Assembly: GCA_029204225.1 (NCBI GenBank)
Contig: CM055100.1
Span: 25,117,106-25,181,105, forward strand
Length of the DNA stretch: 64,000 bases
Direction of reading: 5' to 3'
Source: Diphasiastrum complanatum
Taxonomy: Eukaryota; Streptophyta; Lycopodiopsida; Lycopodiales; Lycopodiaceae
Part shown: positions 1-64,000 of the stretch, in pieces
How the letters are laid out: every line of letters starts with the position of its first letter
Position numbering within the stretch: the stretch's first letter is position 1
Program-made: the position numbers and the translations under genes
Notes under the pieces: model-generated
What the model was told of the DNA's origin: nothing
Seen by the model: only the letters and a program-made list of their open reading frames with translations
The model's database searches: none

Positions 1-2
1 AC

Positions 3-878
3 TTAGGAGTTCTTCACTATATTCTTGGCCTTGAAATAGATTTTTGAAAAGGTCATGCATTTATAAGCCAAAGTAGATATGCACTTTCCATGCTCAAGAG
101 ATTACAGATGGAAAATTGTAAAGGCAAAGATACACCTATGGAGCACACTGTAAAAGTTCCTATGAAAGATGATGAAAAATCCTTTGAGGACATCACTCTT
201 TATAGGAGTCTTATTGGCTCACTTATTTGGATAACAATGACTAGGCCTGATCTAAGCTTTTGTGTTCATAAGCTAAGTCAACACATGTAGGATCCAAAGT
301 TATATCACTGGAAGCTGGCTGAAAGAATCTTGAGGTATATATCTTCTACCTTAGATTATGGATTATTCTACAAGGGAGAAGATCTGACTTTGATTGTTTT
401 TTTAGATTCAGATTTTGCAGGAGACAGGTTGGATAGAAAATCCACAAGTGCTTACACTGTATTTCTTGGAGGGAACTTGGTTTCTTGGCTATCAAAGAAA
501 CAAGCAACTATTTCCTTATCATCCTGTGAAGCTGAGTACAAATCTCTTACAACTACAACAAATGAGATTTTATGGATCAAAAGGCCACTTTTGGAGCTAA
601 AGTGTTATGCAGATGAAGATCTTCCAATTATCAAGAATGACAATATTTTTGCTCAAGCTCTTGCAAATAACCCAGTTTTCCGTGCAAGGAGCAAACACAT
701 TGAAGTAGCTCATCATTTTGTAAGAGAAAAAGTCATTGGGAGAGAGATCTCATTGGAGCATGTTGATTCTACAAATTGTGTTGCAGATCTTCTCACCAAG
801 TCACTACTCAAGAATGTCTTTATCAAGATGAGGTCTAACCTTGGCCTAATTTCGAAGTCTATGCTGATAGGAACATAA
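3..878 (+). pseudogene. Ty1/copia pol 3' end: RT tail and RNase H (truncated by window edge)
   Basis: One reading frame runs from base 3 to a TAA at 876-878, interrupted by TGA near 48-50 and TAG at 288-290. It encodes the end of a copia reverse transcriptase (ITLYRSLIGSL, TRPDLSF) and the RNase H domain: SDFAGD, then the SWLSKKQATISLSSCEAEY block, then RSKHIEVAHHFVRE and CVADLLTKSL. The frame is closest in wording to copia C2 at 38.9-44.7 kb. The TAG replaces a Gln seen in C2 (QFMQDP). The rest of the element lies outside the window. Not functional as it stands. Confidence 0.93.
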
Positions 879-883
879 ATTTT

Positions 884-1135
884 AAGGAGGAGTGTGAAGA
901 TTATTAAAATCCTATCTCGAGTTTGGGGCCATGTCCATGGTTATTTCCACTATATTTCATGTTGTACATAAAAGATATGTGAATTGAGCACATAACCTTC
1001 TAGAATAGGTCGGATTTGAGGTAGTGGATTCAATTTTGATGACATGCAGAAGTTTAGATAGCATGCAATGTCATATTGTATGCATGCAAGCCACATGCAA
1101 TCAGTGCATGCAACATGCAAAGTGGTTTCTGTGAT
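884..1135 (+). repeat. Polypurine tract and start of the 3' LTR of the preceding copia
   Basis: The purine run AAGGAGGAG (884-892) lies 5 bases after the pol stop and is followed at 893 by TGTGAAGATT, the expected TG start of a 3' LTR. I cannot place the LTR end: no second copy is in the window and no primer site follows. Confidence 0.7.
1043..1119. repeat. Cluster of six CATGCA words
   Basis: CATGCA starts at 1043, 1062, 1083, 1094, 1107 and 1114, mostly within longer GCATGCA contexts. CATGCA is the core of the plant RY element bound by B3-domain factors; whether it acts here is unknown. It lies within or just after the LTR that starts at 893. Confidence 0.6.
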
Positions 1136-1843
1136 CTACCCATGTCTAGGCAATCTTTCCGACTGTATCCCCCCACCAAAACTGGTGGCGGTCCCACGAC
1201 ACCTCCTGAGATTATTATTTGGGACTCTGATTCGAACTTTATGAGATGGTACTGACTTTCTCCATAAATTCCAAGTGAGGCTTGTTAAAATCTCTTGCGT
1301 GTGGTAGAAAGCACTTATTGACCCAGACAACCAATTAGTTGTTGTCCAATAAATAAATTTCTGTTCCCATGAACCACCCACCATCGCCACGTGGTAGTAC
1401 ATTTTGGCTATAATTGATCTTGGACTTTGTCCGATGCCATCAAAAGATTCAAATCAAAAAAAAGCGTTGGAAGATAGTCGTCCCATCTTGATTGAATTGA
1501 TGCCAACATAGCCAAATCTTTTGCAAATAATGCGGACTGTCTGACCATCATAGATTTGGTGAATTCATATATTCCCGTGCATAGGCTTGGAGAGCCCTAT
1601 GGAAGTCCACAAAAATATTCCAACTGAACCCTTGATGGATGATAGGCCAATTGGGTGTATGGTGAAAATACTTCCCTTTCTCTTTTTTCTGATATGATGA
1701 CTTTTCTGACTTTTGCTCATCATTTTTTCTTAAGCATCTTTTCCAAAAAAGATAAAAATAAACAACAAAATTGTAAAACAATTAAAATGAAAATGATCAA
1801 ATCTTTGATCAAGCTGCCAAAACTTGCATAATCGACTACCATT
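1136..1843. other. Stretch with no recognised gene
   Basis: AT-rich sequence between the LTR start at 893 and the antisense N-family LTR at 1844. The only open frames are short (88 and 77 codons, minus strand) and resemble nothing I know. It probably includes the rest of the 893 LTR. Confidence 0.5.
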
Positions 1844-2362
1844 TGTGAAAAAAGTACAAAATGGACCAAGAGTGGATCCTAATCTGATCCTCAAGAGGGA
1901 TTGGATGTTAGATTTACTTGATCTATCGATCTACAAAAGATTAAGATCAATCTAGATCAATTCTAGACATAAAAACCTAACAAAAACAATCATTTAATGA
2001 AGGTAAATGTACTTGACAGGGTTTCACACGTGTGAAACCCTGTCAAAGTACGGGACTCCAACCTGAAAATAAACTACACTATGATAGAACCTCAAAACAA
2101 TCAAAACAAATGTAGACAAATAGAGAGAATTACACAAAATTGCTTCTAAAACCAAGATTGATGTTTCATGTTGATTGTGGCCAAATATGCCTCTATATAT
2201 ACACTTCTTGGAGCTTGAGGTACTGATCATGCATCAGATCTCACACGTGTGAGGATGCCTTGTCATCATCATGCAGTTTTGACACTTGGATCAAACTCTC
2301 TATTTTGGGCATTTTTGGTCCAATTTCCTACTATATGGAGATCTTCATAGAAATCTTCTAGA
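1844..2362 (-). repeat. Truncated N-family LTR, antisense
   Basis: This is the reverse complement of the 3' two-thirds of the LTRs at 15,749-16,580 and 20,124-20,936. It starts with TGTGAAAAAAGTACAAAATG, the reverse complement of the LTR 3' end, and includes the TATATATA box region near 2,194. It stops at 2,362 where copia RT sequence begins, so about 300 bases of the LTR 5' end are missing. It carries two CACACGTGTG palindromes. Confidence 0.85.
2013..2046. promoter_or_regulatory. 34-bp perfect palindrome around CACACGTGTG
   Basis: The left arm TTGACAGGGTTTCACAC and its exact reverse complement meet at 2029/2030 with no loop. Allowing one bulged T, the symmetry extends to GTAC on both sides. 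The two LTRs of element N have the same site with the right arm decayed, so this truncated LTR holds the best-preserved copy. The centre contains the G-box hexamer CACGTG. Confidence 0.8.
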
Positions 2363-3044
2363 TGGACTTTGCATGTATTGACTCAATTTACCAACACAAA
2401 AACTAAGATCTGGTCTAGTGATGGTTAAGTATATCAAGGAACCAATAAGCATTCTATAGGTAGTGATGTCCTCAAATGATGCTTCATCACTTTCCTTAGA
2501 AACTTTTACACTTAGTTCCATGAGAGTTTCAACTCTTTTACAATCGATCATGCAAAATTTTGCTTAGATTGATCTAGCATACTTAGATTCACATATGAGA
2601 GTAAAATCATTACTTCTAGTGACTTCTATTCCAAGTATAACTTTAAGAATCCTAGATCTACCATTCTAAATTCACTAGACAAAGAAATTTTTACATTTTT
2701 GAGGCCATCTAGATCATTTTCTGTGAGTATACTGTCATCAACATATAAAACTAAGATAATGATCTTCCCATCATTACATTTGTAGTACAATGATGGTTCA
2801 TAAGAACTTACAACAAATCTAATGGAAATAAGATAGGAATGCATCCTAGAGTACCATGCTCTTGGTGCTTGCTTGAGTCCATAAAGACTCTTTTTCAAGA
2901 AACGCATCTTGTCTTCTTCTCCATCTTTGATGAAGCCCTCGGGTTGGCACATGTAGATTTTCTCTTCCAAGAATCCATTCAAGAAAGCATTTGTCACATC
3001 AAGTTGGAAGAGCTCCCATTTGAAAGAACTAGCAAGACATATGC
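2363..3044 (-). pseudogene. Ty1/copia reverse transcriptase fragment, minus strand
   Basis: Read right to left: FKWELFQLDVTNAFLNG, then EEKIYMCQPEGF, SLYGLKQAPRAWYSR and YVDD (in VLYVDDSIL), then ITTYRMLIGSL, TRPDLSFCVGKLSQYMQ. This is the copia RT from the first catalytic-Asp region (QLDV) through YVDD to the connection before RNase H. There are frame breaks near 2,555-2,625. Both ends are cut: by copia B sequence at 3,045 and by the antisense LTR at 2,362. No RNase H or LTR of its own is visible. Confidence 0.92.
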
Positions 3045-3828
3045 TTAATCATCGAAGACAGTCTCGCACTTGACCTGGCTGTACTCTCCAAAGCTAAGGA
3101 GATGTGGGATGCATTGCTCACTAGATTTCAGACGAAATTAAGAAGTCAAATCATGATGTTGAAAGATCAGCTGACGAATTTATAGTAGGATGGGAAGGAC
3201 CTCACTTCTTTCGTAAGGAAGATGAAGGATCTATTTCTACCACTACACAACTCTGGAGCGGAGAATGTAGTGTCAACTGAGAAGCAGCTCATGTGCCTGT
3301 TGATAGCCTTACCCAGATCATTCCAGATGACGAGGACCCTGCTCGTGAAAGATCCTACCATGAACCTCAAAAAGGCGATTGTCGAGATTCGGGAGGAAGT
3401 CAAGGCCAGAGAACATCTTGATCACAAGAATGGTTCTGACCAGGCCCTCTATGGCAACAAAGAAAAATCTAAGAAGCAATTTAAGCCTAAGAGGGAGTCG
3501 AATCAGAGGCAAGATCATGATCAACAAGCAGAGGGGACCAGCAAAGGCAACTGGAAGAGCCAGGGAGGTCAAAGCAGTAAGGTGCAGACAAGAAGACTTG
3601 CGTGAGATGCAGAAGAGACGGGCATACAGTAGATACATGCTGGCTCAATCCCAGATTGAATGTATTCATTGCCACAAGAAGGGTCACATAGCCGTGGATT
3701 GTCGCCAGAACCCGAGAAAAAAATTAGCACAGAACAGACAGGAGAACAACAATAGTTCATCTTATATCGAGGAGCCCGAGAGCTCAAAGATGGGCAAAGA
3801 AAGAACGAACAGAAACTGTTCGACCGCC
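3045..3828 (+). pseudogene. Copia B gag, first part, with two zinc-knuckle motifs
   Basis: A degraded gag: a DALLTRFQTKLR-like start, a stop near 3,183, then an open stretch (TEKQLMCLLIALP to GNKEKSKKQFKPKRES) and two CCHC knuckles. CVRCRRDGHTVDTC lies near 3,601-3,642 and CIHCHKKGHIAVDC near 3,661-3,702. The two knuckles are in different frames, joined by a 20-nt linker, and the gag body is in a third frame. The gene is cut at 3,828 by element A and resumes at 9,674. Confidence 0.88.
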
Positions 3829-4478
3829 TGTGAAAGATTCAACTAGTTTCATCACATTTTGCAGTGTTTCCATATTTGGCATATTGAGGCCAAAACTTGT
3901 TTTAGACTTAGAGGTTGACTTTTCAAAATTCATTAGTCTAAATTTCACTTGAATAAACACTTTTTGAAAGTGTGGGAAAGATAGAATGCGAGTTTGAGTA
4001 GATTCAATTTGAATAAGTTGGGTACATTGAATCTAGACCCAAAATTGGTAGGGTTAGCATTTTGGTGGGAAAGCCAAGTGGCCAAATAGGGTTTGGACCT
4101 GCTGTAAAAGGATGTAACTCGTGGAGAGAGTCATCTTCTCTCTTCTCTATCTCATTTCATGCTTATACATGGTTCTCTTGGGTTCTACTATCCATTGGTG
4201 CACTATCTTGGTGATTGCTTGCAATTCTATGTGTAGAATGATCTATATTTGTTATTTTTGGATCCACACGTGTGAAATACAGTAGATTGCTGGTTTTGTA
4301 CGGACAGCAATAGTACATAATCATTTCATTCAAGTTTGATCAAGTTCTATTAGTGTTTGCATCTCAAATTGTGTGTAGATGCTGATTTTTCTACATTGGT
4401 GAAATTGGTAGTGTATTTCTCTTTCTAACCAAAGATCATTCAACTACATTGGATCTTAAGGATCTGAAATCTTTCACA
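3829..4478 (+). repeat. Copia A 5' LTR
   Basis: 650 bp, TG...CA ends. It contains CCACACGTGTGAAA at 4264-4277 and GTACGGACAGC about 25 bases later. The TATA box of the 3' copy reads GCTATAAAAG; here the same place reads GCTGTAAAAG (4101-4110). Since the 5' LTR drives transcription, this copy may be weakened. Confidence 0.96.
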
Positions 4479-5078
4479 TGGTATCAGAGCTTGTGTTTCA
4501 GGTTATGAAGGAGGAAATCAGATCTATCAATGATTTGGTGAAGATATCAAGTCTAGAGCATGCTAGAGAGGATTCTACACCAAAATCAGATTTTTTGCTT
4601 TTGTAGATTGGATCTTTTGTAGATTAAAACACTAAATAGGTCAATATACTTGTTAAATTCTGTTTTTTGAATTCACATGCTGGATTTGGCCGATTTTTGG
4701 ATCACTGGTTCAGCCTAAGTGGTGGCTTATAGATTGCATATCAAATTTTCAGCATTTGCATGTAGATTTGGAATAGTCAATTTTTTGTAATTTTGTCAAA
4801 ACCCTAATTTTGATTGGATCTCTAGATAGTGAGGTTTCTGGACTTCATTTAAGTGTGTTTCAATCTTAGGAAGTGGCAAAAGTCATTAGATTGAGGATAG
4901 ATCATAGGTTGATCAAGATTCCATGATTCTATGTGTTGATTTGTTTGGATAAGTGCTAGAAGAGAATTTGTGAGATAGTTTCAAATGTTGGTGATTTCTT
5001 TTGAAAGCATTTTTTGTTGTTAAAAGGAGTGCTTTGTGCATTGAAACAGGTTGAAAGAGAAGATCAGGTCATTGCTAC
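4479..5078 (+). other. Copia A primer binding site and untranslated leader
   Basis: TGGTATCAGAGC at 4479-4490 directly follows the 5' LTR and matches the 3' end of plant initiator Met-tRNA, the usual copia primer. The next 588 bases up to the gag ATG at 5079 hold no ORF of note. Confidence 0.92.
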
Positions 5079-8000
5079 ATGGCAACCTCAATTGGAGTCA
5101 TGTTGGAAGCCAATGATAGGCTTACCTCAAGTAACTATTCATTATGGAAAGTGAGGATGGAGTTACTTCTTGAGATGAATGATGTTTTGGATATTGTTGT
5201 AGGTTTGGAGGAGAGACCAGCAACACAACAAGATCAATTGAGGTATGACAAGAGGGCCAAGAAGGCTCTACACATGATAAAGATGAATGTTACCAATGAA
5301 CTTCTCAAGGAAGTTGGTAAGTGCACATCATCTTTGGAAGCTTGGAATTCATTGAAGAAGCTTTATGAATCCAAGTCTACTTCTAGAGTGTTGACTCTAA
5401 GAAGGCAAATCTTTTCTTGTTTGCAAAAGAATGAAGAAAGTCGAAGTACTTTTGTTTTGAGAATGAAAGCATTGAATGATGAGTTAGCTTGCATAGATGA
5501 AAGCATTAAGGAAGGAGAGCTTATTCAAGTGATTCTTAATGGCTTGTTGGATGCTCATGCTAACATTGTTCAAAGTATTGCTATTCAAAAGACTTTTCCA
5601 AGTTTGATGGATCTTCAAGAGATCTTGATCAATGATGAATATAGGCTTCAAGCAAGAGGTGGATCTACATCGACACTTCAAGAGGGTGCTATGTTCACAA
5701 AGGGCAAATTCAAGGGCAAAACCAAAAGCAAGTGGTCTAAAGGGCAAGATCAAGTGGATGCTTCTTCAAGTGGCAAAAAGAAGAATAGATCAAAGCTCAA
5801 GTGCTTCTATTGTGGCATCAAAGGACACTTTGCAAGTGAGTGCTACAAGAAGAAGACAGATCAAAGAGACAAGCAAGGTAATCTTACTCTTGATGAGGAT
5901 GGTTTGGATGTGCAAGATGCAAATGATGATGCTTTTGTGATGTCTTCATGTATGCTTGCTAATGATGGAGATCTAAATCGTTGGTGGATTGATAGTGGAG
6001 CAAGTTCACACATGACCTTTCACAAAGAGTATTCACTTCTTTGTTGGCATATGGAGATGGCAAGAGGGTGATCTACACGGCCAATGATGGTGAGTGTGCA
6101 ATCAAAGGAATTGGCACAATTCCTATTTCTCTCTCTACAAATAGGAATGTTCATTTGGAGGATGTCTTGTTTATTCCATCTATTACCAAGAATTTGCTTA
6201 GTGTGAGTCAAATGCTAAGTAAGGGCCTCAAGGTTTAGTTTGATGGAGATGCTTGTTTGATCAAAAGGAAGGATGTCTTGATTGGAAAAGGTAAAAGGCA
6301 AGGGAAGTTGTTCAAACCTGATGCTTGTGTTATTGCTAACCAAGTTGGATGTGTTGCAAGGGAGCAAATTTCTATTCAAGAGGTTTGGCACAAAAGGATG
6401 GGACACCTCAACTTCAAGTCATTGGAGGTAATGGCAAGGAAGAAGGTTGTGATTGGTCTTCCAAGTTCCTTAAATAATGACAAGCATGTTTGTGAGTCTT
6501 GTGCTTTGTCTAAGTCACATAGACTACCTTATACTAGATCTATTTCTAAATCTACAAAGCCTTTTCAACTTGTACATTCGGATATTCATGGATTTACTAC
6601 AATTAGCAATAGTGGAGCTAAGATGTATGTAACATTCATTGATGATTTTAGTAGATTTTGTTAGATCTATCTACTAAAGAGCAAGGATGAAGTGTATGAT
6701 GTCTTTGTCAAGTTCAAGAATGCAAGGGAGAACCAATTTTCCACAAAGATCAAGTGTTTGAGAGGTGACAATGGTGGTGAGTACATATCTAGCAAGTTCA
6801 AGGCCTTTTGTGATGAGCATGGAATCAAGAGGGAATATTCAACATCAAGGACCCCACAACAAAATGGAGTGGCTGAAAGGAAGAATAGGACTTTATGTGA
6901 AAGTGCTAAAGCTATGAGGTTAAGTGCTGATCTTGACAAACAATATTGAGATCAAGCTTTGTTGTGTGCCAATTTCTTGTGCAATAGGTGGCCGAGTGCT
7001 AGTTTGGATGGAAGGACACCTTTTGAGATGCTATTCAAGAGGAGGCCGAGTGTCAACTTTCTAAGAACCTTTGGACGCACATGCTATGTCGACATTACTC
7101 TTGATGATAGGACCAAGGAGGATCCATCTTCAAGAAGAGGTGGGATATAGTGAGGTGAATAAAGCCTACAAGGTTTACATTCCTTCTACTAACAAAGTGA
7201 TTGTTGGTAGAGATGTCATTTTTTATGAGGGAAACATTCCAAAGGTGTCTTCAAGCATGATTGATGGTAAAGTAGATGGTTCTAACATTCTTGATGTTGA
7301 TGAGAAGGATCCTACTTTGGATGGTGGTGATGATGGACCTTCATCAAGTCAAAAGCCAAGGAGAACATCAAGAGAAAGACAAGTATCTTCAAGGCTCACA
7401 TATGATCAAGAGGGTAAGCAAGTAGTTTCTGGAAATTATGTTGCTTTCCTAACCTCTTTGGATGATCCTACAAGTGTAGATCAAGCAAGGAAAGAAGAGG
7501 AGTGGATCCAAGCAATAGATCTTGAGTATCAAGCTCTTATGAAGAATGGAACATGGAGATTGGTGGAGTTGCCTAAGGACAAAAAAGCTATTGGATGCAA
7601 ATGGATCTTCAAGGTGAAGACAAACCAAGATGGATCTATCAACAAGTACAAGGCAAGGTTAGTGGCAAAAGGATATGCTCAACAACAAGGAATTGACTAT
7701 GATGAGACCTTTGCACCCGTGGCAAAGATGGTAAGCATTCGAGTTATCATTTCACTTGCTACACTTTATGGATGGGATCTATGGCAAATGGACATTTCAA
7801 ATGCATTCTTGAATGGTGATCTTGAGGAGGAAGTATACATGGAGCAACCCGAGAGCTACATCTCATCAACAAAGCCAAATCATGTGTGTCTTCTACAAAA
7901 GAGTTTGTATGGCCTTAAGCAAGCACCAAGGAGTTGGTATGCTAAGCTTAACACTTTTTTACTCTCTCAAGGCTTTGTTATGAGTGAGTATGATCATTCA

Positions 8001-9023
8001 CTTTATTATAGGTTTGCTGGAAATGATGTTACCATCTTGCTAATCTATGTGGATGATATCATCTTGAGTGGTGGAGGCAATCAAGATGTGGAGGATATCA
8101 AGAATGCTCTTAAGAAGGAGTTTGAGGTGCATGATCTTGGTAATTTGCATTACATATTAGGAATAGAAGTCATAAGATCTTCTCAATCTACTTTCATTTG
8201 TCAAGAGAAGTATGCTAATTCTATTCTAGAAAGATTTCATATGGTAGATACAAAAGCTATTGATACACCTATGGAGTCTCATGTAAAGCTTACTATAAGA
8301 GGTAATGAAAGATCCTTCAAGGACATTACTCTCTATAGAAAGCTAGTTGATTCACTCATCTATCTAACCATTACTAGACCTGATCTAAGCTATTGTGTTG
8401 GAAGATTGAGTCAATTCATGCAAGATCCTAGTGAGGAGCATTGGAAGCTAGGAAAGCGAGTTTTGAGGTACATCATTTGAACTCGAGATTTTGGCGTATT
8501 GTATGAGGGATCATCACCTAATCTTTTTGGATTTTCAGATTCAAACTATGATGGAGATATAATGGATAGGAAATCCATTAGTTCTTATTGTATTTTCATA
8601 GGTAATGGAGCTATATCATGGATGTCAAAGAAACAAGCCACTATCTCATTGTCATCTAGTGAGGCCGAGTACAAAGCTCTTACACATTGCACAAAGGAGA
8701 TGGTATGGATCAAGAGGATGATCAAGGATCTTCACTTGCTGGATTTTTCATAGAGCCCAATCATCTTTTGTGACAATCAATCAGCCCAAAGAATGGCATC
8801 CAATCCTATCTTTCATGCTAGGAGCAAGCATATTGAGATACAATATCATTTTGTGAGGGAGCGAGTCATTGCAAAGGAGGTGGAGCTTCAACATGTGTCT
8901 TCAAGGGAATGTGTAGCTGATATCTTCACCAAAGCATTGGGAAAAGACTTGTTCATGAAGCATAGGACTTCACTTGGAGTATTATCAAAGTCTATGCTAA
9001 AACTAGTTGAAGAGGGAGTGTGA
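5079..9023 (+). pseudogene. Copia A gag-pol polyprotein (disabled)
   Basis: Begins MATSIGVMLEANDRLTSSNY, the usual copia gag start with SLWKVRMELLL. A zinc knuckle CFYCGIKGHFASEC is near 5,800-5,845. Protease WWIDSGASSHM follows near 5,980. Integrase has the pre-integrase HKRMGHLNF, VHSDIHG, GDNGGEY and TPQQNGVAERKNRTL. RT has QMDISNAFLNG and YVDD (near 8,046-8,060). RNase H has STSEAEY-type and RSKHIEIQYHFVRE blocks. Breaks: frameshift near 6,030; stops at 6236, 6662, 6947, 8478 and 8751; a second, compensating frameshift near 7,135. The stop TGA (9021-9023) lies inside the 3' LTR start. The longest open piece covers the RT (7,143-8,480). Confidence 0.95.
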
Positions 9024-9668
9024 AAGATTCAACTAGTTTCATCACATTTTGCAATATTTCCATATTTGGCATATTGAGGCCAAAACTTGTTTTAGACTTA
9101 GAGGTTGACTTGTCAAAATTCATTAGTCTAAATTTCATTTGAATAAACACTTTTTGAAAGTATGGGAAAGATAGAATGCGAGTTTGAGTAGATTCAATTT
9201 GAATAAGTTGGGTACATTGAATCTAGACCCAAAATTGGTAGGGTTAGCATTTTGGTGGGAAAGCCAAGTGACCAAATAGGATTTGGACCTGCTATAAAAG
9301 GATGTAACTCGTGGAGAGAGTCATCTTCTCTCTTCTCTATCTCATTTCATGCTTATACATGGTTCTCTTGGGTTCTACTATCCATTGGTGCACTATCTTG
9401 GTGATTGCTTGCAATTCTATGTGTAGAATGATTTATATTTGTTATTTTTGGATCCACACGTGTGAAATACAGTAGCTTGCTGGTTTTGTACGGACAGCAA
9501 CAGTACATAATCATTTCATTCAAGTTTGATCAAGTTCTATTAGTGTTTGCATCTCAAATTGTGTGTAGATGCTGATTTTTCTACATTGGTGAAATTGGTA
9601 GTGTATTTTTCTTTCTAACCAAAGATTATTCAAGTAGATTGGATCTTAAGGATCTGAAATCTTTCACA
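9008..9668 (+). repeat. Copia A polypurine tract and 3' LTR
   Basis: The purine-rich GAAGAGGGAG ends at 9018 and the 650-bp LTR runs 9019-9668. TATA box CTATAAAAG is intact at 9292-9300. The palindrome CCACACGTGTGAAA is at 9454-9467. It is followed by TSD CCGCC and then copia B sequence. Confidence 0.96.
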
Positions 9669-9673
9669 CCGCC

Positions 9674-12633
9674 TACATCCGTGAAGATGTGTGTGCAGCA
9701 TCAACATCTGACACAATGAGGTGATCCTAGACTCATGAGCCACCTCACACTTCGTGACATGAAGATGAATAATGTCTGATTTCAGAAGTGCGAATCCTTC
9801 AAGATTCATAGTTCTTGGAGATGGATCTACACATCGAGTAAACGATATTGGTTCACTATGGCTCAACACCAACGACAAAGACAGACGGCTCGAAGACATT
9901 CTGTTCGTGCCTACTCTGCAACAAGACTTGCTTTCTGTAGTAAGGATAGTAGATGCAGGGATGCGTGTGACGTTTTCTGACGAAGAATGCAACGTGGTTG
10001 ATGCCAGTACCAGTACATTGATCGCTCAAGGTAGAAGGAAATAAAACCTATATCATTTGAAGGTACGCCTACCTACAGATCAGGTGCATCAGACTCATGA
10101 TGACTCGCCAGACACTTTGTGGCACAAAAGTCTCTGCCAGATGAAATCAATGGCACTTTATCAAGCAAGCCATCATGGAGCAATAACAGGGGTCAGCATC
10201 TTGAATGCGACTAGTTCGGCTACCTGTGATGCATGTTTGAAGGGCAAGATGTCATGCACTCCATTCATCAAAGACTCCTACAGAACGACCAAGATTCTGG
10301 GGTTACTGCATTCTGACATTTGTGGACCTTTCAATGTGATCTCAGTAGGAGGTTCAAAATATTATATAGCCTTCGTTGATGATTATAGCAGATTTGCTAG
10401 AGTGTATTTCATTCAGAAGCACTTGATAAATTCACAGAATATGTTAATTGGTTGAAAGATGTACAAGCAACAAAGTGAAGTAGATCAGGACAGATAAAGG
10501 TGGCGAATACATCTCGAATCGCTTCATTGATTTCTGCAAAGATTGTGGCATCATTCAAAGAAGGACTGCAGCCTACACGCCGCAGCACAGATGCATGATG
10601 GCCTACTTGAAGGCTCCAAGGGTACTATGGACTAAAGCAGTAGCTACAATCGCATACATCCAGAACATGATAGGTAAGTCAGGTGTCTCTCACACGACAC
10701 CACATGAGCTATGGTGGGGTAGAAAGCCCAATCTGTCTCACGTCAGAATCTTTGGTTGTGCAGCTTATGCACATATTTCTGATAAGCTTTGAAAGAAGCT
10801 TGATGAGAAAGCCGAGCAGGAATTTCTGGTAGGTTATGACAACAATTCGTCATACTACAGAGTCTACATGCCAGACACGAACATTGTGAAAATAGTGAGG
10901 GATGTTAGATTTGATGAGAGCAAGACAATGGCCAATGATGATCCTATCAGCTATGAAGTTCTGAAGAGACAATACTATGACCTACCGCCAATGACAGAGG
11001 GAGTAGAGGACGAACACAAAAACGAAGAGTTTTGAGTCATCTCCCATTCGAACGACGAATATGAAGAAGAAAGATTCAAGAGACAGCCTGCTGCCACAGT
11101 TCCTGTAAACCAAGATGGTTCCGGACCGAGCAGAGCAGACAAAGGAAAAGACATTGCTATCCCAGGAGGATTTCCCAGAAGGTCGACTAGACCACAAAGA
11201 GCGCCAACAAGATATGTGTCAGACAGCTTAGCTTCCACATCAGAAGAGTTCTGCGGATTCAGTGACGAACCACAGATTTTTGAGGAAGCGATTGAAAGTC
11301 CAAAAAAGGACAAATGGATCCAAGCCATGAACGAAGAGATGGAGTCCATGAGGAAGAACCAGGTATGGACGTTGCAACCATTACCACATAAGCGCAAGAC
11401 TATCAAATACAAATGGGTTTTCAAACTCAAATATGGACCAGATGAGAATGTTATGAAGTACAAGGCAAGATTGGTAGCAAAGGAATTCTCTCAGAGATAC
11501 GGTATTGACTACTCTGAAACCTTCTCTCCTGTCATCAAACATTCGTCCCTACAACTATTATTTGCATATGTAGCAGCTTATGACCTCAGGATCCATGTTG
11601 TGGACGAGAAGACAATCTTCTTGCATGGCAAACTAGATGAAGAGATCTATATGGATCAACCCCCAGGATATGTCTCGAAATCACTCCCTGATTATGCATG
11701 CAGAATGCATAGAAGCATCTACGGTCTGAAACAATCAGTCCAACAATGGTACAAGAAGAAAGATCAAGCCCTAAAATCATTGGGATTCAAGCCTCTGTTG
11801 GCTGATTCCAATGTATATGTCAGAGTTACAGATGGGCTGATCATCATCGTGGATGTATATGTGGATGACACTCTGATACTTTGTAGGAGTGAGCAGCTGA
11901 TTGTTGAAGTGAAGACAGACATCTCGAAATATTTTGAGATAGTGGATATGGGAGAAGCCAGGTGTCACCTAGGCTTGCAAATTGAAAGGGACTATGAGGG
12001 AGGTAAGTTATACCTTCACCAGTCCAGATAAACCCAGAAGATCCTAGAAGACTTTGGGATGCTGAACTGCAAAGGACCGAATACTCCAATGCTCGTAGGG
12101 ATGGTGCTGACAAATGGTGATTGTCCGAAGACTAAGGAAGAGAGAGAACATATGCAGCTCACACCTTACAGGAAGCTGATAATGTATCTTGCTGACAACA
12201 CACGTCATGATATTGCTTATGCAGTATTCAAGATCAGCCAATTCAGAATGAGTCATCAAGAAGCAGACCGTTGTAGCCCAGTCATTATGCGAAGCAGAGT
12301 ACGTTGCAGCAGCGAAGATGGCCAACGAGATAATCTGGCTAAGGTAGTTCCTGGACGAATTGGGTGAAACAAGGAACGAGCCTTTGATTTTGCAGATGGA
12401 TAACACCTCTGCAATACATCTAACGAAAGATCCCGTGTTTCATTTCAGAACAAAACACATTGTGATCAAGTACCACTTGTTCATGGATCTAATTGAAAGA
12501 AGATGTTGCAGACCGCCTTCATCGGAATAAAAGACATGGTTGCTGACATCTTCAACAAAGCCCTGGATAAAGGACTCTTTGAGAGATAGAGGAGCAGTCT
12601 CGGGATCGTAAAGCTATCATGCTTTGAGAGGGA
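9674..12633 (+). pseudogene. Copia B protease, integrase, RT and RNase H (decayed)
   Basis: Continues the gag cut at 3,828. Protease tail: FIVLGDGSTHRVNDIGS, LEDILFVPTLQQDLLSV (9,772-10,044). Integrase: LWHKSLCQMKS, CDACLKGKMS, LLHSDICGPF, VDDYSRFARV, then TPQH joined directly to RCMMAYLKAPRVLW. The NGVAERKNRT-type segment kept in the relative at 63.6 kb is deleted in frame, about 15 codons. RT (11,216-12,031): KYKARLVAKEFSQRYGIDY, YVDDTLI. Then a RNase H relic: MDNTSAIHLTKDPVFHFRTKH. Several stops and frameshifts. It is less similar to A, C and C2 than they are to each other. Confidence 0.93.
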
Positions 12634-13835
12634 ACTGAAGAAACAAAACGTTTCTATTTACAAAGCTTTGCTAGCTTTCAACCCTCTGCCTGACGAAGAT
12701 GTCCACGAACACGAAAGTCAAGAGACACGAAGCACGAAAGTTTCGCGAACACTTGATTAAAAGACACAAACACGAAAGATTTGCGAACGAGAATCTTTTG
12801 CGGTCCAATACGAGAAAGTCAGACGACGGAAATGAAACCAACAACGCGACACGAAAAATGTCACGAAACCCGTTTTGCCCTCATGCTCTAAAGAGTATTA
12901 GCAAAGATCAAGCAAGTACCCAGAAGTACAGAAATATGATCTGATGGCATGACGTCAACAGATACTCCCTAGGTTGTGGCTAATCTGCCACTCTTGTAAT
13001 TCCCTTATTAGTTGTAGATGCTTAATCACTCTAATCTTAAAGTTACATAGAGCGACTATATACTTACTGGATGATACTTGAAACATACAGAAGATGAAAT
13101 AGTCTTATGCTAGTAAGCAATCAAGACGAAATACAGACAAGAAGTCCGCCTTCGTGCGAGACGAGTTCTGTGACTAGGATCCATAGTGATCCACAAGTCC
13201 ACTAGTAAGCGAGACATCCACTTGCAAGAGAACTGTATTTCTCTCATGCCAATGCACTACGTGGATCTGCATGCAGTGCCCTGAAGAATCAGAAGAAAAT
13301 CAATAGATGATCTTGTAGCCATTGTGCACATGTCTTCTTTTACGTTGTATGATCTTGAATGCAAATGTGTCTGCTGTTATTCATGCGTCTGATTCTCCCA
13401 TTCATTTCAATTCCTCAAATTGGTTGAATTTGTTGAATGCTGCATTAATTTACAAAATGTAGATCAGCAGTGCCTGACTACATTCTGGAGGACTGTAGGA
13501 GTGATTCAGCTGGTAGTGTCCAGCCACCACATCTGTACTCCATCTGAAATGCGTCGAATCGTGGTTGCTTCGCTTTCGCGACAGTTTCGCGATCGCGAAA
13601 CATTTTTCGCATTCTCATCAGTCAATTTGCACTTTTTCAATAAAGATTTTCAACTAGAAGTACTGAAAGGGTCCAATTCAGTTCATTTCTCATTCTCCCT
13701 CAATAAGGCTCACTATAAGGGGCTTTTGGTTGTAAAAATAGCGCTAATTTTGAGCAAAATTTTGGCTGCAGGTAGGTGGTGAACTCCCTGCAGTAAAATG
13801 GACAAAGGTATGTTATCTCTAAGAGATCTGAACCT
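12634..13835 (+). other. Probable 3' LTR and flank of copia B; no gene seen
   Basis: A purine tract GAGAGGGA near 12,626-12,633 follows the RNase H remnant, and TGAAGAAACAAAACG could be the LTR start, but I cannot find an end or partner copy. The stretch is rich in CGAAAG and TTTCGCGA words, including the perfect 18-bp palindrome GTTTCGCGATCGCGAAAC at 13,584-13,601. Open frames of 81 and 120 codons match nothing I know. Confidence 0.4.
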
Positions 13836-14070
13836 ATAGTCTTCTAGCAATTAGAAAGCGTATGGACACAATCCTATCACTAATGAACCAATCTAGAATG
13901 ATGAAAATTTAGATTCTAGTCTCAAACTTGCAAAATCACTCCTTAATCTATGATTTCTAGCAATATCTCACTTCAACTTTGACATACACTCAAAAAATCA
14001 GAGTAGATCAATTAATGCACCTAGTTCAAGCTTCAAATTTAATTTTTTGGCTGATCTAATCGAGTGTGTT
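13836..14070 (-). repeat. Antisense fragment of the N-family leader
   Basis: Reads as the reverse complement of about 16,890-17,120 in the leader of element N. Shared words include CACTCCTTAATCTATG-type, TGACATACACTCAAAAAATC and TAATGCACCTA. Similarity is clear but decayed. It shows another N copy was once here. Confidence 0.75.
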
Positions 14071-14284
14071 TTGTTTTCTTTGAAAGGTTGTTCTGGCAGC
14101 CCCTTGTTGAAACATCTGTTGATGACCAGATTGCAAACATTTTATATTCCACTCCATTCATTCATAGTTATTTCTGGTTTTGCACTAATAATGACAATAT
14201 TAGCCTTTTTATTGCTCTCTAGTAGGAACGATACCCGTTTATACTACAAATATCTATCATTTTACTGTTGGTATGCCGCAACAT
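14071..14284. other. Short spacer, nothing recognised
   Basis: AT-rich, with a 93-codon plus-strand frame starting at 14,047 whose protein is hydrophobic and unlike anything I know. Most likely retrotransposon debris. Confidence 0.35.
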
Positions 14285-14432
14285 ATATCAAAATTTGTCA
14301 GCCTGTTTGCAACCCTAACAGACCCTGATCTTTCATTTTATCACTTCCACAAATTCTGACCATACTCAGATTTTGAGAAAACAGCCTGATATACTGTCAA
14401 AATCCCTTATTTCTCACCCAAATCTTTGTCCT
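14285..14432 (+). repeat. 148-bp direct repeat, copy 1 (gypsy leader fragment)
   Basis: Matches 15,230-15,377 with a constant offset of 945 bases, no indels and few substitutions. The second copy lies in the leader of gypsy G1 after its primer site, so this copy is probably a piece of a second gypsy element of the same family. Confidence 0.85.
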
Positions 14433-14449
14433 TTATGAAGAGATCTTTG

Positions 14450-14682
14450 TCGTCGTGGCAAAGATGGTAACCATTAGACTTCTCATTTTCATTTGTTGCT
14501 TTTATGATTGGAAAATGCTACAACTTGATGTGTCTAATGCATTTTTGAATGGTTACCTTGAAGAAGAGATATACATGGATCAACCTCCAAGTTTTGTGAT
14601 GGATGGCAAAGAATCAAAAGTATGCCTACTTTTGAAAAGTCTTTATCGCTTAACACAAGCCCCAAGGGCTTGGTATAGGAGG
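14450..14682 (+). pseudogene. Copia RT fragment
   Basis: AKMVTIRLLI, QLDVSNAFLNGYLEEEIYM and LLKSLYRLTQAPRAWYRR form the fingers and palm start of a copia reverse transcriptase, open for about 77 codons. It is cut at 14,682 by the LTR of gypsy G1 and has no YVDD. The only odd core residues are YRLTQ in place of YGLKQ. Confidence 0.9.
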
Positions 14683-14986
14683 TTAGCCGCAATCTCATTT
14701 TATTACCCTTTGGGTGTTAATCTAGGATTTAGTTTAATCACCTTGCTAGTTGGGTAAGCCTTAGTAAGGTTTTGTATTTTGTCATCTTAGTTAGTTTCAT
14801 TTCTATTTCGAGCACTCGTTGGGTAAGCCTTAGTGCTTCATCATTGTTTTATTTTTGCACTCCGTCTAAATCTTGGTAAAAGACTTAGAAAGTGGACGAT
14901 CCTCTCTATACTACACCACATCGTGAATAGATCTAGCCAAACATTGACAAACCAGATTTACTTCCAACATTGGCGCCGTTGTCGCT
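14683..14986 (+). repeat. Gypsy G1 partial 5' LTR (last 287 bp) and primer site
   Basis: 14,683-14,969 aligns over its full length with 33,178-33,464, the last 287 bp of the solo LTR at 32.6 kb, and ends in the same CTTNNAACA style. TGGCGCCGTTGTCGC follows at 14,971, the Asp-tRNA-type primer site common in plant gypsy elements. The first 560 bp of the LTR are missing, replaced by a copia RT fragment. Confidence 0.9.
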
Positions 14987-15748
14987 TTTTAAGTTTTTTT
15001 TTTTTTAACCAAGCTTCTTCTCCTTTTTTTTGTGTATCTTTTGCTTTCGTGTTGTATGTTTGCTTGTGTGCTTGTCTCTATCTACCAACAAATAGCACGC
15101 ATCGTCTCTCCAGGTCCTACACGAGTTGTGGAGCAACTTCTTCAACCGGGGGGAAGCAACAAAAGAGTCAACTTGGGCATTTTCTTCAAAAGAAGTGACC
15201 CAAGTGACCTTTTTCACAACCAAAAAGGTATATCAGAATTTGTCAGCCTGTCTACAGCCCTAACAGACCCTGATCTTTCATTTTATCACCTCCACGAATT
15301 CTGACCATAGTCAGATTTTGAGAAAACAGCCTGATATACTGTCAAAATCCCTTATTTCTCATCCAAATCTTTGTCCTAGAATTCGCCGGCTTCACTAAGG
15401 CTAAATCTCATCAAGATCAGTCCTCTAGCTCACAGTCTAGCTACCATTGATTGTGTGAATGTCGATTACTGTGCCCAACATCAAGATAATTGTACTTCTC
15501 CACTCCCGATCGATCACGACCAATTACCTGATCTAGATACACCTATCATCAATATCAATTTGATTGACATTCTTCCACACACCATGATGAACTGCCAAAA
15601 GTTGCATGGCTACCTACTAATGAATCAGACAATTTATTCATTGATGACGAGAACGTCTTACGAATTCAGAATTGCCCAAAAGATATGGACATTTTTTATG
15701 TTCAGATCCTCAACTATATAGAAGCACTCGCACCTAGGACCTATCCGC
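14987..15748 (+). other. Gypsy G1 leader and short 5' coding remnant
   Basis: Contains copy 2 of the 148-bp repeat (15,230-15,377), then an open stretch 15,455-15,721 encoding an Asp-, Pro- and Ile-rich segment I do not recognise. It continues after the N insertion at 20,942. With N removed, only about 1.4 kb separates the primer site from the RT, so most of gag and the protease is missing. Confidence 0.6.
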
Positions 15749-16592
15749 TGTGAAAAATGCAAAAATAAGCTTGGTAAAGGCCAAAAATCTTGTATATAGA
15801 TAAACACACACGTGTGGAGCCTGTTCCCATGTGTGAAAATAGTGTACTTGTCATGTACCATAATCATATAGGTTGTACATATGATTTAATTCAAGTTCTA
15901 GTGGCTAAAAAGGCCAAAAACTAGTTTTCTAGACATATGACACATGGCAGCAATCTATTGATTGCATGAGCCACATCCTTTGGTTAGGTGTCATATCCCA
16001 TGTGTAGATGATAGCTCACATGTGTGGAATAAGCTGAAGTAGGCAAATTTTGACTTCTAGAAGATTTCCAAGTAGATCTCCATATAGAAGGAAAATGGAC
16101 CAAAAGTGCTCAAAAAAGAAGGTTTTGTCCAAGTGTCAGTTTTGCATGATGAATTATCATATGACAAAGCACCTTCACACATGTGAGATCATAGGGATGA
16201 TAAGTACCACGAGCTCCCACTTATTGTATATATAGAGCCACATTTGGCCATAATCAATGTGAGACACCAATCTTGGTTTTGGAAGCAATTTTGAGTGATT
16301 CTCTCCATTTGTCTACATTTGTTTTGATTGTTTTGAGGTTCTATCAATGTGTACTTGATTTTCAGGTTGGAGTCCGTACTCAGACAGGGTTTCTCACGTG
16401 GGAAACCAGAAAGTACACCTACCTTCAATTAATGATTGTTCTTGTTAGGATTTTGTGTCTAGAATTGATCTAGATTGATCTTAATCTCAAGTAGATTGAT
16501 AGATCAAGTAATCTGACAACCAATCCCTCTTGAGGATCGGATTAGGATCCACTCTTGGTCCATTTTGTACTTTTTCCACATGGTATCAAAGC
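15749..16592 (+). repeat. Element N 5' LTR and primer binding site
   Basis: The LTR starts TGTGAAAAATGC and ends CTTTTTCCACA at 16,580; TGGTATCAAAGC follows at 16,581-16,592, one base off the Met-tRNA match. TATA box TATATATAG is at about 16,225. CACACGTGTGG is near 15,807. The long-palindrome site at about 16,390 is decayed to CTCACGTGGG. Confidence 0.93.
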
Positions 16593-18181
16593 CTAGTACA
16601 AGAGGTTTTGTTGAAATTGATAGGGTTAATCGAAATCAAAGCCAAAATTAGCAGTATTTTGGAAACTGGTCAAATTTTGGGTAGCGAGTTGGATTTGATA
16701 GATATTCTCACAATTTTTGGACCAGAACTTGTTGTGGGCTGTAGGAAACTTTTTCACACGTGTGAGTCCGTACATCTCTGGTTTTGGCTGAGAAAATTCA
16801 AAAATTTGTACAATTTGACTCACACACCCAATTTGAGAGATTTTTGGTGCAAAATCAAGCATTTTCTATAGAGAATCTAATCCCTTGACTAGTTTTTGGA
16901 TTAGATCAGCCAAGAAATTAAATTTGAAACTTTAAATAGGTGCATTAATTGATCATGTCTGATTTTTTGAGTGCATGTTGAAGTTGAGAGAGATTTTGCT
17001 AAAAAACATAGGTTAAGGAGTGATATGCAAGGTGAGAGGTTGAAATCCATTGTACCATTACTCTAGATTTGTTCAAGAGTGATAGGGTAAAGTTTAGAAG
17101 CATCAATTTGCTAGAAAACATCTTTGGATCTGTCCTCCAAGTGAAACCTTTGAGAGTTTCTAGTGCATATAGAGCATCTATGCAAATCTTTTGTAGAATT
17201 TGACATAGATTGTCTTAAATTGAGAGTTCTAGAAAAGAGATTGAGATCCAAGTCACATTGTTCAACCCTACTCAATTTGTTTGAGTGATTGTAAGGTCTG
17301 AAAAGAGTCATTAAGGTGTCTATGGCAAATGTGTAGAGAGAGATCGAATTTTCTAAAAGTTCCTTCCTTTGTAGAGGGCAAGATCTAGAAGCTCATTATG
17401 TGTTGTTATTGGTGGAGAGTTTGTCTCTTCCTAGGTGATCAAATCTTTCTAAGTGGCATTAGCTCTTTGAAGCACAATATCTTATTGAGAAAAATTACAA
17501 CTTTTGATTTTGAATTTCATTCCAAGTCTTTAGAGGTAGAGTAATTGGTGGAATCCAATAGGGGTGATTGAATCAATTTCTTGAGCAAAAATTGACATAG
17601 TATGTATGAAACTCAAATTAGTTCTATTCAACTTTCTTTGTGAGAGTGTGAGGGTCAATTTGAGATCCCATTGGATGTCTAGAATGAGGAGGAGTCCATA
17701 TTTGAGTACTCATGCATGGTTGAGATCTTTGTGAATCTCTAGTTGTCTAGTTTTTTAAGCTTTGTGAAAAATTGGTGGTATAGTTTGTTGTCAAATCAAA
17801 CCAAATTAATTCTAAATCTCAAGTGTGAGATTATTTGGGTCAAGAGTGAGTTCAAAAGAAGTGATTAAGTTTGATTTTCATGTATTTGAAACAAAGCCCA
17901 TCTTTTGTTCAAGAATCTCAAGTGTTGAGAGAACTAGTCAAGTGAAAAGGAAAATCTAGGTGTCAAATCTTTTTCATATCCATTTCAACTTTCAAAAGAA
18001 AGAGTCATTGGTATTTGATGAGTCCAATAGGAGATTGGATCTGATTTTTTTTTTGATCTGATTCAAAGATTGTGTGCTTTTGTCTTAGTGATCAAAGCAA
18101 AGTTTCCAAGTGACTAGTCATTAGTGTGAAGATTGATTCTTAGGTTTGTGAGCTAGATCTTTTGTAGATCATTCTAGATTA
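16593..18181 (+). other. Element N long leader
   Basis: About 1.6 kb between the primer site and the first ORF, AT-rich and without a credible coding frame. It includes TTCACACGTGTGAG at 16,753-16,766 followed at once by TCCGTAC. The part at 16,890-17,120 recurs antisense at 13.8-14.1 kb. A near-gag ATG (MASIGDIL) appears at 18,259. Confidence 0.75.
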
Positions 18182-18880
18182 TTGAAGATGTTCAAATCTA
18201 GTCTCTTGAAAGTCACAAATTACATTTGTAGAATCATATCACAGGTTTTTATTCACATGGCATCAATAGGTGACATCCTATTGAAGGAAAGAAAGGATCC
18301 TAAGTACAACCTTTGTGGCAAGGGAGGATATATTTTCTCAAGATGCTACAAAAAGAAGACCAATCCATCCAAGGAGAACCAAAGCAAGGAGGCCGAGGTG
18401 AAGGATGGAGCTTCAAGTTTGAAATGCAAATACAAGAAGGACAAGTCCAAGGGAAGGTGTTTCCTTTGTGGAAAGGTGAATGAGGCTTGGAGTCTCACAA
18501 GGACTTGCAAGATTTGTCTCCAAGAGTCCATCACAACACATGTCAAATCTTTTGAAATTTTTCATTTGGAAGTGCGTTGTTTGGTTCAAGATGCAAAGAT
18601 AGATGTCACTTTTATGAAAATAACTTGGATTTATTATATGTCCTTGGAAAGTATTTTGCTTGGAACTTTAAATAAGTTCAAACTTATTGTTATGATCCAA
18701 GAGAAATCAATCAAGAATAAGGAGCAACAATCACAAAATGAAAATAGTTTCATTTATGCTATCATGTCAACTTATGAAGACCCATTTCGCTTTGAAGAGA
18801 TTTTTGTATCTCAAAGGTGGATTAAGGCAATACTAGTTGAGTGTGATGCCTTAGAAGATAGCAAAATATGTTTTCCTTGA
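18182..18880 (+). CDS. Element N first ORF: gag-start and zinc-knuckle remnant fused to integrase-RT linker
   Basis: 232 codons. From the internal Met at 18,259 the protein reads MASIGDILLKERKDPK, like the start of copia A gag, then jumps to a knuckle relic (LCGKGGYIFSRCYKKK, His lost), a lysine-rich stretch, CFLCGKVNEAW and CKICLQES. It ends with STYEDPFRFEEIF and QRWIKAILVECDALED, which aligns with the copia segment before RT (EPSNVEDALHSKEWYKAML). The gag capsid-like body, protease and integrase core are absent. The TGA at 18,878-18,880 separates it from the next frame. Whether it is translated is unknown. Confidence 0.7.
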   Translation: MKMFKSSLLKVTNYICRIISQVFIHMASIGDILLKERKDPKYNLCGKGGYIFSRCYKKKTNPSKENQSKEAEVKDGASSLKCKYKKDKSKGRCFLCGKVNEAWSLTRTCKICLQESITTHVKSFEIFHLEVRCLVQDAKIDVTFMKITWIYYMSLESILLGTLNKFKLIVMIQEKSIKNKEQQSQNENSFIYAIMSTYEDPFRFEEIFVSQRWIKAILVECDALEDSKICFP

Positions 18881-18881
18881 A

Positions 18882-19718
18882 ATGTTCATTCATAAAGATG
18901 AAAATTGTAAGTTTTCAATCTTAAAGGCAAGTTGTAAACTTCTTATGAGAATAAGTGAAGCATCCAAAGTGGACACTTATATACATAAGCAAGTAGTTAG
19001 CCTTATTGAGGAAATGCCTTTTGATTTCAATATTAGAAAAATCATGCCAAGTTGTGGTGATTTTTGGACTTATGTTTCTAGCATAAGTAATTTTGATAAT
19101 CATAGAAAGTGCATATTGTGTGGTCATAGTTGTTGTGATCATTATGAGACATGGAGGTCTCGGATTTCCATCAAGAAGGAGCACCATGAAGAGGATCTTA
19201 AAGAATCATCTCAAGGTTCAAGTGTGCCAAGGATTGAGGAGGAGAGACCTTCTCAAGTTGTGATTCCAAAAAGAAACTCAAGAAATATGGTTGATTCCAT
19301 GTGGCTCACATTTCAAGGGAAAGAGGAGCATATCTCATGTGGTATAATTACTTCTCTTATGTCATTTGATAAATCAATTTGCTTTAGTGAGATCATTGCA
19401 TCTCAAAATTGGAGTAAAGCCATACTAGTTGAGTATGAAGTCTCTCTTGAGAACATAGATGATGTTCTTAAAAAGTTGAAACTGATTTTAAATCAATTAG
19501 AAAGCAAATGGTTATTTCATCAAATGTATGCTCTTAAGTCATGTAAGAGCAAAAGTGATTTGTTCACTCATAGTTTGAAAATTTGTATTGAGGCAAATTG
19601 TAAACTCTTTATGAGAGTAAGTGAATCATCTTCTAAAGACACTTATCTCCATAATGAAGTATTTAGCCTCATTGGATCTGAGATTATCATGGTAAACAAG
19701 CATGAAGATATGATGTAA
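18882..19718 (+). CDS. Element N second ORF: duplicated linker-plus-unknown domain
   Basis: 278 codons, no catalytic motif. It holds two similar segments: CKLLMRISEASKVDTYIHKQ (near codon 20) and CKLFMRVSESSSKDTYLHNE (near codon 250). Each follows a SQxWxKAILVE stretch derived from the copia integrase-RT linker, the first being at the end of the previous ORF. A Cys/His-rich patch CILCGHSCCDHYETW lies between, and PKRNSRNMVDSMWLTFQGKE resembles the linker before copia RT. I do not recognise the CKL-MR-SE-DTY segment from copia proteins; it may be captured sequence or drifted copia. Confidence 0.6.
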   Translation: MFIHKDENCKFSILKASCKLLMRISEASKVDTYIHKQVVSLIEEMPFDFNIRKIMPSCGDFWTYVSSISNFDNHRKCILCGHSCCDHYETWRSRISIKKEHHEEDLKESSQGSSVPRIEEERPSQVVIPKRNSRNMVDSMWLTFQGKEEHISCGIITSLMSFDKSICFSEIIASQNWSKAILVEYEVSLENIDDVLKKLKLILNQLESKWLFHQMYALKSCKSKSDLFTHSLKICIEANCKLFMRVSESSSKDTYLHNEVFSLIGSEIIMVNKHEDMM

Positions 19719-20123
19719 ACACTTTGTTATTATAGCATGCATAGTCTTGCCAATCTGGATGAGTCTAATTCTCTAGATCGTGGTAACATGATGGTAGATA
19801 TTTGTGATCCTAATAGATCAAGAAGAAATCTTTATTTTCTCATGAAGGAGCATGCACACAAAGAAGGAGCAAGCCTCAAGGTCAAGCATCTACATGACAA
19901 TTGGAAGGAATCAATTTTGGAGGTGCTAGGATGGTGCAAAGCTCTCAAGCTCATCAAAGATGTCAACATCAAAGAAACACTATCATGGATATGGTGATTT
20001 CACATCAACATCAAGATCATTGGATGAGCTTCACACCTTTTGAACTAGCAAAGACCAACTCAGCACATGAAGTCAAGTTCAAGATCATCATGTTTTCCAT
20101 CAAGCTAGATTTTTGAGGAGGAG
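19719..20123 (+). other. Element N 3' untranslated part with polypurine tract
   Basis: Contains small frames (86 and 71 codons) of no recognised family, ending with CAAGCTAGATTTTTGAGGAG and the purine tract immediately before the 3' LTR at 20,124. Confidence 0.6.
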
Positions 20124-20936
20124 TGTGAAAAATGCAAAAATAAGCTTGGTAGAGGCCAGAAATCTTGTGTATAGATAAACACACATGTGTGGAGCCTGTT
20201 CCCATGTGTGAAAATAATGTACTTGTCATGTACCATAATCATATAGGTTGTACATATGATTTAATTCAAGTTCTAGTGGCTAAAAAGGCCAAAAACTAGT
20301 TTTTTAGACATATGACACATGGCAGCAATCTATGGATTGCATGAGCCACATCCTTTGGTTAGGTGTCATATCCCATGTGTAGAGGACAGCTCACATGTGT
20401 GGAATATGCTGAAGTAGGCAAATTTTGACTTCTAGAAGATTTCCAAGTAGATCTCCATATAGAAGGAAAATGGACCAAAAGTGCTCAAAAAAGAAGGTTT
20501 TTTCCAAGTATCAGTTTTGCATGACGAATCATCATATGACAAAGCACCTTCACACATGTGGAATCATAGGGATGATCAGTACCACGAGCTCCCACTTATT
20601 GTATATATAGAGCCACATTTGGCCATAATCAATGTGAGACACCAATCTTGGTTTTGGAAGCAATTTTGAGTGATTCTCTCCATTTGTCTACATTTGTTTT
20701 GATTGTTTTGAGGTTCTATCAATGTGTACTTGATTTTTAGGTTGGAGTGCGTACCCAGACAGAGTTTCACACGTGGAAAAATAGAAAGTACACCTACCTT
20801 CTATTAATGATTGTTCTTGTTAGGATTAGATTGATCTTAATCTCAAGTAGATTGATAGATCAAGTAATCTGACAACCAATCCCTCTTGAGGATCAGATTA
20901 GGATCCACTCTTGGTCCTTTTTGTTCTTTTTGCACA
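20124..20936 (+). repeat. Element N 3' LTR
   Basis: 813 bp, starts TGTGAAAAATGC, ends CTTTTTGCACA. TATATATAG box near 20,602. The CACACGTGTG near its start is mutated to CACATGTGTG, and the long-palindrome site at about 20,765 reads TTTCACACGTGGA. Gypsy G1 sequence resumes after TSD TCCGC. Confidence 0.94.
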
Positions 20937-20941
20937 TCCGC

Positions 20942-23900
20942 AACATGCTTCCAAGGTGGAACCAGTTGCCAAGGTTTCAATTGAAAAACCTGAGACAAAA
21001 TTCTACCGTCCCAAATGCCCACACTATCCATGGGATCTTTGTGAGGAGGAGACTATCTTTCAAATTGATGACGAGATCCTCCATGACATACCAACTGTCT
21101 CTCATCCACACACATCTTCACCACCAAAACCTCAACCACGTGGTCATACTATGAGAGAGAAAAATGAGAAAACCACTTCAAATTCAACCATCGGGTGACC
21201 TCACCATTGTTTGGGAAGTTTATGAGATTGCCTCTAGTCCTACACCAGTCCCCGAAAAATTCCAAGCACCATCTCAGCAAGAGATAGGCAAGGCTCCCCT
21301 CGAATCTCCAGCCCATGATGTTCCTGCATCCTTTAAGGACTATACGATCGAGGATGTCACAATCCAATTACCCCAAGCTCAACGTGAGCCAACTGGTAAT
21401 TCACCCTACAAAGGCCCTGCACAAACCATAACCCTTTCCCTGAGTGAGCCAAATAGAACCAACGAATATCTTGTCCATGTCGGAGCTCATCTCAATCGCG
21501 AATAACGCAGATAGCTTGAAAAGCTTCTGCAAAAATATTGACATGTCTTTGCCTGGACCTGTAAAGACATGAAAGGCATCTCACCCCAAGTAGTTGTGCA
21601 TCGTATCCCGCTTAAACCGGGTGCGAGACCCACTGCAAGTTGTCCATACAGATGTAATCCCATCTATAAGGCCAAGATCAAAGAAGAACTACAACATCTC
21701 TTAGATGCGGGATTTATCTATGAAATTGAGCATACTGAGTGGGCTCCCCAATTGTCATCGTCCCCAAGAAAAATGAAAAACTCCGCATCTGTATCGATTT
21801 TTAGAAACTTAACGCCGTCACTGAACGTGATCATTTTCCATTACCTTTCGGAGAATCCATCTTATAAAATCTAGCAGGAGATGAGGCTTACTCCTTCTTA
21901 GATGGCTTTAGCGGATACAATATGATCCTAATCGCTGAAGAAGATCAACACAAAATTGCGTTTGCCACAGAATAGGGAACCTTCTACTGGAAAGTCATGC
22001 CCTTTGGTCTCTGCAATGCTCCTAGCACCTTCCAACGTGTTATGCAAGCAGCCTTTTCTCAGCAGATGGGCGATACCTTAGAAGTTTACTTGGATGATTT
22101 AGGAGCACATTCCGAATAAATACGCCATCTCTCTGTGCTTAAATTTTTTTTTATCCAATGTCAATGCTTCGACATCTCTCTTAATCCTGAAAAATGCCAG
22201 ATTTGGGTAACCCATGGTATTGTGTTAGGACATATTATCTCACAAAATGGCATTGCCACTAACCCTGAAAAGATCCTTATCATTCAAAATCTACCGGAAC
22301 CGCGTACAATACATGAAGTTTACTCCTTCCTTGGCCACGCCAACTACTATCGGTGCTTTATTTTCGATTTCACTAACAAAGCACGCTTAATCTACATAGT
22401 AGTTGTAGTTCCCAAATGGACGGATGAACAACCCGTCACCTTTAATCAACTCAAGGAAGCCCTTACCAATGGACCCATCCTCCGGGCTCCTGATTATTCT
22501 AAAGAATTCCATGTGCATACTGATGCATCCAAGTATGCCATTGGAGCAGTGCTCACCCAACCGGGAGAATTTAAAAAGGACTACCCAATTCATTTTCTTA
22601 GTCGACAATTGATACTTGCTGAAGTCAATTATACCACTACCGAACGCGAAGCCTTGGCAATGGTATATGCGGTTCAGAAGTTTCGCCATTATCTTCTAGG
22701 GAAAGTCTTTGTGTTCTTCACTGATCATCAAACACTATTGTATCTCATCAACAAGATATGCACCACAGGCCGTATTACTAGATGGATCCTATTATTGCAA
22801 GAATTTGAGTCTGGAATCATGGTTCGTAAGGGAGTTCAGCATTTTTTAGCAGACCATCTATCCCGAATCCCTAACCTCCCTACCGAATATCGAACTTCAG
22901 GGCAGATGGATCCTTCCTTCTCTGAACCTGAACAACGTGCGTTGGTCCTCAAAACTAAACCTTATACGTTAATTGCAGGACAACTCTACAAGCAAGGGTT
23001 AGATGGAATTATCCGACGATGTCTTACTGAAGGAGAAATACACTCTGTAATTTCCCTCACTCATGAAGGTATTGGTGCAGGCTGCTAAAAAAATCCTCTT
23101 GGCCGGTTTTTGATGGCCAACACTCTTCAAGGATACGCACAATTACAGTAAGACTTGTGATGTCTGCCAATGCACGAAACACTTTCAAAAGCCAAACTAC
23201 ATGCCTTTACAACCCGTAACCACTGATCAAGCTTTCCATAAATGGGAAATTGATTATGTCGGACCTATTACTCCTGTTGCTCGACATACACAATCTCGTT
23301 ACATCATAGTAGCTATGGACTATTGCACCAAATGGGTTGAAGCAAGAGCTGTTCACAATGCTGACGCTCGTTCTACCGCCAAATTTCTCTATGAACAGGT
23401 TATAGTTCGGTTCAGATGTCCTCTAGAGCTACACATAGGGGTATACATTTCCTTAACTCTGTCATAGCAGATATTTTTTCCAAATTTTTGGTACATCGCA
23501 AAAGTTCCCCATACTATCCATGCTGCAATGGCCAGGGAGAATCCACTGATAAAATCCTATGTGGAAGTCTGGAATTCTCACCAAAACTGTCGAATTCAGC
23601 TGATCTGATTGAGAACTCAAACTCCATGCTGCTCTCTGGGCTTATCGCACCACCCCGAAGCGAGCTACAGGCTTAACCCCTTTCCAGCTCACATATGGCC
23701 AAGAAGCCGTTATGCGTGTGGAATTCCATATCCCCTCCCTTCAAGTAGCCTTTAACCTTGAGATTGATACTCCTCAGAATCTAGCAAATAGGTTATTCTA
23801 TCTGGAGCAACTTTGTGAAACACAAAGGATCGGCATCCATGCTCAACAAGTCCACAAACGACAACAAAAATCATGGCATGATCGATCATTGAAACTTAGA

Positions 23901-24314
23901 GATTTCCAGATTGGAGATAAGGTCTTGCTATACCAGGCCAAAGCCTTCAAAGGCAAACTAAAAGTTTGTGGCCAAGGACCTTACGTCATTAAAAAAATCT
24001 TTGCCTGTGGATATGTCCAACTCCAAACCCTTCAAGCCGATATCCTCGACACTGTGGTCGATCGCATACCACCGAGCGACCTCTTTTATCTGGCCCTCAC
24101 CATGGACGATCCCACTCAAAATTACAAGTGGGATGAGAAAGTAGCAGAGAAGTTGTGCGGAGCTCTGAAAGCCCGCAAACCGACTACCAAATGTGGGTAT
24201 CTCCTCCACATGTTGGTCACCAAACAATTGGGGTCTAGGGCGGCTGCTGCCATCAAGGAGCTGGATGATGTTTATCCAAGCACAAAAAAGCGAGCCACCC
24301 CCAACCGACAATAG
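20942..24314 (+). pseudogene. Gypsy G1 pol: RT, RNase H and integrase (decayed)
   Basis: The order RT, RNase H, integrase marks Ty3/gypsy. An acidic/proline-rich linker comes first (to about 21,505). RT: MKGISPQVVVHRI, CIDF-type block broken at 21,805, FLDGFSGYNM, MPFGLCNAPSTFQ, VYLDDL (catalytic YxDD as YLDD, near 22,090). RNase H: HTDASKYAIGAVL, TEREALAMVYAVQ, FTDHQTL. Integrase: WEIDYVGPI, YIIVAMDYCTKWVEARA, then a broken DDE region, and a C-terminal part (23,712-24,314) with HDRSLKLRDFQIGDKVLL. At least six stops or shifts (for example near 21,504, 21,872, 21,973, 22,118, 23,088, 23,465). The longest open piece is 317 codons (22,135-23,088). Confidence 0.93.
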
Positions 24315-24366
24315 AACCGGTCTCACCAGCCCCACCTACTAGGAGATATATTTGAGCTACCATGGA
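24315..24366. other. Junction between gypsy G1 and copia D
   Basis: About 50 bases after the last gypsy codon with no assigned origin. No gypsy polypurine tract or 3' LTR is present, so G1 is truncated at its 3' end. Confidence 0.5.
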
Positions 24367-24898
24367 CCAGTGCATCTGCTATGGAGATGTCAGCAACGAC
24401 AATCTTCATCAGCTCAGTGGATATTCTGATGCAAGCTAGGGAGGAGATGCAGACCATTGTAAGTCCACATTTGGATTTACATTCTTCTTCAATGGCGGTC
24501 CTATATTGTGGAACAGTCGTAAGCAAACCTCTATCGCACTTTCTTCTACTGAAGCAGAATATATTGCTGCTTCTCAATCTATTAAGGAAGCGTTTTGGTT
24601 GAGAAATCAGCTGTCAGACATCAATTTGTATCAGTACAGCCCTACAATTTTGTTTTGTGATAACCAAAGTGCTATTGCCTTATCGGCCAACCCTAGATTT
24701 CATTTTAGGAGTAAGCACATTGAGATAAGATATCACTACACGAGGGGCAATTTTCTCGACAGAGAGGTGAACTTAACGTACTGCAGAACGCAGGACATGG
24801 TTGCAGACATTTTTACAAAAGCACTCAGTGTTAATGCACACAACAAATTTTGTGCATTGCTAAGTCTGAAGATCAAGGCATTCACGGATCCAGATTAA
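24367..24898 (+). pseudogene. Copia D RNase H (pol tail)
   Basis: ICYGDVSNDNLHQLSGYSDA, a TAG at 24,437 in place of the usual Trp (SDASW), then RKQTSIALSSTEAEYI, FCDNQSAIALSANPRFHFRS, KHIEIRYHYTRG and MVADIFTKAL to the TAA at 24,896. Apart from that stop the frame is open. It belongs to another copia lineage than A, C and C2 (TRG and DQSA wording). The upstream RT is missing. Confidence 0.92.
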
Positions 24899-25225
24899 GG
24901 GGGGGTGTTGGATTTACTCCTCCTACTCTCCTAAATCCCAATTTGAAATCATTCGCGATAGATAATTTGTCTTGCAATTCGCGACAAATTATTCATCTAG
25001 CGCTTCATCCATTTATGTGTTTGGCTACGTAATCTAAAATGACTGTGATTTCTATCACTAAAGTTCTGTTCATTCTGATAGGCATAGTCATGCTTAGGGA
25101 GAGAGTCATTTAACTCACTCCGCTGCGCATGAACATTTTCTGTTTGAGTTCGCTTCTCGTTCGTTTCTTGTTTGAGTTCATTTCCCGTTCGTGTTCGTTA
25201 TTTATTCTTCGTTCCTCTCTCCCAA
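24897..25225 (+). repeat. Copia D polypurine tract and partial 3' LTR
   Basis: AAGGGGGGG (24,897-24,905) overlaps the pol stop, and TGTTGGATTTACTCC begins the LTR at 24,906. It contains the inverted words TTCGCGATAGATAATTTGTC and AATTCGCGACAAATT. The LTR is cut at about 25,225 by an antisense N-family LTR. Confidence 0.8.
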
Positions 25226-25846
25226 AAAAACCATCTCAGAGTACAGACTCCAATCTAAAAATAAAGTACACTATAATAGAACCTCAAAACAATCAAAACA
25301 AATGTAGACAAATAGAGAGAATTATACAAAATTGCTTCCAAAACCAAAATTGATGTTTCATGTTGATTGTGGCCTAATATGCCTCTATATATACACTTCT
25401 TGGAGCTCGAGGTACTGATCATGCATCAAATCTCACATGTGTGAGGATGCCTTGTCATCATCATGCAATTTTGACACTTGGATCAAACTTTGGTCCAATT
25501 TCCTACTATATGGAGATCTTCATAAAAATCTTCTAGAAGCAAAAAACTCGCCTACTTCAGCTATTTCCACACGTGTGAGCTGTCCTCTACACATGGGATA
25601 TGACACCTATCAAAAGTATTTGGCTAATGCAATCAATAGATTGATGCCATGTGTCATATATCTAGAAAACTAGTTTTTGGCCATTTTAGGCACTAGAACT
25701 TGAATTAAATCATATGTACAACACATATGATTATGGTACATGACAAGTACACTAGTTTCATACGTGGGAACAGGCTCCACACATGTGTGATTATCCTATA
25801 TACAAGATTTTTGGCCTCTACCAAGCTTATTTTTGCATTTTCCACA
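25226..25846 (-). repeat. Truncated N-family LTR, antisense
   Basis: The reverse complement of the first three quarters of the N LTR: it ends GCATTTTCCACA at 25,846 (the LTR 5' end) and starts in the GTACNGACTCCAA region. About 200 bases of the LTR 3' end are missing. It carries CCACACGTGTGAG at 25,567 and CTCACATGTGTGAG near 25,434. No target duplication is visible because the left end is truncated. Confidence 0.85.
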
Positions 25847-26432
25847 CCATTCACAAGAGTGTCAAATCTTTTACCATCCAGGTGTTCCAAGACTACTGCT
25901 CCACTCCTTCACCTGTAAATTTTAACTTTCTTTTAATCATTTTTGTTTTGTAAATTACGGCAAGATCTCCTTCCTTATGATTTTTCTTATGTAATCGACA
26001 ATCATGCCATTCCTTGCGACGAGCTTTTCTTGCTGCTAGTGCATAAACTGCCATCATTATAGTTTCACATATCTTATGTAAAACCTCATGACAGAGTTGT
26101 AACGGTTTAGCGTCATCCAAACATTCTGTTGCTGCTATGCGCAATGATGGAACTAAAAATTTTATTGGCATAACTGCATCTTGGCCATACACAAGTTGAA
26201 ATGGCGTCTAATTTGTACTCACTTTATAAGTTGTTCTGAATGCCCATAATATTGCATGTAGTTTATGTTTCCAATCCGTACGACTTGCTTCCACTGTTTT
26301 TTTCATAATACTACAAAGAATCTTATTGGAAGATTCAAGTTGTCCATTACCCCTCGGATAATACGAAGTACTAAAATGAATAACAAAAAAAGTCCTCCAA
26401 CAGACACTTTATCGTTTCATTGACAAAACGTG
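25847..26432 (-). pseudogene. Gypsy E integrase C-terminal part, minus strand
   Basis: Continues the integrase cut by copia C. Reading leftwards from 26,432: RFVNETIKCLLED, STSYYPRGNGQLESSNKIL (the TPYHPQxNGQxE-type block with the catalytic Glu), AFRTTYK, YGQDAVMPIKFLVPS, EWHDCRLHKKNHKEGDLAVIYK, and finally HLDGKRFDTLVNG where an N LTR cuts it. One stop near 26,190 and one near 25,890. Upstream parts lie at 32,591-32,610 and 33,470-34,250. Confidence 0.9.
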
Positions 26433-26437
26433 TTCCC

Positions 26438-27119
26438 TGTAAAAATTACAGCAAATAAGGATCCTAAAACACTTGAAATGATGAGGGAAACAATAGATTA
26501 TGATTTCATAAGATTAGCACAAGTTGAACCATCAAAATCCATCAAAAATCTATGCTTGAACCTCACTAAATGGCCCAAATCCTTGAAGAAGGCTTCACAC
26601 GTGTGAAAGTACGGCCTCCCACAGTCTGAGTACTGTACACCAGACCTACATTCAATCCTATAATCATTAGTAATCACAAGCACTCAAACATTTATGAACA
26701 TAGAGAGCAATTGCACCATTATGAGAGAAAAATCATGAAATTGCTTGATTGATTTTGGTGAGATATCATCACCTATATATACATGATCCATCACGGTTTT
26801 GGGCAGGTATGAGTAGCCCTAAACCTATCCCTAATGCTAATTTTGGTGGATCTTTCATCCCTACCAAGTTAGGGTTGGAATCTTGGAGATCCCTCAACAA
26901 TGCAGAAATTACCAAAAATAGCTCCTATTTTTTCTCCCTTGTATCTAAGCATAATTTGGACTCATTCCAAAGGTTCTAACACTTAGGTCTAATTGAGAAC
27001 ATCCTTATGAATGGAATCCTATGCTATTTGGCACGTGTGACAAGCCACATAATGACCATCTAACTATTTACAAGTCATATGACCAAAACTAGTCAAGCTA
27101 GAATTGTGAATTTTTAACA
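26438..27119 (-). repeat. Copia C 3' LTR
   Basis: 682 bp. Read on the minus strand it begins TGTTAAAAATTC and ends AATTTTTACA. A TATATATA box lies around 26,772-26,782 and the palindrome TTCACACGTGTGAA at 26,594-26,607, directly followed (plus strand) by AGTACGGCC. The tract TGAGGAGGAG (plus strand 27,120-27,129, reversed) adjoins it. Confidence 0.96.
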
Positions 27120-27133
27120 CTCCTCCTCACTAT

Positions 27134-30100
27134 CTAGCTTGGTTCAATCATTGCTTTACTAATCACTCCAAGTGATGATCTGAACTTCATAAAAGGTGTC
27201 TTTTGAAGTGGTTTAGTAAGTAGATCAGCTACACATTCATTGCTTGGAACATGCTCCAAAGCAATCTCCTTGGCTTGCACCATTTCTCTCACAAAGTGAT
27301 GGCATATCTCAATGTGCTTAGATCTTGCATGGAAGATTGGGTTAGATGCAAGGTGTTGGGATGATATATTGTCATTGTAGATGATTGGTGCCTCCTCTGA
27401 ATCCATGATCTTTAGTTCCACCAATAATCTCTTGATCCAAAGTACCTCCTTTGTAGTGGTTGTCAAAGCTTTGTACTCGGCCTCGGTTGAAGATAGAGAT
27501 ATAGTTTCTTGTTTTTTTGAAAGCCATGAAACCACACCTTCTCCTATGAAAGTTGAATAGGCACTTGTTGATTTCCTATCCCTCTTGTCCCCTGCAAAAT
27601 CTGAATCACTAAATGCATGAAGGTTAATCACATCTCCTCTATATAGAATCCCAAAATCCAATGTACCCGAGATGTATCTTAGAATCCTCTTAGCCTTTTT
27701 CCAATGAATATTCAATGGCTTTTGCATGGATTGGCTCAACCTACATACACTAAAGCTAAGATCTGGTCTAGTTATAGTGATCCACATTAAGGAACCTATA
27801 AGTTGCCTAAACAAAGTGATGTCCATGAAGGATCTTTCATCATCTTCATTTGGCACTTTTACATCTTGCTCCATTGGTGTGTCAACACTTTTGCATACTT
27901 CCATCTTAAACTTCTTCAAAAGACTTTGAGCATAGTTTACTTGACTTATAAAGATAAAATCAGACCCTCTAAGTACTTCTATGCCTAAGATGAAGTGAAG
28001 ACACCCTAGATCTACCATCTTGAACTCTAAGGATAGATCTATCTTGATTTTTTCAATATCATCAACACTATTTCCACTAATGATGATGTCATCTACATAA
28101 ATGAGTAAAAGTACAATACCAACATCATCAAACTTAATGTAAAGAGTGGGATCATATTCACTTTTAACAAAAGAAAGTGAAATAAGATAGCAATGTAGTC
28201 TTGAATTCCAAGATCTCGAGGCTTGCTTCAAGCCATAGATGCTTCTTTGGAGATGGCATACTTTGTTCTCCATTCCATGCTTGATGAACCCTTGTGGCTG
28301 CTCCATATAGATATCCTCTTCCAAAAAACCATTCAAGAAATCATTAGAGACATCCATTTGACATAGAATCCATCCAAAATGTGATGCAAGTGCAATGATT
28401 AGTCTTATTGTGACCATCTTGGCCACGGGTGCAAAATTTTCCTCATAGTCTATCCCTCTCTCTTGAGCATAGCCTTTTGCAACTAATCTTGATTTATGTT
28501 TGTTAACACTCCCATTTGCATTCAACTTAAGCTTGAAGACCCACTTGCATCCTATTACATTCCTTTGAGGTCTCTCAACAAGCAACCAAGTTTCATTCTC
28601 AATCAAGGCATCATACTCATCCAACATAGCTTTATACCATTCTTTGGAGTGCAATGCATCTTCAACATTAGATGGTTCTTTGAAACTAGATAAAGCATAA
28701 GAAGTGGATGAGATACCCTCAACTTGCTGTCCTTTGCCTTGATATGTGAGCCTTGATGGCTCCACTTTTGCCCTTGAAGATCTCCTTGGTGTGATAGGTG
28801 GGTTTGGTGCTTGCTCCTCCATGAGCTCCTCCTCAAAACCAAGATCTTGCTCCTCGGCCATCTTCTTCTTGATTGTTGGAGCACTTGAGCCTTCTTCAAG
28901 CATATGCATATGATGTCCATCAAAGATGACATCCCTTGAAACAACAAATTTGTTCAAGGATGGGAGATAGACTTTGTAGCCCTTGCTTGAGCTTGCATAT
29001 CCAAGCATGATCCCTCTTGTGGAAGATGGATCCTCCTTGGTTCTTGTTTCCAATGGCACATGCACATAACATATACACCCAAAAACTTTCAAGTGATTAA
29101 GATTGGGTTTCTTTCCATACAACATCTCATATGGAGTTTTGCCTTCAATTGCTTTGCAAGACACCCTATTCATCAAGTAGTTTGCACATACAAGAGACTC
29201 ACCCCAAAAGGATTTGGGCAAACAAGCATCTAATCTTAAAGCCTTAGAACATTCACATAATGTTCTATTCCTTCTTTCAGCAACTCCATTTTGTTGAGGA
29301 GTGTAAGGACAAGAAGTCTCTTTCTTGATCCCTTCCTCCTCACAAAAGGCCTTGAACTCATTGGAGATGAATTCTCCACCATTGTCACTTCTAAGAATCT
29401 TGATGCTATGATTATGATGCTTTTCCACAAACAACTTGAACTTTACAAAAGTATCAAATACTTGAGACTTGAAGGAAAGTAAGAACACCCAACAATATCT
29501 TGAGTAGTCATCAATGAAGGTTAAAAACATGGATGAACCTCCATTAGATTTGGTGCTAGCAATGTGCACATCCGAGTGTATGAGTTCAAGAGGATGAGAT
29601 GACTTTGTGATGGAGTTAGGAAACACCTTCTTATGTGCCTTGGATAAGGCACAAGCTTCACAAACCTTGTCTTCCTTCCCAATAGACCTTGGTAGGCCTA
29701 AAGCATACTCCTCCTTGATCATAGCCTCCATGGAACCCGAGTTGACATGTCCAAGTCTTTTGTGCCATAAAGTAAAGGTAGATATCTTGCTCTTCTCGGC
29801 CAACATGACAACATTAGTATCCACAAATGCATCCAGCTTATAAAGTTTGCCAATTCTAGTGCCCTTAGCCACTATCTTACCCTTCTTCTTGATGAAACAT
29901 TCATTTGAAGCAAAGTCAACATTGAAACCATTGTCTACCATTTGGCCAACACTTAGTAGATTCTTTGTTATTGTAGGAATGTACAAAACACCTTCTATGT
30001 TGATCTTTTTGGAAGATCCTAAGCAAAGGGGAATGCTACCAACTCCTTCAATCTTACAAGCTTCATCATTTGCTGTATAGATAGACTTTATAGGTCCATC

Positions 30101-30142
30101 ATAAGATAAGAGAGAAGAGAAAAACTCCCTTTTACTAGTCAT
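27134..30142 (-). CDS. Copia C pol: protease tail, integrase, reverse transcriptase, RNase H
   Basis: 1002 codons without a break from the first Met; the frame is open further up to 30,217 and there contains the protease site WWIDSGASSHM, so the true start is upstream. Integrase: LWHKRLGHVN and CEACALSKAHKK (zinc-binding HHCC), IHSDVH (first Asp), RSDNGGEF (second Asp), TPQQNGVAERRNRTL (Glu). RT: QMDVSNDFLNG (Asn-Asp for the common Asn-Ala), SIYGLKQASRSW, IYVDDIIIS. RNase H: SDSDFAGDKRDRKS, SLSSTEAEY, YNDNISSQ, RSKHIEICHHFVRE. The stop lies 14 bp before the LTR. It encodes what is needed for reverse transcription and integration, acting in gag particles and the nucleus. Confidence 0.95.
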   Translation of the reverse strand: MTSKREFFSSLLSYDGPIKSIYTANDEACKIEGVGSIPLCLGSSKKINIEGVLYIPTITKNLLSVGQMVDNGFNVDFASNECFIKKKGKIVAKGTRIGKLYKLDAFVDTNVVMLAEKSKISTFTLWHKRLGHVNSGSMEAMIKEEYALGLPRSIGKEDKVCEACALSKAHKKVFPNSITKSSHPLELIHSDVHIASTKSNGGSSMFLTFIDDYSRYCWVFLLSFKSQVFDTFVKFKLFVEKHHNHSIKILRSDNGGEFISNEFKAFCEEEGIKKETSCPYTPQQNGVAERRNRTLCECSKALRLDACLPKSFWGESLVCANYLMNRVSCKAIEGKTPYEMLYGKKPNLNHLKVFGCICYVHVPLETRTKEDPSSTRGIMLGYASSSKGYKVYLPSLNKFVVSRDVIFDGHHMHMLEEGSSAPTIKKKMAEEQDLGFEEELMEEQAPNPPITPRRSSRAKVEPSRLTYQGKGQQVEGISSTSYALSSFKEPSNVEDALHSKEWYKAMLDEYDALIENETWLLVERPQRNVIGCKWVFKLKLNANGSVNKHKSRLVAKGYAQERGIDYEENFAPVAKMVTIRLIIALASHFGWILCQMDVSNDFLNGFLEEDIYMEQPQGFIKHGMENKVCHLQRSIYGLKQASRSWNSRLHCYLISLSFVKSEYDPTLYIKFDDVGIVLLLIYVDDIIISGNSVDDIEKIKIDLSLEFKMVDLGCLHFILGIEVLRGSDFIFISQVNYAQSLLKKFKMEVCKSVDTPMEQDVKVPNEDDERSFMDITLFRQLIGSLMWITITRPDLSFSVCRLSQSMQKPLNIHWKKAKRILRYISGTLDFGILYRGDVINLHAFSDSDFAGDKRDRKSTSAYSTFIGEGVVSWLSKKQETISLSSTEAEYKALTTTTKEVLWIKRLLVELKIMDSEEAPIIYNDNISSQHLASNPIFHARSKHIEICHHFVREMVQAKEIALEHVPSNECVADLLTKPLQKTPFMKFRSSLGVISKAMIEPS

Positions 30143-31092
30143 GTGTGAACTAGCACCCGAGTCAATCCACCAAGGATCTTCTCCGTTGAAGAAAATATGG
30201 ACATCATGAGAGAGTCCTCATGTGAACTCTCCTCCTCCTCCTCTTTGCTCATGTTGGCTTGGCTTTGATCTTGCTTCCTCTTGAAGCATTCCGAGGCATA
30301 ATGCCCCATCTTGCTACAATAGTAGCACTTCACCTTTGATTTGTCCTTCTTGACTTTGGTGGTTGAGGGAGATGCCTTTGGGGGTCCTTCTTGATCCTCA
30401 AGCTTTGTAGACTTCTTGAATGTTGATCCTTTGCCTTTGGACTTGCCTTTGCCTTTGGTGAAGAGAGCTTGGTCATCTCCACCTTGGATGGAAAGCCTAT
30501 CCATCCTCTCTTGCATTTGGCTCCTTCTTGATTCCTCGACCATGAGTGTGCCTTGGAGTTCTTCAAGTATGGGTAGCTTACCCATAATTGCATATCCCTG
30601 AACCAAATTGTCAAATTCAAAGCTTAGTCCATTCAATATGAGTTGAACAAGCTCTTCATCCTTGATAGGGTCACCTATAAAGGCTAGCTCTTTGTTCAAT
30701 TCCTTTACTCTTAGGACAAAAGTATGTGCACTCTCTCCTTTCTTTTGATAGCTTCTATAGATTTGATTCTTCAAAGCTAATATTCTAGTTTGGTTCTTGG
30801 ATTCATAGACCTTTTGCAAAGTCTCCCAAGCATCTTGAGCTGAAGTGCAATCTCCTACCTCTCTTAAGAGTTCATTTGCAACATTCATTTTTATGCAATG
30901 TAGTGCAACATTGCACCTCTTGATGTATTTGGCTTTTTCTTGAGGATGAATAGGTTCACCCTCCTTACCATTTACAATTTCCATCAGATCTTGCATGATC
31001 ATGATAGATTCCATTCTAACTTTCCATATGGAATAGTTAGTTTTGTTGAGCCTTTCATTAGTATCCAAAAGATATGCATTTATAGATGTCAT
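30139..31092 (-). CDS. Copia C gag
   Basis: 317 codons starting MTSINAYLLDTNERLNKTNY, the same start pattern as A (MATSIG) and C2 (MTSMGV). The N-terminal SIWKVRMESIM and the ALHCIKMNVANELLREVGD to LVQLILNGL region form the copia gag (UBN2-type) capsid domain. A Lys/Ser-rich stretch is followed by one zinc knuckle CYYCSKMGHYASEC near residues 256-269. The last residues (EKILGGLTRVLVHT) are an out-of-frame reading of the protease site, so the frame breaks between knuckle and protease. Gag would form the particle that packages the RNA. Confidence 0.94.
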   Translation of the reverse strand: MTSINAYLLDTNERLNKTNYSIWKVRMESIMIMQDLMEIVNGKEGEPIHPQEKAKYIKRCNVALHCIKMNVANELLREVGDCTSAQDAWETLQKVYESKNQTRILALKNQIYRSYQKKGESAHTFVLRVKELNKELAFIGDPIKDEELVQLILNGLSFEFDNLVQGYAIMGKLPILEELQGTLMVEESRRSQMQERMDRLSIQGGDDQALFTKGKGKSKGKGSTFKKSTKLEDQEGPPKASPSTTKVKKDKSKVKCYYCSKMGHYASECFKRKQDQSQANMSKEEEEESSHEDSLMMSIFSSTEKILGGLTRVLVHT

Positions 31093-31903
31093 CTAGTCTC
31101 CTAATCAAGGACTTGACACAAATGAAGGTTACTTCTATTGATTTGATTGAAGTTCTATCTTATCCCACTTCTTAGGGACCTGAAAAGATCAGTAATAGAC
31201 TTCCTATAAAGATCTAAGAATGATCTCTAACAAAATCAAATCATAGAATACTAGAAACAATGCACTTGCTTGATTGAAGTAGACAATACTAGTAGAATTG
31301 CCCCTCTTTCTATAAAGAACATTAAAGCTTCCAAATGATCTGATCAAGAGTGAATTTCAGCAACCTAATATACTTCCAAAATCACTTGTAAAAGATCTAA
31401 ATGGAACTTAATGAGGATGCAACACAATCTACTATCCAATCACAAGCAAAAAATGATCAAAATTGATGAAAAATTGATCTAATTTGGTGCATAAGTCAAG
31501 CAATGGTTGGACTGAACCTAAATCACTTTAGGAGGTGTCTACTACACCTTAGAACAGCCTTGAAGAGTCCCCAAAACTCTGATCTTCCCTCTCCTTGAAT
31601 GCTAGAAAGCCTTCTCTATGAAATCACCTCCAAAACTCGCTTAGAAATCAATGCTTGGAGCAAGCAAAACTTGTTATCTTGGTAATGTGAATTGAATTCA
31701 ACTTTGCCTCTGGTTTTAGACACCTAAACACCTGAAAATGAATTCACACAACACCAATCTCCAATGTATTTGACTCACTTTGAGTTCTAGAATCAATACT
31801 AGATGCTAAGATCCAATCTACACAAGATTTAGATCAAAAATTGTGATCAAATTGAATGAAAATCAAGGATTTAGCTCATATCAGCCTTTAGGCTCTGATA
31901 CCA
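31093..31903 (-). other. Copia C leader and primer binding site
   Basis: GCTCTGATACCA at 31,892-31,903 is the reverse complement of TGGTATCAGAGC and touches the 5' LTR. The 800-bp leader down to the gag ATG has no ORF of note. Confidence 0.92.
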
Positions 31904-32585
31904 TGTAAAAATTACAGCAAATAAGGATCCTAAAACACTTGAAATGATGAGGGAAACAATAGATTATGATTTCATAAGATTAGCACAAGTTGAACCATCA
32001 AAATCCATAAAAAATCTATGCTTGAACCTCACTAAATGGCCCAAATCCTTGAAGAAGGCTTCACACGTGTGAAAGTACGGCCTCCCACAGTCTGAGTACT
32101 GTACACCAGACCTACATTCAATCCTATAATCATTAGTAATCACAAGCACTCAAACAATTATGAACATAGAGAGCAATTGCACCATTATGAGAGAAAAATC
32201 ATGAAATTGCTTGATTGATTTTGGTGAGATATCATCACCTATATATACATGATCCATCACGGTTTTGGGCAGGTATGAGTAGCCCTAAACCTATCCCTAA
32301 TGCTAATTTTGGTGGATCTTTCATCCCTACCAAGTTAGGGTTGGAATCTTGGAGATCCCTCAACAATGCAAAAATTACCAAAAATAGCTCCTATTTTTTC
32401 TCCCTTGTATCTAAGCATAATTTGGACTCATTCCAAAGGTTCTAACACTTAGGTCTACTTGAGAACATCCTTATGAATGGAATCCTATGCTATTTGGCAC
32501 GTGTGACAAGCCACATCATGACCATCTAACTATTTACAAGTCATATGACCAAAACTAGTCAAGCTAGAATTGTGAATTTTTAACA
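31904..32585 (-). repeat. Copia C 5' LTR
   Basis: 682 bp, nearly identical to the 3' LTR. It holds the promoter for leftward transcription (TATATATA near 32,238) and the palindrome TTCACACGTGTGAA at 32,060-32,073 with adjacent GTACGG. Confidence 0.96.
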
Positions 32586-32590
32586 TTCCC

Positions 32591-32610
32591 TGATTGCTAA
32601 CAATCTCAAT
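32591..32610 (-). pseudogene. 20-bp bridge of gypsy E integrase
   Basis: A sliver left between copia C and the solo LTR. On the minus strand it reads IEIVSN, which fits between ...RFGCP (ending at 33,470) and QGTRFVNE (26,43x, across copia C). It proves both insertions hit one reading frame. Confidence 0.85.
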
Positions 32611-32615
32611 AGGAC

Positions 32616-33464
32616 TGTTAGCAACTGTGCTAACACAGAGAAAATAAAAAAATAAAAAAATAAAACTCCGTGACATGTGTTTTGTAAGACCACTCCGTGA
32701 CATGTGTTTTGTAAGACCACGTATGAAAATCTGTCAATAAACTTCAGCCATGGCATTAGTTTTGTAAGTCCATGAGTAGAAGCTTAAATAATAATAAAAT
32801 AGCTTAAACTTAGATTTACAACTTAGACTTAGGAAACTTAAGATTAGAAATATTTTATCCTAAGTTTTCCTCAGTTAAGAAATTTGAAGTTCTAAATCCT
32901 AAGTTAGAAATTCTAGAAAGGCTAGAAACAGATTAGTCCCATAAGTTAGTAGACACTTATGGAAGACCCTCCTTGCCATAAAAGGAGAGGTATCTGCATT
33001 GTAAACAACACTTTTGAGATTAAGCTATCTTGCTCTCTATTTTGGAGAATTATCATTCTATTTCATTTGTGTTCCCCTTGGAAAGGTGATAGCTTGAGGG
33101 AAGGTGCTCGGGCCTCCTCTTGCCTCCTTTTCATCGGGTTTATTGTGGCATGTTCATTACTGCTTGTTTGCTTAGTATTAGCCGCAATCTCATTTTATTA
33201 CCCTTTGGGTGTTAATCTAGGATTTAGTTTAATCACCTTGCTAGTTGGGTAAGCCTTAGTAAGGTTTTGTATTTTGTCATCTTAGTTAATTTCATTTCTA
33301 TTTCGAGCACTAGTTGGGTAAGCCTTAGTGCTTCATCATTGTTCTATTTTCGCACTCCGTCTAAAGCTTGGTAAAAGACTTAGAAAGCAGACGATCCTCT
33401 CTATACTACACCACATCGTGAGTAGATCTAGCCAAACATTGACAAACCATATTTACTTCTAACA
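32616..33464 (+). mobile_element. Solo gypsy LTR, TSD AGGAC
   Basis: 849 bp, begins TGTTAGCAACTG, ends TTACTTCTAACA, flanked by AGGAC at 32,611-32,615 and 33,465-33,469. Its last 287 bp match the partial LTR of gypsy G1 (14,683-14,969), which gives the family and the orientation. No internal sequence remains: a solo LTR from LTR-LTR recombination. It includes a perfect 27-bp tandem duplication at 32,665-32,718 (ACTCCGTGACATGTG...). Confidence 0.95.
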
Positions 33465-33469
33465 AGGAC

Positions 33470-34250
33470 AACCAAATCGAACAATGATATTTTCATACAA
33501 AATTTTTGCAATAGATTTCACATCAGCAACACGAACTGCTCTTGCTTCAACCCACTTGGTCATATAATCTGTCGCTACAATAATGTATCTAGCTTGAGTA
33601 CCTCTTGCCGTAGGATGTATAGGACCAACATAATCAAGTCTCCATTTTTCATACGGTACTTGTGCTAATATTGGATGTAAAGGCTCGTAATTTTGTTTCG
33701 AAGGCCGACGTACATGCTCGTTGACAAACATCACAAGACTAAATATACTTTTCTATATCTTTATGAAGTGTAGGCCACCAACATCCAGATTGCAAAAAAA
33801 TTTGAATAGTAATATCAGATTAAAAATGTCCTCCTCCCATTCTATCATGAAAAAACATGATTAAATCAGACACTTCATATGATATCATCAGCTCTAACAT
33901 ATTCTCATGATATCATCAACTCCACGGTAATACAATTGACCAGCAATCAATTGATAAGGTTGTGCTTTTAAAATCAGTCGTCTCTGTTGAACTTTGGACA
34001 AAGATTCACTTGGTTGACCAAACATCAGATATTCAACAATATCTTCTGCCCACTCAAGTACTGCTTCAACATAAAATAATGCAGCATCTGGAAGTTCATC
34101 ATCCATTTTAGTATTAACTAGTGTTGTTTGTATCCTTGAGATATTATCCACAAGATAATGTTGTTTACCCTTCCGAACCACAACTCGAAAATGAAATTCA
34201 ATCAATAATAGTAACCATTTTGCAATGCATCCTGTATTGCATGTTTTGTT
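33470..34250 (-). pseudogene. Gypsy E RNase H end and integrase core, minus strand
   Basis: From right to left: CIAKWLLLLIEFHF and VVVRKGKQHYLVDNISRI (end of the RT-RNase H region), AQPYQLIAGQLYYRG, then the integrase RRPSKQNYEPLHP, WRLDYVGPIHP (first catalytic Asp), YIIVATDYMTKWVEARAV and IIVRFGCP. Breaks near 33,735-33,893 remove most of the HHCC zinc finger. It is cut at 33,470 by the solo LTR and at 34,250 by the next LTR. It is close in wording to G1 but a different copy. Confidence 0.9.
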
Positions 34251-34807
34251 TGTGAAAGTACATGTAAATAAAATAATATTAAACTTATAAATCTGAGTTT
34301 TGGGGTTTTTCCAAACTCGACGTGGTCTAGGTAACTAGTTTTCTAGTTAGAGTTGAAGTTACTTTTGTCTTCTTAGTGAGGTGTAGATCTAGAACCTAGA
34401 AAGGAGAATATGAAGCTACTTTTGTATGACTAAGATTCATCAAAGAGATATTCCCATTTTCCTACCAACTCTCTTTTGTCGTCTAGCAGAGAGATAGAAG
34501 CAAATTGTCAACTAGAATACTCTCTCTCTACTAGAGTTCTATAAATAAGGAGGCTTCGTATAAATAAGGAGGCTTTGTACCTCAAAAAGATACTCTTTCA
34601 AGTAAAGCTTTCCATTTCTTCCATTTGATGTGTAAAATAATGTAGATTGTGATGAATGCTCTTGCCTTGATCTTAACTAGCTTGCCTTTGATTTCCATCT
34701 CATTGTTTTTGGATTAAGAGCTAGTTTCATGTGCAATCATTCATTCTTTTGATCCTTTGTACTTGCTGCAACTTCACACGTGTGAAAAGTTGTCATGGTA
34801 TTAGAGC
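34251..34807 (+). repeat. Copia 5' LTR with duplicated TATA box, and primer site
   Basis: The LTR runs 34,251-34,795 (starts TGTGAAAGTACATG, ends AAAGTTGTCA). The primer site TGGTATTAGAGC at 34,796-34,807 is one base off the Met-tRNA match. TATAAATAAGG occurs twice in a 19-bp tandem duplication (34,540-34,558 and 34,559-34,577). ACTTCACACGTGTGAAAAG is near the 3' end. Confidence 0.85.
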
Positions 34808-35558
34808 TTGGATAGAAGAATACACATCTAATCATTACTTATTAGAATGGAATGATCTTTCATCAATCTTGATGTTTTTCTACCTATTACTAGCACTCGA
34901 TTTGAAGCAAACAGGTTTTCACTCTTTTCATCATTAATTGATGTACTTTCTTTTTGGTTTTCTGACTTGTACGGCCTGCTGTAATAGCACGTGTGAGATG
35001 TCAAAAAAGTCTTGAGTGGTGGCTAACCTACAAAGCTTCTTTCTCATCCATTTTATATATGTATGGAGAGCTAATCAAGTGTAGATTTTGATGCAAGTGA
35101 GCTCTAGTTGACTGGTAGATCCTAAGGAGAGTTCTTGGCATTCAAAGTGAGGTATATTGAAAGAGAAACTTGCATTTTTTTCATGCATTAAGGATGCATC
35201 ACCTTGGATTTTGTAGGGGCCAAAATAGAAAGATTTCACAGTTTTTAATTTTTTACACTCTATCTAGCATTGTTTGGATCATTGATCCTATAAATGGATG
35301 GAACCTATGAAATATAAAATCTAACACTCTAAGGCTATTTCACATGTGTGAAGTGAAAGTTTTTCCATCCACATTTGCTTTTGAAAGTTGAGAGTGTTTT
35401 TTGACCACCTACTTGAAATTGACAATTTTGGCCATTTTTCAAGTTTATTGTCTAATAGTACTTGATTTCTTTGAGATCTTGAGACACCATTTGATTGAAT
35501 TGAACCTATGATAATCTTCTTTTAGTGTGCCAAAACTGATTATAAAAATATATCCTCA
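34808..35558 (+). other. Leader of the truncated copia at 34.25 kb
   Basis: AT-rich, no credible ORF. It includes CTTGTACGGCCTGCTG and, a few bases later, GCACGTGTGAGATG (34,968-34,999), and CACATGTGTGAAG near 35,341. Confidence 0.75.
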
Positions 35559-35626
35559 ATGGGATCTTACCTATTGGAACAAAGTGAGAGACTCACTTCT
35601 ACCAATTATGGTATATGGAAGGTGAG
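35559..35626 (+). pseudogene. Copia gag start, truncated
   Basis: MGSYLLEQSERLTSTNYGIW is the N-terminus of a copia gag (compare MTSMGVFLLEASERLSTSNY in C2). After about 24 codons it runs directly into antisense copia F sequence. Everything downstream of this element is missing. Confidence 0.88.
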
Positions 35627-36150
35627 GGGCTTCTAGCATGCTTCCTGATAATACAACTTTCACATGGAGAAGTTGGCTTGCTGACAGAAGGCAGATCTTG
35701 TACTGGATCTTGAGTAGACATTTGTTGAATACTATTGAAATTAAGATGGCCAAGTCTGAAATGCCACAACATATCAGTTGATTCGAAAGTGGTTGTGTGA
35801 AGAGCTTGACTGTTAGAAGAGTAGCAGTGACTGAGTTTGTAAAGATAGCCACTTCTTCTTTCGTAGGCTAGAACCTTCTTGGATTTGTCAAAAATTGTGC
35901 AGCCTTCTATATCGAATTCAACCCTCCGACCTGAATCGGTGATTCTGCTAATTGAGAGCAGATTCTTGGTCAAATTTGGTACGTGGAGAACGTTGGACTT
36001 GACTTCACCTCTTTTGAATTCAACTTTGACTGTTCTTTCACCTTTGATTGAATGTGATGAGTTATCTCCAAGTTGCACAACTATTGTATAAGTGAATGAC
36101 TTGTAGTCCTTGAGCCAGTCACGATGGTGAGTCATGAGTTGTTCCGGAAT
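35627..36150 (-). pseudogene. Copia F protease and pre-integrase region, minus strand
   Basis: Starts with the protease site LDSGTTHD (near 36,140), a base out of frame from what follows: HHRDWLKDYKSFTYTI, VEFKRGEVKSNVLHVPNLTKNLLS (protease end), then the pre-integrase domain LWHFRLGHLNFNSIQ and CESCIIRKHARSP. It stops there, at the junction with the plus-strand gag start. Integrase core, RT and RNase H are missing. Confidence 0.9.
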
Positions 36151-37092
36151 CTAGATACAGGAATCTATATCTTGTTGTTCTCTGACTTTGGTCATGAAAG
36201 CTACTTCATCTTCTTTTTGTTGCTGGATTGAGTGACTAATTGTAGCACTATGTGCTTGTTGTTGGAAATGTTTTTTCTTTTTGTTGTTGTACTTCAAAGT
36301 TCGGTAGTCCTTGATTTTGTGGCCAGTCCTCTTACAGTATCTGCAGAATAGTTTTTGTACTGGTTGGAATGATGAAGAACTTGAATTCGATCCTAAATCA
36401 AATTTTGGTCCAGAGTGCATGTTGCTCTTCTTGTCAATATAACCTGACTTTGTAGATCTCTTGGATCTAAACTTCTGATTTTTTGAATATAGAGCTTGAG
36501 GATCCAATCCTGAGCCTAAGGAGGATGGTGATCTTCTGATCTCCTCTTGTAGGAGCAGCAAAATTACTCTTGACAAAGTGAGGTGCTCCTGGGTAGAAAT
36601 TGCCATTGCCCAATTTTTGTAGGCTTCAGGTAGACTTGATAATAGAGTCATGAGTGCAGCAAAATCTTCTATGACTGAGCCAGTTGCAGTCATCTGTTCC
36701 ATAAGATTTTTGAATGCGTTGAGATGACTTGAAACACTTTCTACATTAGACATCCTCGGGGTGAAAAATTTCGTTCTCAAATATAACTTAGAAGTAACAT
36801 CCCTGATATCGTAGAGAGTTGCTAAGATGTCCCATGCATTCTTAGTAGTCTGAGCAGCACGTAAATGGTTGATCTGAGTATTGATGTTGAGGGTGATCAT
36901 AGCAAATGCTTTATTGTCTCTAAGTCTCCACTTGGTGATGTTGGCTGCATCACCTTCTAGTTTGAGCTCTGTGCCATCAATGATGTCCCACAGTCCTTTG
37001 GCTAGTAGTATAACCTTCATCTTGAATTTCTAGAGAGGGTACTTATCTCCATCGAGTTTGTCAATGAGACATGAACTAGATGATGGATCCAT
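36151..37092 (-). pseudogene. Copia F gag, minus strand
   Basis: The best start is the ATG at 37,092 (MDPSSSSCLIDKLDGDKYP), broken by TAG at 37,030-37,032 where a Trp is expected. It is then open for 289 codons. Typical gag phrases: LWDIIDGTELKLEG, AWDILATLYDIRDVTSKLYL, LTLLSSLPEAYKNWAMAI. The zinc knuckle CRYCKRTGHKIKDYR has lost its last Cys (Tyr), so it is C-C-H only. This is another copia lineage than A, C and C2. Confidence 0.92.
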
Positions 37093-37225
37093 TCTAGTTA
37101 AACGAGATCGTTGGTAGAAACAACGATTGTCGGAATATTGTTGGCTGCGCGTTTGCTAGAGAGACGTCTTGGTAGAAACAAGACTCATAATCCGCAGTAG
37201 AAAATACAGATTATTGAAATGCTCG

Positions 37226-38011
37226 CTCTGATATCATATCGTAAAACGTGGGGATTACCGACAGCGGAAGCTGGAAGCTTTGAGCGTAGGCATGTAGGAT
37301 CAAAAACATGGAAGTTAGCAGTAGAAATATTCAAGATGAATGATTCATACAGAATTGCGCAAATGAACAATACAGTAGTGAGACAAAAATTGCAGTATGA
37401 TTAATATCACCAATGAGTACAATGGCTTGAAGTAATAACTTCAACTTGTTGAGTGTGATAACGTTGGCTACATAACTCTAATAATGATAAAACTTAACAC
37501 TTTGATTAACTCTTACATAGCTTGATTCAACTAGTATATATTTACAAGTGTCTTCAAAAATATCTTACGAGCATTGAATGCTATTTACGCTAGTCTTTGT
37601 ATATGTACTAAGTTGGTAACCGCCCTTGGGATATTTGGTTGTCCAGCTATTTTTATGGTTGATGATAAGTTGGCTACGTCGGTTTGCCATTATTGAAAAA
37701 CCTGAAAAATCCGAAGGTGCCCTTAGACTGAAAGTATGTAAATCCCGAAGGTGCCTCTAGAGCAAAGGCAAGAAAAATGCGAAAAAGATGAAGGTGGGCC
37801 TGAAATGGATTCCAAGACATTCTGGCCACTGTGTCGCATTTTTTGCAAAGGTACAAAAAATGTGAAAAAGATGAAGGTGTTTTAAAAACAACTTAGGCAT
37901 AAAAACTCAAAGGTAAAAAATACGAAGGTCCGAAACATGTAGTCGGCCTTCGGTTTTCAGGATGCTCATTACTTGAACGATTTGTTAAGGCTCAACATAA
38001 GAAATCTAACA
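37226..38011 (-). repeat. Copia F primer site and probable 5' LTR, minus strand
   Basis: On the minus strand TGATATCAGAGC (near 37,229-37,240) is one base from the Met-tRNA primer match. The LTR would then run 38,011 to 37,241, beginning TGTTAGATTTCTTATG and ending ACGATA (CA changed to TA). Within it CGAAGGTG-like words recur about six times between 37,700 and 37,930. Only one LTR copy is present, so the boundaries are inferred. Confidence 0.6.
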
Positions 38012-38760
38012 ATAACTCCCAAACACAATTTAACTCAGTTCACTGGGATTAACCTCACTCCAGAGTTAAACCGTTAAAAAGCATAGTACCATGAAATCAA
38101 ATTTCCACTTGCAAGGCAGTTACCTGGAAAAAATTACCAAAAATTAATATTTTATTGTCAATCCTAAATCCATGAGCCAATCCCATAGGTACCAACAGTG
38201 AGAATAGTAAAATTATTCTACCAAACTTCTCCCAATTAAGGTATGGAGAATTTGTAACTCTAGTTAAGGTGGATTCCCCGAAAATCACAACGCATCGACT
38301 ACAACTTTATGCACCAAGTCAAGAAACTGTAACAAGTTAGCCAAAACCCTAGGTAAATTGATATGCAATAAAATCATCATGGCATTACCACAAAGAGGCA
38401 GATTTCCGGAAAGACCTAATCAAAAAAACAAAATAATGAAGACCTATCCATGTAATCCTTCGAAAGAATCAGCTCCTTCCAAACAGCCGCTACAAGCCGA
38501 TTAGGTTGTCGCGCATCTGCAGCCAAGAGAAAACTAGATCTACACCACATGCCAATCCATTCACATGCCTCCCTAGCTGAGCCTTGTCACTTATTGGCAC
38601 GGAGACAGCCTGGGGACAACTTTGGCCCCGACCCAATAAGTGACTGACATGTGGAGTTTGAGCAGAGGGACAAAACACCTCTTTACATGCGTGCGTCGAC
38701 AATGCACTGGCGACAGGACTACAGACAGGCACCATACGGGACCATGCTGGCGCTGGCGCT
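38012..38760. other. Spacer, no gene recognised
   Basis: AT-rich to 38,460, then GC-rich towards the minisatellite. Short frames on both strands from 38,490 onward come from the GC-rich repeat and have no recognisable protein. Confidence 0.5.
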
Positions 38761-38853
38761 GGGACCACACCCACTGGTGCCACCCTCACGCGGGACCACA
38801 GGGTGCTGGCACCATGGTGTCGGGACCACACCCACTGGCGCCACCCTCACGCG
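38761..38853. repeat. GC-rich minisatellite (about 61-bp unit), left part
   Basis: GGGACCACACCCACTGG begins at 38,761 and again at 38,822 (period 61). Each unit continues with GCCACCCTCACGCG, then GGGACCACAGGGTGCTGGC. The second unit is cut after 32 bases by copia C2; its remainder and part of a third unit are at 44,719-44,770. Confidence 0.8.
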
Positions 38854-39478
38854 TGTCAAAATATTGAAAAATCTATCTAATGTTGTGAGTAGGGGTCCTA
38901 AAAATGCCAAAGATGAATTGAGCTCTTTTGGCTTAGTAAAGACCCATCTTAGAATAAAATATTCAAGGTAGGTAGAAGTAGAAACTCGAGCTACCATAGG
39001 AATTACCATTTGTACTTTACATGCCACATTTAATGCATGAAAAGACTAGGTGGCACAATTAGACATAGTGAGGTGGCTTGAATAAGTCTAGATAGCTTGA
39101 GAGGTGGATTCACAACTCCAATTCAACTCAAAGTAGGAGAAGAGTCCTTGGATCTATATATATGTGATGTACTCTCATTGAGAAAATGATGAAATTTGTG
39201 TGTAATGCAAATTTGGAGACAAGCTCTTTGTGCCCTCTCTCTCTACACGAGTTTTGTACTTCCTATTTTCTCTCTCTAGCCGAGTTGAGACATTTATGAT
39301 GCTTAGTCTTATGTTTTGTTGACATGTCTTGCCTGTAACACAATAATATTTCTTGTATGGTCAGCTTTCCTATTGTCAACCAATGCTAGTCTGATCTTTA
39401 TGGTATTATTGGGCTTAGGAGATCATAGGTACATGTGTAGGGCATCCCACACGTGTGAATTCAGCATGGTATCAGAGC
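38854..39478 (+). repeat. Copia C2 5' LTR and primer site
   Basis: 613 bp. TATA-like CTATATATATG at about 39,150. CCCACACGTGTGAATTC (39,448-39,464) sits at the very 3' end, just before the primer site TGGTATCAGAGC (39,467-39,478). Confidence 0.95.
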
Positions 39479-40221
39479 CTACCTAAGTTTTACAAGCAAA
39501 TCTAATCAAAAAGTTTGCAGATTTGATCAGATTTCAAGCTAGGAATTGTCTAGATTCTACTTTCTAGCTAGTTTGTAGTTTTCTGGTGATTTAGAGCTTC
39601 AAACTACTTTGAATGGTCCAGATCAGGTACTGTACGGAATTTCAAGTGCTGGCACATGTGAAATCCGCCCATTTTTCAGTTTGGTGGTTCTCTCTCACCT
39701 TAGATCCAAATTTCATGCAAATTAGCCCACTAGAAAGCTAGAAATGGTAGAATCTGATGCAATTTGAATCATGACAGTTGGATAAGCCAATCAGAAGTTA
39801 TAAGCTTTTGAAGAGTCGTAGGTAGGGTGCCTAGACCTGTGGCAAATTGAGTGTACATGTCATTTATTGCTTTAATGATCACAAAAATCATCCAGAAGTT
39901 GACCAATATCATCTATATGTGATTTAGACAAAATTTATAGGTTCTAGGCAAATTGTTTCATACAAATAGATTGTATTTGAGTCAATTTGACATTTTTGGA
40001 GCATTTCACACGTGTGAAATTCAAAGAACCATAACTTTTTCCATACTTCATCTTTTTGATGATTCAAATCTTGTTTTAGAGAGATTGTCAAGCTAGTGAG
40101 ATCTATCTCACAGTTTTTTGCTTAGTCTTACGTAGGATTTGGTTTTGTACCCTTGATTGGTTCCTATAGTGAGAAGATAAGCAATTCTTTCATCCATCTT
40201 TTTTGATTTCCATCATTCTTT
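39479..40221 (+). other. Copia C2 leader
   Basis: No ORF of note. It contains CTGTACGGAATTT followed about 15 bases later by GGCACATGTGAAATCC (39,632-39,665), and the perfect TTTCACACGTGTGAAA at 40,004-40,019. Confidence 0.85.
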
Positions 40222-43200
40222 ATGACTTCAATGGGTGTCTTTCTATTAGAAGCAAGTGAAAGATTGTCAACCTCCAATTACTCAATTTGGAAGGTTAGAA
40301 TGGAATCTGTCTTAATACTACAAGATGTGATGGATATTGTACTTGGCATTGAAGAAGAACAACAAATTTCTCAAGAAATTCCAAAGTACAAAAAGAGAGC
40401 TAGGATGGCTCTGCATTATATTAAGATGAATATCTCAAATGACATCTTAAGAGAAATTGGTGCTTGTACTAATGCCAAAGATGCTTGGGATACTCTCAAG
40501 TCTATCTATGAGGCAAAGAATACTTCTAGACTTCTAACACTAAGAAACTAAATTTTCCAAAGTGTACAGAGAAGTGATGAATGTGCTTCAACTTATGTAA
40601 TGAGAATTAAAGACCTCCATATAGAATTGTCATGCATAGGAGACTCCATTTGTTCAAGTCATACTTAATGGGTTAAAGGAGGAATATGACAACCTTGTTC
40701 AGAGTTATGCCATTCAGGAGGAGCTACCAAGTTTGGAAACACTCCAAAGTGTGCTCATTTCTGAAGAATCAAGACAAGAGTATAAACTCTTGAAAATGGA
40801 GAGACTGTCTCTCAACATTGATGGTAAAGCTCTCTTTACCGAAGACAAGCACAAGACAAGAAGTAAGAATCAACACCAATCCTCTTCAAGCAAGAACAAT
40901 CTTATTTCCAAGGAGAAAGGAGAAGAGGATGAGTCCTCTCAAGCTTCCACATCCAAGAAGAAGAAGAAAAACATCAAGTGTTTCTTTTGTGGCAAGAAGG
41001 GGCATTATGCCACCAATTGCTTCAAGAAGAAGAGTCAATTCAAGCAAGCCAACATTTCTAATGAAGAGAAGGAAGATGCTCATGCAAGTGATGGAGAGAG
41101 ATCTCTTATGGTCTCGAGTTTTTCTTCATCATCTTTCAAGAAGGATGGTTCGTGGTACATCAACAGTGGAGCTTCTTCACATATGTGTAGCTCCAAGCAT
41201 TCTTTTTCATCTATCTCACCTTATGAAGGAGCCAAGAAGTCCATCTATACAGCAAATGATCATGAGTGTGCTATTGAAGGCATAGGGACCATTCCCCTAA
41301 AGCTTTCTTCATCAAAAGTTCTTTCTCTGTCTAAAGTACTTTTTGTTCCTAAGTTAACAAAAAATCTTATTAGTGTTGGGCAATTGTTTGATAGTGGACT
41401 AGTTGTGAATTTCAATGTTGATACATGTACAATCAAGAAGCATGATGAGATCCTTGCATTTGGGTCTAGATATGGTGGAATCTACAAGCTTGATCCCAAA
41501 GAGTATGCTAACTCTTGTGATAGTGCTTTTGCTTCTCATATGTCTTTGGAGGAACTATGGCATAATTCTATGGTGTCCATGGTCAAGAAATCCAAAGCTA
41601 TTGGCTTGCCTAATCTTATCTCCAAGAATTTCAAGCCACGTGAGGCTTGTGCCATATCTAAGTCTCATAAGAAGCCTTTTTCAAAGTCATCCATCAAGAC
41701 TACACATCCATTGGAGCTCATACACTCGGATGTGCACTTCTCATCTTCAAAGAGCAAGGGTGGTGCTACTTGCTTTGTAACTTTCATTGATGATTTCACT
41801 AGATTTACTTGAGTATATCTTCTAGCTTCAAAGTCTATGGTGTTTGACTATTTCCTAAAGTTCAAAGCTCTAGTTGAAAAGCAATTTTTATACAAAATCA
41901 AGATTCTTAGAAGTGATGGAGGTGGTGAGTACACTTCCAATAAATTTCATGATTATTGTGAGCTTGAAGGCATTAAAAGGGAGTTTTCTTGTGCATATAC
42001 ACCATCTCAAAATCGGGTGGCTGAAAGAAAGAATAGAACATTGTGTGAATGTGCCAAAACCATCAAAATTGAGACATCCTTGCCAAAAGACTTCTGGGGT
42101 GAGGCTATCAATTGTTCAAACTATCTTTGCAATTCACTCCCTCCTGTTGCACTTGGAGGAAAGTCACCATATGAAGCACTTTATTTGAAGAAACCTAAGG
42201 TTGAACACCTTAGAGTATTTGGATGCATTGTCCATATTCCCTTGGAAACGAGAAAGAAGGATGATCCTTGTGCAAGCAAAGGAGTAATGGTTGGATATTC
42301 ATCCAACAAGAAAGCCTATCAAATCTACATGCTCTTTACTTCTAAAGTAATTGATAGTAGAGATGTAGTTTTTCATGAAGAAGAAAAGTCCAATCTTGGA
42401 GGGGCCGAGATCAAGCAACCTCAAAATCTATCACCTTTTGTTATTGAAGACAATCACCATATGGAGGAGTCAAGATTTGAAGATGGAAGTCCTCAGATTT
42501 TGACTCTTAGAAGATCCATGAGGGAGAGATCCGAGCCCAAGAGGCTCACTTATGATGACAAAGAAAAACAAGTGGATCTTGATTCCACTTATGCTTATTT
42601 TGTTTCTCACGAGGAGCCCAAAGATGTCCAATAAGCCCTCAATACCAAGGAGTGGTATGAGGCCATGAAGATTGAATATGATGCGTTGATCACCAACCAC
42701 ACATGGGAGCTAGTGGATCCACCACCTAACATGCATATAATTGGATGCAAGTGGGTGTTCAAGATCAACTACAATCATGATGGCTCCATCAACAAGTACA
42801 AGGCAAGATTACGTGCTAAAGGCTTTGCACAAATATATGGCCTTGACTATGAAGAAACCTTTGCTCCTATAGCAAAGATGGTGACAATAAGAATCATAAT
42901 CTCTCTTGCCTTACTTTTTAAGTGGAAATTGTTTCAACTTGATGTCTCCAACGCTTTTTTGAATGGCTATCTTGAGGAGGAGATATACATGGAATAGCCT
43001 CAAGGATTTATCAAGGATAAATCTAAGGTGTGTTTGCTATTTAGAAGTCTTTATGGCTTGAAACAAGCACCTAGATCATGGTATTCAAGACTCAACAACT
43101 TTCTACTTTCATTGCGATTTGTGCTTAGTGGCTATGATCCTTCTATGTACTTAAAGTTTGATGGTAGTAATATTGTCATTCTTCTAATCTATGTAGATGA

Positions 43201-44153
43201 CATTATTCTTAGTGGAAGTTGTTTGATGCTAGTTCAAGAAATCAAAGATGCATTAGGAAAAGAGTTTAAAATGCAAGATCTAGGAAAGATCCATTACATT
43301 TTGGGCCTTGAGATTGATTTTCATGGAGTATGCTTTTATTTGTCAATCTAGATATGTCTTTTCTATGTTGAGAAAATTCAGTATGCAAAATTGTAAAGGC
43401 ATAGATACTCCCATGGAGAAACATGTAAAAGATCCTATTAAAGGTGATGAAAGACCCTTCGAGGACATCACACTTTATAGGAGTCTTATAGGCTCTTTAA
43501 TTTGGCTTGCTATCACTAGACCCGATTTGAGCTATTGTGTGCACAAATTAAGTCAATTTATGCAAGATCCCAAGATCCAACATTGGAAGATGGCCAAGAG
43601 AGTTCTAAGATATGTATCTTCTACTCAAGATTATGGTTTATTGTACAAGAATGAAGATCTAACCATTGTTGGCTATTCGGATTTCGATTTTGCAAGTGAT
43701 AAAATGGATCAAAAGTCCATTAATGCATCTACAATCTTTCTTGGAGGCAATCTTGTGTCTTGGCTTTCAAAGAAGCAAGATACCATATCTCTATCATCTT
43801 GTGAGGCCGAGTACAAAGCACTCACTACAACAACTAAAGAGGTGCTTTGGATCAAGAGGTTAATCATGGAGCTAAAGTGCATCAAAGAGGATGATCTTCC
43901 CTTGATCAAATGTGACAACATATCGGCACAAGCTCTTGCAAACAATCCTATTTTTCATGCAATAAGCAAGCATATAGAAGTGGCACACCATTTTGTAAGG
44001 GAAAAGCTCATTGGAGGTGAAATCAACTGAGAACATGTTGACACATCTTCATGTATTGCTGATCTTCTCACAAAGCCACTTTGCAAAAGTGCCTTCTCAA
44101 AGCATAGGTCTAATCTTGGTCTTATCTCAAGATCAATGCTTGATCCACATTAG
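40222..44153 (+). pseudogene. Copia C2 gag-pol polyprotein (disabled)
   Basis: Begins MTSMGVFLLEASERLSTSNY. Zinc knuckle CFFCGKKGHYATNC (near 40,982-41,025). Protease WYINSGASSHM, with Asn for the catalytic Asp of D-S-G. Integrase: the HKRMGH-type pre-integrase block is damaged (LWHNSMVSM), CAISKSHKKPF, IHSDVHF, RSDGGGEYTS, TPSQNRVAERKNRTL. RT: QLDVSNAFLNG, YVDDIILSG. RNase H: SWLSKKQDTISLSSCEAEY, KHIEVAHHFVREK. Stops at 40,549, 41,810, 42,632, 42,995 and 44,028; frameshifts near 40,650 and 43,330. Many stops are C-to-T type (Trp or Gln lost). It ends LISRSMLDPH, TAG at 44,151. Confidence 0.95.
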
Positions 44154-44161
44154 ATACATTT

Positions 44162-44713
44162 TTAGGAGGAGTGTCAAAATATTGAAAAATCTATCTAATG
44201 TTGTGAGTAGGGGTCCTAAAAATGCCAAAGATGAATTGAGCTCTTTTGGCTTAGTAAAGACCCATATTAGAATAAAATATTGAAGGTAGGTAGAAGTAGA
44301 AACTCGAGCTACCATAGGAATTGCCATTTGTACTTTACATGCCACATTTAATGCATGAAAAGACTAGGTGGCACAATTAGACGAGAAGAGTCCATGGATC
44401 TATATATGTGATGTACTCTCATTGAGAAAATGATGAAATTTGTGTGTAATGCAAATTTGGAGACAATCTCTTTGTGCCCTCTCTCTCTCTACACGAGTTT
44501 TGTACTTCCTATTTTCTCTCTCTAGCCAAGTTGAGGCATTTATGATGCTTAGTCTTATGTTTTGTTGACAGATCTTGCTTGTAACATAATAATATTTCTT
44601 GTATGATTAGCTTTCCTATTTGTCAACCAATGCTAGTCTAATCTTTATGGTATTATTGGGCTTAGGAGATCAAAAGTACATGTGTAGGGCATCCCACACG
44701 TGTAAATTCAGCA
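44162..44713 (+). repeat. Copia C2 polypurine tract and 3' LTR
   Basis: TTAGGAGGAG, then the LTR at 44,172. The block present in the 5' copy from ACATAGTGAGGTGG to AAAGTAGG is absent between GGCACAATTAG and ACGAGAAGAG. CACACGTGTAAATTC near 44,696 has one base changed from the palindrome. Confidence 0.94.
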
Positions 44714-44718
44714 ACGCG

Positions 44719-47395
44719 GGACCACAGGGTGCTGGCGCCTTGGCGCCGAGACCACACAATGGCTCCGGGACCCTCTCTTAGGAGCACGCTGGAGGTGTCG
44801 GGCACCAGGCCTGTGCACAGGCACCTCCATGCTCACGCACACATGGGAGACAAAGGGCAGTTTCATGATATATGTAGGCAGATAGATTTCTCCCAGTTGA
44901 TTATGGGATAAATTGAGATCTGCCACGTGGAGAAGATGTCAGACAAGGCGGGCAGACTGGACGGGCGGCGGGCAGACAACAAGACAACAACGGGCCAGCA
45001 CCTAGGATGCGTGTCGAGAGCTAAAGAGGGTCAGAAACCTCGACGTGCTAATAAGATACGAGGCTAGCTGAGTTCAATCAGCTACCTGCCACGCTCCTTA
45101 TCCAAACCTCTCCAATGACTTCAATCATAGTTGGAGTGAGTTGGCATCACGCTCTCGCGGAAAGAGTTTGTTTTAAGAATCATTGGTGTTCTGCTAGAAA
45201 ATCGTCTTTCAGATGATGCTTCCTGCCCTATTCCACACAGCAGGAGAGTGAGATCCAAACAATTCTTGAAGGTCAGAAAAGAAGGGACACAAATCAGAAT
45301 CTAACCATAGACCTTGACCATCAGGCTGAGCACAGTCGATTTCCGTTTGCAAAGAACTTATGCAAATTATTCACGGAAAACTGACTTCAGAACACGTTTT
45401 GGCTATCTAACAATCTTTTAGCAACTGTTCTGAAGTTTCAGGGATTAGAACTGAGTTTGGAAAGAGGACTTATAGTTTGAATGGCAGCACTCCTCAAGGA
45501 TCACAACATGCTCTCTACAACTTGTACATTCTCTGAATCAAGAAGAGGACCACTGGTTTTTTTTTTTTTTTTCAGGGAACCTCAGTTTCAAGCCCTCAAA
45601 ATGACCAATAGTCCACACTGCTCCTGATCATGAACTGAGGATTCAAGCCCAAGGTGGCAACTAACTGATCATCAGGCTTGCTAAAATCTACTACATTGTT
45701 GATCTGGAAAACATGGTTTTTCTCCACAAAATCACTCTCTCCAACAGAGGTGCCAAGAAATTCCCAGGAGAAGGATTTTATCCAGGACTCAGGCTGCATG
45801 CATCAACTATTCCAAAGGATTACGATTCCTTTCCTACTTCCAACCCCAAAAGCAAGACCACCAGAATCGCAATCACTTCAACAAGGAATAATTAATTTTA
45901 GACAGTAGGAACACTCTTTTGTCCACATCTTTATCTGCTACAACTAGAGAATGAGCAACTTACAATTATCCATTCTATGTTTTCAGTTTGCATGAATCAG
46001 AAGAGGATTAGTTTTGGAAAAACTTAAATCCTCAACATGCAATTATTAAATTCAAGACTTCCAGCTATAGTTAGTTTATTCATTTAGGATAAATTGATTC
46101 CTCATCAATTTATCAACAAACATCCTACAACTAAATCTGAATTTAATTTGTCCAAAACATTATGGGCACATGCAAATTATTCATCCAAAAAAACTAGATT
46201 TAGACAAGAAAGTGAATCTACTCATGCAAATCATTCTACATCAAATGGAAACTTTCTCAAGGCATCAAGAAATTAAGAACAAATTCAACACTAATCCTCA
46301 GCATCTGCCATGTGAGTGCTTGAGGAGAAGAGAGCAACTGCTAACATGAACCAAAGTTGTTGAGGGGAGAATCTCTACCCCAATATATAGAGAGTAGATT
46401 CTTATGCAGGAACCCATGCAATCCCCATGCAGGTCAACTATCAATAGGCCATAGCTCTTCATGCGGTCCTCATGCCTATATAAGTCACACGTACTTGCAC
46501 TACTCCATATGTATCAATGAGAGTATCTCGGTCCTCTCAAGGTCATTACTCACAAACAGGCCTTGACATGAAATTAAATCTTGGCGTGGCCAATAATCTT
46601 GAGCACTGGAGGGCCGGTCTACCATATTAGGACTATTCCATGTCCTTAACAGAATATGGTCATAACAGTAACTATCTTGAGGGATAGTTAGCCCTTGTCA
46701 AGTTTTATTAAATGTATTTGGGCCCCTATTGGCCTATTATCCTGATTAACGTACTTTGAAAGACCTGAAAAAGAAATTGCCTTATTCTTAGGGCTAATAG
46801 CTCCTTTTCGGCCCAACAAAGCTTACATTGGATATTATCTTGAATTCATAAGCAGATATGTATCTCATTAGATAATTAGTAACTAAGTAGATTAGCTAGA
46901 TCAAGTATGTGTAGCTCAAGATAGTCTAGACTAGGTAGCTTAGGTCAGAAATCTTAGAAAGATAGCCTTGTTGTTAGATTGACCCGGTTAGACTAAAATG
47001 CCACCCCTTCGCTTAGTTTAATTGTAATTTTAGGATGGATAGGAAGCTAGGTAGATCTAGTTAGGTGGGTTAGGAAAAGTCTCGATAGAACCCTATATGT
47101 AGAAAATCCCACCTTGTACAATTGCCCTTGTCCATGTACAAATCTGATGTGAAAATCCCAACCTATCTCTCCTTCTAAAAATGCCCTCGAAATGTTTTGA
47201 ACAGCTTAAAAAGAGCATTATTGCTATTTTTAGCAATCTTTGCCCTTGTCATTATTATCGTCTACTGCAATTGAATGCATGGTCAAGTTTGTAAAGAAAA
47301 ATTCTAGCCCAAACGCAGGTTAGATTCAATTTTTGACAAAACTGTCATTTTTAGTAAACTACGGGAGTTTCTGATTAGAAAATCTTGCAAATCTG
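44719..47395. other. Old intergenic sequence, no gene recognised
   Basis: Begins with the right part of the GC-rich minisatellite (to about 44,770), then a GGGCGGCGGGC-rich patch near 44,965. A minus-strand frame at 45,596-45,799 (67 codons, MQPESWIKSFSWEFLG...) has a protein-like composition, but a stop precedes it and I know no family for it. A TATATAAG box at about 46,477 follows LTR-like sequence with no partner. Confidence 0.45.
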
Positions 47396-47965
47396 GCAGC
47401 GAACGTTATGAGGAGACTTTTGCACCTGTGGTGAAGTGGACTACTTTGAGACTTTTGTTTTCCCTAGCAGCTAAGTTTGGTTGGAAAATCCATCAGATGG
47501 ATGTTAAATTTACATTTCGCAATGGGACTTTAGATGAAGAGATATATATGGTGCATCCTGATGGCTTTGTGATCTAAGGAGAAGAGACCAAGGTATGCAA
47601 GTTGCATAAAGCTTTGTATGGTTTGAAGCAGGCTCATCATGCATGGTATGGACGCATTGATGAGTACTTCATAAGTCAGGGTATTGTGCGTACTACATCA
47701 GATTGCAACCTATAAACACTTGTCAGGGATGGCTTTATACGTTTGATTGCACTTTATGTGGATGATTTGACCATTACTAGTAGTAATGATTGCTTTGTGA
47801 AGGAAGTCAATTCAAATCTATGTAGAGAGTTTGATATAATGGAATTGAACATCATGAACTACTACTTGGGTGTGGAAGTTTGGCAAACCAATTAAGGAAT
47901 TGTTACTTTATAGAAAGATAAAGTGTTGTATGTGAGAGAGATAATTCACTTTTATGCAAAAAAAC
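47396..47965 (+). pseudogene. Copia RT fragment
   Basis: RYEETFAPVVKWTTLRLLFSL, KIHQMDVKFTFRNGTLDEEI, then a stop (TAA near 47,576), KVCKLHKALYGLKQAHHAWY, a stop near 47,713, LIALYVDDLTITSS with YVDD intact, FDIMELNIMNYYLGVEVWQT and more stops. The middle of a copia reverse transcriptase, old. The flanks are unrelated, so it is a fragment. Confidence 0.92.
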
Positions 47966-50573
<2,608 letters not shown>

Positions 50574-50581
50574 ACATGAAC

Positions 50582-50624
50582 CACGTGATGGGAACAGCGC
50601 TTGCAAGTACACGTGAACCACGTG
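50582..50624. promoter_or_regulatory. Three G-boxes
   Basis: CACGTG at 50,582, 50,610 and 50,619; the first and third lie in the repeated context TGAACCACGTGA. CACGTG is the binding core of plant bHLH and bZIP factors. No gene is recognised downstream. Confidence 0.5.
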
Positions 50625-50690
50625 ACTGTGAGAAACGCGTGGATGCGCCGCAGAGTTCGTCGAGGCAAAAAAGAATTAAAAACGAGAGAC

Positions 50691-50703
50691 AGCCCGCCCC
50701 CCG

Positions 50704-50742
<39 letters not shown>

Positions 50743-50748
50743 GGGGGG
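50691..50748. repeat. C37G8 tract
   Basis: After AGCCCGCCCCCCG comes a pure run of 37 C (50,704-50,740) followed at once by 8 G (50,741-50,748). The ends are self-complementary and could fold back, and the C run can form an i-motif with a G-quadruplex opposite. Length may be uncertain from sequencing. Confidence 0.9.
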
Positions 50749-50950
50749 CTGCGATTCTGGATTCTTTCCACATGGGGCATCATACCTGTCCCATTTTTTG
50801 TTTGGTTAGGTTGAGAGAGTGATTCCTAAGAGTGCACTTTGAGATTGTTCATACTACATAAAATGACAAAAGTCCGTTCAGTTGCAATCACCTATGGACG
50901 TAATGCTGTGCGCTCGGGTTTTCGTTGTGTTTTGGAGGCGACTCCAAGAG

Positions 50951-51160
50951 AATGTGCATCCAGGTTTCTCTCCTCCGGAATCTACCATTCTCTTTCCAGA
51001 AGGTGCATTCTTTCTCCGAAATCTGCCATTTTCTCTCCACAATGTACATCCACCTTTCTCTCTCCTCATGAATTACCATTCTCTTTGCGCATGAGCATTC
51101 CCTCTCCACCACACAATCTACATTCTCTCTCCACGTGAGCATTATCTCTCTTCACCCTCA
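50951..51160. repeat. Degenerate pyrimidine-rich tandem repeat
   Basis: Four to five units of about 40-50 bases with the pattern ATCTACCATTCTCTNTCC followed by GNGCATTC and CTCTCTCC: near 50,951, 51,002, 51,044, 51,092 and 51,138. The units have diverged. The frames crossing it (99, 84, 70 and 63 codons) are by-products of the repeat. Confidence 0.65.
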
Positions 51161-52220
51161 CACCTATCATTACGTCATGGAACGCATGAGGGCCTTGGGC
51201 CTTCTGTGCAGGTCGCGGGGCCCTACCCAATGTAGGGTGTTGTTGGAAAGCTCTCGTCAAGCGCTTTCTAATGATGCAAAAATCGTCTCAATTAGAGCTA
51301 CAATTAAAAAGTTATATCTTTTTTTTTTTTTCAATGAGCCAAAAACTACATTACACATAGAATAGTTAACCATCAAAACTGGTACATGCATAAATGGGTA
51401 AGCATCGGGCAAAAAAATATTTTATTTTAATAATTTACGTTGACAAATTTTGCCATCCTACATGGCAGTGACTGATTATAGCTAGGATCCATTTTGTAAA
51501 CAAATCAAGTCGTTAAGTCGTGCTTTTGATAGTCTACAAGATTAACTCAATGCATGAGATTAGGATGTCATTTTCAATAGATATTAAATTTAGAGATTAA
51601 GTGCTAGTAGTGGCGTTTTTGTTCACGTTCAGTGGGTAACCATATAAGATTGAAATCAATATAAGATAGAGTTTTAGGCAATATATTGAGCAAGAAAGCA
51701 AGAGAGAGTAGTGAGATTATCTAATCATTTTGGGTTCCTATTCATGTACAACTGATTTTAGATTTAGTATACACGTGTTTTTGTCTTTTATCAATTCTTT
51801 CCAAAAAACTAAGTCTGTTTATCTTTTCGAAGCCATTGTTAGTGACGATGCATAGCTCACTCTATCAAATTCCTTGAGTCACTATTCAAAGTATGTTTTT
51901 GGTTTTTGGCTAGGCGTTGATAGTCTTATTAGCTTCCACTCTCCAATAGTTGACAACCATGTAAGATACAATCACCACAACACATCATCAAGTGCTTCGA
52001 AACAAGAACACAAACTGGTTTCTCTACATAAATTGTATATTCACACTGCATTCAAGCTATATATATCTTACAAGTACAAGTGAGGTTAATTAAGTAGCAG
52101 CTAAAGGGCTCGAGAAAGATTGGCCCACTGTATAAAAGCAAGAGAGAGAAAATAGCCATCAAATATGGCAAGTAACCATCATATTGATACACATTGATTA
52201 CTGCCCTTTCAACTCCAACA
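51161..52220. other. Spacer and probable LTR end of the next copia
   Basis: Nothing coding is recognised. The last bases (CAACTCCAACA, to 52,220) directly precede a copia primer site, so the right part should be a 5' LTR; its start is not resolved because the 3' LTR at 54,591 does not visibly match. Confidence 0.45.
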
Positions 52221-54590
52221 TGGTATCATAGCTAACCAAGTCTTATAGGTATCTAACATAGTTCTAAATCTATTGGGTAGTTCTAACTTTTATTACTGAT
52301 TGCGAATCCATTTGGCTTTAGAATTCGATCGAATTCTATGGATCCTAGTCAAGACATTTCTCTAGTAGAGAAATTTGATGGAATTTTTATGATCCTCCTT
52401 GCAAAGACTCTTTGGGAGGTAGTCAAAAGTACTAGCCCCATACTAGTAGGGGATGTTGTGGCCATTAATGATGGGAAGGCATTGGCCACCGTAGCCCTAA
52501 ATTTGAAAAATTTTCAGGTGTCCCACATTAGTTTGGCATAGACAACAAAGGAGGCGTGGGATATCTTGGTTGATCTTATGAAAATAAAGATGTAGCCTCC
52601 AAATTATTTTTGAGAAAAAAAAATTCTCCTAAAAAATGGATGAAACAGTTGATATGTCTATGAACGTTAACAACTTTAGGTCGTTTTAAGACAAAATCAA
52701 GAATCGAGGCACTGACGGAGTTGTAACGACATTATTGTTGAGTCTCTCTGATAGCTATGACAATTGGATGATGATTACGACAAGTCATTCTGATTTGACA
52801 TTATCTGAGGCCTTGCTTCAAAAAGAAATTAGAAGAAAAGTTCCTCTAATTTGAATAAGTCCACTACCTTTGTTGTCAATAACGACAAGAAGCCTATGAA
52901 AGGTACAAGAAGACTCATTTAAAGCAAAAATCTAAGTCTTAGGACCAAGATAATGAAAATGGCAATAGTGCATCCAAACTGAAATTCGTAAAAAATTATT
53001 ATTTGCTATTATTGAAAAAGGAAAGGGCATATGATGAAGGACCGAAAATTGTTGAAAAGTAGAAATCAATCTCATGCCCATACAGTTGATGAAGAAGATA
53101 AAAGAAATAATGTAGAGCCAAAATAAATAGACGATGTGTTCATGTTAAATTTGAAAATAATGCAGATCTTAGCAATTGGTACTTTGATACAGACAAGACA
53201 TACGCGTTTTGCTTTTACTTTGTTTGTGAAATATTTTGCTTTTGGGTTTAAGAAGAGAGTGCAGTTGGGTGATGTGAGTTCTCATCATATTTGTGGGGAA
53301 GGTACTAAATTGCCATGGTGTTTGTAGAATCATGAAAAAAAATTGTTCTATGTTCCTAGTTTGTCATACAATCTTAATTTTGTAAGTCGTGTAGTTCGTT
53401 TAGGACATAAAGTAGTTTCTGACAACAAACCGTGTGTTGTGGCCATTATTCATAGAAAAGTTGTGGGTACAAGAATGGGAATTCAGTCTTTTTTAAAAAA
53501 AAATCAAAAGATTATGTTATTTTGGATAGGCTAAAGCATTGTGACTTAGAGTCCAACAACTGCAAAAGTAGACATGATTTTACGTTTGAGAATCTTGTAT
53601 CTGAAGATCAATTGAGTCCTCCATATACCCTGAGAGCTACACTTGGATACGGCATTCTAATGTATCACTTTATGTTTCTAATGATCCAATATCTAAAATA
53701 TCTTTTGAGATTGAGAATAGGGATTCAATTTCAAGGGGGGAGGGGGGAATTGGGAAAAGGGGGGGGGGAGGGAACTATTTGTGTCTTCCATTTCATTTCT
53801 AGATTTTTTAGGGAGGACACTTGTGAGGTCTTTTGTGCATAAACCTGATCTTCTATAATCCTTTAAAATTTTTGGACAATGTCTAAAGATGTTTTCGAAA
53901 GTAGCCTCTTGTGATGATTGTCAAGTAAATGTTTGGAAGGAGACAAACATTTGGAGTTCTATTTCTTGTCTAGGAATGGAATGAAAATCTTTTGGTTTGA
54001 TATTTGGGCCAATTTTGCATTTGGCAGGTTTGTGAATTTTGACGGAGTTGTAGCTGATTTGGAAGTATACTAGATGGTTATTCTTGTAATCTCCTCTTTC
54101 AATGACACATTTACGCTACTGGCTATGCGACTAAAGATGCAAGATAAAAATGAAATCATACTACACTTGTTGTTGTTTTGAATTAGGATTGTATGAAGTG
54201 CTGAAACATTGTAATGATTACATATTAGCTAGGCTCTTTGGTTATTTTCTAAAGTTCAAGAACATTTTGTTGAGATCTATCAAAGATTAGATGTTTTCTC
54301 TATTTTATTCAGACAGTTTTTGGTTTGACTAGAGAATATGCATTATGATGTATTTTTGAACATGCTCCAGTACAGCCAAGATAAGTAGTTGTTGATAGTT
54401 CGAAGATTTGCAAAGCAGAACCCTAAATCAGCATTTGGAGATGTAGTTTAGGTCAAAGAAAAAATGAGCAGATTCAAAAAATTTGCTGCAAACATTTTGA
54501 GCAAAGCTCTAACCAAAAATATTTGTACAAGATTTAATAATCTCTTAAAACTTAGAATTGAAGATTTTCTAGATCCTCATTAAGGGGAGG
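52221..54590 (+). pseudogene. Heavily decayed copia: primer site, gag, protease relic, RNase H tail, purine tract
   Basis: Primer site TGGTATCATAGC at 52,221-52,232. Gag from ATG 52,338: MDPSQDISLVEKFDGIFM, then many stops, LSLSDSYDNWMMMITTSHS-type text, and a knuckle relic near 53,000. Protease region: WYFDTDKTYAF (Asp-Thr-Asp) and FYVPSLSYNLNFVS. The middle (53,600-54,370) has no recognisable integrase or RT. The end has ANILSKALTKNICTRFNNLL, DFLDPH and TAA, then TAAGGGGAGG, the purine tract. The gag opening resembles copia F rather than A. Confidence 0.85.
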
Positions 54591-55959
54591 TGTGGGAAAA
54601 TCTTGTATTGACGATGATCTAAAGAGTCATCAATTGTATATTTGTAATTATTTATTCGTACAGTTCCTTAGTTTTGTTAAGAATCAGTTTACAGACAGAG
54701 ATCCTTGAAAAAAACACAAAGAGGTAATTGTGTTGTTGGCTTCCACTTCCTAAGAGGTTGTGACTCAAGACAAGCTCCAACCAAGTATGAATGCCCCTAG
54801 CTTGAATGTTGTCTTGGTGCCTACCTTGGCACGCTAGTGTTTCAAATATTAGGATTAGTACGCACTTGCTATGTTTCTTATCAGACTTATCAATAAAACA
54901 AGATTTTATCTCAATTTGACTTTGATTACCTTCTAGGTTTCATTGTTCAATAATAATGCTAGTTGTAAGGCCACTACAAATCCTTTAATCTAACATCAGA
55001 CTAAGGGTTGCACCTTGGGACGCCACTGGTATGTCGTCAGGACCATTCTGTCTGAGATGCCAACAATATGCTATCAAGACCATTCGATCTATAAACTAAT
55101 TGTCTTCATATATGTCACAACTTGTGGTTATGAGTGTGGCTTGTGTGAATTTCAATTTTGTTAGGCTCTCGGGGATTTGGATTTGGATGATCTGCTTGAA
55201 TGGAAGATACCTATTGATGGTTGTGCAATTTGGCGTGGCATTAGGTTGGCCTCCAAGACTCATGAAGAAGTTTTCATTTGGTTAATTTAGATGTAAGTTG
55301 GATGACTTTCTTGGATGGTGGCCACATGTTTGTGATAAAGTTTCGAGTTAGGCAAGGTTGATATAAGCCGGATGGCCTACTTGGAAGAAAGTTGTCTACA
55401 TAGGGCAATCAAGTCTGGCATGGTGCCAAGTTGGCTCTTAATGTTTACAATAGAGCTTCAAGTTGATTAAGTTTAGATATGTTGATGTCTTCACTGCTTG
55501 TATGTCAAGTGGATTTGAAGGGCCAGTGTTGAAGTCTGGAGGCTAAGTCTTGGTTCTCAGTTCCCTTTGGGATGTCTATGCTACATCTTGTATCACAATC
55601 AATTGGCCTATAAGTGATACTAGCCCTTTCATTGAGACCAACACATGGAAAGTGTTGACATAAAGAGCCGACTTGTTTGTTGGTAACACTAGTCTTTCAT
55701 CTAGACCTTTGGATGGGAGACATTGATGTGAAAAGTTGTTGTGCATTGTGCTACTGTGAAAGTGTACGCAAGTACATGATGCAATATTGAGTTGGCTAAT
55801 GGAAAAAGTCTAATGAGGTGATGTGTTGCACAAAAGAGGTGTAAGCACGTTATTTTTCAGCAGTCAAGCTTGCAAGTCATCTACAAGGAGGCCATTGTGG
55901 TAGTGTGTTGTTCAAAATATTGTAACCACTTATAGTGCTCATCTCGGTGCAACGCTATA
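54591..55959 (+). other. Probable 3' LTR start of the decayed copia, then spacer
   Basis: TGTGGGAAAATCTTGTATTG follows the purine tract directly, as a 3' LTR should; its end is unresolved. The rest up to the gypsy integrase is TG-rich spacer with loosely repeated phrases (TTGGATGACTT, GCCGGATGGCC) and no gene I recognise. Confidence 0.5.
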
Positions 55960-56800
55960 AAATCATTTGTATTGTGGCTGATGAGACAATGTGCTACCAA
56001 GGTAGATGAAAGCATAGCCAGTTCTTTGTCGTGTAGATTATGTAGGAAAAAACACTGGGAATTTTCCTTCAGAGAACGCGATAAAAGTTCAGAGTTTTTG
56101 TTTCGAAACATCATTACCCCATATGGTTGTCCATTGGTAAATGACAAAGGGACACATTTTCTTAAAGATATGATTTGTCTGCTAAGAAAGTATTTTATGA
56201 TCAAGCATTGGAACACAACCCCATATAACCCCAAAGCTAATGGTCTGACTGAGAGGGCAAACAGAATACTGTGTAAAATTTTTCAACAAGATCACGACAA
56301 TGCATGCATCAGATTGGGACCAGAAGCTTCCATCTGTTCTATGGGCCTATCGCAATGCTGAAAAAGTGACCACAAAACATACACCTATTTATTTGGTATA
56401 CAACATGCATCTGATACTCCCTATCGAATTTGAAGTACCAACTTATTGAGTACAACTCGAATCACGATCTGACAAAAACTCTAGTTTGAAGGAGAGGTTA
56501 TTATCGATTGAGAAGCTCGAGGGACAACGAAATCAAGCTCTTATTGACACAAAGAAAATACAGATGCAACGAAAGAAAAGCTTCGATGATTTGATAAAGC
56601 CAGTTGTGTTACAAAAAGGAGACCGCGGTCTTATGTATGATAACTGACATATTAAATTTCTAGGCAAATTGCATACTCGTTGGATGGGTCCTTACAAAGT
56701 TGTTGAAGTTTTCGACAACGGATCCCATTCAACTATCAAATCTACAAGAAAATTTGCTGGCAACCAGAGTTAATGGCTTCCTTGTAAAGAAGTATTACCT
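55960..56800 (+). pseudogene. Gypsy integrase fragment
   Basis: ATKVDESIASSL and a damaged stretch, then IITPYGCPLVNDKGTHFL (second catalytic Asp region), HWNTTPYNPKANGLTERANR (catalytic Glu region), a frame change near 56,350, LWAYRNAEKVTTKHTPIYLVY, ALIDTKKIQMQRKKSFDD, LQKGDRGLMYDN, a stop, and HTRWMGPYKVVEVFDNGS. This is the core and C-terminus of a Ty3/gypsy integrase. No RT upstream. A different family from G1 and E (GLTERAN wording). Confidence 0.9.
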
Positions 56801-58199
56801 TTAAATATTTTTTTTATTTTGTTATATTATTTTGTTTTTTTAATTACTTTTATTTATTTATTTATCCACCTATTCAACAAATGTTTGTTAACTTTCCTTT
56901 CGAATGTTCGTTCTTTAGCCTTTGTGAAGTAATGATTAAATTTTTTTTTTTAAGCTTTCGAACAAATTCTATAGTATCAAATAGTTAGACATTTGATTAT
57001 ATATTTATTTCAGAGATTTGACATAGGAATTTTAGTTAGTGCATGAGGGCGGAAGTTTTTGGTGTAGACATTGTTGGGGGAGAAAGAGAGAATGCGGAAC
57101 GACTCCCCCGATGTGGGCTGCTACTTACTATCAACAAGAACGATCTTGACGAGGAAGAAGAAATAGAAAATGCCGAATAGAATCACATCTCTTGCATTAA
57201 GGACCGCTGAAATAATTTCGTACTCAAACGAATTTTCTGATTTGAGTACAGTTCATCGAAGAGGGTAAATTGTATACTATTGATCAGTTTGAAAGTAAAG
57301 TTCAATTCAGAATTCAATGTGGTAGTGCAGAAAGATAGCGATCGTTCCTCAGGCGTCAGCCGTTGTTTGATTGAATTCTAAGGAGTCGAAGAAGTCTGTG
57401 ATTCGATCAGACTGAGTGGATGTGATGAGAAAAGCGATTCATAAAAGAGTAGTCAATCACAACACACACATATCGGAATTAGACACTGATAGTAGAAGCT
57501 GTTGTTGATATTATACTTTGAAGGCTTAACATGTAACCATTTGCTCAATATGGAGCATGAGCAACACTAGTGATTACAACCTAAATAGTGTAACTTCCGA
57601 TGCTCAATCTTCCGCTCTGTTGTTCCTCCTGGTGAATGTGAACTGGATGTATATATACACAACATCCTTGCAATTACAAGAATTGTTTAACTAATATATA
57701 ATTACAAGACTAGTTTAGTCTAATCCAATATCTGGTCATGAAGGTACTTTATAGATATTTGATATACAACGACATCTGTACAATGTGTGTATCAGTCAGA
57801 CGAGCTATTGTTGTTACTACTACTCATGAGGAAGAGATGCTGGATGCTGACACCTTGGAGGCTGCCAACTTTAGAATCGAACAAGTCCAGGTTAAAGCTA
57901 CACAACTATCCCCCTGCTGATGATGCTACTGCTGCGACCGAACAACAAGCCACTCAGGCTCATGCAAGTACTACATAGAGAGATTTGACACCAGAGCCAA
58001 AATCATTGGACTGGTTTACTTCCTTGTCTGCTATTGCTCAACAAGTTGTCTTGTACATACGAGAAATGTTGATGTTGTGAGCCAGGAGCAGGAAAATAAA
58101 ATTGTCAAATTGGAAGAACATGTAACTTGAGAATCGATGCATGAGCTAGATTTGCTAGTGGAGATGTCAAAAAACCTGACATGCAAAGCTTAAACACTA
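56801..58199 (+). other. Spacer; possible gypsy 3' LTR at 57,063
   Basis: T-rich to 57,000. GAGGGCGGAAG (57,044-57,054) could be the polypurine tract of the preceding gypsy and TGTAGACATTGTTGGGGGAG (57,063) its LTR start; no partner LTR exists to test this. GGATGTATATATACACAACATCC near 57,646 is a palindromic TATA-like site. No gene recognised. Confidence 0.35.
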
Positions 58200-58660
58200 A
58201 TAGAATGAAGATTTAAAGAAAAAGATGACAAAGTTGTTGGCTCATCTCAATACCATCGAGTAGAGCAACAAAAAGTTTGAGATTACATTGCGCAAAGCAC
58301 ATAATTATTCTGTATCCCTTCAGTACGAATTGTACAAAAAGAAGAAAGAAATAAGTGATGTCCAAAAGCACATATCCACCTTCGATGAGGAGCGAAAAGT
58401 GCTCCAAAATAACTTCTACTAGAGGAAGAGTGACTTGCAACAATAGCTCAACCTGGAGAAGCTCACGAAAATTAGTGTTGAAACTACGTTGCAATGCTGC
58501 ACCAACTCAGGCACCATCAAGGTCGACGCTAGCAAGTGGCAGCATGCACAGATGCTATTGCATGATGCCTTTCGCCGGGAGCTCCTTTAGCCCTTTTATC
58601 AAGAGAAGTACCTTTTCGAAGATGAGTTGATTGACCTGAAGAGCTCTCTACCGAAGCCGA
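58200..58660 (+). pseudogene. Unrecognised coding relic, coiled-coil-like
   Basis: One plus-strand frame with about three stops reads KKMTKLLAHLNTIE, KFEITLRKAHNYSVSLQYEL, KKKKEISDVQKHISTFDEER, KVLQNNFY, DLQQ-LNLEKLTKISVETTL, WQHAQMLLHDAFRRELL, EKYLFEDELIDLKSSL. The Glu/Lys/Leu-rich pattern suggests a long helix or coiled coil. I do not recognise the family; it may be a transposon-encoded or host protein fragment. Confidence 0.45.
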
Positions 58661-58744
58661 CTGTCCTAGAGTGGAGTCACACTTGAATACACTCAGGTAG
58701 TGGAGAATATTGAAGAACTCATGGCTGAGGTAGCAACCTTGCAA

Positions 58745-58832
58745 AAGGACAAGCATGTACAGTCTGAAGACCTCAACAATACTAAGTAAAGGACAAGCAT
58801 GTACAGTCTGAAGACCTCAACAATACTAAGTT
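58745..58832. repeat. 44-bp tandem duplication
   Basis: GGACAAGCATGTACAGTCTG starts at 58,747 and 58,791; the two 44-bp copies are identical apart from the edge. They lie just after the coiled-coil-like relic. Confidence 0.9.
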
Positions 58833-59110
58833 ATCCCTTTGGTAGTGTAGAATTGTACATAGGTTGTACATTATTATATGCTTTAAATAATTTAAAATGG
58901 AAAGAGATGGAGTTTTTTTATTAGGGCCTTGGCATTTTGCAAGTTTCTTTTCTACCATCATTCAACAAAAAGATAGCACATGGTGTGCCACCCTTTTTAT
59001 GCTACTACTTCAATGTATATTATTAAGAATGTGGTTTGGTACATAGTTAAAGATCCCACTAAGTAAAAAAAAAATTCAAATTAATATATTTTTTTTGAAG
59101 CCAACTCAAG

Positions 59111-59575
59111 TAGCACGCTGGCGTGTAAGCGGCACGCCAATTTTTTTTTTTTTTTTGCAGCCAACCCAAATAGCACGCCAACGTGCTATCTGGGTTGGCT
59201 GCAAAAAAAAAATTCATTTCATATAGCACGTCGGCGTGCTATCTTAGTTGGTTGCAAAACAAATTTCTCATTTCATATAGCACGCCGACGTGCTATCTTT
59301 AAAGGCTGTAAATTTTCTTTTTAGTTGTTTTACTTAGCACGTCAGCTTACTATGTTGGGAGGTTTAAATAAATATTCCAAAATAATATTTTTACTCAAAA
59401 TTTGGTTCTTAAATGCGTCAAAATAGCTTTTCTATTTTATAATTTACTTGGCTAGCACACAACATGCTAGTCGAATCAACTCCAATATGAAATCTATTTT
59501 TTCAAAAAGTTCTTCAAAAAAACTTCATGTTTTTTAAATGAAAAATTTGCAGGCTAGCATGCCGGCATGCTAACT
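59111..59575. repeat. Array of short palindromes (TAGCACGNNNNCGTGCTA type)
   Basis: Seven inverted repeats near 59,111, 59,171, 59,223, 59,277, 59,335, 59,451 and 59,553. The second, third and fourth have perfect 8-bp arms ATAGCACG/CGTGCTAT (or one base less) around CCAA, TCGG and CCGA. The second extends to 21-bp arms (59,157-59,177 and 59,182-59,202, one mismatch), plus flanking T and A runs. The last is AGCATGCCGGCATGCT. Spacing is 52-60 bases for the first five. The spacers share TCATTTCATATAGCACG and GTTGGCTGCAAAA-like words, so this is a degenerate tandem repeat in which the palindrome is the best-kept part. Confidence 0.85.
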
Positions 59576-62500
59576 TTTACAACTTCAAGGACAATTTTTT
59601 TTAAATAAAAGTGAACTTGTATTTAGAGAATAACAAAGTCTTTTGTGATGGACTTATTTAGAATTTGATGGATAGTCACATTTTGAAGTATGCATCAAAC
59701 CATCATTCTTGTTCTTAAAATCATGTAGTGGCATAAAAAGAGTAGCACACTATCTGCTACCATTTTGTTGGAGCATGTCATGGAAGAAACTCGCAAAAAA
59801 TTTACTCACAGAATGTAAAAACCCTTTTTATTATTATGACTAGTTTAAGTATACAATATAAACTCAGTACATAGGATACACATAGCAGAACCACAAGATT
59901 AAGATGTACATAAGCAACATATCCAACTATGTTCCTATACATAAACATAGGCTATAAACTGACAGATATCCATAATTCGCATATGTTACTCACATAATCT
60001 CACTGAGAATCTTGCAACTCAGCTACAAACAAACTCTATTTCTCATGAGTAAATAACATATATGGAAATCTCTTAAGTGAATAATTCCACATCACAAGCT
60101 TTCCAACCATCTAACTCTTATTAACAAAATTCCTTCAACCAATCAGCCTACTTCATATCTTAGTGTACAAACCAAGATTAGACTAACTTATACAGACATC
60201 TTTGGACATAAGGTTAAGATTAAAACTTTATTCCTCTGATCCAATCCATAACAAAATGGTACTTGGCAACAATCAGTGAACCTTAATCTTTACCACTACT
60301 TCCCATATTCATGAATATCTCACAGCTCAATATTTCCAAAGCTCCTCTAGTTCCAAATTATTCAAAATAATCACTTAGAGAGTTCTTCTATTTCAACTAG
60401 ATAGTTCTACCTTTGCACACATATTGGATTTTTTTTCAAAAATCTATGCAACTAGCTGATTCATCAAAAAGTCTTATTCCTATCTTTTCTTCTCCCACTT
60501 TTAAAAGAAATTCCATAATTTCAATTAAAAATTTCTTAGGAGACAACATATAAGATATCAAAGATTTGAAAAAGTCAGTAATCAGTATCCAATACTATTA
60601 CACACCGGACTTTTTCCTCAAAATCATAGAATATCTTATCCTGAGTGATAGAAATATTACATCTCAATAATCAACTATCAAATAGAGATTAACACTTGGG
60701 TCTAGGAAGTCTAAACTCCATTTAATCAATTGATAACATCGATAGATTCAAAGCCATATTCACAAATCATATATGGAAGTATAATTTCATATAATCTCAA
60801 TCCAATTGTCTCATATTTAAGAAATTCTAAAAAGTAGAGGCTTAACATAAAAGAGAAATAAATTTCAGGGCTTTAAGATTTTGTAAATAATGAGATAACA
60901 TTTGGGATCAATCTATATCTCATAATTTTCCAAAATACCCAAAACAAAAAACAACGAATTTCACTATCAGTATGGCCATTACAATAATTACTAACCATTA
61001 GTCTACAAATCATTCTCACCCAAGAAATCCCCTTTGGAATTACTGATGTCCCATACCACCAGCTTTTCCTCCAAGAATCCTCTGCATCTAGATCTGTTTT
61101 GCCCAAAAAGTCAAAAAGACTAATTGGTTATCATATATCCAACTACAGGATCAGAATCACAACCAATTCCAAGAGATACATCTAATTATTGAAATCTCTC
61201 ACGTTCCTTAAGTGTTATCCAAAGATACCACTCTACATTGTTCCCCAGCATGGACGAGACGAAATGTATCGTTCAAGTATAGTTGAAATGCCATAAGTGT
61301 ATTCACTAAACCGAAAGGAACATAGATCAACAAAACCGAATATCACCCTGTCCTAGATATCCAATATCTATTTTAGAATCGCAAAAAATAACTTAATTTT
61401 TTTACAGGTTAGAATTTCTCTTGGTTGTCTCAGTTATTATAAAGAAACACTCTATAATAAGAAAAAATCCAAACTACTGGATTTATGTATGGAACACCTT
61501 TCATCTGCTTTCACTTGCAAGATCCATATCCAATTGCAAAACAGAGATGGTTCCATAAATGGATTATCTAACTTACCCCTTACTTTTCCCTTAAAATCTT
61601 TTGATTTCTTGAAATTCTAATTAACACTGGGGAAAAGGAATCCAAATTTCCAGTGGCATTTTTCTTAATTGATTCCCAATTGTTATTCTCACTTGCTATC
61701 AGTTATACTTCAGGAATTGAAAGTAGATTAAGAAGACAAATTGATTCGGTCAACCAATCATCTATCCCTCAGGCTCCAACTCTTTCCTACCTTCCAAATA
61801 TGGTTCAAGCTGAAAGCCCCAAATTTGTACTAGGAAAAAGATCAATTTGGTATCAATAGTATTTTAACTACTAATCAACCAGACAGTTTTGATTGTTCAA
61901 CTAATTAAGTGCCACACTCAATTACTAGCAAAACCCCTTATGGTTCAACATAGCAACTGTTCCAACAAGATTTAGCTATTCTTGGTCTTGATTGATCCCA
62001 AAAAAAAAACAAGAAATGCTCCATAACTGACAAATTCCAAAATCTTCAAGTAAAAGTGAAATGTATTGTGATCTAACAAAATCGACTGATTTCAACTCAG
62101 TAAGATCATTCACTTTTTAGGTAATTTATGTTGGATCAGTAACCAACGAATCTGAACAAATCCAAAACTGCCATGGTTCTTTCAAAATATTATGTAACTG
62201 GGATTTTCAAATTTCGTTCAATATGGACCTAAACTGTGAAAATCGATCTAAAGCATTGACTTGGCAGTTTCATAGTCACTATCACATTTTTGACAGGATT
62301 TTGAAACATCCGGCATGCATCAAACATGACATGCAGTGATTTCTTAAAAAAATCAGATTTTTACGTAAATTGCCTAGAAACTGGAAAATCGGCTTTTTGA
62401 ACTAGAATTGCTAAAAATATATTCATGCATGAAATTTCTCTGATCAATCTACTGAACACCCATGTACCATGTATCCAAACATTCATACAGGTCTATTCAT

Positions 62501-63140
62501 ACATCTTTAACAATAGACAAGCACTACACTGAGTTACATGCATGCATGCATCAGAACAATTCAATTTTTTTTTGAATTTTAGCAAAAATTGTCAAACTTC
62601 CGACAACCATAACTTTCTCTACAGGACACCAAATTGGTCGTTGTAAAGCACAATACAGAGGGAGATTAGGTCTACAAGACACTTTTCATGTCACCCTACC
62701 ACCTAGGCTTCACACATGCGAAATGTAACTGGCCCAAATTCAGGTAGGAGGGCGCACTTCTACAAGGTGAAATTCATCCATCTCCAGCCCAATATGCATC
62801 CAATCAGAGATTACAAGAACTCTTCTAAGGCTCATTAGAGAGGCACAGAGGCTTCTATCAGGTCCAGCAAGCAATGATAAGCTCAGATCTTGCAAAAAAT
62901 GCATTTTTGGACCCCTTCAACAAGCAAAACTTCAACATGATGGTGTCTAGTGCTCACACAACCAAATTGGATGCATGATGGCTCAAATAAGAGGTAATAC
63001 ATCATATCTTTAAGCTTGTAATGAGAACCAACAGGTTCAGACCACCATTTGAAAGGTATTCATGCTCAAAAAACCCCAAAAATACACTATTTTTGACTTT
63101 TTGAGCCTCCTAATGGTGTCCAATCCTAACCAAACTTCAT
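59576..63140. other. Long AT-rich stretch without a recognised gene
   Basis: No frame above 77 codons and no family I recognise on either strand. The right part (about 62,340-62,760) has phrases that look like a decayed antisense copia leader: TTGCCTAGAAAC (compare GTTCTAGGCAA at 39.95 kb) and CCTAGGCTTCACACATGCGA. That link is weak. GCATGCATGCAT occurs near 62,540. Confidence 0.4.
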
Positions 63141-63149
63141 GACAGCCTG

Positions 63150-63800
63150 AGGACACGTTCATGACACATCACAAGGACGTTCCTGATCAAGATCTCTACA
63201 TCAACAAGGAGAAGCCAAAGAAACAGTTCAAGCCTAAGAGGGAGTCAGACTGAAAGCAGGATCAAGACTAGCAATTAGAGAGATCAAGTAAAGGCGGTTG
63301 GAAGAACAAAAGAAAGCCTAAACAACAGAATGACGACAAGAAAATATGCGTTAGATGCAGACGCAAAGGACATACTGTCGATTCGTGCTGCTTAATCTGA
63401 AGATTGAATGTATCCATTGTCACAAAAATGGTCTACTTCATTCACAACAAATCAGATGCACTCGACAAGTTCACACAATATGTGAACTGGACATAAAGAT
63501 GCACATGAAACAAGGTGAAGCAGATCAGAACAGATCGTGGTGGAAAATATCTCAAACCGATTCACTGATTTTTGCAATGATCGAGAAATCCTTCATAGAA
63601 GGACTGCATCCTACACATTGCAGCACACCACAACACAATGGTGTTGCAACAAGTAAAAAGAAGAGTCTCATGGAAGCCGCAAGGTGCATGATGGCCTATT
63701 CGAAGGCACCAAGAGTACTATGGGCTGAAGTAGTAGCTACAACTACCTACATCTAGAACATGGGCTAGATGAAACTATACTACATTTGATCCTTTCTGCC
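63150..63800 (+). pseudogene. Copia B2: gag end joined to mid-integrase by internal deletion
   Basis: A relative of copia B. Gag: KEKPKKQFKPKRES (same phrase as at 3.46 kb), two stops, zinc knuckle CVRCRRKGHTVDSC (63,349-63,390), then in another frame after a 20-nt linker a half knuckle CIHCHKNG. There it jumps to the integrase (ALDKFTQYVNW, TPQHNGV-type CSTPQHNGVATSKKKSLMEA, RCMMAYSKAPRVLWAEVVAT). Protease and the first half of integrase are deleted. Decayed after 63,756. Confidence 0.88.
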
Positions 63801-64000
63801 TGATCGGGGTAAGGTACAAGAATGTGTATTGCTAAGAAAACTCGTGAAGTCTGGTAACAGACAAAAAGAAACCCGAAACCATCATGCCAAACTGTAACGG
63901 ATCTTAAGAAGAAGAATCAGTAGGCAGATAAGAGAATCAGTAAACATTTGGCACCGTTGTCACTTGAACCCATAGACATAATACTTTAAAATGTCTTCCA
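63801..64000 (+). other. Window end, decayed copia B2 continuation or spacer
   Basis: FCLIGVRYKNV-like text fits decayed copia integrase just after the B2 fragment. TTTGGCACCGTTGTCACTTG near 63,950 resembles a gypsy primer site (TGGCGCCGTTG) with changes; if so a gypsy leader starts here, but the window ends. Confidence 0.3.

Follow-up and report, generated by a model that had tools for sequence, protein, structure and literature searches.

A row of palindromes forms the interior of a dispersed, non-coding transposon of probable Mutator-like type

The window analysed here, by which we mean the whole 64-kb stretch of Diphasiastrum complanatum DNA, has 13 open reading frames of at least 200 amino acids, and seven of the ten that were scanned gave retrotransposon-type matches; Copia-type and RT_RNaseH-type retrotransposon frames lie at 5055-8480, 11036-12031, 22120-23088, 27134-30217, 36151-37029 and 40640-41812. 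The feature under study is a row of seven palindromic sites that start between 59111 and 59555 (Table 1), as many as the original prediction had listed. The start-to-start distances of the first five (60, 53, 54 and 57 bases) agree with the predicted 52-60 bases or so, and the predicted core, TAGCACG-4 nt-CGTGCTA, was recovered as well: the pattern TAGCACGNNNNCGTGCTA, with up to two mismatches, has six matches in the window, against a mean expectation of 0.00. The site at 59453, which makes the seventh, is one base short in the window copy. The single long-armed site with T/A runs is that at 59171, whose arms, when these runs are counted in, measure 31 bases and are 97% complementary. The statement that the arms are complementary was worded loosely; the sites at 59111, 59335 and 59453 are imperfect in the window copy. 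Two further palindromes, absent from the first list, occupy the terminal inverted repeats (TIRs), the left one having its site at 58974 and the right one at 59743.

The row is contained in an element of 901 bp (58924-59824; orientation arbitrary) that begins with GGGCC, ends with AACCC and is bordered at both ends by the identical 9-mer TTTTTATTA, a 9-bp target-site duplication (TSD). Inverted repeats at 58935-59017 and 59716-59798, which are 76% complementary, flank the palindromes, and the TIRs of the window copy are about 95-110 bp long. Because the element has TIRs and no stop-to-stop frame of at least 200 amino acids overlaps 58924-59824, it is a non-autonomous DNA transposon, and its 9-bp TSD points to membership of the Mutator-like superfamily, for which TSDs of 9-11 bp are described (PMC3310237). 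Both hallmarks of Mutator-like elements (MULEs), a TSD of 9-11 bp and TIRs, are thus present, and the element is also short, non-coding and present in many copies, so that the suggestion to look for a MITE proved apt. The view that no element in the window explains the array has to be given up: the array occupies the interior of a cut-and-paste transposon that is common and non-coding, and is no new kind of genomic array. It represents a new family within a known kind of transposon, a feature that is real but ordinary. Unlike ends are common among these elements, one end being GGGCCTTGGCATTTTG or similar and the other GGGTTTTGACATTCTG or GGGTTTTGACAATCTG (58924 and 59824 in the window; also L020, L045 and L049). 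Immediately outside the transposon lies an exact 44-bp tandem duplication (58744-58787 and 58788-58831).

Table 1. Positions in the window of the transposon, its parts and its palindromic sites
Feature	Position	Strand	Basis or remark
TSD, left copy, TTTTTATTA	58915..58923	.	9 bp identical at both ends
Whole non-autonomous Mutator-like element, 901 bp	58924..59824	+ (arbitrary)	end sequences, TSD, dispersed copies
Left TIR, inner limit approximate	58924..59017	+	58935-59017 pairs with 59716-59798
Left-TIR palindrome, TAGCACATGGTGTGCCA	58974..58990	+	same 17-mer in 16 of 24 copies
Internal palindrome 1	59111..59128	.	2 mismatches in window copy; family form TAGCACGCCGGCGTGCTA
53-bp tandem repeat, 2.4 copies	59170..59299	+	Tandem Repeats Finder, 84% matches; sets spacing of palindromes 2-4
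Internal palindrome 2	59171..59188	.	centre of long inverted repeat 59147-59212
Internal palindrome 3	59224..59241	.	TAGCACGNNNNCGTGCTA pattern match
Internal palindrome 4	59278..59295	.	TAGCACGNNNNCGTGCTA pattern match
Internal palindrome 5	59335..59352	.	imperfect in family; right arm CTTACTA
Internal palindrome 6	59453..59469	.	imperfect; one base short in window copy
Internal palindrome 7	59555..59572	.	family right arm CATGCTA; left arm usually TAGCACG or TAGCACA
Right TIR, inner limit approximate	59716..59824	-	pairs with left TIR
Right-TIR palindrome, mutated in window	59743..59759	.	family form TAGCACACCATGTGCTA in 18 of 24 copies
TSD, right copy, TTTTTATTA	59825..59833	.	9 bp identical at both ends

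Copies of the element are dispersed through the genome (1.74 Gb in 5176 contigs), where a first-look search returned 2073 candidates, 40 of which were scored. Thirty copies were examined as a family sample, and after six near-identical duplicates had been left out, the 24 non-redundant copies served for the counts of TSDs, TIR palindromes, arm changes, CpG changes and family spacings (n = 44). A perfect TSD of at least 9 bp was found in 11 of the 24, compared with 1 of 552 control pairings in which the two flanks were drawn from different copies; no perfect TSD of that length was found in the other 13. Six pairs of copies at different places in the assembly (L006/L007, L014/L019, L015/L017, L027/L028, L031/L032 and L033/L034) are 98.2-99.9% identical and share their TSD wherever one was found, for which reason we read them as likely duplicated segments or unmerged assembly haplotypes. 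The original prediction had also asked whether the array belongs to a satellite or a Helitron. A short tandem repeat, the 53-bp unit, is indeed present, but it comprises only 2.4 units and lies inside dispersed TIR elements, and single dispersed copies with TIRs and TSDs speak against both of these identities, as does the confinement of the sites to the element side of the TIR at 30 loci (up to two mismatches; see below). Both were set aside, and we consider a satellite, a Helitron or any other type of element extremely unlikely here.

TRGCACACCATGTGCTA, a form of the TIR palindrome, has 987 exact copies genome-wide. In a sample chosen blind to the palindrome, namely the first 30 of the 128 loci that match a 22-base TIR word exactly, the 1300 bp on the element side contained a palindrome with up to two mismatches at 27 of the 30 loci (59 sites in 39 kb), compared with none in 39 kb on the outer side and a shuffled-sequence expectation of 0.0; the remaining three loci had no inside site within two mismatches. 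A looser pattern allowing three mismatches gave one outer-side match each in L063 and L079 (two of the 30 loci). At most 27 of these 30 loci are independent, given that L073 and L077 have the same sequence, as do L080 and L084, and that L065 and L066 are two ends of one element; L077 and L084 were left out of the TIR alignment (28 loci) and kept in the count of inside and outside sites. In the TIR consensus of the 28 loci the palindrome begins at position 67, and mean pairwise identity is 0.754 in the palindrome, 0.635 in the preceding spacer and 0.465 in the 17 columns that follow; the corresponding values for 11 diverged representatives are 0.604, 0.597 and 0.307. These figures, taken from the aligned sequences, indicate that the palindrome is a piece of the conserved TIR, yet one that does not stand out from the adjoining spacer.

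Among 20 loci chosen for a perfect palindrome, L035, L049, L053 and L054 gave no BLAST match to the window element (E 1e-5), and L037, L038, L039, L042 and L045 matched only about 40 bp of its end. L045 and L049 belong to a different family and have perfect 9-bp duplications; by eye, each has a pair of sites in its interior and a third close to the right end, with a left-end site that is well defined in L049 but degenerate in L045. The palindrome therefore belongs to the element and occurs also in related elements whose interiors cannot be aligned by BLAST. Among the titles and abstract openings listed by literature searches, none describes the motif.

The regularity of the array has a simple explanation. 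The 53-54-bp spacing of the central sites results from the 53-bp tandem repeat (Table 1), and helical phasing is not needed to account for it. Within the family, 40 of the 44 spacings below 70 bp fall in 53-58 bp, and we put the peak at 54 down to shared ancestry; at other loci, spacings below 100 bp lie between 35 and 73 bp. Helical phasing was considered for the 44 close spacings and rejected, as the resultants for periods of 10, 10.5 and 11 (0.52, 0.55 and 0.58) do not single out the helical repeat.

The original prediction also claimed paired changes in the arms, and this is not borne out by the family. When seven orthologous sites were compared in register across 24 copies, 1135 pair cells could be scored (41 more were gapped), of which 1013 were unchanged, 119 were changed on one side and three on both sides, with one of the three still paired; independent change of the two arms would give 4.4 two-sided cells. 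A count with columns set by the window copy, in which the right arm of 59111 is one base out of register and 59453 is omitted, gave 969 cells with 100 one-sided and five two-sided changes, one of them paired, against 4.7 expected. Orthologous sites in dispersed copies thus change without a pairing constraint. The last site, at 59555, had been taken to carry compensating changes in both arms, but only its left arm differs from the family consensus, which over the 24 copies reads TAGCACG..CATGCTA and is mismatched already; the window copy departs from it by a single C-to-T change at a CpG in the left arm, and this one change is what makes the window site matched.

The suggested check of arm covariation was made genome-wide. 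By exact matching, CACG/CGTG arms occur at 742 sites, CATG/CATG arms at 232 and mixed arms at 706, where independence predicts about 714, 204 and 763, respectively (calculated by hand and uncorrected for relatedness), so that matched arms are in slight excess in the pooled set but show no excess of pairing at orthologous sites. Arms kept alike by template-switch repair or gene conversion could produce such an excess; it is small, however, and the pooling of old and young sites, or of sites of differing family, would also give it. Together with the lack of pairing excess at orthologous sites, this makes arm conversion very unlikely in our judgement.

Another explanation is that the palindromes serve as hairpins, either as DNA cruciforms or as stem-loops of a transcript from which small RNAs would be made. 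Long inverted repeats are natural sources of small RNAs, and folding is strong: site 2 folds as DNA at -34.4 kcal/mol (z -11.6), and the whole element as RNA has a fold z of -13.3 (20 shuffles). Although the stems would fold well, the one-sided arm changes make such a role less likely, and the paired changes that keep the stem of a small-RNA hairpin locus are not in excess in the 1135 cells. The commonest centre of the sites, CCGG, is moreover self-complementary, so that no loop is kept, and an Rfam search of 58800-59950 returned 24 weak matches without one at gathering score, the best being MIR535 with 32.1 bits against 64. We therefore judge a hairpin function improbable.

The centre bases also bear on what the original site was. 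Of 70 distinct perfect-arm sites from the fetched loci, 21 have CCGG as their central four bases, 43 have a variant that differs from it by transitions only, and six have neither. Since the centres are mostly CCGG or its transition variants, the ancestral site looks like a perfect 18-bp palindrome close to TAGCACGCCGGCGTGCTA with CCGG in the middle. Loop bases do vary, as had been noted, but mostly as transition variants at the centre of an 18-bp palindrome, and the variation looks mostly like cytosine decay. Within the family of the window element, CpG loss is lower inside the palindromes than outside: with site columns that follow the window copy, two sites being one base off at one edge, CpG positions were changed in 13.0% of cells in the sites (103/793) and in 20.6% elsewhere in the element (75/364), whereas non-CpG positions were changed in 6.0% and 5.4%, respectively. 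The palindromes carry about two thirds of the family's CpG cells. The locus illustrates cleanly how a palindrome that decays at CpG can give the appearance of covariation, and the apparent mystery is gone: the row of palindromes with seeming compensation makes up a transposon interior in which decay is one-sided.

An autonomous partner was sought and not found, by means of PF10551 profile matches, the reading of five loci and proximity checks by eye. The MULE-transposase profile PF10551 has 32 matches genome-wide; the five loci read (4 kb each, one of them extended by 3 kb to either side) contained no palindrome and no convincing TIR. A search with the profile PF03108 was uninformative, as its own controls went unmatched. 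These five loci, L085-L089, hold genes with a MULE transposase domain in several reading frames, and two of the genes also match a ZSWIM RNaseH-like family; they may represent a different MULE family or have been domesticated by the host. Two TIR-like matches with five edits in L090 were discounted, for each falls in one copy of a direct repeat whose copies are spaced about 973 bp and include the gene's own sequence, and L091 contains no inverted partner. Inspection by eye showed no PF10551 place within 20 kb of any of the 100 TIR places listed (of 128) or of any of the palindromes listed; among the 100 of 987 TIR palindromes listed, the nearest to a PF10551 place is about 25 kb away, on C2, and no two form an opposite-end pair 2-10 kb apart. 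Frames of L078, the one TIR-sampled locus scanned, matched no Pfam family.

What, then, is the palindrome for? We consider it probable that the array, as the interior of a MULE-type MITE, presents a putative two-fold symmetric site for a dimeric, transposon-encoded protein, and by analogy the palindrome is most likely a candidate binding site for the protein of an autonomous relative. This reading draws on the facts that the palindrome lies in the TIR and persists from one family to another, and on the analogous systems of MURA, VANC21 and Muta1. A two-fold symmetric protein site had been among the original suggestions; it is plausible in view of the recurrence of the palindrome in the TIRs and interiors of diverged elements, but the evidence then offered for it, paired changes, is absent. 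A dimer of the transposase, or of an anti-silencing helper of the VANC kind, might bind the palindrome; tandem duplication would multiply the internal palindromes, and the extra sites may help the element to recruit the protein and hence to be copied, after which inserted copies would decay neutrally, with transitions at CpG the fastest.

The chief rival of the binding-site reading is that the palindromes have no function: a palindrome of the ancestral TIR would have spread inward by tandem and inverted duplication and been copied along with the element. The 53-bp unit does repeat as a block, and the family multiplied although its consensus has imperfect palindromes at three of the seven internal sites. 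Two results given above fit such passengers and count against a binding site, namely that dispersed copies show, outside CpG, no stronger conservation in the sites than elsewhere in the element, and that in diverged TIRs the palindrome does not exceed the adjoining spacer in conservation. Against passengers speaks the persistence of the motif in elements that cannot be aligned internally with the window element, and at one place in the TIR. We regard the passenger explanation as possible but rather unlikely. Beyond the binding site itself, we tentatively entertain a wider proposal, which we think has a small chance of being right: a set of MULE families may have multiplied the recognition site of a dimeric protein internally, so placing about two thirds of the element's CpG in it, with non-autonomous copies outcompeting others for that protein and CpG methylation perhaps reading out its binding. 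The array would then be the palindromic equivalent of the motif arrays in VANDAL elements. If the palindrome is a binding site, copies with differing numbers of sites would form a natural series for the study of transposition or of resistance to silencing.

Among known systems, the element comes closest to the MULEs. Plant MULEs of the maize Mu/MuDR type share with it TSDs of 9-11 bp, TIRs and non-autonomous copies with differing interiors; their TIRs, typically 100-500 bp long, are reported to hold a site of about 32 bp that is bound by the transposase MURA, and extra TIR copies have been suggested to raise recognition by the transposase (PMC3310237). Here, by contrast, the candidate site is an 18-bp palindrome that is repeated in the interior of the element in addition to its place in the TIRs, which are about 95-110 bp in the window copy, and none of the five transposase loci read is tied to it. 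Muta1 and other MULEs of Aedes aegypti have TSDs of 8-9 bp, subterminal tandem repeats and over 300 putative non-autonomous derivatives, with a palindromic terminal motif in Muta1 (PMC5225508); the likeness lies in the TSDs, the repeats and the many derivatives, whereas the 12-bp repeats of Muta1 are in tandem within the TIR, 3-4 bp apart, and our 18-bp palindromes are about 54 bp apart, mostly internal, in an element known from non-autonomous copies alone. In the VANDAL MULEs of Arabidopsis, too, a short motif is repeated in non-coding parts, multiplied by tandem repeats and different between related families; the YAGTATTAY motifs of VANC21 stand in one orientation and are bound by an element-encoded protein (PMC5735166, PMC10398659), whereas the motif here is palindromic, is present in the TIRs as well and has a binding protein that is putative. 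Finally, the short interrupted repeat cassettes (SIRC) of Arabidopsis resemble our array in having short repeats separated by diverse sequence, for which an origin from MITE interiors has been proposed; their repeats are direct and their TIRs are proposed to have been lost (PMC10342631), whereas the repeats described here are palindromes that still lie between TIRs and a target-site duplication.
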